Shown piece after piece: positions 1 through 64,000 of a stretch of 64,000 nucleotides of DNA. The stretch is from assembly GCA_029860345.1 (NCBI GenBank), contig JAOUBJ010000015.1:62001-126000 (forward strand), in the 5' to 3' direction. Position 1 is the stretch's first letter; each line of letters starts with the position of its first letter. Position numbers and translations under genes: made by a program. Under the pieces are notes generated by a model that had not been told where the DNA came from, did not search any database, and was given only the letters and a program-made list of their open reading frames with translations. This DNA is from Candidatus Zixiibacteriota bacterium. GTDB taxonomy: Bacteria; Zixibacteria; MSB-5A5; GN15; FEB-12.

Positions 1-2488
1 CCCAGGTTTCATGCGAGGCTTTGGAATCGGTTGTAGGGTCCTTGTCGTGTTGGATCTCGCGCACCAGATCACCGTCGACGGTGAAAATACGAATCGTGCA
101 TTTGGGCGGGAGGTTTGCAAAGTTCAGAATCCTGGTACGATCGGGAGGACGGTCGTCGTCGATACGGCCTTCAAACCCGCGTTCCCTGTAGTTGCCGTCA
201 AGTCGATATGGGTTGGGATAGATGTAGGCCTCAAGTCCTTCGCTGGCCACCCTATCGGTAGTGGACAGCGGGTAGGCGCTCTGGGCGCCTGCGGATACCG
301 ACGTCTCCAGCGAAGCCAGCCCGGATTCCGGGGAGCCGTAGTCAAAGGCGGTGACGTTCACGAAATACGAAACGGTCGGCAGGAGGCCGTCAATAATGGC
401 TTCGTACTCAAAATATCTCAGATATCCATCAGGGGTCAACTCTTCCGGCTGGGCGGAATCGGGAATCAAGCTGCTGGGATACGGCTCATTCGGGAATCTC
501 TTCCGAATCGGCGAACCCGGCCCATAGCTCGAGGCGTTGTAGTCCTGTCCCTCGAAAATGAATGTCGATTCCGGGTAGTCGGGGTGCTGGTAGGGACTGC
601 TGCGTGTGTAAGATTCGGGAGTGAAGCTCATATCATCACATGAGTCGGCGTACAAACAACGCAAAGAGTCTACGGTAAAGGGAACATCAAAAAGCAAATA
701 GATCCCTTCCTCCGGCACGAAGACCAGTTTGTTGTAATCTTCAACATCGTAGGAAGCAATGAGTCCAAAACTGGCAGCCCGCTCATCACGGGCCAGGTAG
801 ACCCGGTACCCCTCAAAGTCGACATGGCGAGAGAAGACATCTTTGGTGGTCTCCGAACGAAGGCCGTTAAACCGGACGTTGATCTGCCCGGGCGAAGGCT
901 CCAGCCAGAAATCCGGCGCCGGCGGCGGAGCAGCTCCGCGAAAATCGGGTACGCCGTCGCCTTGATAATAAAACGTGTCTGCTTCCACACAGGGGAATAC
1001 TATGCTGTCGATGGTATCCATCGCCACCGGGTCCTTCCAGAAAGTATCCGGAGGCATGGGCGGATCGTCGGCACAGCAGACGTGAAAGAGACCGGCAAAG
1101 CCGTCGTCATCAGTGTCTACACCGGGATTGTCATAAATCCAGGCGGCCCAGGTGGCGTTATTGGCCAAATCCGAGAAGTCGAGTCCTTCGTAATAAAGTC
1201 CGGGATCATCGGGCAGGTTGCCGATGTTCTCGGGGCGTTGATGCAAATCCATGCCACCTACGTATGCCAATGAAACCGGCAATGTCTGTCCGGGACGGAT
1301 CGAGAATGGCCCGAAAGAAAGCAAGTACCGAGTGTCATAACCGTCGGCGAAGTCGTCAACCTGGGTCTGATTGGGGTAAAGCCACAGAGTGTCCGTGGCC
1401 TGAATACTCTTGACAAAAGCCTGGTCGTAATCGAACTCACGGTTTCCCATGAAGTTATACTTATTGACGTCTCCTTCAGGTGTTCCCAGTCCGCCAGTAC
1501 CGAGGTCTCTGAAATTCTCCACGTTCTTTTGCCGCGGACCAAAATCCAGAGCGGACTGACCGTTGGAAATCCACCAGTTAAACGAAACTTCCATCTCCTC
1601 CGAAGGAGTACGCACCACCCTGGTGGCCGTAACGTGCGGGGCCGGGTTGGGGGCGCTAAAATCACCGTCGTTGTCGGCAATCCAGGCAATGTTTACGGTA
1701 TCGTTGAAAACACAGTCACCGAACTCGCCCGGATAGGTGTGAAGGAAACCGCAAAGATCATCGGCATATCCGGCGGTGTTGTTGCAGTCCCAGCATACGT
1801 CGGCGTCGACATAGAGACCCATATACACTTCGTCAATGTTCTGGAAGCCGATATTCTTGATTTGGTAGTCAAAGAGCACGAAATCCTCGGCGTAGGCGTA
1901 GGACCAGGCGTATGAGGCATCAGTGATCTCAATGTTCAACGGCGTGTGCATTCGCCCAAAGTAGTCGGGGGCTATTCCGTCGGTGATTGTGTCGGTGTAT
2001 ACGCTGATGAAGTCCTCTTCGGATATGGCGCCTTCATAGAGCGGTGATCCCGGATTGGTGATCGAACGTTTGACCATTGCGCCGAAGGGTGGCGTATCCG
2101 GGGCCAGCTCACGCACGAACGACCAGCCATCGGCGCCGACAGATACCAGCGTATCACGCCCAACCACTGCGCCGATCCAGAAAGCGCCGGCAAACAGGTA
2201 CTGGACATTGGAGCCGCGCGGGTATTCGCACGAGGCGACATTATCACCGGTGAAAACATCCCCCGGTGGGCCGGCTCGGAAGCCGGTTCCGATTGTGCCG
2301 TTGTTGTTGACGGCCAATTCCATCGCACCGATGCGATGGCCGGCTGTCTGGTGCTGCAAAACCACTGTCGATAAGTAGCTGCCGTAGCCCTTGGGATCAG
2401 CCTCGATCGCCGTGCGCGACCGGACATTGCTGCTCAAGAGCGCTATCCCGCATAAACAAAGACCAATAATTTTGATTTTCACTACCAT
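1..2488 (-). CDS. Secreted FCB-type protein with C-terminal sorting-like region, 3' end cut by window edge
   Basis: An open frame runs without a stop from the start codon off the left edge, giving about 829 residues. It begins with a signal peptide (MVVKIKIIGLCLCGIALLSS) and continues with extracellular-looking Asp/Gly/Tyr-rich sequence without a recognised catalytic motif. Near position 215 it reads YPNPYR, and closer to the edge IRIFTVDGDLVREI. These are hallmarks of the C-terminal beta-sandwich sorting domains of FCB secreted proteins, so only the last strands should be missing. ATG 2488 lies almost on top of an AGGTGA ribosome site. GTG 2482, in the same frame, has the better 7-nt spacing and may be the true start. 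The gene appears monocistronic. Function is unknown; surface exposure is inferred. Confidence 0.8.
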   Translation of the reverse strand, partial: MVVKIKIIGLCLCGIALLSSNVRSRTAIEADPKGYGSYLSTVVLQHQTAGHRIGAMELAVNNNGTIGTGFRAGPPGDVFTGDNVASCEYPRGSNVQYLFAGAFWIGAVVGRDTLVSVGADGWSFVRELAPDTPPFGAMVKRSITNPGSPLYEGAISEEDFISVYTDTITDGIAPDYFGRMHTPLNIEITDASYAWSYAYAEDFVLFDYQIKNIGFQNIDEVYMGLYVDADVCWDCNNTAGYADDLCGFLHTYPGEFGDCVFNDTVNIAWIADNDGDFSAPNPAPHVTATRVVRTPSEEMEVSFNWWISNGQSALDFGPRQKNVENFRDLGTGGLGTPEGDVNKYNFMGNREFDYDQAFVKSIQATDTLWLYPNQTQVDDFADGYDTRYLLSFGPFSIRPGQTLPVSLAYVGGMDLHQRPENIGNLPDDPGLYYEGLDFSDLANNATWAAWIYDNPGVDTDDDGFAGLFHVCCADDPPMPPDTFWKDPVAMDTIDSIVFPCVEADTFYYQGDGVPDFRGAAPPPAPDFWLEPSPGQINVRFNGLRSETTKDVFSRHVDFEGYRVYLARDERAASFGLIASYDVEDYNKLVFVPEEGIYLLFDVPFTVDSLRCLYADSCDDMSFTPESYTRSSPYQHPDYPESTFIFEGQDYNASSYGPGSPIRKRFPNEPYPSSLIPDSAQPEELTPDGYLRYFEYEAIIDGLLPTVSYFVNVTAFDYGSPESGLASLETSVSAGAQSAYPLSTTDRVASEGLEAYIYPNPYRLDGNYRERGFEGRIDDDRPPDRTRILNFANLPPKCTIRIFTVDGDLVREIQHDKDPTTDSKASHETW

Positions 2489-2776
2489 ATCACCTGTCAG
2501 TACATGAAGAGATTCACATTTCCTATCTGACGTACCAGACCGCTGATCTGTTCATAGAGAATCGACGGCCAACCAAGCCTAAAAACTAACTTAAATCGGA
2601 CCGCTTTGCAAGAGCTTTCGGCAAAAAAAGTAGTCCTGAAGGCGTACTGCGCCAAGAGCGCCTTCGGCCTAAGCCCTGGTTCCCAGACCGGTGGCTAAGG
2701 GCTTGTAGAAACAAGCTTGGCTCATTGGTGGTGTTGGGCGACCCCGCCCGACACCTGCCGCCCAACCCAATGGCTG

Positions 2777-2988
2777 TCAGGCGACTCGCCTGACAGCCCC
2801 AGCACTATATCTTGCGGTGGGTCCTGTCCGCCGCGGCGGACGCGAGCGAATTCGTGTGACCCGCCGGCCGGTCAAGCCGGCTCTCTCTTGATTCAGCACG
2901 TGGCACACGAGCGCGCGAAGCGCGAAATACAGGCTTGCCTGTGTCGGGTCACAACCACGCCTTCGGCGCGCCCAGGACCCGACACAAC
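2777..2988. repeat. Composite dispersed intergenic repeat, copy 1
   Basis: It begins with a palindrome (CTGTCAGGCGA/TCGCCTGACAG, 2774-2796), runs through TCCGCCGCGGCGGA and a GGCCGGTCAAGCCGGC palindrome, and ends with inverted arms GTGTCGGGTC/GACCCGACAC (2941-2985). Almost the same succession recurs at 59706-59913. Open frames crossing it are not coding-like. The rest of the 705-bp gap holds only AT-rich upstream sequence and a terminator. Confidence 0.8.
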
Positions 2989-3114
2989 ATAAACGGGGTT
3001 TATCAACAAGCCCCTGAGGGCAGGGCGGCATCCCCGCGCCGAAGGTCCGCCGCAGGAGGGATGACGGCTTTATCGGCAGGTCAGAAAACAGGCCTACCCT
3101 ACAGTATAGTCAAT

Positions 3115-3160
3115 AAGAAAACCGGGCCTCACGTCTGTAAGATCGACGCTGAGACCCGGT
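3115..3160 (-). terminator. Rho-independent terminator of the subtilisin-dockerin gene
   Basis: Read on the minus strand, ACCGGGTCTCAGCGTC pairs with GACGTGAGGCCCGGT across a 9-nt loop and is followed by TTTTCTTATT. It lies about 35 bp past the stop codon of the gene ending at 3194. Confidence 0.75.
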
Positions 3161-3193
3161 ACTACTATCTTGAAAAGCCGGGCTTCAGAATGG

Positions 3194-5545
3194 CTAACAG
3201 CCACAAGGTGCCGGGCCACCGCTGAACATCCAGTCGACCATGTAGACCAGATCGGCAATATCGACGGCGCCTGAGCAGTCCACATCTCCTAAGTCCATAG
3301 GAAAGGGCGGCAGACCGCTGTTGAACATGAAGTCCACCATGTAGACCAAATCAGCAATGGTGATTCCGATCTCGCCGTCCATGTCGCCACGAGACAAACA
3401 CAGCTTGACCAGGCCGCCTACCGTGCGAGGGGCATAGTCCAGTATGTTGCCGTTGAATTCCGGCAGGCGAGTGGAGTAGCCGTCTATGGCTATGGTCGTG
3501 GTCTCCGTATGTTGAGCTCCGGCATCGATCTGGAAAAAGAGCCTTATTATCGGACCGGCGCCGGCCGGCAGATCGGGTGCAGTGCCCGAGGACGAGGCTT
3601 GCAGCTTGAAAGTCGTTTTCTTGGTGGACGGGCTGAAATGTACCTGACTTTGGACCTCAAAGTAGTCGGTCCGGCAGCTATCAGTCGAAAAATGATCATA
3701 AGTGAGGGCCATATCGCCATCGTACACTACCGGAACTATGATCTCATTGATCGGGATGCTGTTGCGCCCATAGACTGCGATTTCAACTATCTCGCCCGGC
3801 AATGCTTCGGCAGTATCGGCAATCATCGAGTCGGCGAGCACTTTTATATAGCTGCTCTTGGTCGATGAACGAGTTTCCTCGCCGGCCTGTATCTCAAGAC
3901 TCACGTCATACATGCCGGGTCCTAAGTATGTGTGGCTGGTGGTTTGACCGGTGTCCAGATTGCCGTCGCCAAAATCCCAATCCCAGCTGTCCACAGTCAG
4001 TCCCGATGATGCTTCGAAATCAACGGCCAGCGGCGCCCAACCGATAGTGGTATCGGCCGTAAAAGAGACGCCAACCACCTGATCGCACGACCCCTGTAAG
4101 TTCGGCATGGGACCGATAAGCTTGAAGTGCGCTGCTTGTGGTGTTGAGTAGTTCATCAGAAGTTCGTGCATCTCGGTATAGTCCAGCGGTCGACCGTGGG
4201 CTTGTTTATGTATTCCCTGCAAGATGGCGCAGGCGCCGACTATGATCGGCGAAGCGCTGGAAGTACCGCCAAAGGTTGCGGTATAGTAATTCGTGGTGTC
4301 GCTGCCGTACAGGCCGCCATAGCCAAGCGTGTAGACATTGGACCCGAAACCATGGACATCGACTCGCTCTCCATAGTTGGTGAACCATTCCGGTACATGG
4401 CTCAAAGTACCAGCGCCAACCATCACGGCTCCTGAGTACCTGTAGGTGGAGTCGAAGAAATGATTGTAAATAGTTTGATCGTCGTAGTTTTCCTCGCCGT
4501 TACCGGCTGCTTCAACGACGATTCGACCCAACGCCGAGGCGTTCACGATAGCGTCGAAATTCTCCTGCCAGTATTCCATGGCCACATAGCCGGTCTGTCC
4601 GCTGACCGACTGAAAGTCGTAATGAGGACCGGGCGCGTGTAACTCGATGAGGATTATGTCACCCGCCACTGTGTTGTTGGTAGCTGTGGTCAGGGCGCTG
4701 GCGGTGGACATCGAACCGATCGAGACAGTTCCCAGATCGACATTATAAGCAATCCCGGTCATGCCGAAACTGTTGGAGTCGGCCGCCACTTCACCAAGCA
4801 CAGCCGTGCCGTGATGCCACCAGCCGGGATCAAGTATCTTCGAACCGGCAATATGCCATGAATCAGTGCCGCCGTGCAAATCTTCGTGCGACTCGACCCA
4901 GTTGCCTTCGATATCGACCATTTTGACCGTTTCCCCTTTACCACCGGCAAAGCTCCAGCCATAATATGCATCCAGACCTGTGGGGGCTGGCTGCAGATAC
5001 CATTGACTATATTCCCAGACCGGTGTTAGAGCGATTTTGGTCTCAATATTGGCCAGCTCCGGCTTTGGTGCAAAGTATGCTATTTCCACAATGTCCAGAG
5101 AGTTCAGCGCCCGCACCAGGTCAAGCTTATCGTCGGCGGTTGCGTTGTCGGCAATAGTCAGCCGGTAATACAGCGTTAAGTCGGGCAAAGTGTGGCCGAC
5201 TCGGCGCATTCCTTCGGCCCGCAGGCGATCCAGATCCGCCTTTGCCGTTATTATATGCGGCTGGCACGATGTGCTCTTGTTGTGCGACAAGATTTCGTTA
5301 TTAAGTCTATCCCACTCAGCGGTAACTCTCAGAAACCGATTGCCGTCGAATTCGGGTTGGCCGATTCCTTCGACCAACTTGAAAACAAGCTCGTTGGTGT
5401 TATCGTGGGCCGGTAGCGACTTGTAGACCGGTTTGATCGGGGTCGGCCGTTTGATCTGGGCGGCGCCGCCGGCCATTGCGTTTACTGTGAAGATTGCAAC
5501 CAGTACGATTGCGATTACGGGAGAGAGGGCTAATCTTGATCTCAT
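3194..5545 (-). CDS. Secreted subtilisin-like (S8) protease with PKD, cohesin-like and dockerin-like domains
   Basis: The 783-residue protein has a signal peptide (1-25), a propeptide-like region to about 165, and an S8 catalytic domain. Its residues are Asp211 (VKMVDIEGN), His245 (HHGTAV), oxyanion Asn349 (AAGNG) and Ser430 (GGTSSASP). A PKD domain follows (about 493-570, WDWDFGDG), then a cohesin-like beta-sandwich (571-715, ALPGEIVEIAVYG onward) and two dockerin-like calcium repeats (719-783, IADLVYMVDFMF). Cohesin and dockerin modules in one chain allow self- or cross-association at the cell surface (inference). The start has an AGGA-type ribosome site 11 nt upstream and a promoter at 5596-5623. 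It is transcribed alone and ends at a terminator. S8 identity is firm; the substrate is unknown. Confidence 0.9.
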   Translation of the reverse strand: MRSRLALSPVIAIVLVAIFTVNAMAGGAAQIKRPTPIKPVYKSLPAHDNTNELVFKLVEGIGQPEFDGNRFLRVTAEWDRLNNEILSHNKSTSCQPHIITAKADLDRLRAEGMRRVGHTLPDLTLYYRLTIADNATADDKLDLVRALNSLDIVEIAYFAPKPELANIETKIALTPVWEYSQWYLQPAPTGLDAYYGWSFAGGKGETVKMVDIEGNWVESHEDLHGGTDSWHIAGSKILDPGWWHHGTAVLGEVAADSNSFGMTGIAYNVDLGTVSIGSMSTASALTTATNNTVAGDIILIELHAPGPHYDFQSVSGQTGYVAMEYWQENFDAIVNASALGRIVVEAAGNGEENYDDQTIYNHFFDSTYRYSGAVMVGAGTLSHVPEWFTNYGERVDVHGFGSNVYTLGYGGLYGSDTTNYYTATFGGTSSASPIIVGACAILQGIHKQAHGRPLDYTEMHELLMNYSTPQAAHFKLIGPMPNLQGSCDQVVGVSFTADTTIGWAPLAVDFEASSGLTVDSWDWDFGDGNLDTGQTTSHTYLGPGMYDVSLEIQAGEETRSSTKSSYIKVLADSMIADTAEALPGEIVEIAVYGRNSIPINEIIVPVVYDGDMALTYDHFSTDSCRTDYFEVQSQVHFSPSTKKTTFKLQASSSGTAPDLPAGAGPIIRLFFQIDAGAQHTETTTIAIDGYSTRLPEFNGNILDYAPRTVGGLVKLCLSRGDMDGEIGITIADLVYMVDFMFNSGLPPFPMDLGDVDCSGAVDIADLVYMVDWMFSGGPAPCGC

Positions 5546-5595
5546 GTCTTTTTCCTGCGGTTAGTACGATCGTCCAAACTGTGCATTTCGCCATA

Positions 5596-5623
5596 AGTAT
5601 AGCAATAATCTTCATTTTTGCAA
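5596..5623 (-). promoter_or_regulatory. Sigma-70-type promoter for the subtilisin-dockerin gene
   Basis: On the minus strand, TTGCAA (5618-5623), a 16-nt spacer and TATACT (5596-5601) place a start site near 5589, about 45 nt before the ATG at 5545. Confidence 0.5.
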
Positions 5624-5689
5624 TGTAAAACAGGACGAGCGAGTCCGAGCAGGGTTTGTTTTTCTATCACCTAAGGGAAGCGGCTTGTT

Positions 5690-5830
5690 GATAAACCCAC
5701 AGAGCCGTCTTTGCGAGGCGTCTCGCGTCTCGCAGGACGTGCCGTGGCAATCTCATGCCTCGACTCCGCTCGGCATGACACGTGTGCAGCAAACTGAGAT
5801 TGCCGCGCTCCTCACGGCGCCTGTGCCTTT
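5690..5830. repeat. Palindromic repeat of the CATTGCGAGG...CAATCTC class
   Basis: Contains TTTGCGAGGCGTCTCGCG and GTGGCAATCTC, then the opposite-strand counterpart GAGATTGCCGCGCTCCTC, together with a CTCGACTCCGCTCGGCATGA block. Related arms occur near 37455-37505 and 46621-46735. It fills the gap between the subtilisin gene and the terminator at 5979-6010; no gene is seen. Confidence 0.7.
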
Positions 5831-5978
5831 GGACGCTCACTTAATGACGGAAGGTGGAGAGTTTTCAACGCTCCCGACGGCCGGGGTCCGTCTTCTTTTA
5901 TGAGGAATCCCGCTCCGCAGGATGTCGAAGTCGCGGGGATTCTGATCTGCGGTGCCACAAACCTCTGTAACCAAACAC

Positions 5979-6010
5979 AAAAAAAGCCGACCCACGAGAG
6001 GTCGGCTTTT
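5979..6010 (-). terminator. Rho-independent terminator of the M16 peptidase operon
   Basis: On the minus strand GCCGACC and GGTCGGC form the stem, preceded by AAAA and followed by a run of seven T. It lies 24 bp past the stop of the gene ending at 6034. Confidence 0.9.
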
Positions 6011-6033
6011 GGAATCAATTGTAGGCGGGTTAA

Positions 6034-8184
6034 CTACGGCGTAGGCTTGTCGAAGGCGTCGGCAGGCACTTCGCCATTGATCACGCACTCCGAAACCACG
6101 ACCTGCATGACCTTCTGACCGTCCATGGTCACCACGGTCTTCATCGGCATCTGGACGCCGTTGACGCTGGCATAGTCCGACATGGCTTCTTCGAGCATGC
6201 CTTCACCGGTCATCGACTCACCCCAGTATTTCTGCCCAACCAGATGATGATCGGCGGCGTCCAGTGCAAGCTGGCATATCGCTTCTCCGTCGGCCCCCAT
6301 GATCGCGACCCAGTCAACAGCCGTTCCGGCCACCTCGCCGTCGCCGTTGTACACTGCCTGGTAATAGGGGTTGTCCGCATGGGAGAGAATATTGATAAGA
6401 TTGCGGGCAACACTCTCGTCATCTTTGGCAATCTCATCGCCGGACATCTCAGCCAGTTCGCCGGTCATCGGATTGGTCTTCCATCCAACGTCACCGTTGC
6501 GAACTTCAAAGATATTTCGGCCCATCAGATTCATCTCGTTGCGATGTTTGTCGGGCAGGACTTCAATCGTCTTTACCCCGACCGGCATTTCCTGAGGACC
6601 CATGACGAGTGTCATGGTGCCCTTCTGATGCACAGATTGGACAGCTTTGAGATTGTCCAGTCCGCCTGTTGCCGCCACCGCTTGATCCAGAAGACCCTTG
6701 CCGCGTTCCAGAGACTCAGGTGTGATGACCACCTGGCTTTCCTCTACGGCGGGCGGTATGGTGATATCAAGGGTATCAACCGGGCCCAAACCCAGCGACT
6801 CCAGCGGCTCGTCGAAAGCCTCGCCGTTGCCGACCACCAGAACCATCATCGAATCCGGATGCAGGTTGCGTTTGGCTGCTTCCATAACATCTTCGGGTGT
6901 CACCTTCTCGACGCCTTCTTTTTCCTGTTGGAGGAAATCTTCGGGAAGACCATAGAAATCGTAGGTCATCATCCGCGTCACAACTTCCTGCTTGGTGTCG
7001 AAGTTGAACACGAACGAATTGAGGTATCCGTCCTTACCTTTCTGCATCTCTTCTTCCGACGGTCCGCGAGTCTGCATCGATTTGATCTGCTTAATCATCT
7101 CTTTGGCCGCTTTGACCGTGTTCTCCGGGCCGGTGGAACCGACGGCAAAGAAGTATCCGGGGTAAGCGATGTTTGAGATATAACGACCGCCTACCGAGTA
7201 AGCGAGACCCATCTGGGTGCGCACGGCATCTGTCAGGCGACTACCGAACCCTCCGCCCAAAATCGCATTCATCACGATTTTGTCGGCGTAATCGTCATCC
7301 GTCACCAAACCACCGAGGTGCCCGATACGGACATAAGACTGGGCCGCTTCCGGCTTCTCGACATAGTAGACTTTGGAGCGCCAGTTGTAATCTACTTTCG
7401 GCAGAGGCGGCACCGGTACACCGGACTGAGCCCAGTCACCGAAGTACTGATCGAGCAGGGCCATAACGGCGTCACGATCATAATCGCCGATAATGGCCAT
7501 CTGCATGTTTTCAGGGGCGACATAGGCCTTGTGGAAGTTGACAAGATCGTCCCGTGCGATGGCCTCAATCGAGGCATACTCAGTGTGACGGCTGAAGGGT
7601 GAGTCCGGGCCGTAGACCAGTTTGCGCCATTCTCTGAGCGCCACGCCGCCGGGATTGTCGTTGCGTCGCGAGACTCCGGAACGTTCCTGCATCTTGGACA
7701 AGTCGATCTTGTCCTGATCGAACACCGGACGACGCAACACTTCGGCCAGCACTTCCAGCGCCAGGTCGGAGTATTCACTGAGAACGCTGATTCCGGCACT
7801 TCCCGAAATGTCGTCGATACCGACTTCGACCGAGCCGCCGATCCCTTCCAGCATCTCGTCAATCTCGTCGCCGGTCCATTTTTGAGTACCGCCGGTGCGC
7901 ATGGTTGAACCGCAGATAGAGGCCAGACCTACTTTGTCGAACGGATCAAGATAGCTACCGACGTTCATGCGAACTCGGACATTGAACAGCGGCAACGATT
8001 TGTCTTCGAGGAAGTACAATCGAATACCGTTGTCCAGCGTTACCTTCTCTGTCTGAGGTATCTCCAGCTTGTTCAGCTTGGGGAATTTCAGTTTGTCGAC
8101 ATCCTGCGCCCAAACTCCCGATGCCACAAGGATCAGCAGGAAGGCGCCAAGGATTACTGTTAGGGCAAGTTTCCTGGTTTTCAT
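6034..8184 (-). CDS. M16 family peptidase-like subunit lacking the zinc site, with C-terminal lipoprotein-sorting-like domain
   Basis: The 716-residue protein has a signal peptide (MKTRKLALTVILGAFLLILV...). The M16 N-terminal fold is present, but where HxxEH should stand it reads S89-I-C-G-S93, so it cannot bind catalytic zinc. The two M16 lobes span about 40-480. Residues about 500-716 form an extra beta-rich domain resembling LolA-like/outer-membrane lipoprotein-sorting folds. M16B enzymes commonly work as an active/inactive heterodimer, and the gene just upstream carries the intact motif. ATG 8184 is chosen because AGGGAG precedes it by 6 nt. A longer in-frame start at 8208 would overlap the upstream gene by 11 bp. 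The likely role is periplasmic or surface peptide degradation with its partner. Confidence 0.9.
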   Translation of the reverse strand: MKTRKLALTVILGAFLLILVASGVWAQDVDKLKFPKLNKLEIPQTEKVTLDNGIRLYFLEDKSLPLFNVRVRMNVGSYLDPFDKVGLASICGSTMRTGGTQKWTGDEIDEMLEGIGGSVEVGIDDISGSAGISVLSEYSDLALEVLAEVLRRPVFDQDKIDLSKMQERSGVSRRNDNPGGVALREWRKLVYGPDSPFSRHTEYASIEAIARDDLVNFHKAYVAPENMQMAIIGDYDRDAVMALLDQYFGDWAQSGVPVPPLPKVDYNWRSKVYYVEKPEAAQSYVRIGHLGGLVTDDDYADKIVMNAILGGGFGSRLTDAVRTQMGLAYSVGGRYISNIAYPGYFFAVGSTGPENTVKAAKEMIKQIKSMQTRGPSEEEMQKGKDGYLNSFVFNFDTKQEVVTRMMTYDFYGLPEDFLQQEKEGVEKVTPEDVMEAAKRNLHPDSMMVLVVGNGEAFDEPLESLGLGPVDTLDITIPPAVEESQVVITPESLERGKGLLDQAVAATGGLDNLKAVQSVHQKGTMTLVMGPQEMPVGVKTIEVLPDKHRNEMNLMGRNIFEVRNGDVGWKTNPMTGELAEMSGDEIAKDDESVARNLINILSHADNPYYQAVYNGDGEVAGTAVDWVAIMGADGEAICQLALDAADHHLVGQKYWGESMTGEGMLEEAMSDYASVNGVQMPMKTVVTMDGQKVMQVVVSECVINGEVPADAFDKPTP

Positions 8185-8197
8185 TTTGTGCTCCCTG

Positions 8198-9697
8198 CTA
8201 ACCTTCAACCGTATTCAGTTTGGCGATGGTCCTGTTTTCTGTTGTGAAATACTCTTTGGCCACGCGTTGTATGTCTTCCGGTGTGACGCTGTTGATCCGG
8301 TCGAGTTCCTTGAACATGTCTCGCCAGGATCCCCAGGCATTCTCGAAGTAGGCCAACTGGCTGGCCATGCCCAAATTGTTGCGCAGACCTCGCACGAATC
8401 CGGCTTTGGCCCGCGCTTTGATTTTGTCTACTTCCTCAACCGGGATCAATTCTTCTTTCAACCGTTCGATTTCGGCAAATACCTGCTCTTCACATTCTTC
8501 GTTGGTGTGGTCGGTAGCCGGCATAACGTATGCGAAGGCCAGGCAGGGATATTTGTTCCCCGGCCAGCCGGCAAAGACGCCGACGTTGGAGGCGATTTTC
8601 TTCTCCTTGACAAGGTTCTTGTACAACAGCGAAGTTCGACCGGAACCAAGATAGTCGGCGATAGCTTCTATCACCGGCCAGTCAGGATGGGTTCCCTGCG
8701 GCACATGGTAGGCCACGGCAAAGAGTGGTTGTGCCGGATCACCCAGCGTTACAGTTTTCTCACCTTTTTGCTGCGGCTCAATTGTGGCCACCGGTTCGGG
8801 TTTGTCGCCGTATGGAATGCGGCCCCAGTATTTCTTGGCCAGCTTGAAAACTTCTTTCGGATTCACATCGCCGACAATAGCCAGAATCATGTTCGAAGGA
8901 ATGTAATACCTGGCGTAAAAATCGGCCGCCGTCTTGCGGTTGTAGTTTTTGATATCGGACATGTGACCGACAATCGAGATGCCATACGGATGGGCCGAGA
9001 AAGCGGTCGAGGCCATGGCATCGATGGTGCGCATGATCGGGTTGTTCTCCAGCACCTGCAACCGTTCTTCGGTGATGACATTTCGCTCACGATACATCTG
9101 GCGCAACACCGGATTGATAAACCGCTCCGACTCCATCATCATCCACAGTTCGAGTTTATTGGAGGGAAGACTGATGATGTACGATGTTTGGTCCTTACCG
9201 GTCCCGGCGTTGATACCGGTGCCGCCCTCTTTTTCCAGAATGTGATCGAAAGCGTTGTCAACGGCATACTCGTTGGCGGCATCGATAGCATCGTCGAAGG
9301 CCTGCTGTAGTTCGGCCAGTCGCGCCGAATCGGCCAGGAGGCCCTTCTTTTTTTCTGCTCGCAGCAGCGCCCAGATCGAGTCTTCAACGGCCATAGCTTT
9401 CAGCTCGGCGTCCAGGTCGGTAGTGCCAAGGGTGGTGGTTCCTTTGAAAGCCATGTGCTCAAACATGTGAGCCATACCGGTGTATTCTTTGGGATCGTCG
9501 ACACCGCCGACATTCACAAAGGTCACAAACGAGGCCACCGGGGCTTCATGGCGCTCCATTACGATGATTTTCAGGCCATTGTCGAGGGTGTGTTCGGAGA
9601 CCGTTTCTTCCAGTATGGAAAAATCGAATCCAAACGCTGTTGTTGCCAGCAGCATCACACCGACAATAGTAAACAGCCTTACGGAATTCCCTTTCAT
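8198..9697 (-). CDS. M16 family zinc metallopeptidase, catalytic subunit
   Basis: The 499-residue protein has a signal peptide (MKGNSVRLFTIVGVMLLATTAFG). The inverted zinc motif H77-M-F-E-H81 lies in GMAHMFEHMAFKG, and a downstream Glu in RNVITEE is a plausible third ligand. Between them sits an insert of about 60 charged helical residues, which I also associate with FCB members of this family. Peptidase M16 C-terminal domain sequence follows (SNMILAIVGDVNP). ATG 9697 is chosen because GGAGG lies 5 nt upstream; the frame continues further without a better start. A 13-bp gap separates it from the non-catalytic partner, so the two are cotranscribed from the promoter at 9749-9777. The likely product is the active half of a secreted or periplasmic M16 heterodimer. 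Confidence 0.92.
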   Translation of the reverse strand: MKGNSVRLFTIVGVMLLATTAFGFDFSILEETVSEHTLDNGLKIIVMERHEAPVASFVTFVNVGGVDDPKEYTGMAHMFEHMAFKGTTTLGTTDLDAELKAMAVEDSIWALLRAEKKKGLLADSARLAELQQAFDDAIDAANEYAVDNAFDHILEKEGGTGINAGTGKDQTSYIISLPSNKLELWMMMESERFINPVLRQMYRERNVITEERLQVLENNPIMRTIDAMASTAFSAHPYGISIVGHMSDIKNYNRKTAADFYARYYIPSNMILAIVGDVNPKEVFKLAKKYWGRIPYGDKPEPVATIEPQQKGEKTVTLGDPAQPLFAVAYHVPQGTHPDWPVIEAIADYLGSGRTSLLYKNLVKEKKIASNVGVFAGWPGNKYPCLAFAYVMPATDHTNEECEEQVFAEIERLKEELIPVEEVDKIKARAKAGFVRGLRNNLGMASQLAYFENAWGSWRDMFKELDRINSVTPEDIQRVAKEYFTTENRTIAKLNTVEG

Positions 9698-9748
9698 AGA
9701 ATCCTCCGAGATCGAATTATGGTTAGCATTTGTTTTCAACTGCATGCG

Positions 9749-9777
9749 AATAAAAGACCAGTAGCACCGGTTGTCAA
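9749..9777 (-). promoter_or_regulatory. Sigma-70-type promoter of the M16 operon
   Basis: On the minus strand, TTGACA (9772-9777), a 17-nt spacer and TTTATT (9749-9754) lie about 45 nt before the start-site region of the ATG at 9697. The rest of the 693-bp divergent gap up to 10390 shows no convincing gene. Confidence 0.6.
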
Positions 9778-10390
9778 GTCCGGTGTTGGAATTGGGGGAG
9801 AGGCCGTCTCCCGCACATTTGGGTAGCCATAATACCACAGCAGGTTAAACGGATTTGTGTGGTATATGTTTCAGGCCGGGGGATACATTGCCATTGGTTG
9901 CCACGACTGCTCATCGAAGCCTGGAAACAGGATGTTTTTGGGTGAACTTGTACTTGACAGGCGAGTCTATAATCCGTATGCTGCTGGTGGACGAAGATTA
10001 GGAATCCACAATCTTGCATTTCACAACACGCCGGATTCCTACAGCATGAAAACAATAATCCCGGAGCGCATGTTTATACGTGCAATAGCCACTGTTCCGT
10101 GGTGGGACGGTGGGGTCTGAGGATGCTCCTGATGGAATCTGTTGCGGCTTCTATTTGAGGCTATGCGGTGGATGAGAAAGGAGGGGAGTCAAACAGAGTT
10201 TGTGATAATGGGCACACCGCCATACGCAGTGCAGCCGGTGGGCATCGGGCTAGGATGCCGGCCAAGGACCTAAACAGACAAAGCTGTCCCCTTATTGCCG
10301 AGACGGCGACAAGATGTAGAGTCAATCTTGCCGAGAACCTATTGGACAGGGAACGTTCGTTTCATGATCCCGCAACGACTGGAGGATACA

Positions 10391-13300
10391 GTGACTGAAG
10401 AGAGTGACCGCAAACAATGTTGGAGGTTCATCCGATCAACCAATAGGCGCCATGCAGCCCTTCCGATCATGATGGTCTTACTTAGTCTGCTGGCTATTGT
10501 TTTGTTCAGCGATGGGGCGCACACGGAGAATTCACCGGACCCAGGCCAAGAGGTTTCGGCGGATCGTGATCACGGAGGTGAAGAGGCCTTCACAGGATTC
10601 ACTGTCAACCACGAGTCCAGGTTTTTTCATCGAAGACTGTTCAATTTCTTCCGCAATCTATTCCGTCAGATTCGAAACATTTTTCGGGAGTTTGTCGACT
10701 TCCTGGAAGATATCCTGGGAGAGATTCTGGGTTGGCTTAAGACCTGCTTCAATGCCCTTATCGGCCAGCATGTCCGGGCTCGCGCCGTCGGGCTTGTTGG
10801 GGCGCCGGCAGTCAATGATGGAACATTCAATGATGTGATGCTGGCCCGGATTCGAGCGGCCGACAGAATCTGGTCAGGGGAGGCACGGATAAATATCGAA
10901 CCTGCATTGAACGTGTTCCACCGGCGATACCCGACCATGGCCGATCCTGTTGGCCTATATGGCCAACCCGGTGATATTCTCAATCCCGATGATGCCGTCG
11001 ATCGACTCGACTTTCTCTACACTATGCTGTTGGCCGACTTGTTGACCACCAGCGCTACTTGGCCACAGGGGCCGATTACGGTGCACTGCAGGGATTTTAT
11101 CGATCACAACGGTGCCCACTCCGAGCACATCGGCTGGGCTATCATCGGCAACCCGTTGGCGCCTTGGAGCGCAGTCGTCGACCCGGCCACGATCCTCACC
11201 GTGTATGGAAATCAGACCGAGGCCGACGCAGCAGAACGGACGATCTATGCCCACGAATTGGGACACACTTTCTCGCTGCCTGATTTGGATAATGAACCGG
11301 ATAACCTCATGCAAGGACAAATCGAGGGAGGGGATCATCTGGACAGGGGGCAGCGCAACAGGGCGAAGAAGTACCAGTTTGGAACCAATTGGATCAGGAA
11401 TTTCTTCGGTTCTGTCCTGACTTGCCTGGGCTTCAAGGACGGCAATGACCTGCCACGCGATATCTACAGGGGTCGTTTTTTCGATGAACTATTCGAGCCC
11501 GACTCGTTGTACGAGGGTGCGCCGCAGATCAACATTTTGGTGGTTTCGCTGGTGCAGCGTTCCGACAGCGGCAATTTCTTTGAGATTATCGTTCCGGAAT
11601 TGCCGGATAATCTGAACACAACCACCAGTTATTTCTTCATGCTCGACAACGATGAAGATACCCTAACCGGCGGCGACCCGTCAGGGCTCGGTCTCAGCGG
11701 AGCGCCGACTGTGGCGGGCATCGAGATCGTTGGAATGGTGGGTATCGACATTAACGGAACAGTCAACAGTGCGGAAGCCAGGATATGGCGATGGGAGGAC
11801 GGTCCGGGATTCCAGGAGATTACAGATGCCAGTTGCAGTAGTAGTATCTCTACCATCTACGCCGTCGGCGCCCGCAAGGATGGTACTGCCGATACGGTCA
11901 AGTTCATGGAACGCGTTCTCTTGAGAACTGATTCGCTGCTGGCCGATACGAGTGGGGTCATTATGAAGGCCGCTTCGTGGGATCAGGCCACCGGCTTGAC
12001 TGATACGACTCACTCGGAAATCCTGACCTTTGATGACGCCAGCACCCCGAAAGTAACGGTCGATCCCGAAATTACTTGTGCCGGCGGTAAGATAACACTC
12101 GAAGTGGATTACATGCTTCCCGAATCGAGACTCACGCTGAGCATCGAGGACGCTTCCGTCGACATTGGAGACGTGTACACCGATACATCCGGCCACGCAG
12201 TATTCACGGCTCACATACCCGATACAGCCGAGGCCGGATTCAACTCCATTACGGTGGGCCACGACACGACCGGTATCAGGGCAACCACCGTCGTCCTGGT
12301 CGAAATCGGGTTTTCAATGCGCATAGAGAAAACGCACAGCACTATCCAGGGTCAAATCGAGACGGTTGACGTTGTCATGGAGAGGTCAGGCGACGACTTT
12401 GCCGCCTTCGACCTGCTCATTGCCTATGATGCCTCGGCCATGAACTTCCAGTCAGCCACGCCGGGAGCCGCTCTCTACGACAGTTGCGGTTGGGAGTACT
12501 TCACGTATCGTACAGGTCCCTTCGGCAACTGTGGTGACGCCTGTCCCAGCGGCATGATTAGATTGGTTGGTTTGGCTGAAACCAACAATGGTCCCAACCA
12601 CCCGCAATGTTTCTCTCCTGACAGCAGTATGGACGAGGACGGGGTGGTCATAGCAACGCTTGACTTTCTAGTGTCGAACGACCGTACGCTGGAGTGTCAG
12701 TACGCTCCCATAAGGTTCTACTGGATGGATTGCGGCGACAACTTGATCTCAAGCGTGACCGGTGATACTGCTTTCGTAACGGCCAAGATATATGACTATG
12801 ACAGTACCATGGTGTGGAACGAACTGAGACGGGATATCTATCCCGAGGACAACCGTCCATTCGGTGTGGGCACGCCGGATTCATGCGTGGTCGGCGACGG
12901 CGAAGACAAGCCTGGCCCCAAACGATGTGTCAGTTTTCGCCACGGCGGCATCGACATTGTCTGTGCCGACTCGATCGATGATCGCGGTGACATCAACCTC
13001 AACGGTGTGGTCAACGAAGTGGCCGACGCCGTGCTCTACAGCAATTACTTCGTGCATGGTATCTCCGTCTTCAACGTCAACATCGACGGACAGATCGCGG
13101 CCTCCGATGTTAACGCCGATGGTATCACACTGTCGGTAGCCGATCTGGTCTACCAGATTCGCATCATCACCGGCGATGCCCCGCCGTATCCTAAACTCTC
13201 CCCGGAACCGGCCAAGGCCGATCTTGCAAACGGTGTGCTGTCGGTCGATGGCGAGATGGGTGCAGCCTATGTCGTTGTGCAGAGTTCCATCACGCCGCAT

Positions 13301-13750
13301 CTGTTGGCTGAGTCGATGGAGATGAAGTACAACTACGACGCCGATCATGACCTGACCCGTATACTCGTTTACAGCATGGAGAAGGATCGACGGTTCTCAG
13401 GTGGCTTCCTCGGCGGTATCGACGGCAACGTCATGACTTTGGAGATGGCCACCTACGAGGGCAGACCAGTGACGACCAAACTGGTGCCGGATGAGTTCGC
13501 GTTGTATCCCAGTTACCCGAACCCGTTCAACCCAGTCGCGACGATATCGTTCGCGTTGGCATCATCGGTGGACTATGAACTTGTTATCTATAACAGTCTC
13601 GGTCAGACGGTGAAGACCTTCAGCGACCATTCCGGTCCCGGCCTTGAGCGGATCGACTGGAACGCCTCAGGCTTTGCCAGTGGTGTTTATTTCTACCGAC
13701 TGACAGCGGGTGACTTCACCGACACCAGGAAGATGGTGCTGCTGAAATAG
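10391..13750 (+). CDS. Secreted metzincin-like metalloprotease with dockerin-like region and C-terminal sorting domain
   Basis: The 1119-residue protein has a signal or membrane segment at about 26-45. The zinc motif H288-E-L-G-H292-TFSLP-D298 is followed by NLM, which reads as a metzincin site with Asp as third ligand and a Met-turn. The usual Gly of HExxHxxGxxH/D is Ser. A basic amphipathic stretch (FFHRRLFNFFRNLFRQIRNI) near residue 80 may be part of a propeptide. Later parts include a cohesin-like sandwich near 640-800, a dockerin-like region near 864-934 (ADLVYQIRI), and a sorting domain from about 1034 to the end (YPNPFNP, GVYFYRL, KMVLLK). GTG 10391 is chosen because GGAGG precedes it by 5 nt. 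Upstream in-frame ATGs at 10295 and 10364 lack such a site. It is an extracellular protease by inference; the substrate is unknown. Confidence 0.85.
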   Translation: MTEESDRKQCWRFIRSTNRRHAALPIMMVLLSLLAIVLFSDGAHTENSPDPGQEVSADRDHGGEEAFTGFTVNHESRFFHRRLFNFFRNLFRQIRNIFREFVDFLEDILGEILGWLKTCFNALIGQHVRARAVGLVGAPAVNDGTFNDVMLARIRAADRIWSGEARINIEPALNVFHRRYPTMADPVGLYGQPGDILNPDDAVDRLDFLYTMLLADLLTTSATWPQGPITVHCRDFIDHNGAHSEHIGWAIIGNPLAPWSAVVDPATILTVYGNQTEADAAERTIYAHELGHTFSLPDLDNEPDNLMQGQIEGGDHLDRGQRNRAKKYQFGTNWIRNFFGSVLTCLGFKDGNDLPRDIYRGRFFDELFEPDSLYEGAPQINILVVSLVQRSDSGNFFEIIVPELPDNLNTTTSYFFMLDNDEDTLTGGDPSGLGLSGAPTVAGIEIVGMVGIDINGTVNSAEARIWRWEDGPGFQEITDASCSSSISTIYAVGARKDGTADTVKFMERVLLRTDSLLADTSGVIMKAASWDQATGLTDTTHSEILTFDDASTPKVTVDPEITCAGGKITLEVDYMLPESRLTLSIEDASVDIGDVYTDTSGHAVFTAHIPDTAEAGFNSITVGHDTTGIRATTVVLVEIGFSMRIEKTHSTIQGQIETVDVVMERSGDDFAAFDLLIAYDASAMNFQSATPGAALYDSCGWEYFTYRTGPFGNCGDACPSGMIRLVGLAETNNGPNHPQCFSPDSSMDEDGVVIATLDFLVSNDRTLECQYAPIRFYWMDCGDNLISSVTGDTAFVTAKIYDYDSTMVWNELRRDIYPEDNRPFGVGTPDSCVVGDGEDKPGPKRCVSFRHGGIDIVCADSIDDRGDINLNGVVNEVADAVLYSNYFVHGISVFNVNIDGQIAASDVNADGITLSVADLVYQIRIITGDAPPYPKLSPEPAKADLANGVLSVDGEMGAAYVVVQSSITPHLLAESMEMKYNYDADHDLTRILVYSMEKDRRFSGGFLGGIDGNVMTLEMATYEGRPVTTKLVPDEFALYPSYPNPFNPVATISFALASSVDYELVIYNSLGQTVKTFSDHSGPGLERIDWNASGFASGVYFYRLTAGDFTDTRKMVLLK

Positions 13751-13785
13751 AAGGACTTTCTGGACGAGAGGGAGTCCCTTGAAGT

Positions 13786-13905
13786 CAGATCTCCGTGAGG
13801 TCAGGTCTCTATGAGAAGAGAGGCCTGACCTACAAGACTGGCTTCGCGGCATGGCGCGCGAAGCGCGAGAAACACGGCTTGACCGTGTGGGCGGCGTGTC
13901 ATCCG
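13786..13905. repeat. Dispersed GTCAGG hairpin followed by GCGCGAAGCGCG repeat
   Basis: AGGTCAGGTCTCT pairs imperfectly with AGAGAGGCCTGACCT, and CGCGCGAAGCGCG follows. Similar GTCAGG...CCTGACC and GCGCGAAGCGCG blocks recur near 37577-37635 and 51510-51590. The hairpin could help end transcription of the upstream gene, although no T-run follows. Confidence 0.6.
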
Positions 13906-13965
13906 ATGCGCCGGGCTTGCTGATGCTCAGAACGTGAAGTGCGATTAACTAGGTTTGTAGATTCT

Positions 13966-15645
13966 TCAGTCCCCCGGCTCCACAAACCACTCAGGGGCCA
14001 GTCGTTCGGTGATTGCTACGATCTTGCTGTCCAGTTCTGCTAATGCGCCGCGTTCTATCAGATCGTCGATTACGCGGTGCAACATCACCACCCGGTCACG
14101 CATGGGAATCATGGCCGGATAGTATTCATTGTTGAAGAAGATACGGAATTGTTTACGTCGATCCTCATCGGCGAGGTGATCGCCAATAGCTCGTTCAAGA
14201 TCGGCACCTTTGAGTTCGGTCAGGTCCGTCTTCGGCGACGACAAGAGTTTGGTTGAATGCTCAAGGGAGTTCTCAGCCTTAAGACGCAGACACCAACATT
14301 CCATCAAGCCCATCGAGTTGACGACGAAAACATTGACCGTGACACAATCGGCTTCATGGTCTGCTTTTACACCCTCCATCAAGGGCAGGTAGTAATTGTC
14401 GGTGATGGCGCCGAAGGCAGCGATACCGCCCGCGAATGGGTCTTCGAGTATATCGTGAATTGTGAAGTGTGGTTTGTGTTCGAAACGGGCATCCTGAATC
14501 ATGATGAATTCATCTTCGGTAAAATTGAATCGCTCGTTCCACTGCTTGGCCGGGTCCCGGTCTTTTCGCGACAAGGCCGACTGACTGGTCAGCATACCTA
14601 TTGCCTGCCCGCCTCGCCAGACCAGCGGCAGGACCCCCACCGCCCACTCGGCCGAGCCGCCAATCTCGCCTATCATAGCGTCAAGCCTTCGTCCATTGGG
14701 GAAACTGATTCCCTCGTGACCCAGAACTACCGCCGGAAACAGGTCGCCGTCTTTGTCATAGGGGGTGGTGATTCCAGCCTCATTCAGTTGGTCCATGGCC
14801 GGGTAGTGTCGTTTGCGGTCGAGGAAGAAGGCGCTCAGTTCGTTTACCTCAGACATGCCATAGGCTGCGGCCACGGCTGCCGCGCTGTCGACCAGACTCA
14901 TTTCACGAGGGTTGAAATCATGAAACCACGCCCCGGCCATCCAGCGCTGCACATAAATGTCGGGGAGGTGACGCTTGACATTGGACTCAGTCAGAAACAA
15001 GGCAGTCAGACTGGAGTGCTGCCCCGTCACCGATTTGGTGGTGCCTTCGATCACGTCGTTGCCCATCGACAGCAAAGTCACGCTGGCCGGCATCGATGTT
15101 CCGTAGCGCTGCCTATGTTGCGGTTTTCCGAACAGCGCTCCGACTGCGATGGTGGGATTGCCGCCCGCTTCGTAACCCGGTTTGACTCGTACTCCTTCGG
15201 TTATGGTGCTTTCAATGAGAACCTCTTCACCAACGGGTAAGCGCTCTGTAGTGGTTTGAAGCACCTGAGCCATGACCTGGGCGGCCGTTCGGTCGTTGTC
15301 CCTTTTGAGAGAGTTTGTCAGTTCCTTTGTGATTTGTTCTTTGGGTACTCTGTTCAAACTGCCGCGGCCGGTGAGTCCGACGGCTACGGCCGAGAGAGCC
15401 GCTGCCACAATTGCGGATTCACGCAATTGACGATTGCGTAGCGCTCCCAGGTTTGATTGCAGGTTAAACTTGTCGCAAATAACCGTCACAGCGGCAGAGT
15501 CCAATTGAAGGCCGCAGTTCCTAAGGACGGTACCATGGCGGTGATTAAACTCGATGATGCGATCTTCGTTGAACTCATGGACCTCTCGCTGTCCATCGTA
15601 TACTATTCGTTGATCGGCGATGTCAAATCGCAACTGACTATTCAT
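13966..15645 (-). CDS. Divergent GlpX-like (class II fructose-1,6-bisphosphatase fold) protein
   Basis: The 559-residue protein can be followed along GlpX by eye. It has RESAIVAAALSAV...GRGS (GlpX ESAALAG...GRGD), then NDVIEGTTKSVTGQHSSLTAL (GlpX VDPIEGTRMTAMGQANALAV), PDIYVQRW (PDMYMEKL), DKDGDLFPAVV (IPDGDVAASI) and GEIGGSAEW (YGIGGAPEG). It is about 220 residues longer, with an N-terminal extension of some 75 residues and inserts. Asp of GRGD is Ser96 and the GEGEID acid pair is replaced by ESTITE (about 144-149), so metal binding is doubtful. ATG 15645 is the first ATG consistent with the conserved part; a TTG at 15762 is possible. The ribosome site is weak. There is no signal peptide, so it is probably cytoplasmic. 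Sugar-phosphate hydrolysis or a regulatory role are both open. Confidence 0.65.
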   Translation of the reverse strand: MNSQLRFDIADQRIVYDGQREVHEFNEDRIIEFNHRHGTVLRNCGLQLDSAAVTVICDKFNLQSNLGALRNRQLRESAIVAAALSAVAVGLTGRGSLNRVPKEQITKELTNSLKRDNDRTAAQVMAQVLQTTTERLPVGEEVLIESTITEGVRVKPGYEAGGNPTIAVGALFGKPQHRQRYGTSMPASVTLLSMGNDVIEGTTKSVTGQHSSLTALFLTESNVKRHLPDIYVQRWMAGAWFHDFNPREMSLVDSAAAVAAAYGMSEVNELSAFFLDRKRHYPAMDQLNEAGITTPYDKDGDLFPAVVLGHEGISFPNGRRLDAMIGEIGGSAEWAVGVLPLVWRGGQAIGMLTSQSALSRKDRDPAKQWNERFNFTEDEFIMIQDARFEHKPHFTIHDILEDPFAGGIAAFGAITDNYYLPLMEGVKADHEADCVTVNVFVVNSMGLMECWCLRLKAENSLEHSTKLLSSPKTDLTELKGADLERAIGDHLADEDRRKQFRIFFNNEYYPAMIPMRDRVVMLHRVIDDLIERGALAELDSKIVAITERLAPEWFVEPGD

Positions 15646-15829
15646 TGGAAATGTGCTCTGCCTGGTTTCAGGTTCAACAACCGGCCGTCGATTGTCTCGT
15701 TCGGCACTAACTCGGTCAACTTCGCGTTTGTAACAGGTAACGAACCGTGGCGCGGCAGGCAAGCATTATTATGCGATTCGATGTCGAATTTCGACCATCG
15801 CGTGTCGGAAAAGATCGCGCGACGACCAT

Positions 15830-15862
15830 AAAAAAGACCGCTCCCGGATTACAGGAGCGGTC
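15830..15862 (-). terminator. Rho-independent terminator of the thioredoxin-fold/dockerin gene
   Basis: On the minus strand GACCGCTCC and GGAGCGGTC form a stem around a short loop and are followed by TTTTTTA. It lies 30 bp beyond the stop at 15892, so the TGA-containing reading frame has a terminator of its own at its far end. Confidence 0.9.
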
Positions 15863-15891
15863 GAAATTGTCAACTATTGAAACCTGATGCT

Positions 15892-17283
15892 TTACGGAGC
15901 ACAGGTCGGGGGCGGCGGTCCGCCGGTGAACATGAAGTCAACCAGGTAGACAAGGTCGGAAATGTCGATAGTGCCGTCGATACTGCCGTCAACATTACCG
16001 GCTTCCGGGCATGGTGGGGGAGGCCCACCGGTGAACATGAAGTCAACCAGATAAACCAAATCCGAGATATCGATGTTTCCACCGGCGTCATCATCGACAT
16101 TGCCGCGCACCACGCAGCACTGGATGTGAACGGGGTGGACGGCCGACCACTCGGTTTGCGCTCCGAAAACATCCTTTGCCCGAACCATAACCTCGTAGTC
16201 ACCCTCGGCGTAGGTATGACCGATTGTGCAGGGTGCACCCGAAGTATACGGACCATACCACTCGCTGACTTTGGAGCCATCACCCCAATCCCACTGATAC
16301 TGTAGGTCATCATCGTCGACATCGGAAGTGGCGGTCTCAAACATGTATTCGACGCCATCGACACCGTTGTCCGGTCCCGCATCGACTACCGGTTGATCCG
16401 GCATACTGTTGGCCGAGACACCATTGCCGATTCGCACCGTGACTTCATAGTTGTCACCGGTGCCACCGACTTGCTCCATTCTGACTATCAGGTCCAAGTC
16501 GGGTACCACGCGTTGGCTGGAGGTGCCGATCATGTTGCGCATAGCGGTGGATGAGGTTCCGATATATAGCAGGTGGCCGCCGTCGGAATAAATCGTGGGC
16601 GTCCAGGCGGCATTGAGTTCATTGCCGCGCATACTGGCGTTGGAATTGTGACTGACAACGAGAGCTGTGTACAGGAAATTGTACGTTCCTGCGCCGTATA
16701 GACCGTGCAGCGCGACCCGCGCTGCGGGACAGCTCCCTCAGTACTTTTGCGTCAGTTCCTCCACGAACACCGTGTGCGTGTAGTCCTGATTGCTAATGTT
16801 TTGACCGGGAGCGCCCGGTGCGGCCATGGCTGCTGCCTCGGCCCAGTATGCAAAGAACGGGTTGCCCGAGGGCGGGTCGGAGTACTGGGTGTAAGGGGTG
16901 GCGTTGAACACTACCGACTGGGCCACAAGGTTGTCGGGATCAATGCTGTAAAACCCGTTGTCACTGGCGTCCCACTGAACCACGTGTGTGTACACCTCAA
17001 GGTCGTTGATGCTCAGTGTAACGGTGGGGCCAGCCCAATCCAGCATGCCGAAAGCATAGTTGTCATTGTTCAAGTCGGTGTAGCGCGACACCGGCTCCGA
17101 CATATAGATCCGTAATGTCCCCTGATAGAGCGATTTCTCGCCGCCGGACACAGGCTGAACGAGTTCGATGGGATCGCCGATTAGCTCGGGCACCGGTGTG
17201 GCGTCAAAAGCCTGGGCCATCGGCATGATCGAAATCGCCACAATCAGGGCGAGAACGACCGCGAACCTAATACCGCTTTTCAT
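15892..17283 (-). CDS. Candidate selenoprotein: secreted thioredoxin-fold, PKD and dockerin protein read through an in-frame TGA
   Basis: One frame runs from ATG 17283 to 15892, interrupted only by TGA at 16740-16738. Decoded as selenocysteine it gives 463 residues. A signal peptide (1-25) and a beta-rich domain (to about 165) are followed by a thioredoxin-like domain with HTVFVEELTQKY-U182-G-S-C185-P and the cis-Pro signature W-T-P229-T-I-Y. A PKD domain (about 295-388, WDWGDG) and two dockerin-like repeats (393-463) complete it. The TGA stands at the first Cys of the expected CxxC, as in Omp28-like/thioredoxin proteins, and a SECIS-like hairpin follows. Coding character continues for 35 codons between the TGA and the next ATG (16632), which has no clear ribosome site. 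GAGGAGA precedes ATG 17283. Alternatives: nonsense mutation, sequencing error, or two ORFs (16738-17283 and 15892-16632). The likely role is extracytoplasmic thiol/selenol redox. Confidence 0.75.
16707..16725 (-). promoter_or_regulatory. Bacterial SECIS-like hairpin
   Basis: On the minus strand GCAGCGCG (16725-16718), loop GGU (16717-16715) and CGCGCUGC (16714-16707) form a perfect 8-bp stem. It starts 12 nt after the TGA and its loop starts 20 nt after it. This matches the general bacterial SECIS layout of a short hairpin just downstream of UGA with G early in a small loop, as in E. coli fdhF. A competing CCCGC/GCGGG hairpin overlaps it. Confidence 0.6.
16738..16740 (-). other. In-frame TGA, candidate selenocysteine codon
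   Basis: It is codon 182 of the frame starting at 17283, at the position of the N-terminal active-site Cys of a thioredoxin-fold motif (U-G-S-C). TGA is a normal stop elsewhere in the window, so genome-wide recoding to Gly or Trp is unlikely. Confidence 0.65.
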
Positions 17284-17311
17284 GGTTGTCTCCTCTTCTT
17301 CTCTGCCTCGT

Positions 17312-17340
17312 TATATAAAGTAAATCCTAATTGTCCACAA
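17312..17340 (-). promoter_or_regulatory. Probable promoter of the candidate selenoprotein gene
   Basis: On the minus strand, TTGTGG (17335-17340), a 17-nt spacer and TATATA (17312-17317) lie in a locally AT-rich stretch 30 nt upstream of the ATG. The -35 box is poor. Confidence 0.4.
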
Positions 17341-17428
17341 TAAGTGTGTTCAGCGTTTTCTAACAACGACTTACATCGAACGAAATATACTTTTTTTATC
17401 TGTCAAGTCAAGCACAAAACCGGTGCCC

Positions 17429-18616
17429 TCAACGCTTCAGCGACACACCCACCGTTACCATCCAGCCGTAGTAATTGTATTCCTTGATGGTTGAAGAGTT
17501 GTCCCGATACGATATCAGCAGAGACGGCTCGACATAAAAGCCTGAGATTCCATCGGGGATCGGCATTTGGGCGCTCACAAAAGCACGCGACTGGTCATCT
17601 TCACGATCATGTGGCAGGTAGGCCGGAATCCATGCATCTTCAATCTGCGGGTGCGGTATTGAGTCCAGCACCAGTGTAGCCAGATGTGTTTTGTCCCAAT
17701 AACCTACGCCAAAAGTAGTAATCAATTTCGGTACAAGAAAGGTCTTGATCTTCATGAAAACGCCGATCCCTTCGTAAAGCGGCGATAAGGGGTCAAGTAC
17801 ACCGGAGGCAGCTCCGGCTACGATCACATTTCCGCCCGATGCGAACTTTCTGAAGGCCGCCGTTACGTTCAAGCCGGACTTAGTCCCCAAAGGTCGAGAG
17901 AAAGTGGGAGAGAAGTAGAGAGTGCGTAGTCTTCGACCATAAGACACTTCCGCCGTGTCGAGGCTGAGAGTCTCGAAATTCAAAAACTCGACCAGAATGT
18001 CTTCATCGTATCTGGTCTGGGCTGCTCCCACTTCCAGATCAAGAGCGTTGGAGCCGAAGACATTGATATTAGCGCCGGCCACGATGTCCAGTTCAATTTT
18101 ATCGTTGATGACACCGTCACCGGGTACAGTTTCCGTATAGTCGGTAAACCGCCAGGAGCTATTGGCTCGTAAGTGCACTCGCGGCCTGAACTGATAACCG
18201 GTCGACAACATAACAGCATACGCGTTGGTATTGTACGCTTGCAGACTGTCGCCTGAGAAGCTCTTGCGTTCAAACTCACCCTGGATGTGCAAGGCCAGTC
18301 TGGAGCCGGGCGTCAAAGGAATGTAGGTGGCCTGCAAACCTCGTGCAAAACTGGACAGCGGGGATGTTTCTTTGTAGCGGTTGTAATCTCCGCTACCGGA
18401 AAGTTCGAGACTGCTTACGGGGTAGTACCTGAGGCCGGCATGGCCACCGGTTGAGTAATCGGTGACACGGTTTTCGACATCGAACAGGTTGCCGTTGTAA
18501 CCTTCGTTGGCGCTCAACTCCACTGCCACGTCAGCTTGCACTGAGACTGCGGCCAGCGTGCAGAGCACCAGCGCCAGCCGAACTATGAGACCGGTCGGAG
18601 GGGGGAGGCTGCTCAT
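17429..18616 (-). CDS. Outer-membrane beta-barrel protein
   Basis: The 395-residue protein has a signal peptide (hydrophobic LIVRLALVLCTLAAVSVQA). It is followed by many alternating amphipathic strands (for example LRYYPVSSLELSGSGDYNRY and YYGWMVTVGVSLKR at the C-terminus), typical of FCB outer-membrane barrels. The start codon overlaps the stop of the preceding gene by 4 bp (ATGA, 18613-18616), so the two are translationally coupled. No transport specificity can be read. The product is probably a porin-like or structural barrel, perhaps working with its small calcium-motif partner. Confidence 0.75.
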   Translation of the reverse strand: MSSLPPPTGLIVRLALVLCTLAAVSVQADVAVELSANEGYNGNLFDVENRVTDYSTGGHAGLRYYPVSSLELSGSGDYNRYKETSPLSSFARGLQATYIPLTPGSRLALHIQGEFERKSFSGDSLQAYNTNAYAVMLSTGYQFRPRVHLRANSSWRFTDYTETVPGDGVINDKIELDIVAGANINVFGSNALDLEVGAAQTRYDEDILVEFLNFETLSLDTAEVSYGRRLRTLYFSPTFSRPLGTKSGLNVTAAFRKFASGGNVIVAGAASGVLDPLSPLYEGIGVFMKIKTFLVPKLITTFGVGYWDKTHLATLVLDSIPHPQIEDAWIPAYLPHDREDDQSRAFVSAQMPIPDGISGFYVEPSLLISYRDNSSTIKEYNYYGWMVTVGVSLKR

Positions 18617-19032
18617 ATCCCGCAGTTACCGCCGGGACAGGCTTCGGAACCGACCAGATCTTCCCCACTGTTACTCATGAAACCTGCCGTCAAACTGCAG
18701 CGGGAGATACAGACCGAACGCGTGACGAACTTCCGTTGCCCAAAACTCTGAGACTTGGAAAAGAGTACCGGCTTGAAAGGCAGTCCGGTGGATTGGCCAC
18801 CAAACACATCAGCGGCCGACGCCAGCATCTTTGGTACGACAACCGGTACGACCTGGTCGGGTACGCCGTCTTTATTGACATCGGATTCGTTGTCGTCAAA
18901 TCCGTCGCCGTCCAAATCCACAAACACTTCGACGCTCTTGGCCGCATCGTCTGCCCAGATGGGCCCTCCTGTATGGATCGTTAACAGGGCTCCCATTACA
19001 ATCAAGCACAACTTCAGTAATCTCACGGTCAT
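18613..19032 (-). CDS. Small secreted protein with calcium-binding EF-hand-like motifs
   Basis: The 139-residue protein has a signal peptide (about 1-27) and an acidic segment DLDGDGFDDNESDVNKDGVPD (residues about 39-59) that resembles tandem thrombospondin type 3/EF-hand calcium loops. A Cys-containing C-terminus (CISRCS, EACPGGNCGI) follows. GGAGG lies 10 nt upstream of the ATG. It is the first gene of a two-gene operon with the barrel gene it overlaps by 4 bp, which suggests that the two act together at the outer membrane (inference). No named family is recognised. Confidence 0.7.
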   Translation of the reverse strand: MTVRLLKLCLIVMGALLTIHTGGPIWADDAAKSVEVFVDLDGDGFDDNESDVNKDGVPDQVVPVVVPKMLASAADVFGGQSTGLPFKPVLFSKSQSFGQRKFVTRSVCISRCSLTAGFMSNSGEDLVGSEACPGGNCGI

Positions 19033-19205
19033 GACGCGTCTACCTCCGAGATGTCTTTGCCGCCCGCCGCCCGCAGGCAGTACGGCTGATTACCAACCTA
19101 CCCCGAATAATACACAACAATACGGCCAGAGCAAAGGTTTTTTGCTTTTGCGGCCCGCTCGTATTTACTAAAACAAGATTAAATTAGTCGTAGTTCCGCG
19201 AGTAG

Positions 19206-19250
19206 AAAAATAGCAAGCCCGCCGACGCGGGAGGAGGTTCGCCGACGGGC
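19206..19250 (-). terminator. Minus-strand hairpin followed by T-run, possible leader attenuator
   Basis: On the minus strand AAGCCCGTCGGCG pairs over 13 positions with CGTCGGCGGGCTT, two of them G-U, across a loop of about 10 nt. GCTATTTTT follows. The stem is complete only on this strand, which points to a minus-strand RNA. It sits about 175 nt upstream of the gene at 19032, with no gene behind it. The rest of the 19033-19579 gap shows nothing recognisable. Confidence 0.35.
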
Positions 19251-19579
19251 TTTCAAGAATGTAGAATCCTTGATGTCATTCCCATAACCCGGAAACCAGT
19301 TGGCAGGTTCCTTGGTAATCCTACTTCTGCTAATGGCGTACACGAACTGCCGCCAAAATGGCCGAAACTAACGTATTTCTAATGGAAAAAACTTGCATCG
19401 GGTAAACTGAGCAGGTAGTCTTCGACTCAAGAGTCAGGCAACAGTTGTCATCGCACCAGATTAATCTATGACCCTTAAGGCGGGTGGGTCGCGCTCAAGG
19501 TTAGTCATGTCGGTCGAAGTACTTTGTGCGCAGTTAGCGGTTGGTTGGCGGACACACCGTAGGGGAAAGGAAAGCGCTC

Positions 19580-21928
19580 ATGGAAACCAGAAGTTCACAC
19601 AGCATTAATCTGATCTTGGTGATATCAGTGTTTCTCATGGCGGTATTCACCGCCCGACAGGAGGAATACCTGTCTTTGATCACCCCTTTGTTTTGGCTGG
19701 TGTTGGCCGGGGCGACCTGCCTGTCTCTCTGGCTTGCCTTTAATATTTCCACCAAGCGCTTGGTATCGCTGATCTTTGTAGTAGTAGTGATAGAGTATCT
19801 CAACCAGACTATCAGCACCAACTACGAACTCTGGACTTATGCTCGTCCCTCGCTTTTGTTCTCTGTCTGGATCTGGGTACTGGCCTCCATGACCTCATTC
19901 GCGCTGGCTCAACTTGTTTTGGCCAAGGTTCTCAACCGCATAAAGACACCAATTCCCAGAATTCTGAACACGATTCTAATCGTCACCCTGGCCGGTGCCG
20001 GACTTATTCTGATGGGTCCAAGTCGACCGCTGGCCGGTCTTGAGTTCTGGGTTCTATACGTTCTGCTTTTGGCGGTGGCCGTCTATGCTTCATTCAAGAT
20101 GGAGTTCTCTATATTCGTCGCCGTGGCTGTCGCAGCCATAGCGGTAGGTATACCCAGTGAATACTCCGGTTCGACCGGTAGCGATCTCTGGTCATTTCCA
20201 TTTGACATCGGTTTTCCGCCATTGTATTTGGTCCTTGCCTGCTGGCCCCTGGAGATAGTGGCGCAGTATTTTCTGTCCGGACTGCTGGCTGGGGAGTCAT
20301 TCCAGGTCGCTTCGTCGGCAGGGAAGACGCTTCCTTCTCAGCCTGATGGCCAAAAGCCGGCAACCATTAAGCAGCCGCCCAAGGACCAGGTGCCGCCGAC
20401 ACCGAACGAGAAGCATCTCAGACTACTGATGAACATCAGCGGATGGACCTATCTGGCCGTCGGCTTCGCCTTCGCGATCATCCCGGACCGGATTCTGGGG
20501 TTGATCAACCAGTTGTCAGAGTGGCTCCTGCCCAGCCTGCCCACGACAGAGCCCTCGCCCGAGAAATTCTGGTTGGCCATGACTTTTTCGATGATGATGA
20601 CTATTACCGCGGCCTGTTTTATGGCGGCCAATAGTATCAGAAAGAACAAGAGCTTTGTTGTCGTTGTCCTGGTGTCCAAGACCGCCTCAGCTTTGTGTTC
20701 ACTGGCCTTCTTCTTGTGGTCGGCTAAGTTCCTTGCCTATCTGGTCATCTTCGTTGTCGATGGTTCCATTTTCTGGGTCACTCTTTACTTTTATCTGAGG
20801 GCGAATCGAGCCTTTTTCGAAGCCCAAACCGCCTATCTGCGCAAGCGGCCAAAGCAACTCAAAAAGGGACCGAGAGCCACTGTGGTCTCGCTCAAAGGTC
20901 CCGACAAGTTCGCCATCTTGAAGGAAGCTCTGGACCGATCGGGGTTCGACCAGGTGCTCAACAAGAAGTTCGAAGAGTCAGGTAAAGAGAAAAGTAGCTT
21001 CGCGGTGGTAGTCAAACCCAACTTCATGTTCATGCACTCCCGCGAAGACCCCTCGACCTATACCGACCCGACCTTGGTCGAAGCGCTCGTAGACCGTATT
21101 GCGGCCCTTGGATACACCAACATCACCCTGGTCGAGGCTCAGAGCACCTATGGCAACTACTACACCAACCGCGAGGTTCTTTCCGTGGCCGAATACGTCG
21201 GATACTCAACCGCTGGAAACTATCGCATTGTCGATTTGACCCAGGAGAAAGTTCCTTATGACTACGGTGGTCGTCTGGGATTGCATGTTGTCGGGCCGAC
21301 CTGGCGAGATGCCGACTTCCGTGTATCATTCGCCAAGAACAAGACACATGTTTTCTGTAACTACACCCTGACCCTCAAGAATATTTACGGCACACTGCCT
21401 GAGCAGAATAAACTGAAAGAGTACCATACCAAGCGCGAGTACGACTGGCCGACCATCGAAACGCTCAAACACTTCCCGGTCCATTTCGGGATCATCGATG
21501 CCGTTATCAGCGCCGACGGACAGTTTGGGGTCATCGTTGATCCGTCGCCGCGACAAACCGACACGATAATCGCAGGCGACAACCTCTTGGCTGTCGACTG
21601 GGTGGGTGCGTCCAAGATGGGACTCGATCCGGACGATCCTCACGTGGGCAGGTTCCTGCCGCTGGCTCAGGAAGCGTTCGGGAAACCGGAAATCACATGG
21701 GTGGGTGACCAGTCTGTCTACCGGCCCTGGGACAATGTCAGCAATGTCATCATCCAGTCATTGGATTTGATCGAAGAAGCCTATCACTTCAGCAACTGGT
21801 GGTTCACCGGACTGACGGCGATGGACAGCCACTTCAAGCTTAAGAAGCAAAAGTGGCCGATCTATCTGCTGCGATTAATACTGGCGCCGTTTAAGCGCCT
21901 GCTCTATCGGCACGACAAGTTGACATAG
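19580..21928 (+). CDS. Multi-span membrane protein fused to a C-terminal DUF362 domain
   Basis: The 782-residue protein has roughly ten hydrophobic segments in residues 1-430, split by a Pro/Lys-rich linker near 255-285. A soluble DUF362 domain follows from about 440 (VVVKPNFMF, then DPTLVEALVDRIAALGY, then SFAKNKTHVFCNYTLTLKNIYG, then DNLLAVDWVGASKMG). DUF362 proteins are poorly characterised and are often found with iron-sulfur or redox functions; no Cys cluster is present here. ATG 19580 follows an AAGGAAA ribosome site, whereas an upstream in-frame TTG (19541) has none. It is monocistronic and convergent with the mechanosensitive channel gene. Fusion of the domain to a large membrane anchor is the notable point; the biochemical role is unknown. 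Confidence 0.8.
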   Translation: METRSSHSINLILVISVFLMAVFTARQEEYLSLITPLFWLVLAGATCLSLWLAFNISTKRLVSLIFVVVVIEYLNQTISTNYELWTYARPSLLFSVWIWVLASMTSFALAQLVLAKVLNRIKTPIPRILNTILIVTLAGAGLILMGPSRPLAGLEFWVLYVLLLAVAVYASFKMEFSIFVAVAVAAIAVGIPSEYSGSTGSDLWSFPFDIGFPPLYLVLACWPLEIVAQYFLSGLLAGESFQVASSAGKTLPSQPDGQKPATIKQPPKDQVPPTPNEKHLRLLMNISGWTYLAVGFAFAIIPDRILGLINQLSEWLLPSLPTTEPSPEKFWLAMTFSMMMTITAACFMAANSIRKNKSFVVVVLVSKTASALCSLAFFLWSAKFLAYLVIFVVDGSIFWVTLYFYLRANRAFFEAQTAYLRKRPKQLKKGPRATVVSLKGPDKFAILKEALDRSGFDQVLNKKFEESGKEKSSFAVVVKPNFMFMHSREDPSTYTDPTLVEALVDRIAALGYTNITLVEAQSTYGNYYTNREVLSVAEYVGYSTAGNYRIVDLTQEKVPYDYGGRLGLHVVGPTWRDADFRVSFAKNKTHVFCNYTLTLKNIYGTLPEQNKLKEYHTKREYDWPTIETLKHFPVHFGIIDAVISADGQFGVIVDPSPRQTDTIIAGDNLLAVDWVGASKMGLDPDDPHVGRFLPLAQEAFGKPEITWVGDQSVYRPWDNVSNVIIQSLDLIEEAYHFSNWWFTGLTAMDSHFKLKKQKWPIYLLRLILAPFKRLLYRHDKLT

Positions 21929-21933
21929 GGCGG

Positions 21934-21966
21934 ACGCCAAGCGGAGCGCGGACATCGCTCCGCGCT
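21934..21966. terminator. GC-rich hairpin between convergent genes
   Basis: GCGGAGCG and CGCTCCGC pair across a 7-nt loop in the 37-bp gap between two convergent genes. No T-run follows, so bidirectional termination is only suggested. Confidence 0.35.
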
Positions 21967-23204
21967 CAGGCGCGCCCGGACAGCGCATGCAGGTCCGCCC
22001 CCGACGGACGCTGGAAAATGCGCAGACCAAACTGAGGCGCTATGGCCAGAAGATGGTCAAATATGTCCGACTGAATATCCTCAAACCTGACCCAGTCCTG
22101 ATCGTTGGAAAAAACATACATCTCAATAGGCAAGCCGTGATCGCCGGGCGGAAGCTGCCGCACCAGAAATGTCATTTCCTGATGGATCTTTGGATGGTTC
22201 TTCAGATATTCAACCATGTAGGCGCGAAAGGTCCCGACGTTGGTAAGGCGTCGACTGTTGATCAAGTCCTGCGGGTCGTCGGCATGTTGGGCGTTGTGTT
22301 CGGTCAATTCAGTGCGCTTGGTTTTCAGATAGGTCTTGAGCAGGTTGATCTTCTCAAACCGATGGAGCATCGAATCATCGCAGAAACGGATACTGTTAAC
22401 GTCGATATTCAGTGAGCGTTTGATTCTGCGTCCACCAGACTCACTCATCCCGCGCCAGTTCTTGAATGTGTCGGAGATCAGAGCATAGGCCGGAATCGTC
22501 GAAATCGTTTTGTCCCAGTTTTGCACCTTGACCGTGTGCAAGGTGACGTCGATCACGTCGCCATCGGCGCCGAACTTGGGCATCTCTATCCAGTCACCGA
22601 TGCGCACCATATCGTTCATCGAAAGCTGCATGCTGGCTACAAAACCGAGTATGGAATCCTTGAATACCAAAATCAACACCGCTGTCATGGCTCCCAGTCC
22701 GGTCAGTATGCCGGTGGGATCGCTATCGAGCAGGATAGCTACAACATAGATACCTAAGAAAACAAAGATGATGATCTTGGCCACCTGAACGTATCCCTTG
22801 ATCGGCCGGTCGCGCGAAGTTTCAAGCGACCGATAGATATCCACGGCAGCATTGAGAAAGGCGTTTATTACCAACAGACCGGCCAGCACCATGTAGGCGG
22901 TAGAGAACCGCTGGATGGCTCCCATTATCGGCGGAAATAAGTTGGCCACATAGTAGATCACCAGAGCCGGGGCCAGGTGCGAGAGCCTGGAGAAAAACCG
23001 ATGCTCCAGAAGGACATCGTCCCATCGCGTGCGACTCCGTTTGACGACATAGGACACGGCCACCAGCAGAATTCGACGCGCCACAAAGTGCGCCAGCCAG
23101 GCCGCGATGATTGTGGCCACGATCAGACTTGCCCATCCCAGCGGCTCAGCGATACTCTCCGAGATACCCTGTCCGGTAAACCAGTCTCTTGCATTATCGA
23201 GCAT
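21966..23204 (-). CDS. ybdG: MscS-family mechanosensitive channel, YbdG type
   Basis: The 412-residue protein matches the length of E. coli YbdG (415). It has about five transmembrane helices, ending in the pore region (GLGAMTAVLILVFKDSILGFVASMQLSMNDMVRIGDWIEM). The MscS beta domain follows (GDVIDVTLHTVKVQNWDKTISTIP), then a large cytoplasmic domain with the YbdG-type insert around 260-300. It opens under membrane tension to release solutes during hypo-osmotic shock. ATG 23204 is preferred because AAAGGTG lies about 8 nt upstream; a GTG at 23213 is possible. It is monocistronic. Confidence 0.92.
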   Translation of the reverse strand: MLDNARDWFTGQGISESIAEPLGWASLIVATIIAAWLAHFVARRILLVAVSYVVKRSRTRWDDVLLEHRFFSRLSHLAPALVIYYVANLFPPIMGAIQRFSTAYMVLAGLLVINAFLNAAVDIYRSLETSRDRPIKGYVQVAKIIIFVFLGIYVVAILLDSDPTGILTGLGAMTAVLILVFKDSILGFVASMQLSMNDMVRIGDWIEMPKFGADGDVIDVTLHTVKVQNWDKTISTIPAYALISDTFKNWRGMSESGGRRIKRSLNIDVNSIRFCDDSMLHRFEKINLLKTYLKTKRTELTEHNAQHADDPQDLINSRRLTNVGTFRAYMVEYLKNHPKIHQEMTFLVRQLPPGDHGLPIEMYVFSNDQDWVRFEDIQSDIFDHLLAIAPQFGLRIFQRPSGADLHALSGRA

Positions 23205-23339
23205 ACATGACACCTTTGTCGAATTGAGTTATCACCAACATGGTGGCAAAAAGAGAGCCTGCGGCTTCCAACGCAACTTTCAAATTAGTTATGGGCGCAC
23301 GATAGTATGATCGGGTGGGTGACAGACGTCCTCATCTTC

Positions 23340-23415
23340 CTCTTTCCCGCGCCCCCCGTACTCGGCAGATGCCCACACTCCCGTTTCCGTGCCCGGCAGA
23401 CGTCCACATCTGCCG
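23340..23415. repeat. GCAGATGTCCACATCTGC palindromic repeats
   Basis: CTCGGCAGATGCCCACACTCCC and GGCAGACGTCCACATCTGCCG lie next to one another, and a related element is found at 26010-26036. This explains the non-AT-rich part of the 305-bp divergent gap. Confidence 0.6.
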
Positions 23416-23423
23416 CTCTCATC

Positions 23424-23452
23424 TTGACAACCTGGCTATGATTATCTACATT
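23424..23452 (+). promoter_or_regulatory. Sigma-70-type promoter of the SBBP propeller gene
   Basis: TTGACA (23424-23429), a 17-nt spacer and TACATT (23447-23452) lie about 50 nt before ATG 23510, which has a GAGGAGG ribosome site. Confidence 0.65.
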
Positions 23453-23509
23453 ACCATGTGCTCTAGCCTTTGAAAAAGCAAGGGATCCGGTAACCTGAGG
23501 AGGCGATTA

Positions 23510-25942
23510 ATGTCCAACACTTCAAGAAGCGTGGTGTGGCTTGCGGCAGTGGTGACTCTGTGTGCTTCTGCGGCTGCTGTCGACCAATCCGTCACCGTGA
23601 CCCGCAACATCGCGTCAATGCCGTTGGCTTTCACGGAAAACAGGGGGCAGTGGGACGATCGCGTTCTGTTCCGCGCCAACGCCTCAGGAGCCAAGATGTG
23701 GTTCACTACAGGCGGCGCATACTACCAATTCACCAGGCGAGTTCCTGTAGGCCAGGACCCTCGTAATCCTGACGAACACAGTGGGCGGCTGAACCGTGTC
23801 ACCCTGAGCGCAGTCGAAGGGCAAGTGTCCCGATCTGAAGGTGTCACCCCGAGCGGAGTCGAGGGGCGACCTCACCAACCCGACAGTATCGAATCTATCG
23901 CCATCAAAACCTCTTTCGTCGGTGCAAATCCCAACCCTCAGATGACCGGCATAGATGCCATGGGGTACAAATGCAACTACTTCATCGGCAACGACCCGGA
24001 CGAGTGGCACACCGATGTCCCCAACTTCGAGGCGATCATCTACGAAGATATCTATCCCGGTATCGACCTGAAATACTACGGTAACGGCAAACAGATGGAG
24101 TACGATTTCATCGTCTCACCGGGCGCGGACGTTGCGCAGATCCGTGTGCAATACGAAGGGGCGAAATCCGTCACGGTCAACTCGCGGGGTGATTTGATTG
24201 TGGAGACGGAGTGGAACACGATCACGGAAGCCCGTCCGTTTGTCTATCAGGACGACGGTGCGACACGCCGCGAGCTTGCCGGTATGTACGTTTTACTGGA
24301 TGATAACACCTTCGGTTTTGAGTTGGGCCACGACTACGACCCTGCCATTCCGGTCGTAATTGACCCGACAATCGAATACTCCAGCTATCTTGGGGGTAGT
24401 GCCGACGACACTTGTTGGGCTATCGCGGTAGACAACAGCGGCATGGCTGTTGTCACAGGCGGTACTTATTCATCAGACTTTCCGATCGAGACCCCCTACC
24501 AAATAAACCAGGGGGATCAAGATGCCTTCGTGACAAAACTGAACAGCACGGGCGACGGTCTGATCTTTAGCACCTATCTGGGCGGTGGCAGTGTAGACAG
24601 GGCTCGGGCTATCGCGGTAGACGCCAACGGTCATGCCTTTGTGACGGGTCATACGTTTTCGTCGGACTACCCGACCGAAAACCCTTTTCAAACGGTACAG
24701 GGAGAAGCAGATGTCTTTGTGACGCAACTGAACAGCTCGGGCAACGGACTGATTTACAGCACCTATTTGGGTGCCAGCGGTTGGGAATATGGCAATAGTA
24801 TTGCATTGGATGATAGCGGCCATGCTTTCTTGACGGGGAATACTCTATCAAGCAACTTTCCGACCGAGAATCCCTATCAGATAGACCCCGGACTAAACGC
24901 AACGGACGCATTTGTGACCAAGCTGAACAGTTCAGGCAATGGCCTGATTTACAGCACGTATCTGGGCGGCAGTTACATCGACTACAGTTGGTGTATCGTA
25001 GTAGACGACCGAGGCAGTGCTTTCGTGGCAGGCTACACGTTTTCGTCGGATTTCCCGACGAAAAACCCTTTTCAAACAGATCAGGGTGAAAGGGATGTCT
25101 TTGTAACCAAGTTTAACAGCACGGGCGACAGCTTGATCTACAGCACCTACCTGGGCAGTAGCGGAGCGGACGTGGGCGCCTATATTGCAGTGACCGACAG
25201 CGGCAACATCATTGTGACGGGCTCTACATGGTCGTCGGACTTTCCAGTCCAATACCCTCTCCACCTACATCGGGGTTATTATGACGCTTTTGTTACCATA
25301 TTGAGTGGGGCTGGAGACAGCCTGATTTACAGCACCTATCTGGGCGGCACCGATCATGATTACGTCTTCGGCGCCGCTGCGGACGGTCAGGGCAACGCTA
25401 TCGTAGCGGGCTACACTGATTCACGTAACTTCCCGACCCTTAACCCCCTTCAAACTGACCCGGGAGACAACGTCAACGCGGACGTCTACTTAACGGTACT
25501 GGACGGTTCCGGCAAAGGCCTGCTCTACAGCACCTATTTGGGCGGCGGCGGCAGGGACAGAGGTCACGGTTTGGCGCTTGACGACAGTGGCAACGTATAC
25601 GTGACTGGGTCTACTGACTCCCCAGATTTTCCGACCTCCGATCCCTATCAAACATATCAGGGAGGCGGTGATGGTTTCGTTGCCAAACTTAGCGGCCCCT
25701 TTGGCTGCTGCATACCGCCGATCCGAGGCGATGTCAACCTCATGAGTGAATACCCAAACATCGCGGATGTCACGTGGCTTGTTTTTTACATGTTCGAAGA
25801 GGGCGAACTTCCTCCCTGTTGGTCGGAAGCCAACGTCGACGGTGTTGGTCCCGATGATGTAAACGGAGTTAACATTGGCGATCTGGTATATTTGGTTGAC
25901 TACCTGTTCCATATAGGCCCTGAGCCGGTGGCGTGTCCGTAG
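23510..25942 (+). CDS. Secreted SBBP-repeat beta-propeller protein with dockerin-like domain
   Basis: The 810-residue protein has a signal peptide (1-24), an N-terminal domain with AFTENRGQWDDRVLF typical of SBBP-repeat proteins, and about eight propeller repeats from 288 to 728. Each repeat has the form STYLGG...D...AIAVD..G.A.VTG.T.SSDFPT.NP.Q. Dockerin-like calcium repeats close the chain (738-810). Residues about 97-119 (VTLSAVEG...VTPSGVEG) are encoded by two in-frame copies of a dispersed intergenic repeat and do not belong to the family. GAGGAGG lies 6 nt before the ATG. The propeller suggests ligand or protein binding at the cell surface, perhaps tethered through the dockerin (inference). 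No enzyme motif is visible. Confidence 0.9.
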   Translation: MSNTSRSVVWLAAVVTLCASAAAVDQSVTVTRNIASMPLAFTENRGQWDDRVLFRANASGAKMWFTTGGAYYQFTRRVPVGQDPRNPDEHSGRLNRVTLSAVEGQVSRSEGVTPSGVEGRPHQPDSIESIAIKTSFVGANPNPQMTGIDAMGYKCNYFIGNDPDEWHTDVPNFEAIIYEDIYPGIDLKYYGNGKQMEYDFIVSPGADVAQIRVQYEGAKSVTVNSRGDLIVETEWNTITEARPFVYQDDGATRRELAGMYVLLDDNTFGFELGHDYDPAIPVVIDPTIEYSSYLGGSADDTCWAIAVDNSGMAVVTGGTYSSDFPIETPYQINQGDQDAFVTKLNSTGDGLIFSTYLGGGSVDRARAIAVDANGHAFVTGHTFSSDYPTENPFQTVQGEADVFVTQLNSSGNGLIYSTYLGASGWEYGNSIALDDSGHAFLTGNTLSSNFPTENPYQIDPGLNATDAFVTKLNSSGNGLIYSTYLGGSYIDYSWCIVVDDRGSAFVAGYTFSSDFPTKNPFQTDQGERDVFVTKFNSTGDSLIYSTYLGSSGADVGAYIAVTDSGNIIVTGSTWSSDFPVQYPLHLHRGYYDAFVTILSGAGDSLIYSTYLGGTDHDYVFGAAADGQGNAIVAGYTDSRNFPTLNPLQTDPGDNVNADVYLTVLDGSGKGLLYSTYLGGGGRDRGHGLALDDSGNVYVTGSTDSPDFPTSDPYQTYQGGGDGFVAKLSGPFGCCIPPIRGDVNLMSEYPNIADVTWLVFYMFEEGELPPCWSEANVDGVGPDDVNGVNIGDLVYLVDYLFHIGPEPVACP
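23798..23866. repeat. Two dispersed repeat copies embedded in frame in a CDS
   Basis: CACCCTGAGCGCAGTCGAAGGG (23798-23821) and TGTCACCCCGAGCGGAGTCGAG (from 23842) are the same element as intergenic copies near 31749, 46795 (inverted), 51825 and 59621. Here they keep the reading frame open, in the manner of Rickettsia palindromic elements. Confidence 0.8.
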
Positions 25943-26122
25943 CCAGTAGGGCAGCATCCCTGTGATGCTGCAGACGTGTCGTCACAACACCGTAACCAGC
26001 ATTCCCGTGCTCGGTAGATGTCCACATCTGCCGCCATCTCATGCCGGGTGGCCGTCTCAAACCTCGTTTGGGACGGGGGATTTATTGAGCCACCCCCAAA
26101 CCGAGTTTGAGCGTGCCACCCA
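25943..26122. repeat. Intergenic palindromic repeat cluster
   Basis: Holds a GTAGATGTCCACATCTGCCG element, then GGGTGGCCGTCTCAAAC/GTTTGGGACGG, then CACCCCCAAACC/GAGTTTGAGCGTGCCACC. The last two occur in the same order at 51868-51945. The cluster lies between convergent genes. Confidence 0.7.
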
Positions 26123-26152
26123 GAGCCGCGAAGACCGACGCCCATGCGCCAG

Positions 26153-27049
26153 CTACAACACCGTGACCAGCATCACGCCTAGCATGGCCAGGCCGATGCC
26201 GATCAATCGGTACCGGGTGATCGGTTCCTTCAGGAATAGTACCGCGAATATGAATATGAAAACAGAAGCTGTCTGATTCAACGCCGAGGCAATAGATGCC
26301 TGCGTAAACTTCATCCCGCCCAGCCACAAAACCATCGCCAGGAATCCTCCCATAATCGAGCCGCTCAGTGTGTAAACCCAGCGCTGTTTGGACTTGACCG
26401 ACTGTATGATCTCCCGCCGCTTCTTGTGTACCGCCACAGCAATCAACAACACCGCCACTCCTCCAACCAGTCGCACCTCGGTGACCCAGAGCAGGGGGGA
26501 GCGATCCAGAAGCGGTTTGATCATCACGATCCCGACGCCGTTGGCTATCTGAGCCAGGATTCCCCAGATCATTCCCTCGGCGATCTGGCGGCGGGTGAGG
26601 CCGTTCGACTGTCGTTCAAACGATGCGGCCAACACCGCCGACACAATCAGCCCGGCGCCAAAAACCTGCCACAGCGTCAGCGTTTCGTTGAGGTAGAACA
26701 TCGACAGCACAATGATAAACGGGCTGTAAAGGCAGACGACAATGGACATGAGTCCGGCGCCCAACCGGTTGAGACTCTTAAAGTAAAGCGTGTCAGCTAA
26801 ACCGATACCCAAAGCCCCGGAGGCCAGCAGCAGAATATAATCCCAAACGGGCACCGACCGAAAGAGCGATTCACCCAGTATCCACATGGTGGGCAGAAAG
26901 AGCAGGAGTGCAAGCAAATCCTTGAACAGGTTCAGCCCGATAGGATGTACGGTCTCGCCGCTCTTCTTGAACAGGATTACAGCTCCCGCCCAAACGACCG
27001 CCGTCAGCAGGGCGATAATCTCTCCGAAGTGTGGCTCTATAAAACTCAA
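26153..27049 (-). CDS. EamA/DMT-superfamily transporter
   Basis: The 298-residue protein has ten predicted membrane helices arranged as two EamA halves. The first is about 10-140 (IIALLTAVVWAGAVILFKKSG), the second about 155-298 (GMIWGILAQIANGVGIVMIKP), ending in AVLFLKEPITRYRLIGIGLAMLGVMLV, a very typical EamA ending. The length is standard for the drug/metabolite transporter superfamily. The substrate cannot be predicted. It is divergent from the reductive-dehalogenase-like gene with a 236-bp gap, and there is no operon partner. Confidence 0.92.
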   Translation of the reverse strand: MSFIEPHFGEIIALLTAVVWAGAVILFKKSGETVHPIGLNLFKDLLALLLFLPTMWILGESLFRSVPVWDYILLLASGALGIGLADTLYFKSLNRLGAGLMSIVVCLYSPFIIVLSMFYLNETLTLWQVFGAGLIVSAVLAASFERQSNGLTRRQIAEGMIWGILAQIANGVGIVMIKPLLDRSPLLWVTEVRLVGGVAVLLIAVAVHKKRREIIQSVKSKQRWVYTLSGSIMGGFLAMVLWLGGMKFTQASIASALNQTASVFIFIFAVLFLKEPITRYRLIGIGLAMLGVMLVTVL

Positions 27050-27285
27050 CCTCTGACTCTCACTCTATCCCTGCGCGATCATCGCACAATGCCGGACAAT
27101 GTAAGGAATCTGCCCAGATTGTCCAAGGGCCATATATGGCTTTCTCGCGCCCCCGCTGTCATTCCCTCGCAGGTGGGGTGCCGCCGGAATCGACGAGCCC
27201 GAAGACGGACCCGCCCTACAAGAGCAACCCGGTTGCGAAAAGCCACGATTGGCCGTACATTCGCTAGCTGGATGGTGAAGGTAGA

Positions 27286-28626
27286 ATGACACCGATTGAA
27301 CTCTATTACCCAATCTTTGGTCTGATCCTTTCGGCGCTGCTGGTCCTGTTACTAATTACATGCATGCGTGAGAAGCGATTCAAGGCTGCGGGCAAAGCGG
27401 TATTGTTGCTGGCGGAGTTCAACGTCGTTTGGGTCGGCTGGTATCTGCTGGTGGGAACGCACTCAGCGCTGTTATTGATTCCACCGTCTATCGCTGTACT
27501 TGGTATCGTTGTATTCTACTGGCCGACCGGCAAACCGGTCCCATTGTCCATCGGCGTGATAACCCAGCGTGTAGACGAACGCGACGTCGCTTTCGCCCGC
27601 GAAGAGTACCAACCGGGAACGGCGAGGTACGACGAGTATTACGGCGCCCACCCCCGTCTAAAGGACGCCGATGACCGCATGCGTCGACTACCCGAACTTC
27701 TGGCGCCCGGTGGGAAGTACTATGACGGTGCCGTGGCCGCTCTGGTCTCCTCTGACTTCCGCGAGATCGAAGCGATGACTACAACCGTTGACGGCCAGGT
27801 GGCTGTTGAACCGGAGGCCGTCGAACCGGGGGAGATGACGGCGTGGGTCAAGCGGGAGATGCTTGCGATGGGTGCCGACGAAGTCGGGATTGCGAAACTG
27901 AATCCGATGTACGTTTACTCGCATGTGGGGCGTGGGCCGGAAGCCTGGGGGCAGCCGATTGTCAACGCTCACAAATATGCGATTATGTTCTCACTGGAGA
28001 TGGATTACTTCGATGTTGAAAAGGCGCCACGTCTGCCGATCACGCGCGAAACGGCCAGGCGCTACAAGCAAGCCGCCCGGATTTCGATCGGTCTGGCGCG
28101 ACGAATTCGCGAAATGGGCTATCCGGCCCGTGCCCATATTGCAGGCAGCAACTACCAGATCATGTTGCCGCCGGTGGCCCACGATGCGGGACTTGGAGAG
28201 TTGGGGCGAATGGGCTATTTGATCTCGCCGAAATCCGGTGCCCGTGTCAGACTCGGCGGTCTCACAACCGATCTTCCGTTGTTGAATGATGAACCAATAA
28301 CATTTGGCGTACAAGACTTTTGCGATAAATGCCTAAAGTGTTCCATTAATTGTCCGTCAAGCGCTATCCCATCGGGCGGGAAGGTCAATGTCCGTGGGGT
28401 AGAGAAGTGGCAGCTCAATATCGAACAGTGCATTCAGTACTGGCGCGTCATCGGCACCGACTGCGGTTTGTGTATGAAGGTCTGCCCCTACAGCCATCCA
28501 CCAACCTTCATTCACAATCTGGTTCGCTCGGGTTGTCGAAGGTCATCATTGGCCCGCCGGATTTCTATTTGGGCCGACGATTTCTTCTATGGTCGCAAAC
28601 TGCGGTTGCCAATCCCTCCCGCGTGA
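27286..28626 (+). CDS. Membrane-anchored reductive-dehalogenase-like iron-sulfur protein
   Basis: The 446-residue protein has three N-terminal membrane helices (about 8-26, 36-54, 60-78). A soluble region follows with RdhA/QueG-like features, for example GYPARAHIAGSNYQIMLPPVAHDAGLGELGRMG and RLGGLTTDLPL. Two 4Fe-4S motifs lie at Cys346/349/352/356 (CDKCLKCSINCP) and Cys382/393/396/400 (C, then CGLCMKVCP). This arrangement is that of corrinoid-dependent reductive dehalogenases. Here the catalytic protein carries its own anchor instead of a Tat signal and RdhB. The ATG is preceded by GAAGG. Reductive dehalogenation or another corrinoid reduction is inferred; epoxyqueuosine reductase is less likely because of the anchor. 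No corrinoid-scavenging or regulatory rdh genes are nearby. Confidence 0.82.
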   Translation: MTPIELYYPIFGLILSALLVLLLITCMREKRFKAAGKAVLLLAEFNVVWVGWYLLVGTHSALLLIPPSIAVLGIVVFYWPTGKPVPLSIGVITQRVDERDVAFAREEYQPGTARYDEYYGAHPRLKDADDRMRRLPELLAPGGKYYDGAVAALVSSDFREIEAMTTTVDGQVAVEPEAVEPGEMTAWVKREMLAMGADEVGIAKLNPMYVYSHVGRGPEAWGQPIVNAHKYAIMFSLEMDYFDVEKAPRLPITRETARRYKQAARISIGLARRIREMGYPARAHIAGSNYQIMLPPVAHDAGLGELGRMGYLISPKSGARVRLGGLTTDLPLLNDEPITFGVQDFCDKCLKCSINCPSSAIPSGGKVNVRGVEKWQLNIEQCIQYWRVIGTDCGLCMKVCPYSHPPTFIHNLVRSGCRRSSLARRISIWADDFFYGRKLRLPIPPA

Positions 28627-28711
28627 CTGTCAAAGTTCCGCCTGAGACTGCCGATATTAGCATTGTGTAGCAGTACTTCGTCGAACCTGTCCGACTTCTT
28701 GAGGTCCGCTA

Positions 28712-29287
28712 ATGCCGGTGTCCAAAGCAACCAAATCCGCCGTTAAGAAAGAGCTTCTGAAAGGTGAGCCGCTCATGGACCTGGCTGCGACCAAGGAAGA
28801 GCTTCTGCGATGGCTGGAACAGTGGCCGGCGCCGGGCGACAAAGAGGCCGGTTGGGAGGAAATGGTCCGGGAGTTTCCGGCTGAACCTGAGGATGCCAAG
28901 TCGGAGAAAGGGACCTGTATTCGTCTGACAGTGCGTTTGAACACCGGAACCAATCGCTACATGATCACGCTACTTGAGTCGCTCGATCCCCAGAGTCGGG
29001 GCGTCTATTTCGCCACTGTTCATGTCAACTGGAAAGAGGTTGAGTATCGCAGACAGGAAGCAGTCGAGCAATCGTATGCCGGACAATTCGACGGCTCACT
29101 GAAGGCCAAGCATAATCTGTGGACACAGACTTTCCGTGCCAAGGATTTAGCCAAAGCGCTCAACAGTTGCGCCATTGCCATCCTGGGTCATGAACTGATC
29201 TCGCAACCGAAGCCCGCAGAACCGGGCGAGCGCATTCCCCACGATCTCGTAGCCCCGCCGGACTTTCCCAAGACTGTTGACGAATAA
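28712..29287 (+). CDS. Hypothetical protein
   Basis: The 191-residue soluble protein has no signal peptide and no membrane helix. It begins with a basic helix (SKATKSAVKKELLKG), continues with an acidic Trp-containing helical region, and has a central beta-rich part (CIRLTVRLNTGTNRYMITLLESLDP, YFATVHVNWKEVEYR). I do not recognise the family. ATG 28712 is preceded by TTGAGGT. It lies 85 bp downstream of the dehalogenase-like gene on the same strand, so cotranscription is possible. Compositional and codon patterns look coding throughout. Confidence 0.65.
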   Translation: MPVSKATKSAVKKELLKGEPLMDLAATKEELLRWLEQWPAPGDKEAGWEEMVREFPAEPEDAKSEKGTCIRLTVRLNTGTNRYMITLLESLDPQSRGVYFATVHVNWKEVEYRRQEAVEQSYAGQFDGSLKAKHNLWTQTFRAKDLAKALNSCAIAILGHELISQPKPAEPGERIPHDLVAPPDFPKTVDE

Positions 29288-29354
29288 ACAGGCCTGCCTA
29301 CCAAGCAACAAACTTCCGACCCAAGTGCAGGGCAGGCGAAGTTGGGGTCTGGGA

Positions 29355-29888
29355 CTACATCGCTGCGCCGAAGGTCAGCATAATCATCCGAGCGTCGTCA
29401 CCGAGGGAGCGGCCTATTCCCTCCAGCCACCTTAGTTCGAGATTGAACGTCCTTTTTCCGGAGCCGCTATGCATTCCGAAGCCGCCGCCCAGATAAGCAT
29501 CCGACCTCCACCTTTCACCCAGATACATGCCCAGACCGCCGGTACCCACGAAGAAGTATGTTCGCACGGGCGAGCGGTGCCGACCGAGGTTCCATTTCAG
29601 GTCCAAGCCAACAGCGTAAGCGTGCAAATCCGTGGGCAGGCTCAAGCCCTCGTTATTCGCACCTTTGTAGAACATGGCTGAAGCCCGGGCCACCACTTCG
29701 TTCAATTGGGAGTAGACTCGCCCCAGACCGATGCTGAGATGATAACCGGGGTCCCTGCCGTCAAGCTGGTGTTCTCCAAAGCAAAACCCCACTCCGGCGT
29801 AGGCTTTCCCATAGGGCACTTCTCTGGCATCCACACTCACGAATCCTGATGTAAGTACGATCAGTGTAACAAAGCTGCGAAAAAGCAT
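29355..29888 (-). CDS. Small outer-membrane beta-barrel-like protein
   Basis: The 177-residue protein has a signal peptide (MLFRSFVTLIVLTSGFVSVDA). Alternating strands with Gly/aromatic pattern follow (YAGVGFCFGEHQLDG, TYFFVGTGGLGMYLGERW, NLELRWLEG), and it ends in MIMLTFGAAM, like small eight-stranded barrels of the OmpA/OmpW kind. It belongs to a run of four barrel genes on the minus strand (29355-32364). The spacing to the next upstream gene (about 160 bp) suggests its own promoter. Function is unknown. Confidence 0.65.
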   Translation of the reverse strand: MLFRSFVTLIVLTSGFVSVDAREVPYGKAYAGVGFCFGEHQLDGRDPGYHLSIGLGRVYSQLNEVVARASAMFYKGANNEGLSLPTDLHAYAVGLDLKWNLGRHRSPVRTYFFVGTGGLGMYLGERWRSDAYLGGGFGMHSGSGKRTFNLELRWLEGIGRSLGDDARMIMLTFGAAM

Positions 29889-30046
29889 ACTGTATAATCC
29901 CAGCCGTCACCGGCTATCAAAACCAACTGGCAATAGGGGAGCCAGGCCCAGCCTGTTTGGAAGATTTCTGTTGAGTGTCAAGTCTTGTGTTGTCATCGTT
30001 GAATTCCAGCGGTGCTTCGTTCACTGTTGTGCATTGTCGTCATTCG

Positions 30047-30691
30047 TCACCTCGTGGCAATCTGAAAGCCAAGCGACAGATTGGTCACGCGCATTTGATT
30101 GGCATCAGGCCAATTGTCCTTGATAGTCACCACATTGATCGAGCTTACCTGTGCAAAAACGCAGAACTTCCCCGATAGACGCCGCTCTATTCCGACACCG
30201 AGGTGATAGTAAAAAGACTCGCGGCCCCGGAGGTCCCACAGAGTTGCTGAGTTGCCGTGCTCATCAAGCTCCGACGTATCATCCAGCGGCTGCCACACGA
30301 CAGCCACGCCAATGTCACCGAAGATGTATGGCCTGAATAGTCTGCCGGAACGCCCCGGAGTCCATTTCAAGCCGGTGCCGGCCGTTGCCAGTCCGATGGT
30401 GTGCCCACGATAGTCGGACCCTCGGCCGGGGAATCCGGTGTAGGATACTTGGATGAGAAACCTAAGTCCTTTGGCCAAACGGTGGTCGAAACCGATCACG
30501 CCGCCCAGGCCGGTCGAGTAATTGTCGTCAAAAGGGTCTGGTGTACCCGGTAATGCGAATTGCACCGTCGCCCAGAAGCCACCATAGTTGACCGGCATGC
30601 TATCGGTGGGCGCAGACACTTCTCCGCAGGCCGCCGTGACCGGTAAAGTCAACAAAGCAACCAGACAGGTACCAATCAAGTGTTTGTGCAC
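30047..30691 (-). CDS. Outer-membrane beta-barrel-like protein
   Basis: The 214-residue protein has a signal peptide (MHKHLIGTCLVALLTLPVTAACG). Amphipathic strands follow (GFWATVQFALPG, GLRFLIQVSYTGF, YIFGDIGVAVVWQPL, FYYHLGVGIERRLSG), with a terminal strand TNLSLGFQIATR. The Cys at the end of the signal (AACG) could make it a lipoprotein, but the lipobox is weak. It starts 33 bp downstream of the stop of the neighbouring barrel gene, so the two are probably cotranscribed. Ligand and role are unknown. Confidence 0.7.
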   Translation of the reverse strand: MHKHLIGTCLVALLTLPVTAACGEVSAPTDSMPVNYGGFWATVQFALPGTPDPFDDNYSTGLGGVIGFDHRLAKGLRFLIQVSYTGFPGRGSDYRGHTIGLATAGTGLKWTPGRSGRLFRPYIFGDIGVAVVWQPLDDTSELDEHGNSATLWDLRGRESFYYHLGVGIERRLSGKFCVFAQVSSINVVTIKDNWPDANQMRVTNLSLGFQIATR

Positions 30692-30723
30692 GTATTCCTC
30701 CCCGGTCCGAATCCTATCCGCAC

Positions 30724-31377
30724 CTACATCAGACGGACACCACCGGTCACCGCCCAGAACCGAAGCGGCTTGTCAAAGACAGTGTTGGCTCCATCGATCT
30801 GAATCGTGGTGTAGCGCGCCTCGGCATAAAGGCTCACTTTGGGAAACAACGAGTATATCACGCCGCCGCCGAACCGGTAGTAAAACTTCGTCTGATCTTC
30901 CAGCCCCAGCACGTCCTCCCAGAACCGGGCTGTGCCGACCTTGGTCAAAGGCGGCCAGTCAAAATCCGTTTGAGTTACTTTGGCCATACCGATGCCTGCC
31001 ACCCCGTATGGTTTGATCGGAATCATCGGTAAACTTGGTTTCACTTTTGCATTCACCCCGAACATCGCCGCCTTGATATCCCCGCCGCCGACCCGGCCAA
31101 GGGTGGCGTCTCCGCTCTTTGTGAAATCGGATGTGAAGGTGTGGTAGTCGAAACTACCGACCAATTCGACCATCGGCGCCACGCTGTAGCCAACACCGGT
31201 TGTCATGTGCCAACCTATCTTGTACCAGCCATCGAAAGTTGGCGGTTTGTGCTGTATACTCAGGCCGCCACCGGCGTAAACTTTGATAGGGCTGGGTAAT
31301 TGTGCCGAGACGGTCGTTGCCAGGATCAAGATTGTAGTCAGTGTCGTGATAGCTTTCATTGCTGTGATGCTGCGCAT
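30724..31377 (-). CDS. Outer-membrane beta-barrel-like protein (paralogue of the 31777-32364 product)
   Basis: The 217-residue protein has a signal peptide (about 1-25). Strands such as KVYAGGGLSIQHKPPTF, MTTGVGYSVAPMVELVGSFDYH and SLYAEARYTTIQIDG follow, ending in FWAVTGGVRLM. Order and motifs mirror the next gene (VYLQGGASMPQQDF, GLGFSIFPRMELVARGSYH), so the two are tandem paralogues. ATG 31377 is preferred over TTG 31383 because AAGG lies 8 nt upstream. It leads the pair with the gene at 30047. Role is unknown. Confidence 0.7.
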   Translation of the reverse strand: MRSITAMKAITTLTTILILATTVSAQLPSPIKVYAGGGLSIQHKPPTFDGWYKIGWHMTTGVGYSVAPMVELVGSFDYHTFTSDFTKSGDATLGRVGGGDIKAAMFGVNAKVKPSLPMIPIKPYGVAGIGMAKVTQTDFDWPPLTKVGTARFWEDVLGLEDQTKFYYRFGGGVIYSLFPKVSLYAEARYTTIQIDGANTVFDKPLRFWAVTGGVRLM

Positions 31378-31709
31378 TGTCAAAACCTTCCCTTGTTTTT
31401 GTGGACCAATGTATATGCAATCGCGGCGGGTGGGTCAAGCTAAACTGTGGGCGGCAATTGTGCTGCTTAGAGTTTCGCAGGGTCCTGATCTCAACGCAGT
31501 CTGGATTGTGACCCTGCGATTCTCGGCACTGTTTTGTGTGAGAGCAGCCTCCTGAACCATCGGTCACAGGCTCGTTTTCGGCGAAGGCAGGAACCGGAGG
31601 AACTTGCCATTGCGACGCAGCCTGCCTGTTTGGGGCGGACCGATCACGAGCAGATGTAAGGTGGACTCCGTCCTCGCCTGCGAGCCACACTCGGATGTGA
31701 TCCGGCATT

Positions 31710-31775
31710 GGGGACGGCAGCGCGCGAAGCGCGACATGGCCTGAGTGTGTCACCCTGAGCGCAGTCGAAGGGTGC
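31710..31775. repeat. Dispersed repeat elements between barrel genes
   Basis: GCGCGCGAAGCGCG and, at 31749-31774, CACCCTGAGCGCAGTCGAAG, both found elsewhere in the window. The rest of the 399-bp gap (31378-31709) holds no convincing gene. Confidence 0.6.
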
Positions 31776-31776
31776 T

Positions 31777-32364
31777 CTACAACCTGATCCCAAACGATAC
31801 AGTGATCAACCGGGTGCTGGTCTCCTCGGTTATGTCTTCCATGAAGGTGTAGTAACGGGCCTCAAGAAAAGTCCGTGTAAACTCCAGACCAGCGCCGAGG
31901 ATCCTGTAGGTTTCCGTGTGCGATGGGAACTCATGTGTTTGTTCAAGCCCGAAAGCGTTGACTGTGACGTCCTCAATGTCAAACTGAGCCCTACCGAAGC
32001 CACCCAGCAGGTAGGGGTTGGACGTAAACACGCCGAGGTTGAGTTTGAGCTCAGCGCCGTACATTATCATCGACAGATCGCCGCCGGTAACATCGATCGT
32101 GCTCTGATCGGGCAGGATGCTGTTTAGTGACTCGGCTGAATACTTATGGTAGCTGCCCCTGGCTACCAATTCCATGCGCGGGAAAATCGAAAATCCCAGA
32201 CCACCACCGCCGTGGTATCCATACTTGTAAAGGTCCTTGAAGTCCTGTTGCGGCATGGAAGCTCCACCCTGCAAGTACACGCTGAAAGGTTTGGAAGGAG
32301 TCTGTCCCATGGCTGAAGTAGCAATCGCAGCAACCAATGCTATTATCAGGACTGTCTTGGTCAT
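31777..32364 (-). CDS. Outer-membrane beta-barrel-like protein
   Basis: The 195-residue protein has a signal peptide (MTKTVLIIALVAAIATSAMG). Barrel strands follow (FSVYLQGGASMPQQDF, GGGLGFSIFPRMELVARG, LMLNLGV-type strands, TFLEARYYTF) and it ends RLITVSFGIRL. It is a paralogue of the 30724-31377 product. ATG 32364 is chosen because GGAGG precedes it by 5 nt; the frame extends upstream to 32418 without a ribosome site. It is divergent from the thiolase operon. The protein probably folds as a small barrel in the outer membrane; substrate is unknown. Confidence 0.72.
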   Translation of the reverse strand: MTKTVLIIALVAAIATSAMGQTPSKPFSVYLQGGASMPQQDFKDLYKYGYHGGGGLGFSIFPRMELVARGSYHKYSAESLNSILPDQSTIDVTGGDLSMIMYGAELKLNLGVFTSNPYLLGGFGRAQFDIEDVTVNAFGLEQTHEFPSHTETYRILGAGLEFTRTFLEARYYTFMEDITEETSTRLITVSFGIRL

Positions 32365-32510
32365 AATATCCTCCGTTTCTGAGAGTCTTACAAAATCCTT
32401 TTCCAAGACTAGCCGCATCGCACGGCTCGATCAACCAAAAACTGTAGGTGGTTCCAGCGGGCGGCATGGACAGTTTTATGTCTAAAAATAGATATTGTGA
32501 AAGAGTTCAC

Positions 32511-32539
32511 TTGCTTTTCGGCGGCCCATTTATTTTATA
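32511..32539 (+). promoter_or_regulatory. Possible promoter of the fatty-acid/butyrate operon
   Basis: TTGCTT (32511-32516), a 17-nt spacer and TTTATA (32534-32539) lie 45 nt before ATG 32584 in an AT-rich divergent region. Confidence 0.4.
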
Positions 32540-32583
32540 TAGGCCGAGGAAAGTGACGTATAACAGCATTGGAGGTATATAGA

Positions 32584-33774
32584 ATGGCAGCAAGGAACGA
32601 AGCCTATATAGTGTCAGCCTGTCGCAGTGCCATAGGCACGCTACATGGTGGACTGGGATCATTCACCGCGCCGCAGCTTGGCGCCTTAGCCGTGAAAGAA
32701 GCGATCCAGCGCGCCGGTGTCGACGGCAACGACGTCGACGAAGTAATCATGGGCCAGGTGGTGCAGGGTGGCAGCGGCCAGGCGCCGGCTCGCCAGGCTG
32801 CGATCAATGCCGGACTGCCGCCCAGTTCAGCCGCGTTGACCATCAACAAAGTGTGCGGTTCCGGGCTCAAGGCCGTCATGCTGGCCACGCAGGCGATCCG
32901 AGCCGGCGATGCCGATGTTTTCATCGCCGGTGGTATGGAATCAATGTCCAACACACCCTACGTGCTGCAACAGGCCAAGACCGGTCTGCGCTGGGGACAC
33001 AAGAAGCTCGACGACATTATGGTCTCGGACGGACTCTGGGATAGTTTCAACGATTTTCACATGGGCTGTGCGGCCGAGATCGTCGCCCGGCAGGAGTCTA
33101 TCTCGCGCGATGAACAAGACGCCTTTGCGCTCGGTTCACACCAGAAAGCAGTTGCCGCCCAGACCGACGGGAAGTTCAAAGATGAGATATTCGATGTAGA
33201 AGTGCCCCAGCGCAAGAAGGACCCCATCATTTTCAATAGCGACGAATGCCCGCGCGCCGATATATCCATTGAGAAGCTGGCCAAGCTTCGTCCCGCCTTT
33301 GAGAAGGACGGCACGGTCACGGCCGGCAATGCGCCCGGTCTGAACGACGGCTCTTCCGCTTCGGTGGTTGTCTCCGAGGGATACCTCAAAAACAAGAACC
33401 TGACCCCTCTGGCGCGAGTGGTGGATTATGCAGTCGCCGGTACCGAGCCGAAGCTCTTGTTCTATGCTCCCATCTACGCCGTACAGAACCTCATGAAGAA
33501 GATGAACGTCGACATTAACCACTGGGACCTGATAGAAGCCAACGAGGCTTTTTCTGTGCAGGCGCTGGCCGACGGCAAAGCGCTCGGTTGGGATTGGGAT
33601 CGCGTCAATGTCCACGGTGGCGCGGTGGCCCTGGGGCATCCCATTGGCGCCTCGGGTACAAGAGTGCTGACTACGTTGATCTATGCTCTTAAAGATCGTG
33701 GATTGAAAACTGGGATGGCAACGCTTTGTCTCGGTGGCGGCAACGCCGTGGCCCTGGCTATTGAAATGTGCTAA
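32584..33774 (+). CDS. atoB: Acetyl-CoA acetyltransferase (thiolase)
   Basis: The 396-residue protein, standard for thiolase II, has nucleophile Cys91 ([14 protein letters not shown]), His352 (HPIGASG) and acid/base Cys382 ([10 protein letters not shown]), plus [10 protein letters not shown]. It condenses two acetyl-CoA to acetoacetyl-CoA or runs the reverse thiolysis in beta-oxidation. ATG 32584 is set by GGAGG 8 nt upstream; a TTG at 32569 would lie inside that region. It is first of four same-strand genes (hydroxyacyl-CoA dehydrogenase 25 bp downstream, then two acyl-CoA dehydrogenases), pointing to short-chain fatty-acid oxidation or butyrate metabolism. Confidence 0.95.
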
Positions 33775-33799
33775 GATACTAATTGTGGGAGATAAGATA

Positions 33800-34663
33800 G
33801 TGAATGTCGATGATATCACAAGAGTGACGGTGGTCGGCACCGGCACCATGGGCAACGGTATCGCCCAGGTGTTCGCGGCCAAAGGCTATGAAGTCGACAT
33901 GGTCGACATCAAACAGGAGTTTCTTGATCGCGCGCTGGGCGGGATTACCAAGAGTTTCGACCGACTGCTCAAAAAGGAGAAGATTACCGAACAAGACAAA
34001 GCAGCCGCACTGGGTCGTCTGCATTTGTCGACGGATTTGTCGGTGGCCGGGGATTCGCAATTGGTGATCGAAGCGGTTACCGAGAATCTCGAGGTCAAGC
34101 TGGGCATTTTCAAGAAACTTGAAGATGTCTGTCCGCCGGAGACGCTGTTCGCCTCGAACACTTCATCGCTGCCGATCACGCAGTTGGCCGCCGCGACCAA
34201 AAGACCAAGCCGGTTTGTCGGCATGCACTTTATGAATCCGGTGCCGATGATGGAATTGATCGAACTTATCCGAGGCATCGCCACTTCGGATGAGACCTTT
34301 GATCTGATTAAAGAACTCTCGACCAAACTTGGCAAGACGCCGGTCGAAGTGAACGATTTCCCCGGCTTCATTGCCAATCGCATTTTGATGCCGATGATCA
34401 ACGAGGCGATCTTCGCCCACATGGAGGGCGTGGGTACGGTGGAGGCGATCGACGAAGTTATGAAACTGGGCATGGCCCATCCGATGGGTCCCCTGACCCT
34501 GGCCGACTTTATCGGGCTGGACATTTGTCTGGCCATCCTCGAAGTGATGCACGAAGGGCTCGGGGACCCCAAGTATCGACCCTGTCCGCTGTTGAAAAAG
34601 ATGGTCCAGGCCGGTTATCTCGGTCGCAAGAGCGGACGCGGTTTCTATAATTACAGCAGTTGA
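33800..34663 (+). CDS. hbd: 3-hydroxybutyryl-CoA dehydrogenase
   Basis: The 287-residue protein is close to the usual 282. The NAD-binding motif [16 protein letters not shown] lies at the N-terminus. The 3HCDH domain includes [15 protein letters not shown] (catalytic His), [19 protein letters not shown] and a C-terminal GRGFYNY. It oxidises 3-hydroxyacyl-CoA to 3-oxoacyl-CoA with NAD, or the reverse. GTG 33800 is preferred: GGGAG lies 8 nt upstream and the length fits the family. An upstream in-frame ATG at 33734 would overlap the thiolase by 41 bp. It is second gene of the thiolase operon. Confidence 0.94.
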
Positions 34664-34674
34664 GGAGACTGTAG

Positions 34675-35817
34675 ATGGATTTTAGACTTTCAGAAGACGA
34701 TTTGGAATTGAAACAGATGGCGCGTGAGTTCGCCGAGAAGCGGCTATACCCACACGCTGAAGAATACGACGAAAAGGAAACCACGCCGCGAGAATTGATC
34801 GACGAAGCAGGTGAACTGGGCTATCTCGGTTTCACCGCCTCTGAAGAATACGACGGCATGGGTTTGAGCGCGGTTGCTTTTGGTGGTGTCCTGGAAGAAA
34901 TCTGCGCCGGTTGCGCCGGCTTTGGCATCCTCGTGTCGGTGCACAATTCACTTTGTTGCGAGATCGTGGATAAGTTCGGCTCCGTTGACCTCAAAAAGAA
35001 GTACCTCACGCGCATGGTCACCGGCGAATGGGTAGGCGCCTACTGTCTCACCGAGCCTGATGCCGGTACCGATGTGACATCGATCAAGACGACGGCCGAA
35101 GACAAAGGCGATCATTATCTGGTCAACGGCACCAAGGCTTTTGTCACCTCCGGCGGTCTGGCCGGAGCATTGATAGTGTTCGCCCGGACCGACTCTGCAG
35201 GGGGGCACAAGGGGATTAGTTGCTTTGTTGTCGAACCCGGCAGTGATGGTGTCACGCTGGGTAAGCCGGAGAAGAAGTGCGGCATGAAAGCATCCGATAC
35301 GCGGGAGATCAACTTTGCCGATGTCAAGGTTGCCAAAGAGAACATGCTGGGCGAACCGGGCGACGGTTTCAAAATGGCCGTTACGATTCTAAACTCCGGA
35401 CGGCTGGGTGTTTCTTTTCAGGCTATCGGAATCGCACAGTCGGCTTTGGATGAAGCGATCAAGTACTCCAAGGAGCGCAAGCAGTTCGGTCAACCGATTG
35501 CCGCCTTCCAGGCCATCCAGTTCAAAATCGCCGACATGGCCACCCGCCTGGATGCCGCCCGGTTGCTGGCCTATCGCGCCGCCGAAATGAAGGACAGGGG
35601 AGAGCCCTGCCATCGCGAGTGCTCCATGGCCAAGCTGTTCTGTTCGCAGATGGCCAACTATGTCGTCAACGAAGCGTTGCAGATTCACGGCGGCTATGGT
35701 TACATGAAAGAATACCCGGTCGAACGATACTTCCGCGACGCACGACTCACAGAAATCTATGAAGGCACCACTGAAGCACAGCGGATGGTCATCTCACGCG
35801 ACATACTTAAGGACTAA
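34675..35817 (+). CDS. Acyl-CoA dehydrogenase (short-chain/butyryl type)
   Basis: The 380-residue protein is typical of the family. Signature YCLTEPDAGTDVTSIKT binds FAD and substrate, and the catalytic base is Glu363 in YEGTTEAQRMVISRDI. QIHGGYGYMKEYPVERYFRDARLTEI is the standard C-terminal signature. It converts acyl-CoA to trans-2-enoyl-CoA and passes electrons to ETF. GAGGAG precedes the ATG and the gap to the dehydrogenase upstream is 11 bp. No ETF genes or enoyl-CoA hydratase lie in this operon. Short-chain specificity is an inference from the neighbours. Confidence 0.94.
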   Translation: MDFRLSEDDLELKQMAREFAEKRLYPHAEEYDEKETTPRELIDEAGELGYLGFTASEEYDGMGLSAVAFGGVLEEICAGCAGFGILVSVHNSLCCEIVDKFGSVDLKKKYLTRMVTGEWVGAYCLTEPDAGTDVTSIKTTAEDKGDHYLVNGTKAFVTSGGLAGALIVFARTDSAGGHKGISCFVVEPGSDGVTLGKPEKKCGMKASDTREINFADVKVAKENMLGEPGDGFKMAVTILNSGRLGVSFQAIGIAQSALDEAIKYSKERKQFGQPIAAFQAIQFKIADMATRLDAARLLAYRAAEMKDRGEPCHRECSMAKLFCSQMANYVVNEALQIHGGYGYMKEYPVERYFRDARLTEIYEGTTEAQRMVISRDILKD

Positions 35818-35820
35818 ACA

Positions 35821-36966
35821 GTGCTTGAGAAAAAACACCACGAGTATAGAGAAAAAGTCCAGGCTTTCATAAACGAGCAGATAGCTCCCCGAGCCGCCGA
35901 TATCGATCTCGAACAACGCTTCCCAACCGAATGCCTGGCGCCGATGGCCGATTTCGGTCTCATGAGCATGTTGATCTCCGAAGATTACGGCGGGCAGCCC
36001 ATAGACACCGTCAGCTACTCGATAGCCGTCGAGGAAGCATCCCGCGTCTGTGGTTCGACCGGTATCACACTGGCCGCGCACAACTCGCTCGGCTGTTTCC
36101 CGGTGGTAGCCTTCGGCAACGAGGGCCAGAAGAAAAGATACCTGCCGCGCGCGGCCAAAGGGGAAATGCTCGCCTTCGGTTTGACCGAACCGGAAGCCGG
36201 CTCCGATGCAGGCGGCACCAAGACCTACGCCGAGCGCAAAAACGACCATTGGATCGTCAATGGATCGAAGTGTTTTATTACAAATGCCAGCTACGCTATC
36301 GCGACCGTTGCCACAGCCAAGACATCCACCGACCCGAAAGATCCCACTATCACCGGTTTCATTCTCGACAAAGAGATGGACGGTTACTCAGTCGGTAAAA
36401 AAGAAAACAAGATGGGCCTGCGCGGCTCCGACACCGCCACCCTCCACTTCGACGATGTCAAGTTAACCGATGACTACCTCCTCGGCAAAATGGGGGATGG
36501 ATTCAAGCAAATGTTGATCACGCTCGATGGTGGTCGCATTTCTATCGGCGCCATGGCGCTCGGATTGGCCCAGGGTGCGTTGGACTGTGCGCTAAAGTAT
36601 GCCGCTGTCACCAAAGAGGACGGCAAACCGATCGGCTTCCGGCAGGGGATAGGTTTCGAACTGGCCACGATGGCTACCGAAATCGAAGCAGCCCGCTTGT
36701 TGATCTATGAAGCCTCCATGATGAAAGATGCCAAACTGCCGTTTTCGCGCAACTCAGCCATGGCCAAACTATATGCCTCCGAAGTTGCCACGCGCTCAGC
36801 CGCCAAGGCAGTCGACATACTGGCCGAGGTCGGCTACTACACCGGTCCCTACCCGGCCGAACGAATCTGGCGCGATGTCAAACTGTGCGAAATCGGCGAG
36901 GGGACTTCAGAGATCCAACGCCTGGTCATTTCCCGCGACTTGCTAAAGAGCGTGAAAGAGGCGTAG
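35821..36966 (+). CDS. Acyl-CoA dehydrogenase, second paralogue
   Basis: The 381-residue protein starts with GTG three bases after the stop of the preceding acyl-CoA dehydrogenase; AAGGA overlaps that stop region. It shows FGLTEPEAGSDAGGTKT, NGSKCFITNASYA, MGLRGSDTATLHFDDV and the catalytic Glu360 in IGEGTSEIQRLVISRDLL. It is clearly a paralogue but distinct from the upstream gene, so the operon encodes two dehydrogenases of probably different chain length, or an alternative electron-bifurcating partner. Transcription probably ends in the repeat-rich region that follows; no T-run terminator was seen for it. Confidence 0.93.
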   Translation: MLEKKHHEYREKVQAFINEQIAPRAADIDLEQRFPTECLAPMADFGLMSMLISEDYGGQPIDTVSYSIAVEEASRVCGSTGITLAAHNSLGCFPVVAFGNEGQKKRYLPRAAKGEMLAFGLTEPEAGSDAGGTKTYAERKNDHWIVNGSKCFITNASYAIATVATAKTSTDPKDPTITGFILDKEMDGYSVGKKENKMGLRGSDTATLHFDDVKLTDDYLLGKMGDGFKQMLITLDGGRISIGAMALGLAQGALDCALKYAAVTKEDGKPIGFRQGIGFELATMATEIEAARLLIYEASMMKDAKLPFSRNSAMAKLYASEVATRSAAKAVDILAEVGYYTGPYPAERIWRDVKLCEIGEGTSEIQRLVISRDLLKSVKEA

Positions 36967-36974
36967 GCTGCCCG

Positions 36975-37660
36975 CCGCGTCATCCTTAGACTCCGCTCAG
37001 GGTGAGTTTGCAAAGGTGCGAAGGGCAAGAAACCCATTTATGGGTGTCATTCCGGGCCTTGACCCGGAATCCAGTTCCGAACTCAAAGACTGGATTCTGG
37101 CCTTCGCCAGAATGACACCGGTGGGCAAGTTGGCCCCTCCACAAATGGGTCCGTTTTCCCTATTATTGATTCCCCGATGTTAGCGTCGGTAGCGGTCTTG
37201 TTGGAGGGTAACAAAACCGGAAGAACCCACCTGCCGCAGAGCCTCTGGGTGGGCTACCGAAGTTCATCCTTCGACTGCGCTCAGGACGACACGGTCAAGC
37301 CGTGGACGACACGGTCAATCCGTGGACGACACGGTCAAGCCGTGTTTCTTCCCCTTGCGGGGCAGGGGTGTCCACCAACGAAGACAGTGTCGGGCGGGGT
37401 CGCTCGACACCACCCAAGACACAGAATGGATGCCGGATCGAGTCCGGCATGGCGGGCAAGTGAGATTGCCGCGTCGTCGCGCGTGGCGCGGGACTCCTCG
37501 CAATGACGGCGGGGCGCGCGTAGCGAGGGTATGTGATTCATCACCCCCAAACAGGGTTTGAGGGTGCACCCAAGTGAAGCAGGTCAGGGGCCCTGCGCTC
37601 CTGACCTACAAGACTGACAACGCGCGAAGCGCGAAAGAGTGATTTATCACAAGAAAGTGA
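36975..37660. repeat. Block of dispersed intergenic repeats
   Basis: The 758-bp gap is made mostly of repeats. In order these are CTCCGCTCAGGGTGAG; inverted GTCATTCCGGGCC/GGATTCTGGCCTTCGCCAGAATGAC arms (37040-37120); CCACCTGCCGCAGAGCCTCTGGGTGGG (37228-37254); a 3 x 20-bp tandem (37285-37344); GAGATTGCCGCG...CTCGCAATGAC (37460-37510); CACCCCCAAACAGGGTTTGAGGGTG (37542-37566); GGTCAGG/CCTGACC (37582-37610); and two GTGATTTATCAC copies (37639-37668). No gene is supported. Confidence 0.75.
37285..37344. repeat. Three tandem 20-bp repeats
   Basis: GACGACACGGTCAAGCCGTG occurs three times head to tail, with one substitution in the middle copy. Each unit contains the palindrome CACGG-TCAAG-CCGTG. Confidence 0.9.
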
Positions 37661-37668
37661 TTTATCAC

Positions 37669-37700
37669 AAAAAGGACAGCGCCATGAGGCGCTGCCCTTT
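37669..37700 (-). terminator. Rho-independent terminator of the C10-protease operon
   Basis: On the minus strand GGGCAGCGCC and GGCGCTGTCC pair across TCAT and are followed by TTTTT. It lies 25 bp past the stop at 37725. Confidence 0.9.
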
Positions 37701-37724
37701 GTCGCAAGGCGCTACAACGACAGT

Positions 37725-38846
37725 CTACTTCAGCAGTATCATCTTCTTGGTATCGCTGAACTGAGTAGTCGTCAGACGATAGAAGTAAACACCACTGGCC
37801 GCCGTACCACCTCGGTCGCTCTTGCCGCCCCAGGTGACCTCATGCTTACCCGCTTCAAGACGGGCGTTGACGATTGTCGCCACCCGTTGACCCAGCATGT
37901 TGAAGACATCCAGCCGAACCTCGGACGACTTCGGCAAACTGAAGGCAATCGTCGTCGACGGGTTGAACGGGTTGGGGTAGTTGTCACCCAGATCGTATTC
38001 ATCCGGTAACGCCTCTTCTTCAACCGCGCTCAAATAGACGGCTCGACCTGCAGCATCCACGGCCATGGCAGAGGTTACGTCATAGCGACCGTCAAGCATT
38101 AGCAGGACTTGCTCACCGGAAGCTATCAACTCACCGCCGTCGAGATCGAGGATACCTATGCGCACCTCACGTTCGTCGAAACCGGCCACCATATCGACAT
38201 GATCGTCGATCAGTTTTTCAACCTGCAGGGCGCCATCGCCGAGCAGATCAAACTGCAGACCACGGATTGCAACCTCGGAATCGAGACGAATCGTGGTCTT
38301 TTCACCATCGTAGGTGAACTTAAGGGCGCTCTCTTCACTAATCGCCGCCGCCTTCACCAGTGGCGCTTGCTGCCCGCAGTCGAGCGGCGCTTCACCACCG
38401 GTGAACATGAAACTGACCAGCATGACCAGGTCGGAAATGTCGGGTTCGGAACCATCGCCGTTGATGTCGGCCTCTTCCATACATTCCGGGGCCACGCCCG
38501 AGGTGAACATGTAGGCGACCAGTTCAACCAGATCGGAGATGTCAGGGTCGGAACCGTCATGGTTGAAATCGCCACGCACCCGGCAGCAACCTGGATCGGG
38601 GTCAGCCGGTCCGCCGCCACCCATGAAACCACCGCCGCATCCGTATTCACCATCGCCGCCCGGCTCGGCCACGAACTGTCCGACCACGCAGGTGATGTTG
38701 TGCGCGCCGTCGGCCGCGAACGAGCCGCCGGTTCCTATTGCAACGCGTGCGATTACTACCGTGCTGTCGGCTGCCGCAAGTGCGGGCAGTAGTGTCAGCG
38801 ACAAGAGCGCTAAGGCACCTAACTTGTGTTTTATTGAGTGTGTCAT
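37725..38846 (-). CDS. Secreted dockerin-like protein with C-terminal sorting domain
   Basis: The 373-residue protein has a signal peptide (to about residue 26). A Gly-rich segment (YGCGGGFMGGGGPADPDPG) is followed by two dockerin-like repeats (DISDLVELVAYMF and DISDLVMLVSFMF, about 95-150), a cohesin-like sandwich (about 165-275), and a sorting domain (YPNPFNPST, GVYFYRL, KMILLK at the end). ATG 38846 has GGAGA 7 nt upstream. It is third gene of an operon with the tail-fibre-like protein and the C10 protease (gap 19 bp). It probably sits on the cell surface; it could be an adaptor or inhibitor for the protease (inference only). Confidence 0.85.
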   Translation of the reverse strand: MTHSIKHKLGALALLSLTLLPALAAADSTVVIARVAIGTGGSFAADGAHNITCVVGQFVAEPGGDGEYGCGGGFMGGGGPADPDPGCCRVRGDFNHDGSDPDISDLVELVAYMFTSGVAPECMEEADINGDGSEPDISDLVMLVSFMFTGGEAPLDCGQQAPLVKAAAISEESALKFTYDGEKTTIRLDSEVAIRGLQFDLLGDGALQVEKLIDDHVDMVAGFDEREVRIGILDLDGGELIASGEQVLLMLDGRYDVTSAMAVDAAGRAVYLSAVEEEALPDEYDLGDNYPNPFNPSTTIAFSLPKSSEVRLDVFNMLGQRVATIVNARLEAGKHEVTWGGKSDRGGTAASGVYFYRLTTTQFSDTKKMILLK

Positions 38847-38865
38847 TGTGATCTCTCCTTTCATC

Positions 38866-40266
38866 CTACTTCTTGATGCAGACGGTGCCTTCGAGTGCGT
38901 GGATTCTGATAGCTTTATCCAGAGTCATACTGCTGCCCAGTTCATAGGTACCGGCTGTAACCAGCAGACGCCCGCCTTCGGTGGGAGCGGCGTTGTATCC
39001 AGCTTCGAAGTTATCGTAAGGTTGCGGAAGTGTGCCGATATTTGTCGGACCAGCGTAGCTGCCGTCGATATATTCCCAACCGGTGGGACTGCAATAGGCA
39101 TAGGTTCTCGTGATGTCTGATCCGCTGGGTGAGGGAAGATCATAGAGACCGATCCAACCGTTACTTGAGCCGGACCAGCCGGCATTGATATAGAAGTAGG
39201 GCGCTACATCGGACCGGTAACCGTCGACAACAAGCATGTGATTGGAACTGGTGATCAATGTCGGCAACATTCCCTTCATGCATTTTTCCAGATAGACGTC
39301 GTGATCCGCCGTGACCTCGATAGTACCTCGATAGCCGAAGTGATCTTCGAGATCGTCCACGGTGGGAAAGGCGCCCGAACCGCCCACTTCGTAGTTCATG
39401 TCGACGGCCACCCCGGCCTGATACATGAGTCGGGCAACATCGGTGTTGGCAGCCGTCAGATTCGAGGTAGGCATGTTTTCCCACGGATATTCCTGAGTGT
39501 AATAGGCGACGCTATGACTGAACTGGATGGAGCCATTGTTGTCGGTGTAACTGTGAGAACCGGTACCCTCAAGCGGCCATTCACAGAAGCGCATCTTGAT
39601 AGCCATAGCGGTAGCAACACATCCGGTCGGAACAGCGGCGCCGCCGTTTTGGGGTACCACCAGATCGTCATAGAAGCCACCCTGCCCCCATAGCACCGAC
39701 GGCCACTTGTAGTATTCGGTATCATCGGCGCCGGCCGCTTTGTCCAGCCTGGCGCCACCTTTCATGCTTGAACGCAAGAGTGACCAATTCTCGTGGACCG
39801 TTTGCGATTTGTTTGCAATCTGTCGCTTGACTGCTGGTGCTACGAAGAACCGCATCATGTTGTTTTCGTTGTCGTCCTCATCCCATTTGAATTCGGATTC
39901 GACATCGAACGCGACCACCGGCTGGATAGCATCTTCACCGGCAACTATCACGTAGCCGGATGGTTCATAGCTGACGACGTAGGCCATCAGCTTGCCGTCG
40001 GCGGGATACACATCAAGCAAAGCATCTTCATCGACCAGGTAGCGGACCCGGCGGCCGGAAATGGCGGCCAGGCGTTCTTCACATTCGGACTTCGAGAGCT
40101 TGGTGTAATTGGCGTCGATCTCGGCTGAGTACCAGGCATCGGCCAGGGCGACGGCTTCGCTTTCGTCCACCGGGGCGGACTGGGCGGCGGAACTGCCGAT
40201 CAGAAGGGCGAGCGTGGTACCTGCAACGAGACGGCCAAGTTTCTTATGTATGTTTGCGAGTGTCAT
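38866..40266 (-). CDS. Secreted C10-family (streptopain-like) cysteine protease
   Basis: The 466-residue protein has a signal peptide (about 1-31). A Spi-like propeptide with SGYVIVAGEDAIQPVVAF (about 32-180) is followed by the C10 domain with Cys216 (VPTGCVATAMA), His343 (NHMLVVDGY) and the FYINAGWSG block. A short C-terminal tail (about 415-466, PYDNFEAGYNAAPTEGGRLL) resembles one turn of a right-handed beta-helix. It degrades proteins outside the cell; C10 enzymes are made as zymogens. GAGGAA precedes the ATG. It lies 19 bp from both neighbours, in the middle of a three-gene operon. Confidence 0.9.
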   Translation of the reverse strand: MTLANIHKKLGRLVAGTTLALLIGSSAAQSAPVDESEAVALADAWYSAEIDANYTKLSKSECEERLAAISGRRVRYLVDEDALLDVYPADGKLMAYVVSYEPSGYVIVAGEDAIQPVVAFDVESEFKWDEDDNENNMMRFFVAPAVKRQIANKSQTVHENWSLLRSSMKGGARLDKAAGADDTEYYKWPSVLWGQGGFYDDLVVPQNGGAAVPTGCVATAMAIKMRFCEWPLEGTGSHSYTDNNGSIQFSHSVAYYTQEYPWENMPTSNLTAANTDVARLMYQAGVAVDMNYEVGGSGAFPTVDDLEDHFGYRGTIEVTADHDVYLEKCMKGMLPTLITSSNHMLVVDGYRSDVAPYFYINAGWSGSSNGWIGLYDLPSPSGSDITRTYAYCSPTGWEYIDGSYAGPTNIGTLPQPYDNFEAGYNAAPTEGGRLLVTAGTYELGSSMTLDKAIRIHALEGTVCIKK

Positions 40267-40285
40267 TTTATGTTCCTCACTTTCC

Positions 40286-41911
40286 TTACTGCAAGTTTAC
40301 CAATACGAGGACCAGACCTTCACCATCGTCGAGCGTGGTCATGGCCTTGCCAATAACAGTGCCGTGTGAACGAGTCGCGTCGGTCGCTTTCATCGCGTGT
40401 CCGGCGATATCGGATGTTGTGAGCAAGTCACCCGGCTTGATAGCGCCGTTGATTGCCGTTGCCTGACAGTAGACACGACCGGTCAGTGCGACCAATTGAC
40501 CACCATCCAAGACACCTTGCTGGGACAGGGTCAGGCCGGGGTTGACACCACCGGCGCCGGAGATAATACCGGCCACGCGTTGATCGTATGCCTTAGTGCT
40601 GGCGCGAGTGTGACCGGGGTTGTTCTCATCGATTACAACGACCGCACCGGGGAGGAGATTGCCGCCGGTCATTTCAAACGGTTCGGCCAGATCGGAACCG
40701 CCGGTGATTTCGAGAATCTTAGTGGTGGTGGTGCCGGTTGCACCGTCGAGCTCGATTGTGGTCGTTTTGTCGGCTCTTTTAACTGAGAGCTTGGAGTCAA
40801 CACCGCCGCCAAGAACAACGCCGCCCTCGGCGCGGATCTTAAACTGGTTGTCAGCTTTGGACCAAACGGTATCGGAGCGGTAGTCGGCCCAGACAAAAGA
40901 CCCATCGTGGGTAGCACGAGCGTTGTAACCACCTGCCCAGGACATATAACCAGTGGCTTGATTATTGGTACCGCCCGGAACCGAAGCCCACTTGCCGGCT
41001 TTGTTATTGGTGCCACCGCTAACTGTACCAAAGTCACCGCTTACTCGGTTCGGTCTGTCTTTACCAAACGTCTCATCCTTGTAACCACCGCCACCAATAG
41101 TAGCGCCGTTGACGTCATCGCTGACCCAGTTGGTCGGATGGCCACCAATGATGCTTGGGGACTCATTATTGTAATAGCCGTTACTTGAACCTCTCGAGTA
41201 TTTGATTTTGAAGGCTTGTTGACCATTGACCTTAACACGGAAGTCGGCCGAATCATTTGTGCCTAGCCAGTTAGAGTTTTCCAGCCCGTCGTTGCCCCAG
41301 ACATTCCAGAATTTCTCATCGGGGTCAACCCAGGTGGCGGCTCCCGAGGAGTTGGACTGGAACAGGTAACCGGCCGAAGCGCCATCTTCCATTTTGAATG
41401 AACCGACCGTGATGCGGTTTTCAACAGTGAGAGTGCCCTCGATATCAACCGCGCTCAGGATAGTACCACCCTCGGCGGAGTCGACAGACTGGACACGAGC
41501 CGTCTGGTAGGCGTAGGGGACGCTGACCAGTCTGGTACGCGGTGAAACCGGCGAGTGGCCATTGATGGCGATTTCCAGGTAGCTCTGGGCTTCGGAAAAA
41601 ACGGGCGCGTCGAGAGTGACGGTGGAGCCGAGAATTACCTGGATCATGCCGAAGGAGTCTGTCGTGACAGCTGTGTGTGATTCCGGACCCCATTTTGATG
41701 TGCCGCTGGTCGAGCCATCGAAGATTTCGAAAGTGAGATCAACTGTTTGATTGGCCAACGGCGCGCCGCTCGGATATGTCAGGATCGCCTGAAAGTTAAT
41801 CTTCTGCGGAATTGAGGCTTGAGTGAACGGGGCGGCAAACGTAACGATGAGAATCGCCATCAGGCCGAATAGGGCCGAGGCGGCTGTGAATGAGTTCTTT
41901 GTGTTCGACAT
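40286..41911 (-). CDS. Secreted fibre-like protein with YadA-head-like repeats and GAIKxGDLL C-terminal domain
   Basis: The 541-residue protein has a signal peptide (about 1-33), an N-terminal domain IPQKINFQAILTYPSGAPL common in FCB surface proteins, a central stretch of Gly/Asn-rich short repeats (IGGGGYKDE, VSGGTNNKAG, VPGGTNNQATG) like trimeric-adhesin heads, and a C-terminal domain. That domain (GAIKPGDLLTTSDIAGHAMKATD...GTVIGKAM) is shared with the 49765-51234 product. ATG 41911 directly precedes the signal peptide and has AGGAG 9 nt upstream. ATG 42019 (TAGGAG upstream) would add 36 hydrophilic residues. It is first gene of the operon with the C10 protease. A surface adhesin or fibre is inferred. 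Confidence 0.82.
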   Translation of the reverse strand: MSNTKNSFTAASALFGLMAILIVTFAAPFTQASIPQKINFQAILTYPSGAPLANQTVDLTFEIFDGSTSGTSKWGPESHTAVTTDSFGMIQVILGSTVTLDAPVFSEAQSYLEIAINGHSPVSPRTRLVSVPYAYQTARVQSVDSAEGGTILSAVDIEGTLTVENRITVGSFKMEDGASAGYLFQSNSSGAATWVDPDEKFWNVWGNDGLENSNWLGTNDSADFRVKVNGQQAFKIKYSRGSSNGYYNNESPSIIGGHPTNWVSDDVNGATIGGGGYKDETFGKDRPNRVSGDFGTVSGGTNNKAGKWASVPGGTNNQATGYMSWAGGYNARATHDGSFVWADYRSDTVWSKADNQFKIRAEGGVVLGGGVDSKLSVKRADKTTTIELDGATGTTTTKILEITGGSDLAEPFEMTGGNLLPGAVVVIDENNPGHTRASTKAYDQRVAGIISGAGGVNPGLTLSQQGVLDGGQLVALTGRVYCQATAINGAIKPGDLLTTSDIAGHAMKATDATRSHGTVIGKAMTTLDDGEGLVLVLVNLQ

Positions 41912-42037
41912 TTTTCTGTTCTCCTGTGAACGGTTATTCTCTTTATGACTGTTGGGGCGCTGACAGCGGCTGCGCTGAGCCGATGCAGCTGATTCGTTGT
42001 CGTTGTGTTCGATATACATCTGGTAGCTCCTACTGAT

Positions 42038-42100
42038 TGTCAGGGTTGCGAGAATCGGCTGGTGCCTCTTGTCTTGTTGGTGAGTTTTTCATCTGTTTCT
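42038..42100 (-). CDS. Possible 20-codon leader peptide ORF
   Basis: On the minus strand AAAGGAG lies 6 nt before an ATG that opens a 20-codon ORF (MKNSPTRQEAPADSRNPDNQ). It ends in TAG at a TAGGAG ribosome site for the next in-frame ATG at 42019. It may be a translated leader of the fibre-protein operon or chance. Nothing else is recognised in the 41912-42262 stretch. Confidence 0.3.
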
Positions 42101-42262
42101 CCTTTCATCTTCTGCTAGTTCCTGTGTCGTTCAAAAGGGAACGCACTGGAAACGGGTGGAACTGATAACGTGATTTTGACTTTTTTTGAGAGGACTCAGT
42201 TGATCGGGTGGTCGCGTGAAACATTAAATAGGCGGCGTAAGTAATGCGCAAGCAATTAGATA

Positions 42263-42293
42263 CAAAAACGGGATCGGTTGGCGCCGATCCCGT
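42263..42293 (-). terminator. Rho-independent terminator downstream of the CHAT-like operon
   Basis: On the minus strand a perfect 10-bp stem (ACGGGATCGG/CCGATCCCGT) with a 6-nt loop is followed by TTTTG. It lies about 285 bp past the stop at 42578 and insulates the downstream fibre-protein operon. Confidence 0.85.
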
Positions 42294-42577
42294 AACGAAG
42301 TATTAGAAGTAATGTAATATCAAGTCTTGTTGTCTTTGTTTGTCATAGAGAGACGCACGGGAATGGGCGAAAAGTGATAACACAATCGAACTCACACTGA
42401 GATTCGTGAGAGGACCGCGGCGCGGCAGCGGTCGATCTCCGTTGAACCTGTGCGAAACAGCCGGTGCCCCCTTGGCGTGTTATTGCCGGGTTGAATTCGA
42501 TGTACTGTCAAACAGCCCCGTCGATCAGCCCCAGGACAATTGGACTGAGCCAACCTCGCTAATGTTCTATGCCCGGA

Positions 42578-42997
42578 TCATCTTTTGCGCAGAAATTTCG
42601 AGTGCAGCAGCAATATAAACTGAGCCGCATCCTCCGGCGGCAAGTCCTCCAACACGGCCAGAGCAGTGGCGATAATGAACTTCTCATACCAGATTCTGCG
42701 CAGCATCGCCAGGATGCCCAGGAGCGCGGCGAATTCGGTCCCGAAAATCAGCCAGAGTATCAACGGCTCATAGGGGGTGGTCATGACCAGGTACAATCCG
42801 GCTCCGAAGAGCACAACCAGCAGTACCATCAAGAGGTAAAAGAGGATATTGATATGTTTCCTCTCTGCATTCAACACTCCTCGCAGAGCCTTGCTGTCTG
42901 CCTCGCCGGCCTGGCGTACCTCGACGCCAAACTCCATAGTGCGGTCCAAGCCAAGTTTGTCAAGGTACTCCCTGACGGGCGTCCTCAGTCTCTTCAT
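42578..42997 (-). CDS. Small membrane protein of the CHAT-like operon
   Basis: The 139-residue protein has a basic/acidic N-terminal cytoplasmic part (about 1-48), two membrane helices (about 49-70 and 78-100), and an amphipathic C-terminal helix ending in FLRKR. No family is recognised. ATG 42997 overlaps the stop of the CHAT-like gene by 4 bp and has GGAGG 5 nt upstream, so it is translationally coupled and probably equimolar with it. The most economical idea is a membrane partner or anchor for the CHAT-like protein (inference). Confidence 0.7.
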   Translation of the reverse strand: MKRLRTPVREYLDKLGLDRTMEFGVEVRQAGEADSKALRGVLNAERKHINILFYLLMVLLVVLFGAGLYLVMTTPYEPLILWLIFGTEFAALLGILAMLRRIWYEKFIIATALAVLEDLPPEDAAQFILLLHSKFLRKR

Positions 42998-43611
42998 CTT
43001 CTCCTCCACGCTTTCAACAATTCTCTTCGTACCTCTTCCATGACCAAAAGGTATGGCCGGCTCTTAGCCTTAAGTTGACCGAACACCGCGCGATAGACGT
43101 AAAGCCAAAAAACCGGATGGGCTTTCTTTTCGGAATCATGTACAATACAGGTGGGACGGCTGAGCCGAATCTCGGCAGCCAGCGGCAATGAATTGCAGGC
43201 ACAGACATCCATCAGACTGGAATACTCGGGTGGGATCAGTTCAATCACCTGTTCGATATCATACATTCCGTCGTGAAACTCCAGTTGGTTTCCTTCGCAA
43301 TGGGTGAAGAGCACGATTACGCCGGTTTGGAACTGTTCACACAACTCCCGGAATAATGGTAACGTCACCTCCGTGGCCACTTTTACCCCCAGTTGTCGCA
43401 TGTCCTTGGCAACGGATTGGAAGATGCCGGCAAATCGGGAGTCGTATGTTTCCCACACCGGTCGGTATAAGACAGATCGGTACAGCTTGGCGTAGCTCTT
43501 GTCCGGCCGTTCGCGTGCTTGGTCGAAATTCGCCTGGGTGATCGGCACACCGCAGATAAGAACGCACTCGTGGGGTTTGACATTGGGCAGGGAAGACTGT
43601 ACGGCCATCAT
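42994..43611 (-). CDS. CHAT-like caspase-fold cysteine protease domain protein
   Basis: The 205-residue protein has a central alternating beta/alpha pattern. His104 lies in VIVLFTHCEGNQLEFHDG and Cys139 in MDVCACNSLPLAAEI, placed like the His and Cys (SACNT-type) motifs of CHAT/caspase-clan enzymes. The strand after it (PTCIVHDSEKKAHPVFW) fits the C-terminal CHAT arrangement where the protein reaches YVYRAVFGQL. There is no signal peptide. It overlaps the upstream gene by 4 bp (43608-43611) and the downstream gene by 4 bp. If active it would be a specific intracellular protease. Assignment rests on the two motifs, so it remains tentative. Confidence 0.6.
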   Translation of the reverse strand: MMAVQSSLPNVKPHECVLICGVPITQANFDQARERPDKSYAKLYRSVLYRPVWETYDSRFAGIFQSVAKDMRQLGVKVATEVTLPLFRELCEQFQTGVIVLFTHCEGNQLEFHDGMYDIEQVIELIPPEYSSLMDVCACNSLPLAAEIRLSRPTCIVHDSEKKAHPVFWLYVYRAVFGQLKAKSRPYLLVMEEVRRELLKAWRRR

Positions 43612-45596
43612 GCGGCTCTTCCCACAACCGGTTGACAGATATCTATGAAATGTCTGCCTCTCAATTCTATTTCGATCAGGTTCCTGAGTTCCTCGTCGGT
43701 CATGTCGTGCTCGATCTGCATTTCGTGCAGGAACTGCCGAATCTGGTTAAACAGGCTGGTTGGTTGAGCCGTGGGCGATGAAAAACGTTCCTTGATACGA
43801 TTGAAAGTATCCTGAACGATCTCCTCGAGCCTGCCAAAAACCTTGACGCGGTATTTTTCGATCCTGCCCCGACTGGATACCTTCATGCCAAACTGTGAGA
43901 TGAACCCTGTACCATCGGAGGAGGGTTGAATGTTAGCCTCGGTAGCGTCGATCTGTACGCCCGGCTTGAACAGCGGTTCGATTTGGGAGAGATTCAAGTC
44001 GGCAGGGAGTGCCCAGTCTTTCACATTTAGGTCGCTGTGGCGAAGCTCCGTGCGAACGGCAGACAGCGCCGCCTCATACTGTTGCGGTGTGGGGAAATTC
44101 ATCGGCAGAAAATAGATCGGTTTGGATCGTTCAGCCCGTGTCATATCCCTAACCTGCTCGGCGAATTCCCGGATTTCGATGGGTGACGATGACGACTTGG
44201 TAATTACCTTGGTCCGAACCGGATCGTACTCAAGAACGACCAGACGACAATTTTGGTTGTCAGTTTTGAACTTGTCCACTGCCCGCAAGAAATCCCACCG
44301 CTGCTGCCACGGTACCGTGTACGACCAGGAAGGTGTCGACGGCGATGGCCTTGCGCGCTCGATTGCTTGTGGATACCGATCAATGTCGGCAGACATTGCT
44401 GGATCAAAACTCTCCGGAGTCACATCGATATCCACACCAACACCACCGCAGCTGGGCAGCCACAAGTAGGTAGTCGCCACGCCGCGGTCTGTTGTCTGGC
44501 TGTGAGTGAAAGTCCGAACGGCACTCCGGCCGGGAAGGCTGCGGTCGACAGGTAGTTTTGGAATACGGAATCCCTCAAGCAGGTAGCCCAGGTCAACCGG
44601 CAGGTCATCTTGTTCGGATCGGAATCTCATCGCCTTGGCAATGGCTACAAACCTGAACAAGCCTTCCAACTCTTGGTAAATGGGCCGCCGGGCAGCTACT
44701 TCATCATACAGTATGGAAAACTGGTCGGCGAAGCTCTCGGCCAGAGGATCCATGGCCCCGCCACCTGAATGCATCGCTTCGGTCAAAAGTTTGACGGGCG
44801 ACTGGCTGATAAGAACCACATTCCCCTGCGCCTCAAAGCGGATCGATCCTGGATAAAACCAGAATCGGTTATAGCTGGCCAGTCCGGGCATGGCGCCACC
44901 GGTGATCACGGCCCGGCGCAACTGCGCCAGCGCCGCATCAACGGTGGAGGTGAACCCCGGTAAATCCAGGCTGTCGCTTCCATCTACAAGAGTCTTCATG
45001 TCGTAGTCCGCAGTCACCATCACCGAGGCAAAGCGGCAGTCAAATGGTATACCCAGGACTCGCACCGCTTGTGGATTCCCGCACTCGCGACGCCAGTCCT
45101 CTAGCACGCCGTCCATTGCATCGATACCCGGCTTGGAGTTCATCCGCTGACTGATCTGGTTCAGCCGATTCATGACTGCGACATCGGGGTCGATTGAACA
45201 ACCGGGATACGAGTATATGTAGGTGTTACCTTCCAGTGGGGCGTATTTCAGCCAGGCGTTGCGCAAGGCGACAACGAAGTCCTCAAGATGAAGCGGCGGC
45301 AGATCGGGCAGACATCGCCCGATTAGAATCAGGTCGCGGTTTTCTCTGTCGAGTACATAGCCGGTAAGCTCGGTCATTCCCCCCATTAGCAACAGATCGT
45401 CTGAGCAGTGGTTTGATGGCGCGCATTTTTCCAGGCTGTCTTGCAATGCCTTCAGTGAAACCGCAATCGAGGCGCCGGGTGGACAGGCGGCCTTTGTCGC
45501 GCCGGAAAGCGTGACGATCGCAACCATCAAAGCACAGACTAAAATTGTGCCAACTCGGAGAGAGTAATGAATAGTATTAATCTGACATGACAACAT
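43608..45596 (-). CDS. Secreted DUF1598-like protein heading the CHAT-like operon
   Basis: The 662-residue protein has a signal peptide or single anchor at about 15-37. Sequence follows that I associate with DUF1598 proteins of Planctomycetes: LPPLHLEDFVVALR, CSIDPD, VPFD-type IPFDCRFASVMVTADYDMK, FWFYPG, and FADQFSILYDEVAARRPIYQELEGLFRFVAIAKAM. Residues about 590-662 are helical and charged and would dock other proteins. GAGGAGG precedes the ATG by 7 nt. It is first gene of a tightly coupled trio with the CHAT-like and small membrane proteins, and divergent from an ECF sigma gene. It has no enzyme motif; a sensor or scaffold role is inferred. Confidence 0.75.
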   Translation of the reverse strand: MLSCQINTIHYSLRVGTILVCALMVAIVTLSGATKAACPPGASIAVSLKALQDSLEKCAPSNHCSDDLLLMGGMTELTGYVLDRENRDLILIGRCLPDLPPLHLEDFVVALRNAWLKYAPLEGNTYIYSYPGCSIDPDVAVMNRLNQISQRMNSKPGIDAMDGVLEDWRRECGNPQAVRVLGIPFDCRFASVMVTADYDMKTLVDGSDSLDLPGFTSTVDAALAQLRRAVITGGAMPGLASYNRFWFYPGSIRFEAQGNVVLISQSPVKLLTEAMHSGGGAMDPLAESFADQFSILYDEVAARRPIYQELEGLFRFVAIAKAMRFRSEQDDLPVDLGYLLEGFRIPKLPVDRSLPGRSAVRTFTHSQTTDRGVATTYLWLPSCGGVGVDIDVTPESFDPAMSADIDRYPQAIERARPSPSTPSWSYTVPWQQRWDFLRAVDKFKTDNQNCRLVVLEYDPVRTKVITKSSSSPIEIREFAEQVRDMTRAERSKPIYFLPMNFPTPQQYEAALSAVRTELRHSDLNVKDWALPADLNLSQIEPLFKPGVQIDATEANIQPSSDGTGFISQFGMKVSSRGRIEKYRVKVFGRLEEIVQDTFNRIKERFSSPTAQPTSLFNQIRQFLHEMQIEHDMTDEELRNLIEIELRGRHFIDICQPVVGRAA

Positions 45597-45914
45597 AGTC
45601 CAACCTCCTCTTTAGTCCGGCCTGCTCGTCGCAAGACCACATGCCTACCGTACCCCGTACTTGAATCTGCGAACCCGAAGAACTCAGCCCGGCTGAGCTT
45701 CAATGCCAACCCAGAATACAGACCACCGACCACAATGTCCAGAATTACTTTTGACATCACGTCCACACGGCCGGTCCGCTGGTTTTTCGTGGTAGCACTT
45801 TGCCGTCCAGGCATCTTTTGTCGCATGCTGTTACCGACAGATCGAATCTGATAATCTTGCCGGACGAATAAGCTCAACGGTGGCATGTTGGGGCATGTTG
45901 GCCGATTTGCAGCG

Positions 45915-45943
45915 TTGCTTTTTGATCTGGCGCGGTGTAAATT
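45915..45943 (+). promoter_or_regulatory. Possible promoter of the ECF sigma gene
   Basis: TTGCTT (45915-45920), a 17-nt spacer and TAAATT (45938-45943) lie about 60 nt before ATG 46005. Similarity to the consensus is modest. No other feature is seen in the 408-bp divergent gap. Confidence 0.3.
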
Positions 45944-46004
45944 GTAAAAACCAACACTGATGGACCGACAAAGTGGCCGTTTATGGCGGACAGGCAGAAA
46001 CATA

Positions 46005-46583
46005 ATGACCCTCGACTCCGGCAACATAACCCAAATGCTCAGCGAATTGACTGGCGGCAACCGGGCTGTCGTCGATGCCATAATGCCGGTGGTGTACAAT
46101 CAGATGCACCAGATGGCCGAGCGCCAGTTGCGTCGCGAACGGGCCGATCACACCCTTAACGCCACGGCCCTGATTCACGAGGCTTATGTCAAGCTGGTCG
46201 GGCAGGAAAAAGTGAACTGGCAGAACCGAGCGCACTTTATGTCGGTGGCCGCGATGGCCATGCGCCGTATCCTGATCAACTACGCCAAGAGCCGGATGGC
46301 TGAAAAACGGGGGGGAGGCAACGCCCTGGCGACATTCAATGAGGAATTTCACACCCGACAAGCCAAAGCTGAAGAACTGATCGATCTGGACGAAGCGTTG
46401 TCAAACCTGGCCGTGTTCAGCCAGCGGCAGGCCAGAGTGGTGGAGCTTTCGTTTTTTGGCGGCTTGACACACGAAGAAATCGCCGAGGTGCTGAAAGTCT
46501 CGGTCCCCACCGTACACCGAGACTGGCGTCTGGCCAAAGCCTGGCTGTCGGCCCAGTTGAACGAGGACGAGGAGCCGAGGTGA
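46005..46583 (+). CDS. ECF-type RNA polymerase sigma factor (SigK-like, TIGR02999-type)
   Basis: The 192-residue protein has region 2 (NQMHQMAERQLRRER through HTLNATALIHEAYVKL...NRAHFMSVAAMAMRRILINYAK) and region 4 helix-turn-helix (RQARVVELSFFGGLTHEEIAEVLKVSVPTVHRDWRLAKAWL). The NATALIHEAYVKL signature marks the subgroup that is frequent in Planctomycetes and Acidobacteria next to Ser/Thr kinases, matching the kinase gene downstream. ATG 46005 starts right before the conserved part; an earlier ATG at 45960 adds 15 poor residues. No anti-sigma gene is adjacent. It probably acts with the kinase and may control the divergent CHAT-like operon (inference). Confidence 0.92.
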   Translation: MTLDSGNITQMLSELTGGNRAVVDAIMPVVYNQMHQMAERQLRRERADHTLNATALIHEAYVKLVGQEKVNWQNRAHFMSVAAMAMRRILINYAKSRMAEKRGGGNALATFNEEFHTRQAKAEELIDLDEALSNLAVFSQRQARVVELSFFGGLTHEEIAEVLKVSVPTVHRDWRLAKAWLSAQLNEDEEPR

Positions 46584-46599
46584 TGGCTTGCCATCAAAG

Positions 46600-46975
46600 T
46601 CTGTCCAGTTGCACCGGCAGCCGTCATTGCGAAGCCACGGTTTCAGCATGGCTGGGGCAATCTCACACAGCAAGTCGCGCCACGAATCGAGATTGCCACG
46701 GTATCCCGCGAGACGCTGGATACCTCGCAATGACGGTTCTGTGGGTTGATTCACAAGACTGTCGGGCGGGGTCGCCCGACACCACCTGGACGGTATCACC
46801 CTTCGACTCCGCTCAGGGTGAGGTGGGGGGTGCTCAAGGTGAGGTGGGGGGTGCTCAGGGTGAGGTGGGGACGCTCAGAGTGAGGTTTCGAACTAGAGAG
46901 CGACTTATCGCCTCGAAGCGCAAAAACAGGAGTGCCTGTCACCCCCGAAGCAACTTTGAGGGTGCCACCTTACAC
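46600..46975. repeat. Block of dispersed repeats between sigma and kinase genes
   Basis: Carries GTCATTGCGAAGCC...GGCAATCTC and its inverted partner GAGATTGCCACGG...CTCGCAATGAC (46621-46735), GTCGGGCGGGGTCGCCCGACACCACC (46768-46793), CACCCTTCGACTCCGCTCAGGGTGAG, a tandem array, and CACCCCCGAAGCAACTTTGAGGGTGCCACC (46940-46969). No gene is supported in the 403-bp gap. Confidence 0.75.
46811..46890. repeat. 21-bp tandem repeats
   Basis: Unit GCTCAGGGTGAGGTGGGGGG plus T is repeated three times (21, 21 and 20 bp), followed by a degenerate fourth copy. It appears to have grown out of the CTCAGGGTGAG arm of a dispersed palindrome. Confidence 0.85.
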
Positions 46976-46986
46976 TTAACAACAGC

Positions 46987-49560
46987 ATGAGTCAGCAGCG
47001 ATTCAACAAGATACAAGAATTATTTGAAGCTGCCCTTGAACTGGGCCGAGCTGATCGTGAAGCCTGGCTACAAAAAGAGTGCGGTACCGACAGTGAGCTC
47101 TTTAATGAAGTCAACCGAATGCTCAGGGCCGATCAGCAGTCGCATTCGCTGTTGGATGGTTTGGCTCTGGATGTCGTGTCGTCGGAAAGCGCGTGGCCGG
47201 GCCAGGAGGGAGTCGTTGGGCATTACAGCATCACGGAAGAACTTGGCTCAGGCGGCATGGGGCAGGTCTACCTGGCCGAAGACACCAGACTGAAACGCCT
47301 CGTGGCCCTCAAGTTCCTGCCCGCTCATGTAGCCTCTGACCAGATGATTCGTGCCCGCTTTCTGCGTGAAGCTCAGGCGGCGGCGATGCTGATCCATCCA
47401 AACATCGTGACCATCCATGAGATTTCAGAGATTGATGGCCGTCCGTATATAGTCATGGAACATCTCGCCGGTAGATCGCTTGACGAGATGCTGGAACATG
47501 ACTTGTTGGATGGTGACGTTGTGTCGAATACTGTCATTCAGATTTGCCGCGGTCTTCAGAAAGCACATGATCAGGGCGTGGTACATCGGGACATCAAGCC
47601 GGGCAATGTAATTGTCGGCGAAGACGGCTTGGCCAAACTTTTGGACTTCGGTATTGCCCGCATAATCGGCGAATCACAATTGACTCGCACCGGTACCGCC
47701 CCCGGCACGGCCAACTATATGTCGCCGGAGCAGGCCCGTGGCGAGGAGTGCGACCATCGCAGCGACATCTTCTCAATCGGCGCTCTGATGTACCAGATGC
47801 TTAGCGGTCGCGCGCCGTTTGCCCGAGCCAACGTGGCGGCGACCATTAATGCAATAGTCTACGACGAACCGGAGGTGGTTACCAAGCTGAACTCGGATGT
47901 TCCCGGATACCTGTGGGACATCACCCGCCGCGCGCTGCAAAAGCGGGCTGATGATCGCTATCAGAGTGTATCTGATCTGGCGGCCGACCTCGAAGCACAA
48001 CGTCCGGCGATGCCGACACCCGCAGCCACTCTGCCGGTGCAGGCATCGGTGGCCGTTTTCCCCTTTCGGTTTGCAGGTGACGACGCCGAGATTGATTATC
48101 TGGCCGATGGCATCTGTGAGGACATTATCGCCCGGCTGTCAAAACTGGAACGACTTAAAGTTGCCTCGCGCACGGCTGTCTTTCGCTTCAAGGGGAAGGA
48201 GTACGATCCGTTTGAGATTGCGCGCGAGTTGGGTGTCAACCACGTTCTTGGTGGTAGCATCAGACGGCACGAAGAGACAATCCGAATCAATATCGAGATG
48301 ACTTCGGTCGACGACCAGGCAGTCCTGTGGTCGGAGAGCTATGATCGGACTATCGCAGACGTTCTCCAGTTGCAGGCCGACGTCGCCGAACAAGTGGCGG
48401 CCGCTCTCAATGTCACCCTTAGCGGAAATGAAACCCAACTCATTGAACGTAAGCCGACGGTTGATCCCAAAGCCTACGATTGCTTCCTGCGCGGTCGCTA
48501 CTATATGAAGAAGAGAGATCAGACGTCGGTTGAGAAGGCTATCCGGTTGCTCAACGAAGCGGCCCGGCTCGATTCCAGTTTTGCCGAAGCCCATGCCCAG
48601 TTGGCCGCGGCTCACAGCCTGCACCAAACTTACGGTTACGGGCGGCCCGAAGGCGTTACCGGCGAAGCGGTCCAACTGGCTACGCGCGCAGTCGAGCTGG
48701 AACCGGGGTCGTCCGATGCCCACATGGCCCTCTTCCTGGTGATTCGCAGCGAGGACCTCGGGCGCGGTATTACGGAGCTTCGCACGGCGGTCGCCCTGAA
48801 TCCCGGCAATAACGAAGCCCATCATTATCTGGCCCACGCCTACGTCCTTTCGGGGCGGTATCGACTGGCGGCCGAACACGAAGAGACGGCTCTGCAATTG
48901 GATCCCTTTCAGGAGATATCGCGAGCCCATCTCTGCCGAATCTACTTCTACCAGGATGAGCAGGAACGCTCAGACGAAGTGATGCGAAAACTCCTGGCCA
49001 ATGATCGTCGTGGTTTTCTTGGCTCGATGACCGAAGGATCGCTCGCCTGGTATCGTCGCCGCTGGGCGCAGGCGGCCGCTTCCCTGGAAAAAGCGCGTGC
49101 AGTTGAGGCCAACAACGTGCACCTTCTGTACTATCTGGCCGACTGCTACCTCAGACTGGGTGAAGCCGATAAGGCAGAGTCGATTCTGAGCGAAGGATTA
49201 AAGAGACTTCCTGATCGGTACCCGCTTCATCAGAAACTCGGTCAAGTGCTTCGGTCGTCGTCGGGTTCTTTCGGAGCCGATAAACAATTCCAACTTGCCC
49301 GCCAGGGTCTGGATGAAAACTGTTCTGTTGCGGCTCGTGAAAGATCAGCCGTCTACCATTACGATACGGCCATGCTGCTGGCCACGAACAACATGCCTGA
49401 CCAGGCTATTGAGCACCTAAGGCGCGGCGTGGACTGTGGGTTGGGACACTATGCCGATTTCGAGTCACGCCCCGATTGGGACAACCTGCGTGATCAACCC
49501 GATTTTCAACATGTAGTAGACGACTTGCGCCGGGCTGCTCAAGATCACACCGGCGGCTGA
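46987..49560 (+). CDS. Cytoplasmic Ser/Thr protein kinase with FlgO/TolB-N-like and TPR domains
   Basis: The 857-residue protein has an N-terminal helical region (1-75). The kinase domain (about 79-340) has ELGSGGMGQVYLAED, Lys109, HRD 200-202 (HRDIKPGNVIV), DFG 220-222 and APGTANYMSPEQARG. A domain (about 352-475, SVAVFPFRFAGDDAEIDYLADGICEDI) resembles the N-terminal beta/alpha domain of TolB/FlgO-type proteins often fused to such kinases, followed by TPR repeats (about 490-830). No membrane helix is present. It phosphorylates Ser/Thr residues, with TPRs for partner binding. It follows the ECF sigma gene after a repeat-filled 403-bp gap; no clear ribosome site precedes the ATG. Sigma control by phosphorylation is a plausible inference. 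Confidence 0.93.
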   Translation: MSQQRFNKIQELFEAALELGRADREAWLQKECGTDSELFNEVNRMLRADQQSHSLLDGLALDVVSSESAWPGQEGVVGHYSITEELGSGGMGQVYLAEDTRLKRLVALKFLPAHVASDQMIRARFLREAQAAAMLIHPNIVTIHEISEIDGRPYIVMEHLAGRSLDEMLEHDLLDGDVVSNTVIQICRGLQKAHDQGVVHRDIKPGNVIVGEDGLAKLLDFGIARIIGESQLTRTGTAPGTANYMSPEQARGEECDHRSDIFSIGALMYQMLSGRAPFARANVAATINAIVYDEPEVVTKLNSDVPGYLWDITRRALQKRADDRYQSVSDLAADLEAQRPAMPTPAATLPVQASVAVFPFRFAGDDAEIDYLADGICEDIIARLSKLERLKVASRTAVFRFKGKEYDPFEIARELGVNHVLGGSIRRHEETIRINIEMTSVDDQAVLWSESYDRTIADVLQLQADVAEQVAAALNVTLSGNETQLIERKPTVDPKAYDCFLRGRYYMKKRDQTSVEKAIRLLNEAARLDSSFAEAHAQLAAAHSLHQTYGYGRPEGVTGEAVQLATRAVELEPGSSDAHMALFLVIRSEDLGRGITELRTAVALNPGNNEAHHYLAHAYVLSGRYRLAAEHEETALQLDPFQEISRAHLCRIYFYQDEQERSDEVMRKLLANDRRGFLGSMTEGSLAWYRRRWAQAAASLEKARAVEANNVHLLYYLADCYLRLGEADKAESILSEGLKRLPDRYPLHQKLGQVLRSSSGSFGADKQFQLARQGLDENCSVAARERSAVYHYDTAMLLATNNMPDQAIEHLRRGVDCGLGHYADFESRPDWDNLRDQPDFQHVVDDLRRAAQDHTGG

Positions 49561-49597
49561 TTGTTCCAAAACAGAGAGTTCTACGGTCCTTATTGTG

Positions 49598-49626
49598 TTG
49601 ACCTTTTCAACCGATGAGGTTATAAT
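49598..49626 (+). promoter_or_regulatory. Near-consensus sigma-70 promoter
   Basis: TTGACC (49598-49603), a 17-nt spacer and TATAAT (49621-49626) form the best promoter match in the window. The predicted start near 49633 gives a 5' leader of about 130 nt for the gene at 49765. Confidence 0.8.
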
Positions 49627-49764
49627 GACAACAGTCTACAAAGCCACAACTCGTCGGCCATACTGCCGGATCGACAACCAGTGTTTTCACCACGGCGAGT
49701 CGTGAGCACAGTGTTATGGAATTCGAACGAAAAGAAACGTCGATACACAAAAGGGTACACAGCC

Positions 49765-51234
49765 ATGCGTAAGAGAATGCTATTGCTTGCTTTCATGGGT
49801 CTGCTGTCGATTGCGGCCATTAGCTCCGAACTTTTCAGTCTGGACTTCACAGACCTGATGAACTATCAGGGACAACTGCTGGATTCCAGCGGTGATCCGG
49901 TGGCAGCCGGAACCTATGGTATTACGTTCTTGATTTATGACCAACCGGCCGGAGGAATTCCGATCTGGGAAGAGACCCGTCCGGTAGATGTTGACAGTCA
50001 GGGATTGTTCTCACTCTATCTGGGTCTCAACAACAATCTCAGTCCGGACGTGTTTCACGGAGACTTGTTGATTTCCCCTTTGACGCCGCGGTGGTTGGAA
50101 CTTGTGGTAGGAGGAACAGACACCATCGCTCCCCGGACTCATCTTGGTGCGGTTCCATTTGCAGAAGTAGCTGCGCGGGTGGCCGGTGACATTTTCACAT
50201 TTTCAGATTCGTCCAGCGGTGTATCGGCTTGCTTTGTCTCCACCGACACCTCGGGTGACACGTTGGCGCGATGGGAGACAGTCCTGGAAAGGACCGGCGC
50301 CGCCAAAGCTTTTGGTTCGCCCACCGGGACCGAACGAATGTTGGTCATCGATCAACTGACCGGTGACACTCTGTCGGCTGTTACTACTGTAGCCGACTAT
50401 TTGAAATCAGCTACTTTCTGGACCTATGACGGACTAGATCGCTTGCTGGCCCGAGCCGATGCCGGTGCGGCCGGATTCTATACGATCGATCCAACGGGAA
50501 CAACGACGGGGTCTATTGAAGATGTGGCTGCTTCATCGGATCAACAGGCTTACTTCAAAGGCCGCGTAGGCATAGGAACGACATCCGCCCAGTCGGCCCT
50601 GCATGTTGTCGAGGACGATTCTACGGCGGCTATCACCGGTCGTAATGCCGGTAACGGTGCCGGCGTGAAGGCAGTGAATACAGGTACGGGTCCCGCTATT
50701 CTAGGTACTGCCGCTACCGGCGATCTGCTGCAACTGTCCAGCACCAACCCCCTGAACCTGCGACTCCGTGTTGACAATGACGGCAACCTCTGTCTCGACG
50801 GAACGGTCACGCAGCAGGGTGGTTGCGATGTGGCCGAGAACATGACAGTGATCGGCAACATGGCCGACTACGAGCCGGGTGATGTGCTGGTTCTGTCTGA
50901 GAAGACGCTCGGACATCTGGAGCTTACGGAGCAACCGTACTGTCAGCGGGTAGTGGGTGTGTATTCTACCGTGCCGGGCTTCCACCTGGGATCGAACGCC
51001 TTTGGTCATGCGGCCAACCAGGTGCCGATAGCGCTTAGTGGAATTGTGCCGGTAAAAGTTTGTTCGGAGAATGGCGCTATCAAAGTCGGTGATCTGCTGG
51101 TGACTTCTTCTGAGTCTGGTCGTGCCATGAAAGCGACCGATCAAGTGCGCGCTTTCGGTTCTGTCATTGGTAAAGCGATGGAGCCAATGAATGAAGAAAC
51201 CGGCGCGGTAAAAGTTCTGGTGACCTTGCAGTAG
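49765..51234 (+). CDS. Secreted fibre-like protein with GAIKxGDLL C-terminal domain
   Basis: The 489-residue protein has a signal peptide (MRKRMLLLAFMGLLSIAAISS). The N-terminal domain (MNYQGQLLDSSGDPVAAGTYGITFLIYD) is the same kind as in the 40286-41911 product, with a VGIGTTSAQSALHV tail-fibre motif in the middle and a C-terminal domain (GAIKVGDLLVTSSESGRAMKATDQVR...GSVIGKAM). Phage-tail-fibre-like and FCB surface proteins combine these parts. ATG 49765 follows AAGGG by 9 nt; earlier in-frame codons lack a ribosome site and precede the signal peptide. It has a strong promoter and is expected to be well expressed. A surface structural or binding role is inferred. Confidence 0.82.
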   Translation: MRKRMLLLAFMGLLSIAAISSELFSLDFTDLMNYQGQLLDSSGDPVAAGTYGITFLIYDQPAGGIPIWEETRPVDVDSQGLFSLYLGLNNNLSPDVFHGDLLISPLTPRWLELVVGGTDTIAPRTHLGAVPFAEVAARVAGDIFTFSDSSSGVSACFVSTDTSGDTLARWETVLERTGAAKAFGSPTGTERMLVIDQLTGDTLSAVTTVADYLKSATFWTYDGLDRLLARADAGAAGFYTIDPTGTTTGSIEDVAASSDQQAYFKGRVGIGTTSAQSALHVVEDDSTAAITGRNAGNGAGVKAVNTGTGPAILGTAATGDLLQLSSTNPLNLRLRVDNDGNLCLDGTVTQQGGCDVAENMTVIGNMADYEPGDVLVLSEKTLGHLELTEQPYCQRVVGVYSTVPGFHLGSNAFGHAANQVPIALSGIVPVKVCSENGAIKVGDLLVTSSESGRAMKATDQVRAFGSVIGKAMEPMNEETGAVKVLVTLQ

Positions 51235-51239
51235 CCTGT

Positions 51240-52015
51240 GCCGTCATGCGAATTCACGAGACGGATCTTCGTAGGTCGGGTGGCCCACAGCTTGCTGTGG
51301 GAAGTCTACAAAAACGGATGGACCCACCCGCCGCAAAGCCTCTGGGTGGGGTACCGAAGAGTGACTCGATTCTGTCACCCCGGCGAAGGCCGGGGTCCAT
51401 CTTCTTTTCGGGCCGTCATGCGATCCTCGCGTGGCGGTTCTTGTAGCGTGACGGCTCTTGTAGGTCGAAACCCCTGACCCGAAGGGTTTGCGAAGCAAGG
51501 TTTCGACAACCGTAGGTCAGGAGCCCTTGTGCTCCTGACAACGCGCGAAGCTCGAGGAAGTGATTTATCACCGCGAAGCGCGAAAAACAGGATTGCGCCT
51601 GTAACCCCCAAACCGGGTTTGAGGGTGCCACCCAGCCAAAGAACCCACCCGCCGCGGAGCCTCTGGGTGGGGTACCGAAGAGCGATGGTGCAGTGAGCAT
51701 TGGGCGCACTACCGGCTCCACTCGTGTTTTAGTTGTGGTGGTCGAGTCTTCAGACTCGCCCACGGATACTCGCGCGATCTGAAGATCACGCGAGCACAAA
51801 ACCTGATCCAGAGCGCCTCGCACCTCATCCTGAGCGGAGTCGAAGGATGAACATAGCGCGTGGCGGCGGGTGGCCGTCTCAAACTTTGTTTGGGACGGTG
51901 AAAACCAAGGCCACCCCCAAACCGGGTTTGGGGGTGCCACCCAATCCTCGCAAAGAATGGAATAGCGCTCACACCGCGAGAAGCAAGTTTATTGTGTCGG
52001 GCGGGGTCGCCCGAC
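51240..52015. repeat. Large block of dispersed intergenic repeats
   Basis: In order the 864-bp gap shows: CCACCCGCCGCAAAGCCTCTGGGTGG (51321-51350), GTCAGGAGCCCTTGTGCTCCTGAC, GTGATTTATCAC next to GCGAAGCGCG, CACCCTCAAA-type palindrome (51603-51631), a second CCACCCGCCGCGGAGCCTCTGGGTGG (51646-51672), CTGAGCGGAGTCGAAGG (51830-51847), GGGTGGCCGTCTCAAAC...GTTTGGGACGG with CACCCCCAAACCGGGTTTGG (51868-51941), and GTGTCGGGCGGGGTCGCCCGACACCACC. Frames across it have no coding character. Confidence 0.75.
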
Positions 52016-52027
52016 ACCACCTGCACA

Positions 52028-52063
52028 CAAAAAAGCAGGCCGCCTCTCGGGTGAGAGGCGGCC
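52028..52063 (-). terminator. Rho-independent terminator of the sigma/CHAT/subtilisin operon
   Basis: On the minus strand GGCCGCCTCTC and GAGAGGCGGCC pair perfectly (11 bp) across ACCC and lead into TGCTTTTTT. It is 36 bp past the stop at 52099. Confidence 0.92.
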
Positions 52064-52098
52064 CAACTTGCCGCGGGATCGCGAAATCGCCACGGGTG

Positions 52099-55000
52099 CT
52101 ACTTGAGCAGGATCATCTTGCGTGTCTCAATGGCTGTTTCCGTCTGTAGCCGGTAGAAATAGACGCCGCTGGAGACTCTGCTGCCGTCAAACTGGAAGCC
52201 GTGCTCGCCTGCTTCCAGATGTTGATCGACCAACGTGGTGACGACCTGCCCCGCGATGTTGTAAACAGTCAGATTCACACGGGAGGGGGCGCCGAGGGTG
52301 AAACTGATCTGGGTCAACGGATTGAACGGGTTGGGGAAGTTCTGCACACCGGTCGGCGCCTTGGTAGGGGCAGTGATGGTCAACTCGACCACAACCACCG
52401 CCGGATCCACCACGCCTGCGACATCGAAGATAACCGTATCCCCGTACGCTCCGGCCGTCAATCCGGATGGATCGATCATGATAGAGACAGGGCTGGGGGT
52501 CTGTCCGGCCGAATCAGGCAATGTTACGAAATGGAGGCCCGAAGCGTTCATACTCCAACCCGAATACCAGGCCGGTGCATTGCTCGAATTCAGATTAACC
52601 GTGGCTTCAATTGGCGTCGTTGAACCTTCATCGGCAGCCACGTACACATGATTCGGTATTGTCCAAGCCATTTCACTCGGCGGCGGTCCGCTGCTGGTAT
52701 CGACAGTCATCCTGATCAGCAGCCTGACAGTGTTGTCCGCGTCCGGAGATGAGAAGAAGGCCGTTCCCGCGTATGTTCCGGCGGTGAATCCGGCCGGGTA
52801 TACGGTTACGCTGACTTCCTCGTCGGTGGTGCCTGACGTATTGTTCAGATTCATCCATATTGTCGAGACAGTATCCAGCCAGCCGATGTAGTTCATCGGC
52901 GAAGCAGTGGAACTCAGGAAGCTGGTAACGGTCACCGGGTCCGTGCCGGGGGCAATGGTGAAGTCGATTGTATCCGGAGTCAGGATTAGTGACTCGCCGG
53001 TCGGTGCTTCCACGACCCGGTGGAAGGCGAACACGCGAAGCGGACTGTTGTAGGCGCCTTCGACCTCGATACTCAGTGTGTCGTAATAGACACCCGGCGC
53101 CGTCTGGGCCGTGCTGGTGACGGTGAAGTGTACCGTGTCAGGGGTGAAACCGGTCGGGTTTGTGATGCTGATGAAATCGGCCGGGTCCACATGACTGACT
53201 GTGAAAGCGGACGGGACTATACGGGAAGTAATCTCGAAAGCGCCATAGTGTACTGTGTCGGACCCTATGTACGACTCAAATCCGTGCCAGATCGGCGATA
53301 CCCAGGCCGAATCGGGGTCCTCGCTTCCGGGCGGTACCACCAGAAGCGTCACGGGAACATTGATGGGACTGTTGGCACAGCCTTCCACCCAAACCTGCAT
53401 GACATCCTGGTAGTTGCCCATGATGAGCGTACCGGGGTTTACTTCGAAACTGAAGTAGCCGTTGGTTTGGCCTGAGTTCTCGACCAGAGTGATAAAGTCC
53501 GGCGGTTCGGCAAAGGTCACGGTGAAATTGGCCGGAGCGTTGGAGGACATGACATCCACCCAACCGGTGCGTACATCGAGTGAACCTTCGCCCATGACGA
53601 ACACAGTCGCCGAATCGGTGTAGACCCAGGCGGAATCACCGTCTACAGTCGAGTCGTACATATTCAGCCATACCGAAATGTAGACCGGGTCGGGCACACC
53701 GGCAACACTGCACCTGACGCTGTCCAGATAGTTGCCGGAAAGAGTCAGCCCACCGGGGTTGACAGTTACCATGACACTATCATCCGTAAGTCCCGAATTG
53801 TATGGCAGTGACGTGAACCCGCCGCCACCCGGCAGCACCTCGGCTACGAACCCAGCCGGTGCGTTGGAGGAATACAGAATGGATGGCACAGATTGTGTTT
53901 CGTCGGTCCCCACTTGAGCCTGAAAGTACAGAGTGGGATGACTGAGCCAGGCGGTAGCGCTTGTGTCGGCCTCGTGCATCGTAGCGCAGACGGTGAGCGA
54001 TACCGGTTCCGGGACGCCGTCCACGGTAAACAGCACTTCGTCGTAGTGCGTGCCCAGTACCGGAAGGTATGGGTCCACCGACACCCAAACGGTGTCATTG
54101 GTTGTGCCCGTCGGCGCCATCAGCATGGTGAATACGTCGCCGTCGTCCACAACCTCTGCCGTGTAACCGGCGGGAGCGTTGGTGGAGGTCAAGAACGAGC
54201 TTAGCATCGGATTGGTTACATAGACGCGGCCTTCATACAGGTCGACGTAGGCAGTGTCCGGCATGAGATCGGCCATGGCCAGATTGTTAATCGAACTCAA
54301 CGAAGCGGGCGGATCGGCCAGTCCACCGCCGAGCAAGCCTGAAACATCCGGATTGATGTCGTCGATGTCGGTTCCGGTGGCGGTAATGGCGTACTCAAGA
54401 AGCGGGTTGCTGGCCGAGGGTGAGATTTCCCTGAGCATGGCCACCTGCCCGGCCACGAAGGGCGCCGCGAAACTGCTGCCACTCCACCAGGCAAACAAGC
54501 CGTCCTTATAGGTGGAGTAGATCATCGTTCCGGGTGCGCAGATGTCAACATTGGCGCCGTAGCTTGAGAAGTCGGCCAGGAGCATGGTCGAGTCAATGGC
54601 GGCCACCGAAATGACATTGGCAAAGGCAGCAGGGTATAGATTGCCTGCGTTGCTTTCATTACCGGCCGCGGCGACCACGGCGACGCCTTGGGACTCAGCA
54701 TAGTTGATAGCATCGCGCACGGCCAGGTGCTCGGCCATCAGCACCAGACTAATATTGATGACATTGCAGCCGTCATCGACCGCTTGTTCAATAGCGCGGG
54801 CCAAAGTGAAACCATCACCGTAACCGCGATTATCGATGACGCGATAAGGCGCGATCATGGCATCAGGTGCGGCCAGATGAACGACGCCGGCGACAAACGT
54901 GCCGTGTCCCGAGGATTGACCACCGCCTTCGTCGAAAGGAAAGGCGTCCTCGGCAACAAAGTCCCAACCAGGCAGGACAACCGATGACAACTCGTCGTAA

Positions 55001-55545
55001 GAAGCATCAACGCCGCCGTCGAGGACCGCTACCGTGATGCCGTCCCCGGTGGCTGTCTGGTGACTGTTGTCCAGATTCAGCATGGCGCCGGCCGACTGAT
55101 CTGGATAGTCTCCGATATACTGTTCATCGGAGAAGGGATAGCTTCCCTGGACCGGGTGCAACCTATTCATCACATAATTTGGGTGAGCATAGGTGACCGA
55201 ACTCATGGTATCGAAGTCACTTTCGAGATCGAAGAACTCGACACCGGGTGGGGTTTCCAACAAGTAGACACCGCTGTGGGTGAGTTGTTGTCTCACTGCT
55301 GTTACGAAGCCGGCGTCGAACAATTCTTCCGGATCGGCCCAGGGTGCGAACTTGACCACGATTTGGTTGGGGACGTATGACAACTCAGGCGGCGTTACAT
55401 CGTGGCCTGAGTTATTGGGGTCGGACTGGCCGGGACCAATACCGCCCCCAGCCAGAGCGAATCCGGCGGTGAAAACAAAAACCGAAACGGCCAGCGCAAG
55501 AATCGGCCAAAGTCTTAATGGTTTTTTCGATGATACTGTCAACAT
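52099..55545 (-). CDS. Large secreted subtilisin-like (S8) protease with repeated beta-sandwich domains and sorting domain
   Basis: The 1148-residue protein has a signal peptide (about 1-32) and an inhibitor-I9-like propeptide (about 55-125). The S8 domain has Asp176 (VAVLDGGVD), His214 (SSGHGTFVAG), Asn296 (AAAGNES) and Ser358 (GSSFAAPF). About five or six repeated beta-sandwich modules follow, each with SSNAPA/xFT...S.VxVxVxPxGLxxGxYxD. The C-terminal sorting domain has FPNPFNPLTQISF, GVYFYRL and KMILLK. AGAGG lies 7 nt before the ATG. It starts 37 bp after the TPR-CHAT gene and shares the terminator at 52028, so it is probably last gene of that operon. That would link an extracellular protease to an intracellular CHAT/sigma unit. 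Confidence 0.92.
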   Translation of the reverse strand: MLTVSSKKPLRLWPILALAVSVFVFTAGFALAGGGIGPGQSDPNNSGHDVTPPELSYVPNQIVVKFAPWADPEELFDAGFVTAVRQQLTHSGVYLLETPPGVEFFDLESDFDTMSSVTYAHPNYVMNRLHPVQGSYPFSDEQYIGDYPDQSAGAMLNLDNSHQTATGDGITVAVLDGGVDASYDELSSVVLPGWDFVAEDAFPFDEGGGQSSGHGTFVAGVVHLAAPDAMIAPYRVIDNRGYGDGFTLARAIEQAVDDGCNVINISLVLMAEHLAVRDAINYAESQGVAVVAAAGNESNAGNLYPAAFANVISVAAIDSTMLLADFSSYGANVDICAPGTMIYSTYKDGLFAWWSGSSFAAPFVAGQVAMLREISPSASNPLLEYAITATGTDIDDINPDVSGLLGGGLADPPASLSSINNLAMADLMPDTAYVDLYEGRVYVTNPMLSSFLTSTNAPAGYTAEVVDDGDVFTMLMAPTGTTNDTVWVSVDPYLPVLGTHYDEVLFTVDGVPEPVSLTVCATMHEADTSATAWLSHPTLYFQAQVGTDETQSVPSILYSSNAPAGFVAEVLPGGGGFTSLPYNSGLTDDSVMVTVNPGGLTLSGNYLDSVRCSVAGVPDPVYISVWLNMYDSTVDGDSAWVYTDSATVFVMGEGSLDVRTGWVDVMSSNAPANFTVTFAEPPDFITLVENSGQTNGYFSFEVNPGTLIMGNYQDVMQVWVEGCANSPINVPVTLLVVPPGSEDPDSAWVSPIWHGFESYIGSDTVHYGAFEITSRIVPSAFTVSHVDPADFISITNPTGFTPDTVHFTVTSTAQTAPGVYYDTLSIEVEGAYNSPLRVFAFHRVVEAPTGESLILTPDTIDFTIAPGTDPVTVTSFLSSTASPMNYIGWLDTVSTIWMNLNNTSGTTDEEVSVTVYPAGFTAGTYAGTAFFSSPDADNTVRLLIRMTVDTSSGPPPSEMAWTIPNHVYVAADEGSTTPIEATVNLNSSNAPAWYSGWSMNASGLHFVTLPDSAGQTPSPVSIMIDPSGLTAGAYGDTVIFDVAGVVDPAVVVVELTITAPTKAPTGVQNFPNPFNPLTQISFTLGAPSRVNLTVYNIAGQVVTTLVDQHLEAGEHGFQFDGSRVSSGVYFYRLQTETAIETRKMILLK

Positions 55546-55582
55546 GACTTAACCTCTCAAAACGAAAGTTGTTTTTTCACTA

Positions 55583-58312
55583 TCAACCGGCGCCGAAAAC
55601 ACTGAACGCACTCCAGTGGTAAGCTGAGGGAAACTTTTCCCGGACGCCCAGGGCAGCTTGTCGGGCAGCCGAGCCGGCCGACATGCCACCCAAATACGAT
55701 TTATATAAAAGATCGGTCCACTCCGTAGTGGAGAAATCGGAAACCGCCCAGCGACTGGCAATGACGTTGCGTGCGCCCATCTCGAGGAGAGATCGAACCA
55801 TACCACCAGCTTCCTCTCCGGGCAGGCTGGTCTGTTGGCCGGTGCGACACGCGGCCAGTGTGACTAGTTCAACCCGATTGCGTTTGAGTCGGAAGTCGGC
55901 GGCGAACAATGGTCCGTCGGCCAGTAACAAAGCGGAGTAGAAAGGATTGTCCGGACGCAGGTGGGCGTGACCGGTGAAGTGCCAGATCTTGGCACTTTCG
56001 TGATCCGGCCAGTCTGCCCGGCAACAGGGATCGTAGACGGCGGCGTGTGGTCCCTGCAACCGCGAGCTTACGGCTGCGACTTCACGCTGTATATGGGTCA
56101 ATCCGTCTGCTGCGCCGACAAATATCTTGGTTTTCTGTGATCGTGTAGTCTGTTGTTGGGCCTGCAAGTGATGTCTCAGGCTGGGTGCAAACGACAGCTC
56201 CAAACGTTCAAGCAACGGAACACCGTTGGTGGTGAGAGCCGACCAGGGGAGGCACGAAAGTTGCCCCTCCGGTAACACCAATAGTTGGTCGGTGGTCGAC
56301 GGCAACTGAAGGGGGGGGAGCACCCAACTGCCGAGCCTATTGAGGATGTCACTTTCATCGGCCAGTTCTGTTTTGCCTGGTCTGTGTTTGATGCCGTCGG
56401 CGCGTTCCACTATGAACCGCCAGAGAGCGACCAACTCGCGCACTATCCTCACGCCGTCGAGATACCTGTGGGCATGGCATGCACCGTTGTGGTGCACGAA
56501 GGCAAAGATATCGCGACGACCTACATGGAATTGCACGATGGGTTGAGCATAGGATGCCTTGTCAAAGAGTTTGGCCAGTTCTTCCGAGGCATGCGGCCTT
56601 CCGACCGTGTGGCTTTCCAGTTGAGCCAGATTGTGCCGCACGGTGTGCTGGAGTTTGGCAAAAGCCTCACCATGATGCAGCCGACCGGGCGTGCGCCGCT
56701 GCATCTCATCGGAGATAATATGCGACATGGCCGTTACCTGACCGGCCAACTCCGAGAGCGAACTTTCGGCTTTTTGACGAGCCGGATCGGTTACGTAGAC
56801 ATCTTCAATCGACGACCAAAGCCCCACCGTTTTGAAACGTTCCGACCAAACGGCCGCCGCCTTGGGGTCGCTTGCGTGTTGCGTCTCTATCAGGTTGCGA
56901 TAGGGATCGCTCTGATCTTTCAGGAATGCGGCGCGAAGCTCGATGGGGGGTAGTTTCGCGCGCACGGCATCCAGAACGTCGGCGGCCTTACTCCAATGGC
57001 GAACAGCAACTTTCATCCTTTGCCGACCAGCCGCACGATCACCCAACAAAGCCAGCCGACGGGCCATCAAGTGGGGAACCGACGCCACGGCCGGGTTGCG
57101 TCCGAGTCGTCTCAGGGCATCAGTTTCGTCCGGTTGTACGGCCAGAATTTGCAGATCACATATTGCTTCCCACAATGGAAGCTGTGCTTGCGAAAACCGT
57201 TTGCGGGCCATCCGCATGTGGCTCAATCGGGCCGATCCAGGGCGTTGTAGTTGAGCCAGTGTCAACTGTGCCGCACCTGCGAATCCCTGGTTGCGGTCTT
57301 GGCTGAAACCCTTTTGAGCTCTTTTCAAAGCGGTACGGGCATCTGTGCGGCGACCCATGGCGGCCGAGGCTTTGCCGTAGAAAAAGTCCGCCTTGGCCTG
57401 TTCGTAAGATAAGCCCAACCTGCGAGCAGCCTGGTTCGCTTCACGAGCCGCTTTGCGAGCATCGACCAGCAAGTTGAGTCCGAGATACACTTCGGCGCGG
57501 TCCAGTTTGCACAGGATTCGTTCGCGGTGCTGTTTTCCTCGGTCATACTCTTGTTCGCATTTGGTCAACTGCTGCAAGGCGGTGTGGAAGTTGCCCTCAA
57601 GCATGTGCAACCAGGCCAGTCCGTACAGACAACCGGTTGCATGCAAAGCACTGTTGTGGGACTCGAAGACCTTGCGAGCGTCGCTGTACAGCTCACCGGC
57701 TTCCTTAAACTCCATCAACTGGACCAAGGTGTTAGCCAGGTTGTAGTGACACAACGCCACAGCGACGTCGGCGCCTTCGCCTTCGAAGAAAGCGGCTGCC
57801 TGCTGGTAGAGTTGCTTAGCCTGACGATGCCGATCCTGGCGGTGCAACAGGTTGGCGTAGTTGACCCGTGTCTTGGCCGCGTCTGCTTCAGCACCCAGTC
57901 GACCGAAAGTGGCCAGGGCCATCCTGGCCCGGTGTTGCGCCTCTTTGAAGTCACCAAGATACATGTAGACATCAATTAGAACGCGATCAATCCGTGCCCG
58001 CCAAATAGCATCCTTCAAAAGCAAGCGGCGCGCGGTCAGATAGGTCTTTTTTGCTTCGGGATAGTTGCCGGCCACCACAAGCGCCCAGGCTGATGCCCGC
58101 AAAGCGGTACGATACAGGAGACCGCCGTGTGGTTTGGCATGTTTGACAAACTGCCGTCCCAACTTGACCGACGTTACCGTAGACACCTGGGTTTCGCTAC
58201 GGACTTTTCGGTCGACGGCGGCGGCCAACTCCTGGGTGGAAAAGCCGTTGACGGTACCGTATCGCAAAAAGCTGTCGACCGCTCTGTCAAGGTTTGTCTT
58301 CTTTGCTACCAT
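55583..58312 (-). CDS. TPR-CHAT protease
   Basis: The 909-residue soluble protein has TPR-like helical pairs over about 60-430 (for example YANLLHRQDRHRQAKQLYQQA), a helical linker, and a C-terminal CHAT domain (about 620-909). Catalytic His782 lies in WHFTGHAHL and Cys822 in LVTLAACRTGQ; typical CHAT blocks LLVLPEGQLSCLPWSAL, SFAPSL and NVIASRWAVSDFSTTEW are present. CHAT is a caspase-clan cysteine protease, usually specific and switched on through its TPR part. ATG 58312 lies inside the end of the upstream gene (7-bp overlap, GAGAAG upstream), so translation is coupled. It is flanked by a small protein and ECF sigma gene upstream and a subtilisin gene downstream. It is probably an intracellular signalling protease. 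Confidence 0.92.
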   Translation of the reverse strand: MVAKKTNLDRAVDSFLRYGTVNGFSTQELAAAVDRKVRSETQVSTVTSVKLGRQFVKHAKPHGGLLYRTALRASAWALVVAGNYPEAKKTYLTARRLLLKDAIWRARIDRVLIDVYMYLGDFKEAQHRARMALATFGRLGAEADAAKTRVNYANLLHRQDRHRQAKQLYQQAAAFFEGEGADVAVALCHYNLANTLVQLMEFKEAGELYSDARKVFESHNSALHATGCLYGLAWLHMLEGNFHTALQQLTKCEQEYDRGKQHRERILCKLDRAEVYLGLNLLVDARKAAREANQAARRLGLSYEQAKADFFYGKASAAMGRRTDARTALKRAQKGFSQDRNQGFAGAAQLTLAQLQRPGSARLSHMRMARKRFSQAQLPLWEAICDLQILAVQPDETDALRRLGRNPAVASVPHLMARRLALLGDRAAGRQRMKVAVRHWSKAADVLDAVRAKLPPIELRAAFLKDQSDPYRNLIETQHASDPKAAAVWSERFKTVGLWSSIEDVYVTDPARQKAESSLSELAGQVTAMSHIISDEMQRRTPGRLHHGEAFAKLQHTVRHNLAQLESHTVGRPHASEELAKLFDKASYAQPIVQFHVGRRDIFAFVHHNGACHAHRYLDGVRIVRELVALWRFIVERADGIKHRPGKTELADESDILNRLGSWVLPPLQLPSTTDQLLVLPEGQLSCLPWSALTTNGVPLLERLELSFAPSLRHHLQAQQQTTRSQKTKIFVGAADGLTHIQREVAAVSSRLQGPHAAVYDPCCRADWPDHESAKIWHFTGHAHLRPDNPFYSALLLADGPLFAADFRLKRNRVELVTLAACRTGQQTSLPGEEAGGMVRSLLEMGARNVIASRWAVSDFSTTEWTDLLYKSYLGGMSAGSAARQAALGVREKFPSAYHWSAFSVFGAG

Positions 58313-58848
58313 GGCATCTTCTCGAAGCTGACACTGGTGTCGAATGATTCCAAACGCAGAACCTTCGGGACTATTCTTGAGGACCAGATAAAGAACCCAC
58401 CGGTCTGCGGCAGGAAACTGCGACCGCCAACTTTCAGAACAAAGCTGTTGATCGCATTCTTGCCGTCGTACACACGGGCCACAAACTCCCACACATTGTC
58501 ACGTTGTTCCGCCACGATTTCCAGCACCAAATTACCGGCTTTCAGCTTCAACCGCCTGATGTGACCATCGGCGGAATCCCTCAAAGCCATGGCCGGACCA
58601 TCGGCCCAGGAATCGTAGACTGTCCGCCCCTTGACGGTGCGGGAGTCGGAACTCTCTTCAAACAGCAGCGGGATATTGCAGTACCTTTCAACCGCGGCCG
58701 CAGATGGTTTGGCGAAACCACTTGCAGGGGCCTTTCTGGTCTTGGTGGGCAGAAGATTACGAACCACTTTTGGCATCGGCTGTTGGCTCGGCCGTGTGCG
58801 TTTCGTCCGGGCGGCGGGCTGATTGGTTTTGGTGGTTCGTTTCTTCAT
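58306..58848 (-). CDS. Small basic-tailed protein of unknown function between sigma and TPR-CHAT genes
   Basis: The 180-residue protein has a disordered, very basic N-terminus (about 1-48, many Lys/Arg/Thr/Pro/Gln) and a beta-rich globular part (RLKLKAGNLVLEIVAEQ, WEFVARVYDGKNAINSFVLKVGG, GFFIWSSRIVPKVLRLE). There is no signal peptide, membrane helix or enzyme motif, and I do not recognise a named family. It overlaps the TPR-CHAT start by 7 bp and lies 49 bp after the sigma gene. Position and size make it the natural candidate for an adaptor, anti-sigma-like factor or CHAT substrate (inference). The ribosome site before the ATG is weak. Confidence 0.75.
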   Translation of the reverse strand: MKKRTTKTNQPAARTKRTRPSQQPMPKVVRNLLPTKTRKAPASGFAKPSAAAVERYCNIPLLFEESSDSRTVKGRTVYDSWADGPAMALRDSADGHIRRLKLKAGNLVLEIVAEQRDNVWEFVARVYDGKNAINSFVLKVGGRSFLPQTGGFFIWSSRIVPKVLRLESFDTSVSFEKMPW

Positions 58849-58897
58849 AATCTGTTTATCCTACAGGTTCTGATGGTAGGAGCGGCTTACAAGCGGT

Positions 58898-59452
58898 TTA
58901 GTCTCCCGAGTAACCCATTTTTTTTAGAATATTCTCAAGTTTTTTCAGACAGCGGGTGCGCATAGAACCGACCGAGTTGGGTTTTAAGCCCAATACCGCG
59001 GCCATACGGCGATATGACACTTCGTCGCCCTCCAGGAATAATGCCGTGAGAAGGCGGCGACAGCGTATGTCGAGCTGTTCCAAACCTTTTTCCAGGATCG
59101 CCTGATGTTCAAGCTGTTGTACCAGTTCATCCGGAAGGCTCCGGCGGTCGGAGATGTTTTCATCGTCCGGCAACTCCGACTGGTAGTTCAGCCTCAGGGC
59201 CATGCGGACGGCCTGCCTGTGAGTGGTTCGAATCAACCAGGCCGGCAGGCTCTGCGGGTCCTTGATCGACTCCCGCTTGCGATAAAGGGCCAGCCAGGTC
59301 TGTTGGGCGCAGTCTTCGGCATCCGGAATCGACAATCCGACTCGTCTGGCTACGCCGTTGACCAACCCGGCATAGGTTTCCACCAGCTCACGCCAGGCTG
59401 TGGCCTCACTTCGGCAAACGCGCTTCCAGATGTCATGTATATTGTGCGTCAA
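58898..59452 (-). CDS. ECF RNA polymerase sigma factor of the TPR-CHAT operon
   Basis: The 184-residue protein has region 2 (AWRELVETYAGLVNGVARRVGLSIPDAEDCAQQTWLALYRKRESI) and region 4 (LDIRCRRLLTALFLEGDEVSYRRMAAVLGLKPNSVGSMRTRCLKKLENIL). The DAEDCAQQTWLALYR block is typical of ECF groups linked to CHAT or kinase genes. No ATG precedes region 2, so TTG 59452 is the likely start; the ribosome site is weak. It is first gene of the operon running to 52099. It would direct transcription of its own operon and/or a regulon. No classical membrane anti-sigma gene is present, so the small protein or the CHAT protease may control it (inference). Confidence 0.9.
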   Translation of the reverse strand: MTHNIHDIWKRVCRSEATAWRELVETYAGLVNGVARRVGLSIPDAEDCAQQTWLALYRKRESIKDPQSLPAWLIRTTHRQAVRMALRLNYQSELPDDENISDRRSLPDELVQQLEHQAILEKGLEQLDIRCRRLLTALFLEGDEVSYRRMAAVLGLKPNSVGSMRTRCLKKLENILKKMGYSGD

Positions 59453-59705
59453 ATTTCTGTCTCTGCCAGTGGTCGTGGTAAGTGACTACGACCTTACAAC
59501 CTGCCGCCTTGTTATACGGGATAATAGCCGGTATGCTTCATATTATGGTGATTAACGGCGGTTTGGGAGGGATGAGCAGGCTGGCCGACAGGGCGGTTCC
59601 ACGCGCTGCACGCGCATCCACCTCATGCTGAGCGAAGTCGAAGTATGAACTACCGCCCCCAACGAGGTTTGAACCGGCCAGCCGTGGTTGCCGTTTGCAG
59701 GTGCG

Positions 59706-59913
59706 GTCAGGCGACTCGCCTGACAGCCATGCAAGTTTCGGTGGGTGTTGTCCGCCGCGGCGGACGCCAGCGAATCCGTGTGACCCGCTGGCCGGTCAAG
59801 CCGGCCTACTCGCCCATCGCCACTTTGCACCGAAATGTACGTAGCACAAAGAAACCGATTCATCGGTGTCGGGTCACACCCACGCCTTCGGCGCGTCCAA
59901 GACCCGACACAAC
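59706..59913. repeat. Composite dispersed intergenic repeat, copy 2
   Basis: Same order of parts as 2777-2988: TCAGGCGACTCGCCTGACAG, TCCGCCGCGGCGGA, GGCCGGTCAAGCCGGC and GTGTCGGGTC/GACCCGACAC. A CTGAGCGAAGTCGAAG element precedes it at 59629. The rest of the 908-bp divergent gap (59453-60360) includes an AT-richer stretch (59960-60130) and no gene. Confidence 0.8.
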
Positions 59914-60360
59914 GCAATACCGACTTCAGGATTTGGGGAGGCGCAAGTATCACTATAATGTAGGGACCAGTTCGTTCAAGTATGTCAATTCTCAGTTGTT
60001 ATCGCGATCCCTGCAAATCGATCGGTACTTAAACCGACTGCTATCGATGTACTTTTCCAGTATAGTAGGAAGTCTGTTTTTGTCAAGTGGTACCTGTATG
60101 GCCGGTTGATACCACAAATGGCTTGACTTAATCGGTCTTCGTTACGTTTTTTGTCTTGTAAGCTAAATCAGGGCTGCTGGGAAGGTTGACGACGGCGGGC
60201 TCCTGCGACAAGCTCCACAACATTGCCGTTCGGCACCACATGGTCGCAAGCGAGAGCGTCTAAACCAAAGCCCTGCCGAAGAAACCCATAATGTCCGATC
60301 AGAACGCTGTCACAATTTCACTGACGGTCAAATCAGTCGAGCGTAGCGGATCAGTTACCT

Positions 60361-62760
60361 ATGACGAGTGACGACAGTATCAACGGCAAGCGAAGTGATA
60401 CCGGTATTTCCGGCCGTAGAGTCATTCGCTGTTTCTTGATCAGCACAACTGTGTTGACCATAGGCGTCTTTGCCATAATACTCGATGATCCCGCTTTGAT
60501 TTCCAATCAGGCATCCATCGGCGACCGCCTGCTGGCCGGTTGGGACCGTCATCCTTCAGCCGTAACAGCTATCGCAATATGTTCAATACTGGTAGGCGTC
60601 GGCTTCAGCCGACGCCGGAAACCGCGTCTCATCTCGCAAGAGTCTCCCGATGTTCCGATCCTGGAGTCTGAGAATGCATCCAGCGAGATTACCGGCGCTG
60701 TAGAAAACAGTGCGGCGCCCTCAAACCCATCGGCAGATAACCCGGCGACGGTTACCAACCATCTCAGGCAAGACCATCACAATCGTCTGCAAGAACTGCA
60801 GAATGCTACCACCAATATTTTCGATTTATACGATCTCTCCCCGGTGCCGTTCTTTCTTATCGATACCGAGGGAGATATCTGCTCGGCCAATGATCAGGCG
60901 GCCCGCCTGCTTGGTTTCAGCAAGCGAAGACTGGTCGGAAGGCGGCTGGCCGATTTGGCTGCTGCTAAAGTATCGGGGGAGGAGGCTGCCGAGTTTATAC
61001 TGTCACGGTCGGCCACCGGCCATTCCACTCATGAACGGGAAATTGAGGTGCAGACGGTCGACCAAGAGTCAATCTGGGTCAGTTTGTCCTCCCGGCCGGT
61101 TCTTGATCGACAAGGTCACGTTCTGTTGACCGGCGTGACGGCTGTCAACATTACCGAACGCAAAACCGCGGTGTCGGCCTTGTGTGAGAGCGAGGAGCGG
61201 TTTCGAAGAACCTTTGACGAATCCCCAATCGGGGCGGCCATGGTCTCATTGGACAATCGCTTCGTTCGCGTCAATTCGGAACTTTGTCGCATCACCGGAT
61301 ATACCGAGAGTGAATTGACCGCCCTCGGTTGGGCCAACGTAGTAGACCCTGAAGACCTGGACGAGATTCTGACCGCCTCCAAAGAGCTTTTGAACGATCG
61401 CGTCGAACAGTACGCGATCGACTGTCGGCTCATGCGAAAAGATGGCGCCACGGTCTGGGTGCGGCAGTCGGTTCGTGTCATGAAGGATGCGCTGAACACG
61501 CCGGTGTACTTCCTGCCGATGATTGAAGACATCACCCTGCGCAAACAAGCCGAGGAAGAAATCCGATTCTCCGAAGAACGCTTTCGCCTGCTCTACGAAA
61601 ACGCCCCGGTGCCGTATCAGTCGCTCAATCCGGAGGGGAGACTGCTGGACGTGAACGACGCCTGGTGTCAGGCCTTTGGATATGAGGTGGAGGAAGTACT
61701 GGGTCGGCCTATGACCGAGTTTTTGACCGAGGACAGTGCCGAGAAATATCAGCACAGTTTTCCTGAATTCAAGAGAACGGGAAAGATCTCCGGCCGCGAG
61801 TTCCAAGTCGTGGGCAAAGATTCAAAAACTCGCACCGTACTGGTCGACGGACGGGCTCACTTTGACAAAGCGGGGCGGTTTGATCGTTCTCACTGTATCT
61901 TCTGGGACATCACGGACCGGAAAGAGGCCGAGGCTCAGATTCGGCAAAGCGAGCAGCTTCATCGCACCTTGGTTGAAACGATGAGCGAGGGCGTGCTTAT
62001 GCGTGATGGCGAAGGCTGCATCACCTATACCAACGAGCGAGCCTGCGATCTGCTGGGTGCTTCGCGTGAGGCGCTGATCGGTCGTCCAATTCTCGACTTT
62101 GTAGAAGGGCAGGACAAGCTCATCCTTGAAGAGAGGTTGAAATCCTCCACCGATGCCCGGCCCTATGAGTTGACCTGGAAGCGCAAAGATGGGACACACG
62201 TTACAACTGTGGTCTCGCCCGCTGAAGTAACGGCGGCCGACGGCAGCCTTAAGGCGTCGATCTCGGTGATCACCGATGTCTCACAACTCAAACGGACCGA
62301 GGCGATGCTGAAACGAACCGGTCGTACTCTGGAAACACAGCGACACCAGTTGGTAGAGAAAGACACCGCCCTGAAGCAGGTGTTCGAGCACCTCGAACAG
62401 GAGAAAGCCGCCTACCGGAAGAACATCTGTTCGGACGTCGAAATGGAACTGAAACCACTTCTGCGTCTGATTAAGTCGGCCGCGGCAGCGGAGCAAAAGC
62501 AGCGTGTCGATCAGGCGGGACGCAAACTTAAACTTTTGTTGAACCAGGATGTCAACTCTTTTGACAAGAGGTTTGCAGCCTTGACGCCCCGCGAACGCGA
62601 GGTCTGCCGGTTGATAAAAGAGGGCATGTCCTCAAAGGAGATGTCCCAGCAACTCAATCTGTCGCTCTTGACCATTCACAAACATCGTGAGAACATCAGA
62701 AACAAGCTCAATGTGAAGAACAAGAACGTCAATCTCAGTACCTACCTTCACTTTAGGTAG
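60361..62760 (+). CDS. Membrane-bound multi-PAS sensor with C-terminal LuxR-type DNA-binding domain
   Basis: The 799-residue protein has two membrane helices (about 22-41 and 66-82), a linker, four PAS domains (about 145-270, 278-395, 405-520, 530-645, each ending in a DIT-type motif such as VTAVNITERK or FWDITDRKEAE), a coiled coil (about 645-735), and a LuxR/GerE helix-turn-helix (737-799: LTPREREVCRLIKEGMSSKEMSQQLNLSLLTIHKHRENIRNKL). There is no histidine kinase or receiver domain, so it is a one-component regulator that would bind DNA while membrane-attached or after release. The ribosome site is weak. It lies downstream of the divergent sigma/CHAT operon, which it might regulate (inference). 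Confidence 0.9.
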   Translation: MTSDDSINGKRSDTGISGRRVIRCFLISTTVLTIGVFAIILDDPALISNQASIGDRLLAGWDRHPSAVTAIAICSILVGVGFSRRRKPRLISQESPDVPILESENASSEITGAVENSAAPSNPSADNPATVTNHLRQDHHNRLQELQNATTNIFDLYDLSPVPFFLIDTEGDICSANDQAARLLGFSKRRLVGRRLADLAAAKVSGEEAAEFILSRSATGHSTHEREIEVQTVDQESIWVSLSSRPVLDRQGHVLLTGVTAVNITERKTAVSALCESEERFRRTFDESPIGAAMVSLDNRFVRVNSELCRITGYTESELTALGWANVVDPEDLDEILTASKELLNDRVEQYAIDCRLMRKDGATVWVRQSVRVMKDALNTPVYFLPMIEDITLRKQAEEEIRFSEERFRLLYENAPVPYQSLNPEGRLLDVNDAWCQAFGYEVEEVLGRPMTEFLTEDSAEKYQHSFPEFKRTGKISGREFQVVGKDSKTRTVLVDGRAHFDKAGRFDRSHCIFWDITDRKEAEAQIRQSEQLHRTLVETMSEGVLMRDGEGCITYTNERACDLLGASREALIGRPILDFVEGQDKLILEERLKSSTDARPYELTWKRKDGTHVTTVVSPAEVTAADGSLKASISVITDVSQLKRTEAMLKRTGRTLETQRHQLVEKDTALKQVFEHLEQEKAAYRKNICSDVEMELKPLLRLIKSAAAAEQKQRVDQAGRKLKLLLNQDVNSFDKRFAALTPREREVCRLIKEGMSSKEMSQQLNLSLLTIHKHRENIRNKLNVKNKNVNLSTYLHFR

Positions 62761-62799
62761 ACACCTCCTCCTACGCAATTACTACGCAACAAGCCCGTA

Positions 62800-62827
62800 T
62801 TGACATATCCCCAAACGACATTAAGTT
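62800..62827 (+). promoter_or_regulatory. Possible promoter of the zinc-ribbon gene
   Basis: TTGACA (62800-62805), a 16-nt spacer and TAAGTT (62822-62827) lie about 190 nt before ATG 63018. The -35 is perfect and the -10 is poor. No other feature is seen in the gap. Confidence 0.35.
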
Positions 62828-63017
62828 GCAGCATTGGAAATGGGAGGTCGACTTCGACTCGGCTTAGGCTTGGTCGGGTCGACCTTTCGCTGAATCGTTG
62901 AACTTGGGACGGAGTGGCGACATAATCTGGGAGTGTTATCGATGACTTCAGAGAAGATGCACCACCGACATTCGATCACTCCCCCGCCGCCGTCCTGAAA
63001 ACCTTTAGAGGGGAACG

Positions 63018-63242
63018 ATGAGTGATTTCCAAACCAAGATTCTAATCTGCAAGGACTGTGGCGAGGAATTTGTTTTCACGGCCGATGCCCAACAGTATTT
63101 CTCGGAGAGAAAATTGAGTCACCTGCCAGAGTTGTGCAAACTCTGTTACCTGGCGGCGCGACGGCAACCCAAAGCGCAAAGCCGTGGGCGCCGCATACAA
63201 CCTGAAGTGAATGGCAACCTATTGAATCCGCCGCCGGGTTAG
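63018..63242 (+). CDS. Small zinc-ribbon protein
   Basis: The 74-residue protein has two Cys pairs: ICKDCGEEFVF (about 11-14) and LCKLCYLAARR (about 40-43), separated by FTADAQQYFSERKLSHLPE. This is the pattern of the probable zinc-ribbon (zf-trcl/PF13451-type) family. A basic tail (QSRGRR) follows, which could contact nucleic acid. The start is well defined by GAGGGG 5 nt before the ATG. It is monocistronic. Cellular role is unknown. Confidence 0.85.
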   Translation: MSDFQTKILICKDCGEEFVFTADAQQYFSERKLSHLPELCKLCYLAARRQPKAQSRGRRIQPEVNGNLLNPPPG

Positions 63243-63376
63243 GTGATTTCCAAACCATTTGAATTGGTAATCTAATCCTGGACAACGGGTCGGTCTGTCC
63301 GGGAGCGACTGTGTTGGATTGAGTCGGGCATGGGTCCGTGGGTTGACTTGTTCGCGGCCCGGCCAGCCAGGCAGTG

Positions 63377-64000
63377 CTAAGGGCTGTTGGGGGTGATATT
63401 GGGCTTATCCGTCAGATGAAAGTCGCTCCAAAGCCTCATCATGGTTTCTGTCTCGATCGCTTCCAGTTCCAGCACGTATTCAGTGTGCTGATAGCTGCCG
63501 AACGTTTTGCCTGCCCTCGTGATACTGCCCTGCAGGAAAACGTCGATGCCCAACGAGTCTCGCAATCGCGTGGCACTTTCTGCAGAAATCATCTCAACCT
63601 GATCCCACCGCGCGTTTCGAGGCATGAGACCCCAATTCCACGAATGCTTGAACTCCACATTGGAGCGAAAACTAAGTTCAACAGTCAAGTCGAAAATGAG
63701 TGTATTCATGTCTATCTGCTCATCGGTTTTGTCGCGAATAGGGCCTACAGTAACTACCGGTGGATGGCCCTTTGCGGCTGTGAAAGTCTGGACCCACCCA
63801 CCTTCCAAGAAGGATTTCGAGATAATGTAGGTTGCCGTTTTCGAATCACTGTAGGTCCATCGGATGCTCGAATCTGAATCGGCGCTGCTGGTGCGCGGTT
63901 TGGTGAATTTTCCATAACCTTCTTTGCTTGATCCGGTAGCGCGGAGATTCTTGAGCTCTACCGGCCAGTCCTTTAGCGGGTCCAGCAAAGCGTTGAGCTC
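63377..64000 (-). CDS. LpoB-like lipoprotein, N-terminus cut by window edge
   Basis: The frame stays open to the right edge, so at least 207 residues are seen and the start and any lipobox lie outside. The segment AATYIISKSFLEGGWVQTF-like helix, PVVTVGPIRDKTDEQIDMNTLIFDLTVELSF, IDVFLQGSITRAG, then VLELEAIETETMMRLWSD follows the LpoB/PBP-activator fold (VIVVGNIRNRSDEHID..., FLLSGSI..., LTDIETGEIVW...). The Enterobacteria homologue activates penicillin-binding protein 1B; in FCB bacteria similar genes are common lipoproteins of less certain role. The stop lies 134 bp from the convergent zinc-ribbon gene. Confidence 0.75.
   Translation of the reverse strand, partial: ELNALLDPLKDWPVELKNLRATGSSKEGYGKFTKPRTSSADSDSSIRWTYSDSKTATYIISKSFLEGGWVQTFTAAKGHPPVVTVGPIRDKTDEQIDMNTLIFDLTVELSFRSNVEFKHSWNWGLMPRNARWDQVEMISAESATRLRDSLGIDVFLQGSITRAGKTFGSYQHTEYVLELEAIETETMMRLWSDFHLTDKPNITPNSP

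Follow-up and report, generated by a model that had tools for sequence, protein, structure and literature searches.

An exported thioredoxin-fold protein family of Candidatus Zixiibacteriota with a predicted selenocysteine at its redox site

Does the TGA that interrupts a long reading frame in a Candidatus Zixiibacteriota genome end a protein, or does it encode selenocysteine (Sec), and if so, in what kind of protein? The locus lies at 15892-17283 (-) of the window, by which we mean the whole 64,000-nucleotide stretch analysed (contig JAOUBJ010000015.1, positions 62,001 to 126,000). A sequence-only reading had proposed a secreted, thioredoxin-fold selenoprotein with PKD and dockerin domains, in which TGA takes the place of the first Cys of a CxxC site. 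The frame itself is as that reading described it, flanking residues included: it runs from ATG 17283 to TAA 15892 on the (-) strand, and its sole interruption is the TGA at 16740-16738, codon 182 of 463 (U182). The surrounding residues are ELTQKY-[TGA]-GSCPAARVALHG, which become ELTQKY-U-GSCPAARVAL when translated with Sec, and the cis-Pro loop WTPTIYSDGG lies about 45 residues C-terminal of the TGA codon.

The residues on both sides of the TGA fall into a coherent series of domains. The N-terminus resembles a signal peptide (17209-17283 (-); MKSGIR, a hydrophobic stretch and AQA), and by a crude pattern 63 of the 68 family members have a comparable one. An AlphaFold2 model built with the family alignment (pLDDT 93) has an all-beta N-terminal domain followed by a thioredoxin fold; the former is a beta-sandwich (16816-17127 (-)) that carries the A2 consensus motif YxGxLRVYxVEPxSRWxD, and the latter (16516-16779 (-)) has the CxxC/UxxC motif at a helix start, the cis-Pro loop and thioredoxin topology, with thioredoxins as the closest PDB matches of the model. 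Four columns alone are invariant in an alignment of 61 sequences: His145, U/Cys157, Cys160 and Pro204 (A2 numbering). Behind this domain stands the predicted PKD domain, now confirmed by Pfam PF18911 (16144-16395 (-); 34.3 bits, cut-off 27).

The C-terminus is a double EF-hand/dockerin-like repeat (15895-16122 (-)), with two copies of IDISDLVYLVDFMF. The dockerin label given to it earlier is weakly supported: the repeat does look dockerin- or EF-hand-like, but the window copy matches no dockerin model in Pfam, and only two of 11 sibling repeats match dockerin type I (PF00404), marginally, with a best E of 3e-4. The same double repeat (IDISDLVYLVDFMFTGGPPPP) recurs at about 150 places in the window genome, at the ends of otherwise unlike proteins, suggesting a sorting or attachment module. 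As for the proposed dedicated terminator, a hairpin of 11 pairs with a T tail does lie 3′ of the stop (15836-15862 (-)), but such terminator-like sites near 15862-15836 are no commoner than in shuffles. A plasmid comparison gave no match. The 598-aa protein encoded at 13966-15762 (-) has a partial-length match to glpX-type fructose-bisphosphatase (PF03320, E 7.6e-12) and is unusually long for that family.

Homologues were sought in 132 genomes of Candidatus Zixiibacteriota, and the family was found in 51 of these. Of 70 aligned segments, 44 have TGA in the column of U182, 24 have Cys, and two fragments are gapped there; all 68 homologues covering the position thus have TGA or Cys and no other residue. 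Other TGA columns of the family alignment occur once each, and we treated them as noise. The window genome also has, on contig C2, a paralogue (45% identity) whose only TGA falls at this site (GSGG-U-TTCPQARAAL). With a 15-member family alignment as query we also found relatives in Thermoplasmatota archaea, all of which have Cys in this column; a contig search with the window's own 105-aa stretch alone found no relatives. On the tree, Sec and Cys have been exchanged at least eight times on well-supported branches and 15 times on the best tree; Sec has been replaced by Cys repeatedly in this family, as in thioredoxin-type selenoproteins. The family gene also stands in tandem copies (L086 in G094:C361, and others in G064, G066, G067, G069, G081, G096, G013 and G018), with a Sec version next to a Cys version in several of these cases.

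This distribution bears on the simplest alternative, that the TGA is an ordinary stop, left by a pseudogene or by a sequencing or assembly error, or separating two proteins (residues 1-181, then a new start at ATG 16632). The N-terminal half would be plausible as a beta-domain protein, and ATG starts do exist downstream; nevertheless, TGA is present in 44 independent genes from dozens of genomes, with Cys as the only alternative, and the paralogue shares it. Because the 35 codons from the TGA to the next ATG are conserved, including an invariant Cys, we consider a pseudogene, a sequencing error and a split gene to be excluded, and the compensatory changes that maintain the hairpin described below also oppose a stop. 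We therefore regard this reading as very improbable.

Decoding as Sec would require the corresponding machinery, and the search for selA, selB, selC and selD that the earlier proposal called for found them all. The window genome (4.76 Mb, 99.3% complete) encodes SelA with SelB adjoining, a tRNA-Sec with anticodon TCA, and SelD, which is itself a selenoprotein with a single in-frame TGA at the expected UxxK site (SCAG-U-ASK) and a hairpin 3′ of that TGA; the full set of SelA, SelB, SelD and tRNA-Sec (UCA) is thus in place. Presence of the machinery is necessary but discriminates little across the phylum, because SelA occurs in 122 of the 132 genomes (92%). In one relative the SelA gene (G058:C64:9957-11036) has one in-frame TGA of its own, which is either an error or real.

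UGA is recoded in some uncultured phyla, and the codon could in principle be read as another residue, through recoding to Trp or Gly or through leaky read-through. We judge this to be extremely improbable: UGA is an ordinary stop in both upstream neighbours of the gene (c2 and c3, described below), the column alternates with Cys only and never with Trp or Gly, and both the Sec machinery and a SECIS element are present.

That element is the perfect 8-bp hairpin with a GGU loop which had been noted 12 nt after the TGA, and which we found at 16725-16707 (-). Its sequence, GCAGCGCG-GGT-CGCGCTGC, is unique in the window. The bSECIS model specifies a stem of 4-16 bp, a loop of 3-9 nt that has G in its first two positions, a distance of 16-37 nt from the UGA and an energy of <= -7.5 (PMC13188914), and the window hairpin passes it, at -18.5 kcal/mol and with the apical GGU loop beginning at +20 nt after the TGA. 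Rfam yielded nothing at this place, its hits being chance ones only. The single-sequence fold of the region is no better than shuffles (z -0.2 to -1.35), and we therefore shifted the test to synonymous-codon shuffles and to the Cys genes of the family.

There the difference is clear. The bSECIS model is passed by 37 of 44 Sec genes versus six of 24 Cys genes (Fisher p 2.6e-6), and the mean stem of Sec genes is 6.16 bp against 2.98 +/- 0.23 in synonymous-codon shuffles (z 13.6), whereas that of Cys genes is 2.46 bp against 2.22 +/- 0.20 (z 1.2). In 18 genes that share one register, two-sided compensatory changes occur at six of the eight stem pairs, and the covariation score is 0.485, compared with 0.199 +/- 0.032 in shuffles and no more than 0.13 when slid. 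On the tree the stem accompanies Sec in all informative independent pairs and never the opposite, with a sign test over phylogenetically independent pairs that is borderline on starred branches alone (median p 0.0625). L089 lacks a hairpin at the usual place, and the stem of L080 is 3 bp only.

From the machinery, the TGA/Cys column and the SECIS comparison we infer, with near certainty, that the TGA is decoded as selenocysteine, so that the central proposal of the sequence-only reading is strongly supported. The product is very probably a Sec-containing, exported thiol-disulfide oxidoreductase. We propose that the UGA would be read by the genome's own SelA, SelB, SelD and tRNA-Sec, steered by the hairpin 12 nt downstream; that the predicted signal peptide would export the product; and that the EF-hand/dockerin-like tail probably holds it in an extracytoplasmic or surface position. 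Fold and motif suggest that the selenol would attack a partner's disulfide or thiol, with Cys185 resolving the mixed bond.

What that partner might be is suggested by two conserved genes that lie upstream of the selenoprotein gene in the same direction and which, like the relation to Omp28-type proteins discussed below, the sequence-only reading had missed. The nearer, c2 (17429-18616 (-)), codes for 395 aa predicted to form an outer-membrane beta-barrel (pLDDT 86), and c3 (18613-19032 (-)) for a secreted protein of 139 aa; this contains a DxDGDGxxD motif and, at its C-terminus, the invariant motif CxGGxC, which in the window is CPGGNC (18622-18639 (-)). The end of c3 overlaps the start of c2; a second Sec at the TGA with which c3 stops was considered and rejected, as that codon acts as an ordinary stop and no conservation extends past it. 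The c3 proteins form an undescribed family of small secreted proteins in their own right (L164-L181 and L198, besides the window copy).

The commonest arrangement in the phylum, present in most contigs, is c3-c2-selenoprotein gene, the last in one or two copies, and the genes co-occur: c2 is found in 47 of the 51 genomes with the family versus 12 of the 81 without, and c3 with CxGGxC in 43 of 51 versus four of 81 (p 7e-22). In the four exceptional genomes c3 or c2 lies at a contig end, where a family gene would be cut off. Paralogues of c3 in genomes without the family lack CxGGxC; their tails differ, many being CDGTG-rich and basic.

Judged by gene order and co-occurrence, the likeliest partner would be the CxGGxC dithiol of c3, acting at the c2 outer-membrane beta-barrel. 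This is the least certain step of the mechanism, and we give roughly even odds to the c3 tail serving as redox partner for the UxxC site. The Sec protein could instead act on other substrates, as a surface disulfide isomerase or reductase or in peroxide or metal detoxification, with c2 and c3 merely co-transcribed neighbours from an independent export or porin system. Paralogues of c2 and c3 without CxGGxC do occur in genomes without the family, and some family members have no c2 and c3 nearby; G097, G101, G102 and G108 lack both genes, and the second copy in the window genome (contig C2) stands alone; against this, it is the CxGGxC tail itself, and not just c3, that tracks the family. We hold such other substrates to be possible, if on the doubtful side.

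With c3 as the preferred partner, the wider picture would be a selenium-dependent, phylum-wide redox system of the cell surface, in which an exported UxxC protein (the Omp28 layout, circularly permuted), a small dedicated CxGGxC protein and an outer-membrane barrel move electrons or make and break disulfides outside the cell; we think this may equally well be right or wrong. The role of the family is probably in cell-surface thiol chemistry. Its value lies partly in pointing from an exported selenoprotein to one definite candidate partner, a hypothesis that is directly testable with purified proteins and laboratory strains. The natural Sec/Cys exchanges, at least eight in number, are material for asking why Sec is kept. 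Annotation with the standard code halts at UGA, and the protein will thus probably be deposited as two unrelated fragments.

How, then, does the family relate to known ones? In Pfam and NCBIfam the window protein has no named match except PKD, and neither the family nor its architecture was found in Pfam, NCBIfam, PDB or the literature searched, within which the earlier statement that no described family has this layout holds; an unnamed mention in the supplementary tables of large MAG surveys with automatic selenoprotein prediction is possible. This selenoprotein family, of the UxxC thioredoxin-fold kind and rich in Sec (44 of 68 members), was previously undescribed and adds to the 119 selenoprotein families and subfamilies listed in a 2026 review (PMC13188914). 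With the thioredoxin and thiol:disulfide interchange selenoproteins (PF00085/PF13098) the family shares the UxxC motif, the cis-Pro loop and the fold; unlike them, it has an extra beta-domain, a PKD domain, a repeat and its own gene cluster, and the window protein has no match to PF00085 above the gathering score, the best family member reaching E 5e-4.

Closest among the models is NF045500, 'Omp28-related selenoprotein', which corresponds to the UxxC protein listed in that review as 'hypothetical protein GOS_C' (PMC13188914 Table 1). It resembles the window protein in having UxxC in a thioredoxin-like domain, a region which weak matches and profile comparison indicate to be common to Omp28-like proteins, and in carrying a similar C-terminal repeat, and one might take the window protein for a plain member. 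However, its score is 20.3 bits where the cut-off is 200, all of it from the C-terminal repeat and not the redox domain, and no protein in the 132 genomes passes that cut-off. The order of domains, as read from profile positions, differs too: in NF045500 the thioredoxin motif occupies profile positions 32-69, close to the N-terminus, and the beta-domain follows, whereas in the window protein the beta-domain comes first. Plain membership is in our view improbable. The Omp28 family outer membrane lipoproteins (NF033782) show distant similarity around the thioredoxin motif, but the score is 15 bits against 150, the domain order is permuted and the model is not one of a selenoprotein.

The Thermoplasmatota homologues (L117, L119, L120, L122-L127, L130, L137 and L140-L143) match the family over both the beta-domain and the CxxC domain, at 34-43% identity; they differ in having Cys rather than Sec, in lacking c2 and c3 nearby and, for some, in the opposite domain order, the thioredoxin half preceding the beta half in several. 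In silico permutation of the Zixiibacteriota profile gave one continuous end-to-end alignment with these archaeal permutants (237 columns, score 459), whereas without permutation the alignment broke into two parts (266 and 189). In profile comparison the thioredoxin part also aligns with the Omp28-like proteins of the phylum, and the permuted profile aligns with that set over nearly its full length; because it gains no score, the link to Omp28 proper is weaker than that to the archaeal permutants. A single family contains both orders, thioredoxin-beta in some archaea (L119, L120 and L140-L143), which is the Omp28-like order, and beta-thioredoxin in Zixiibacteriota (L039-L105) and other archaea, a circular permutation common to bacteria and archaea.
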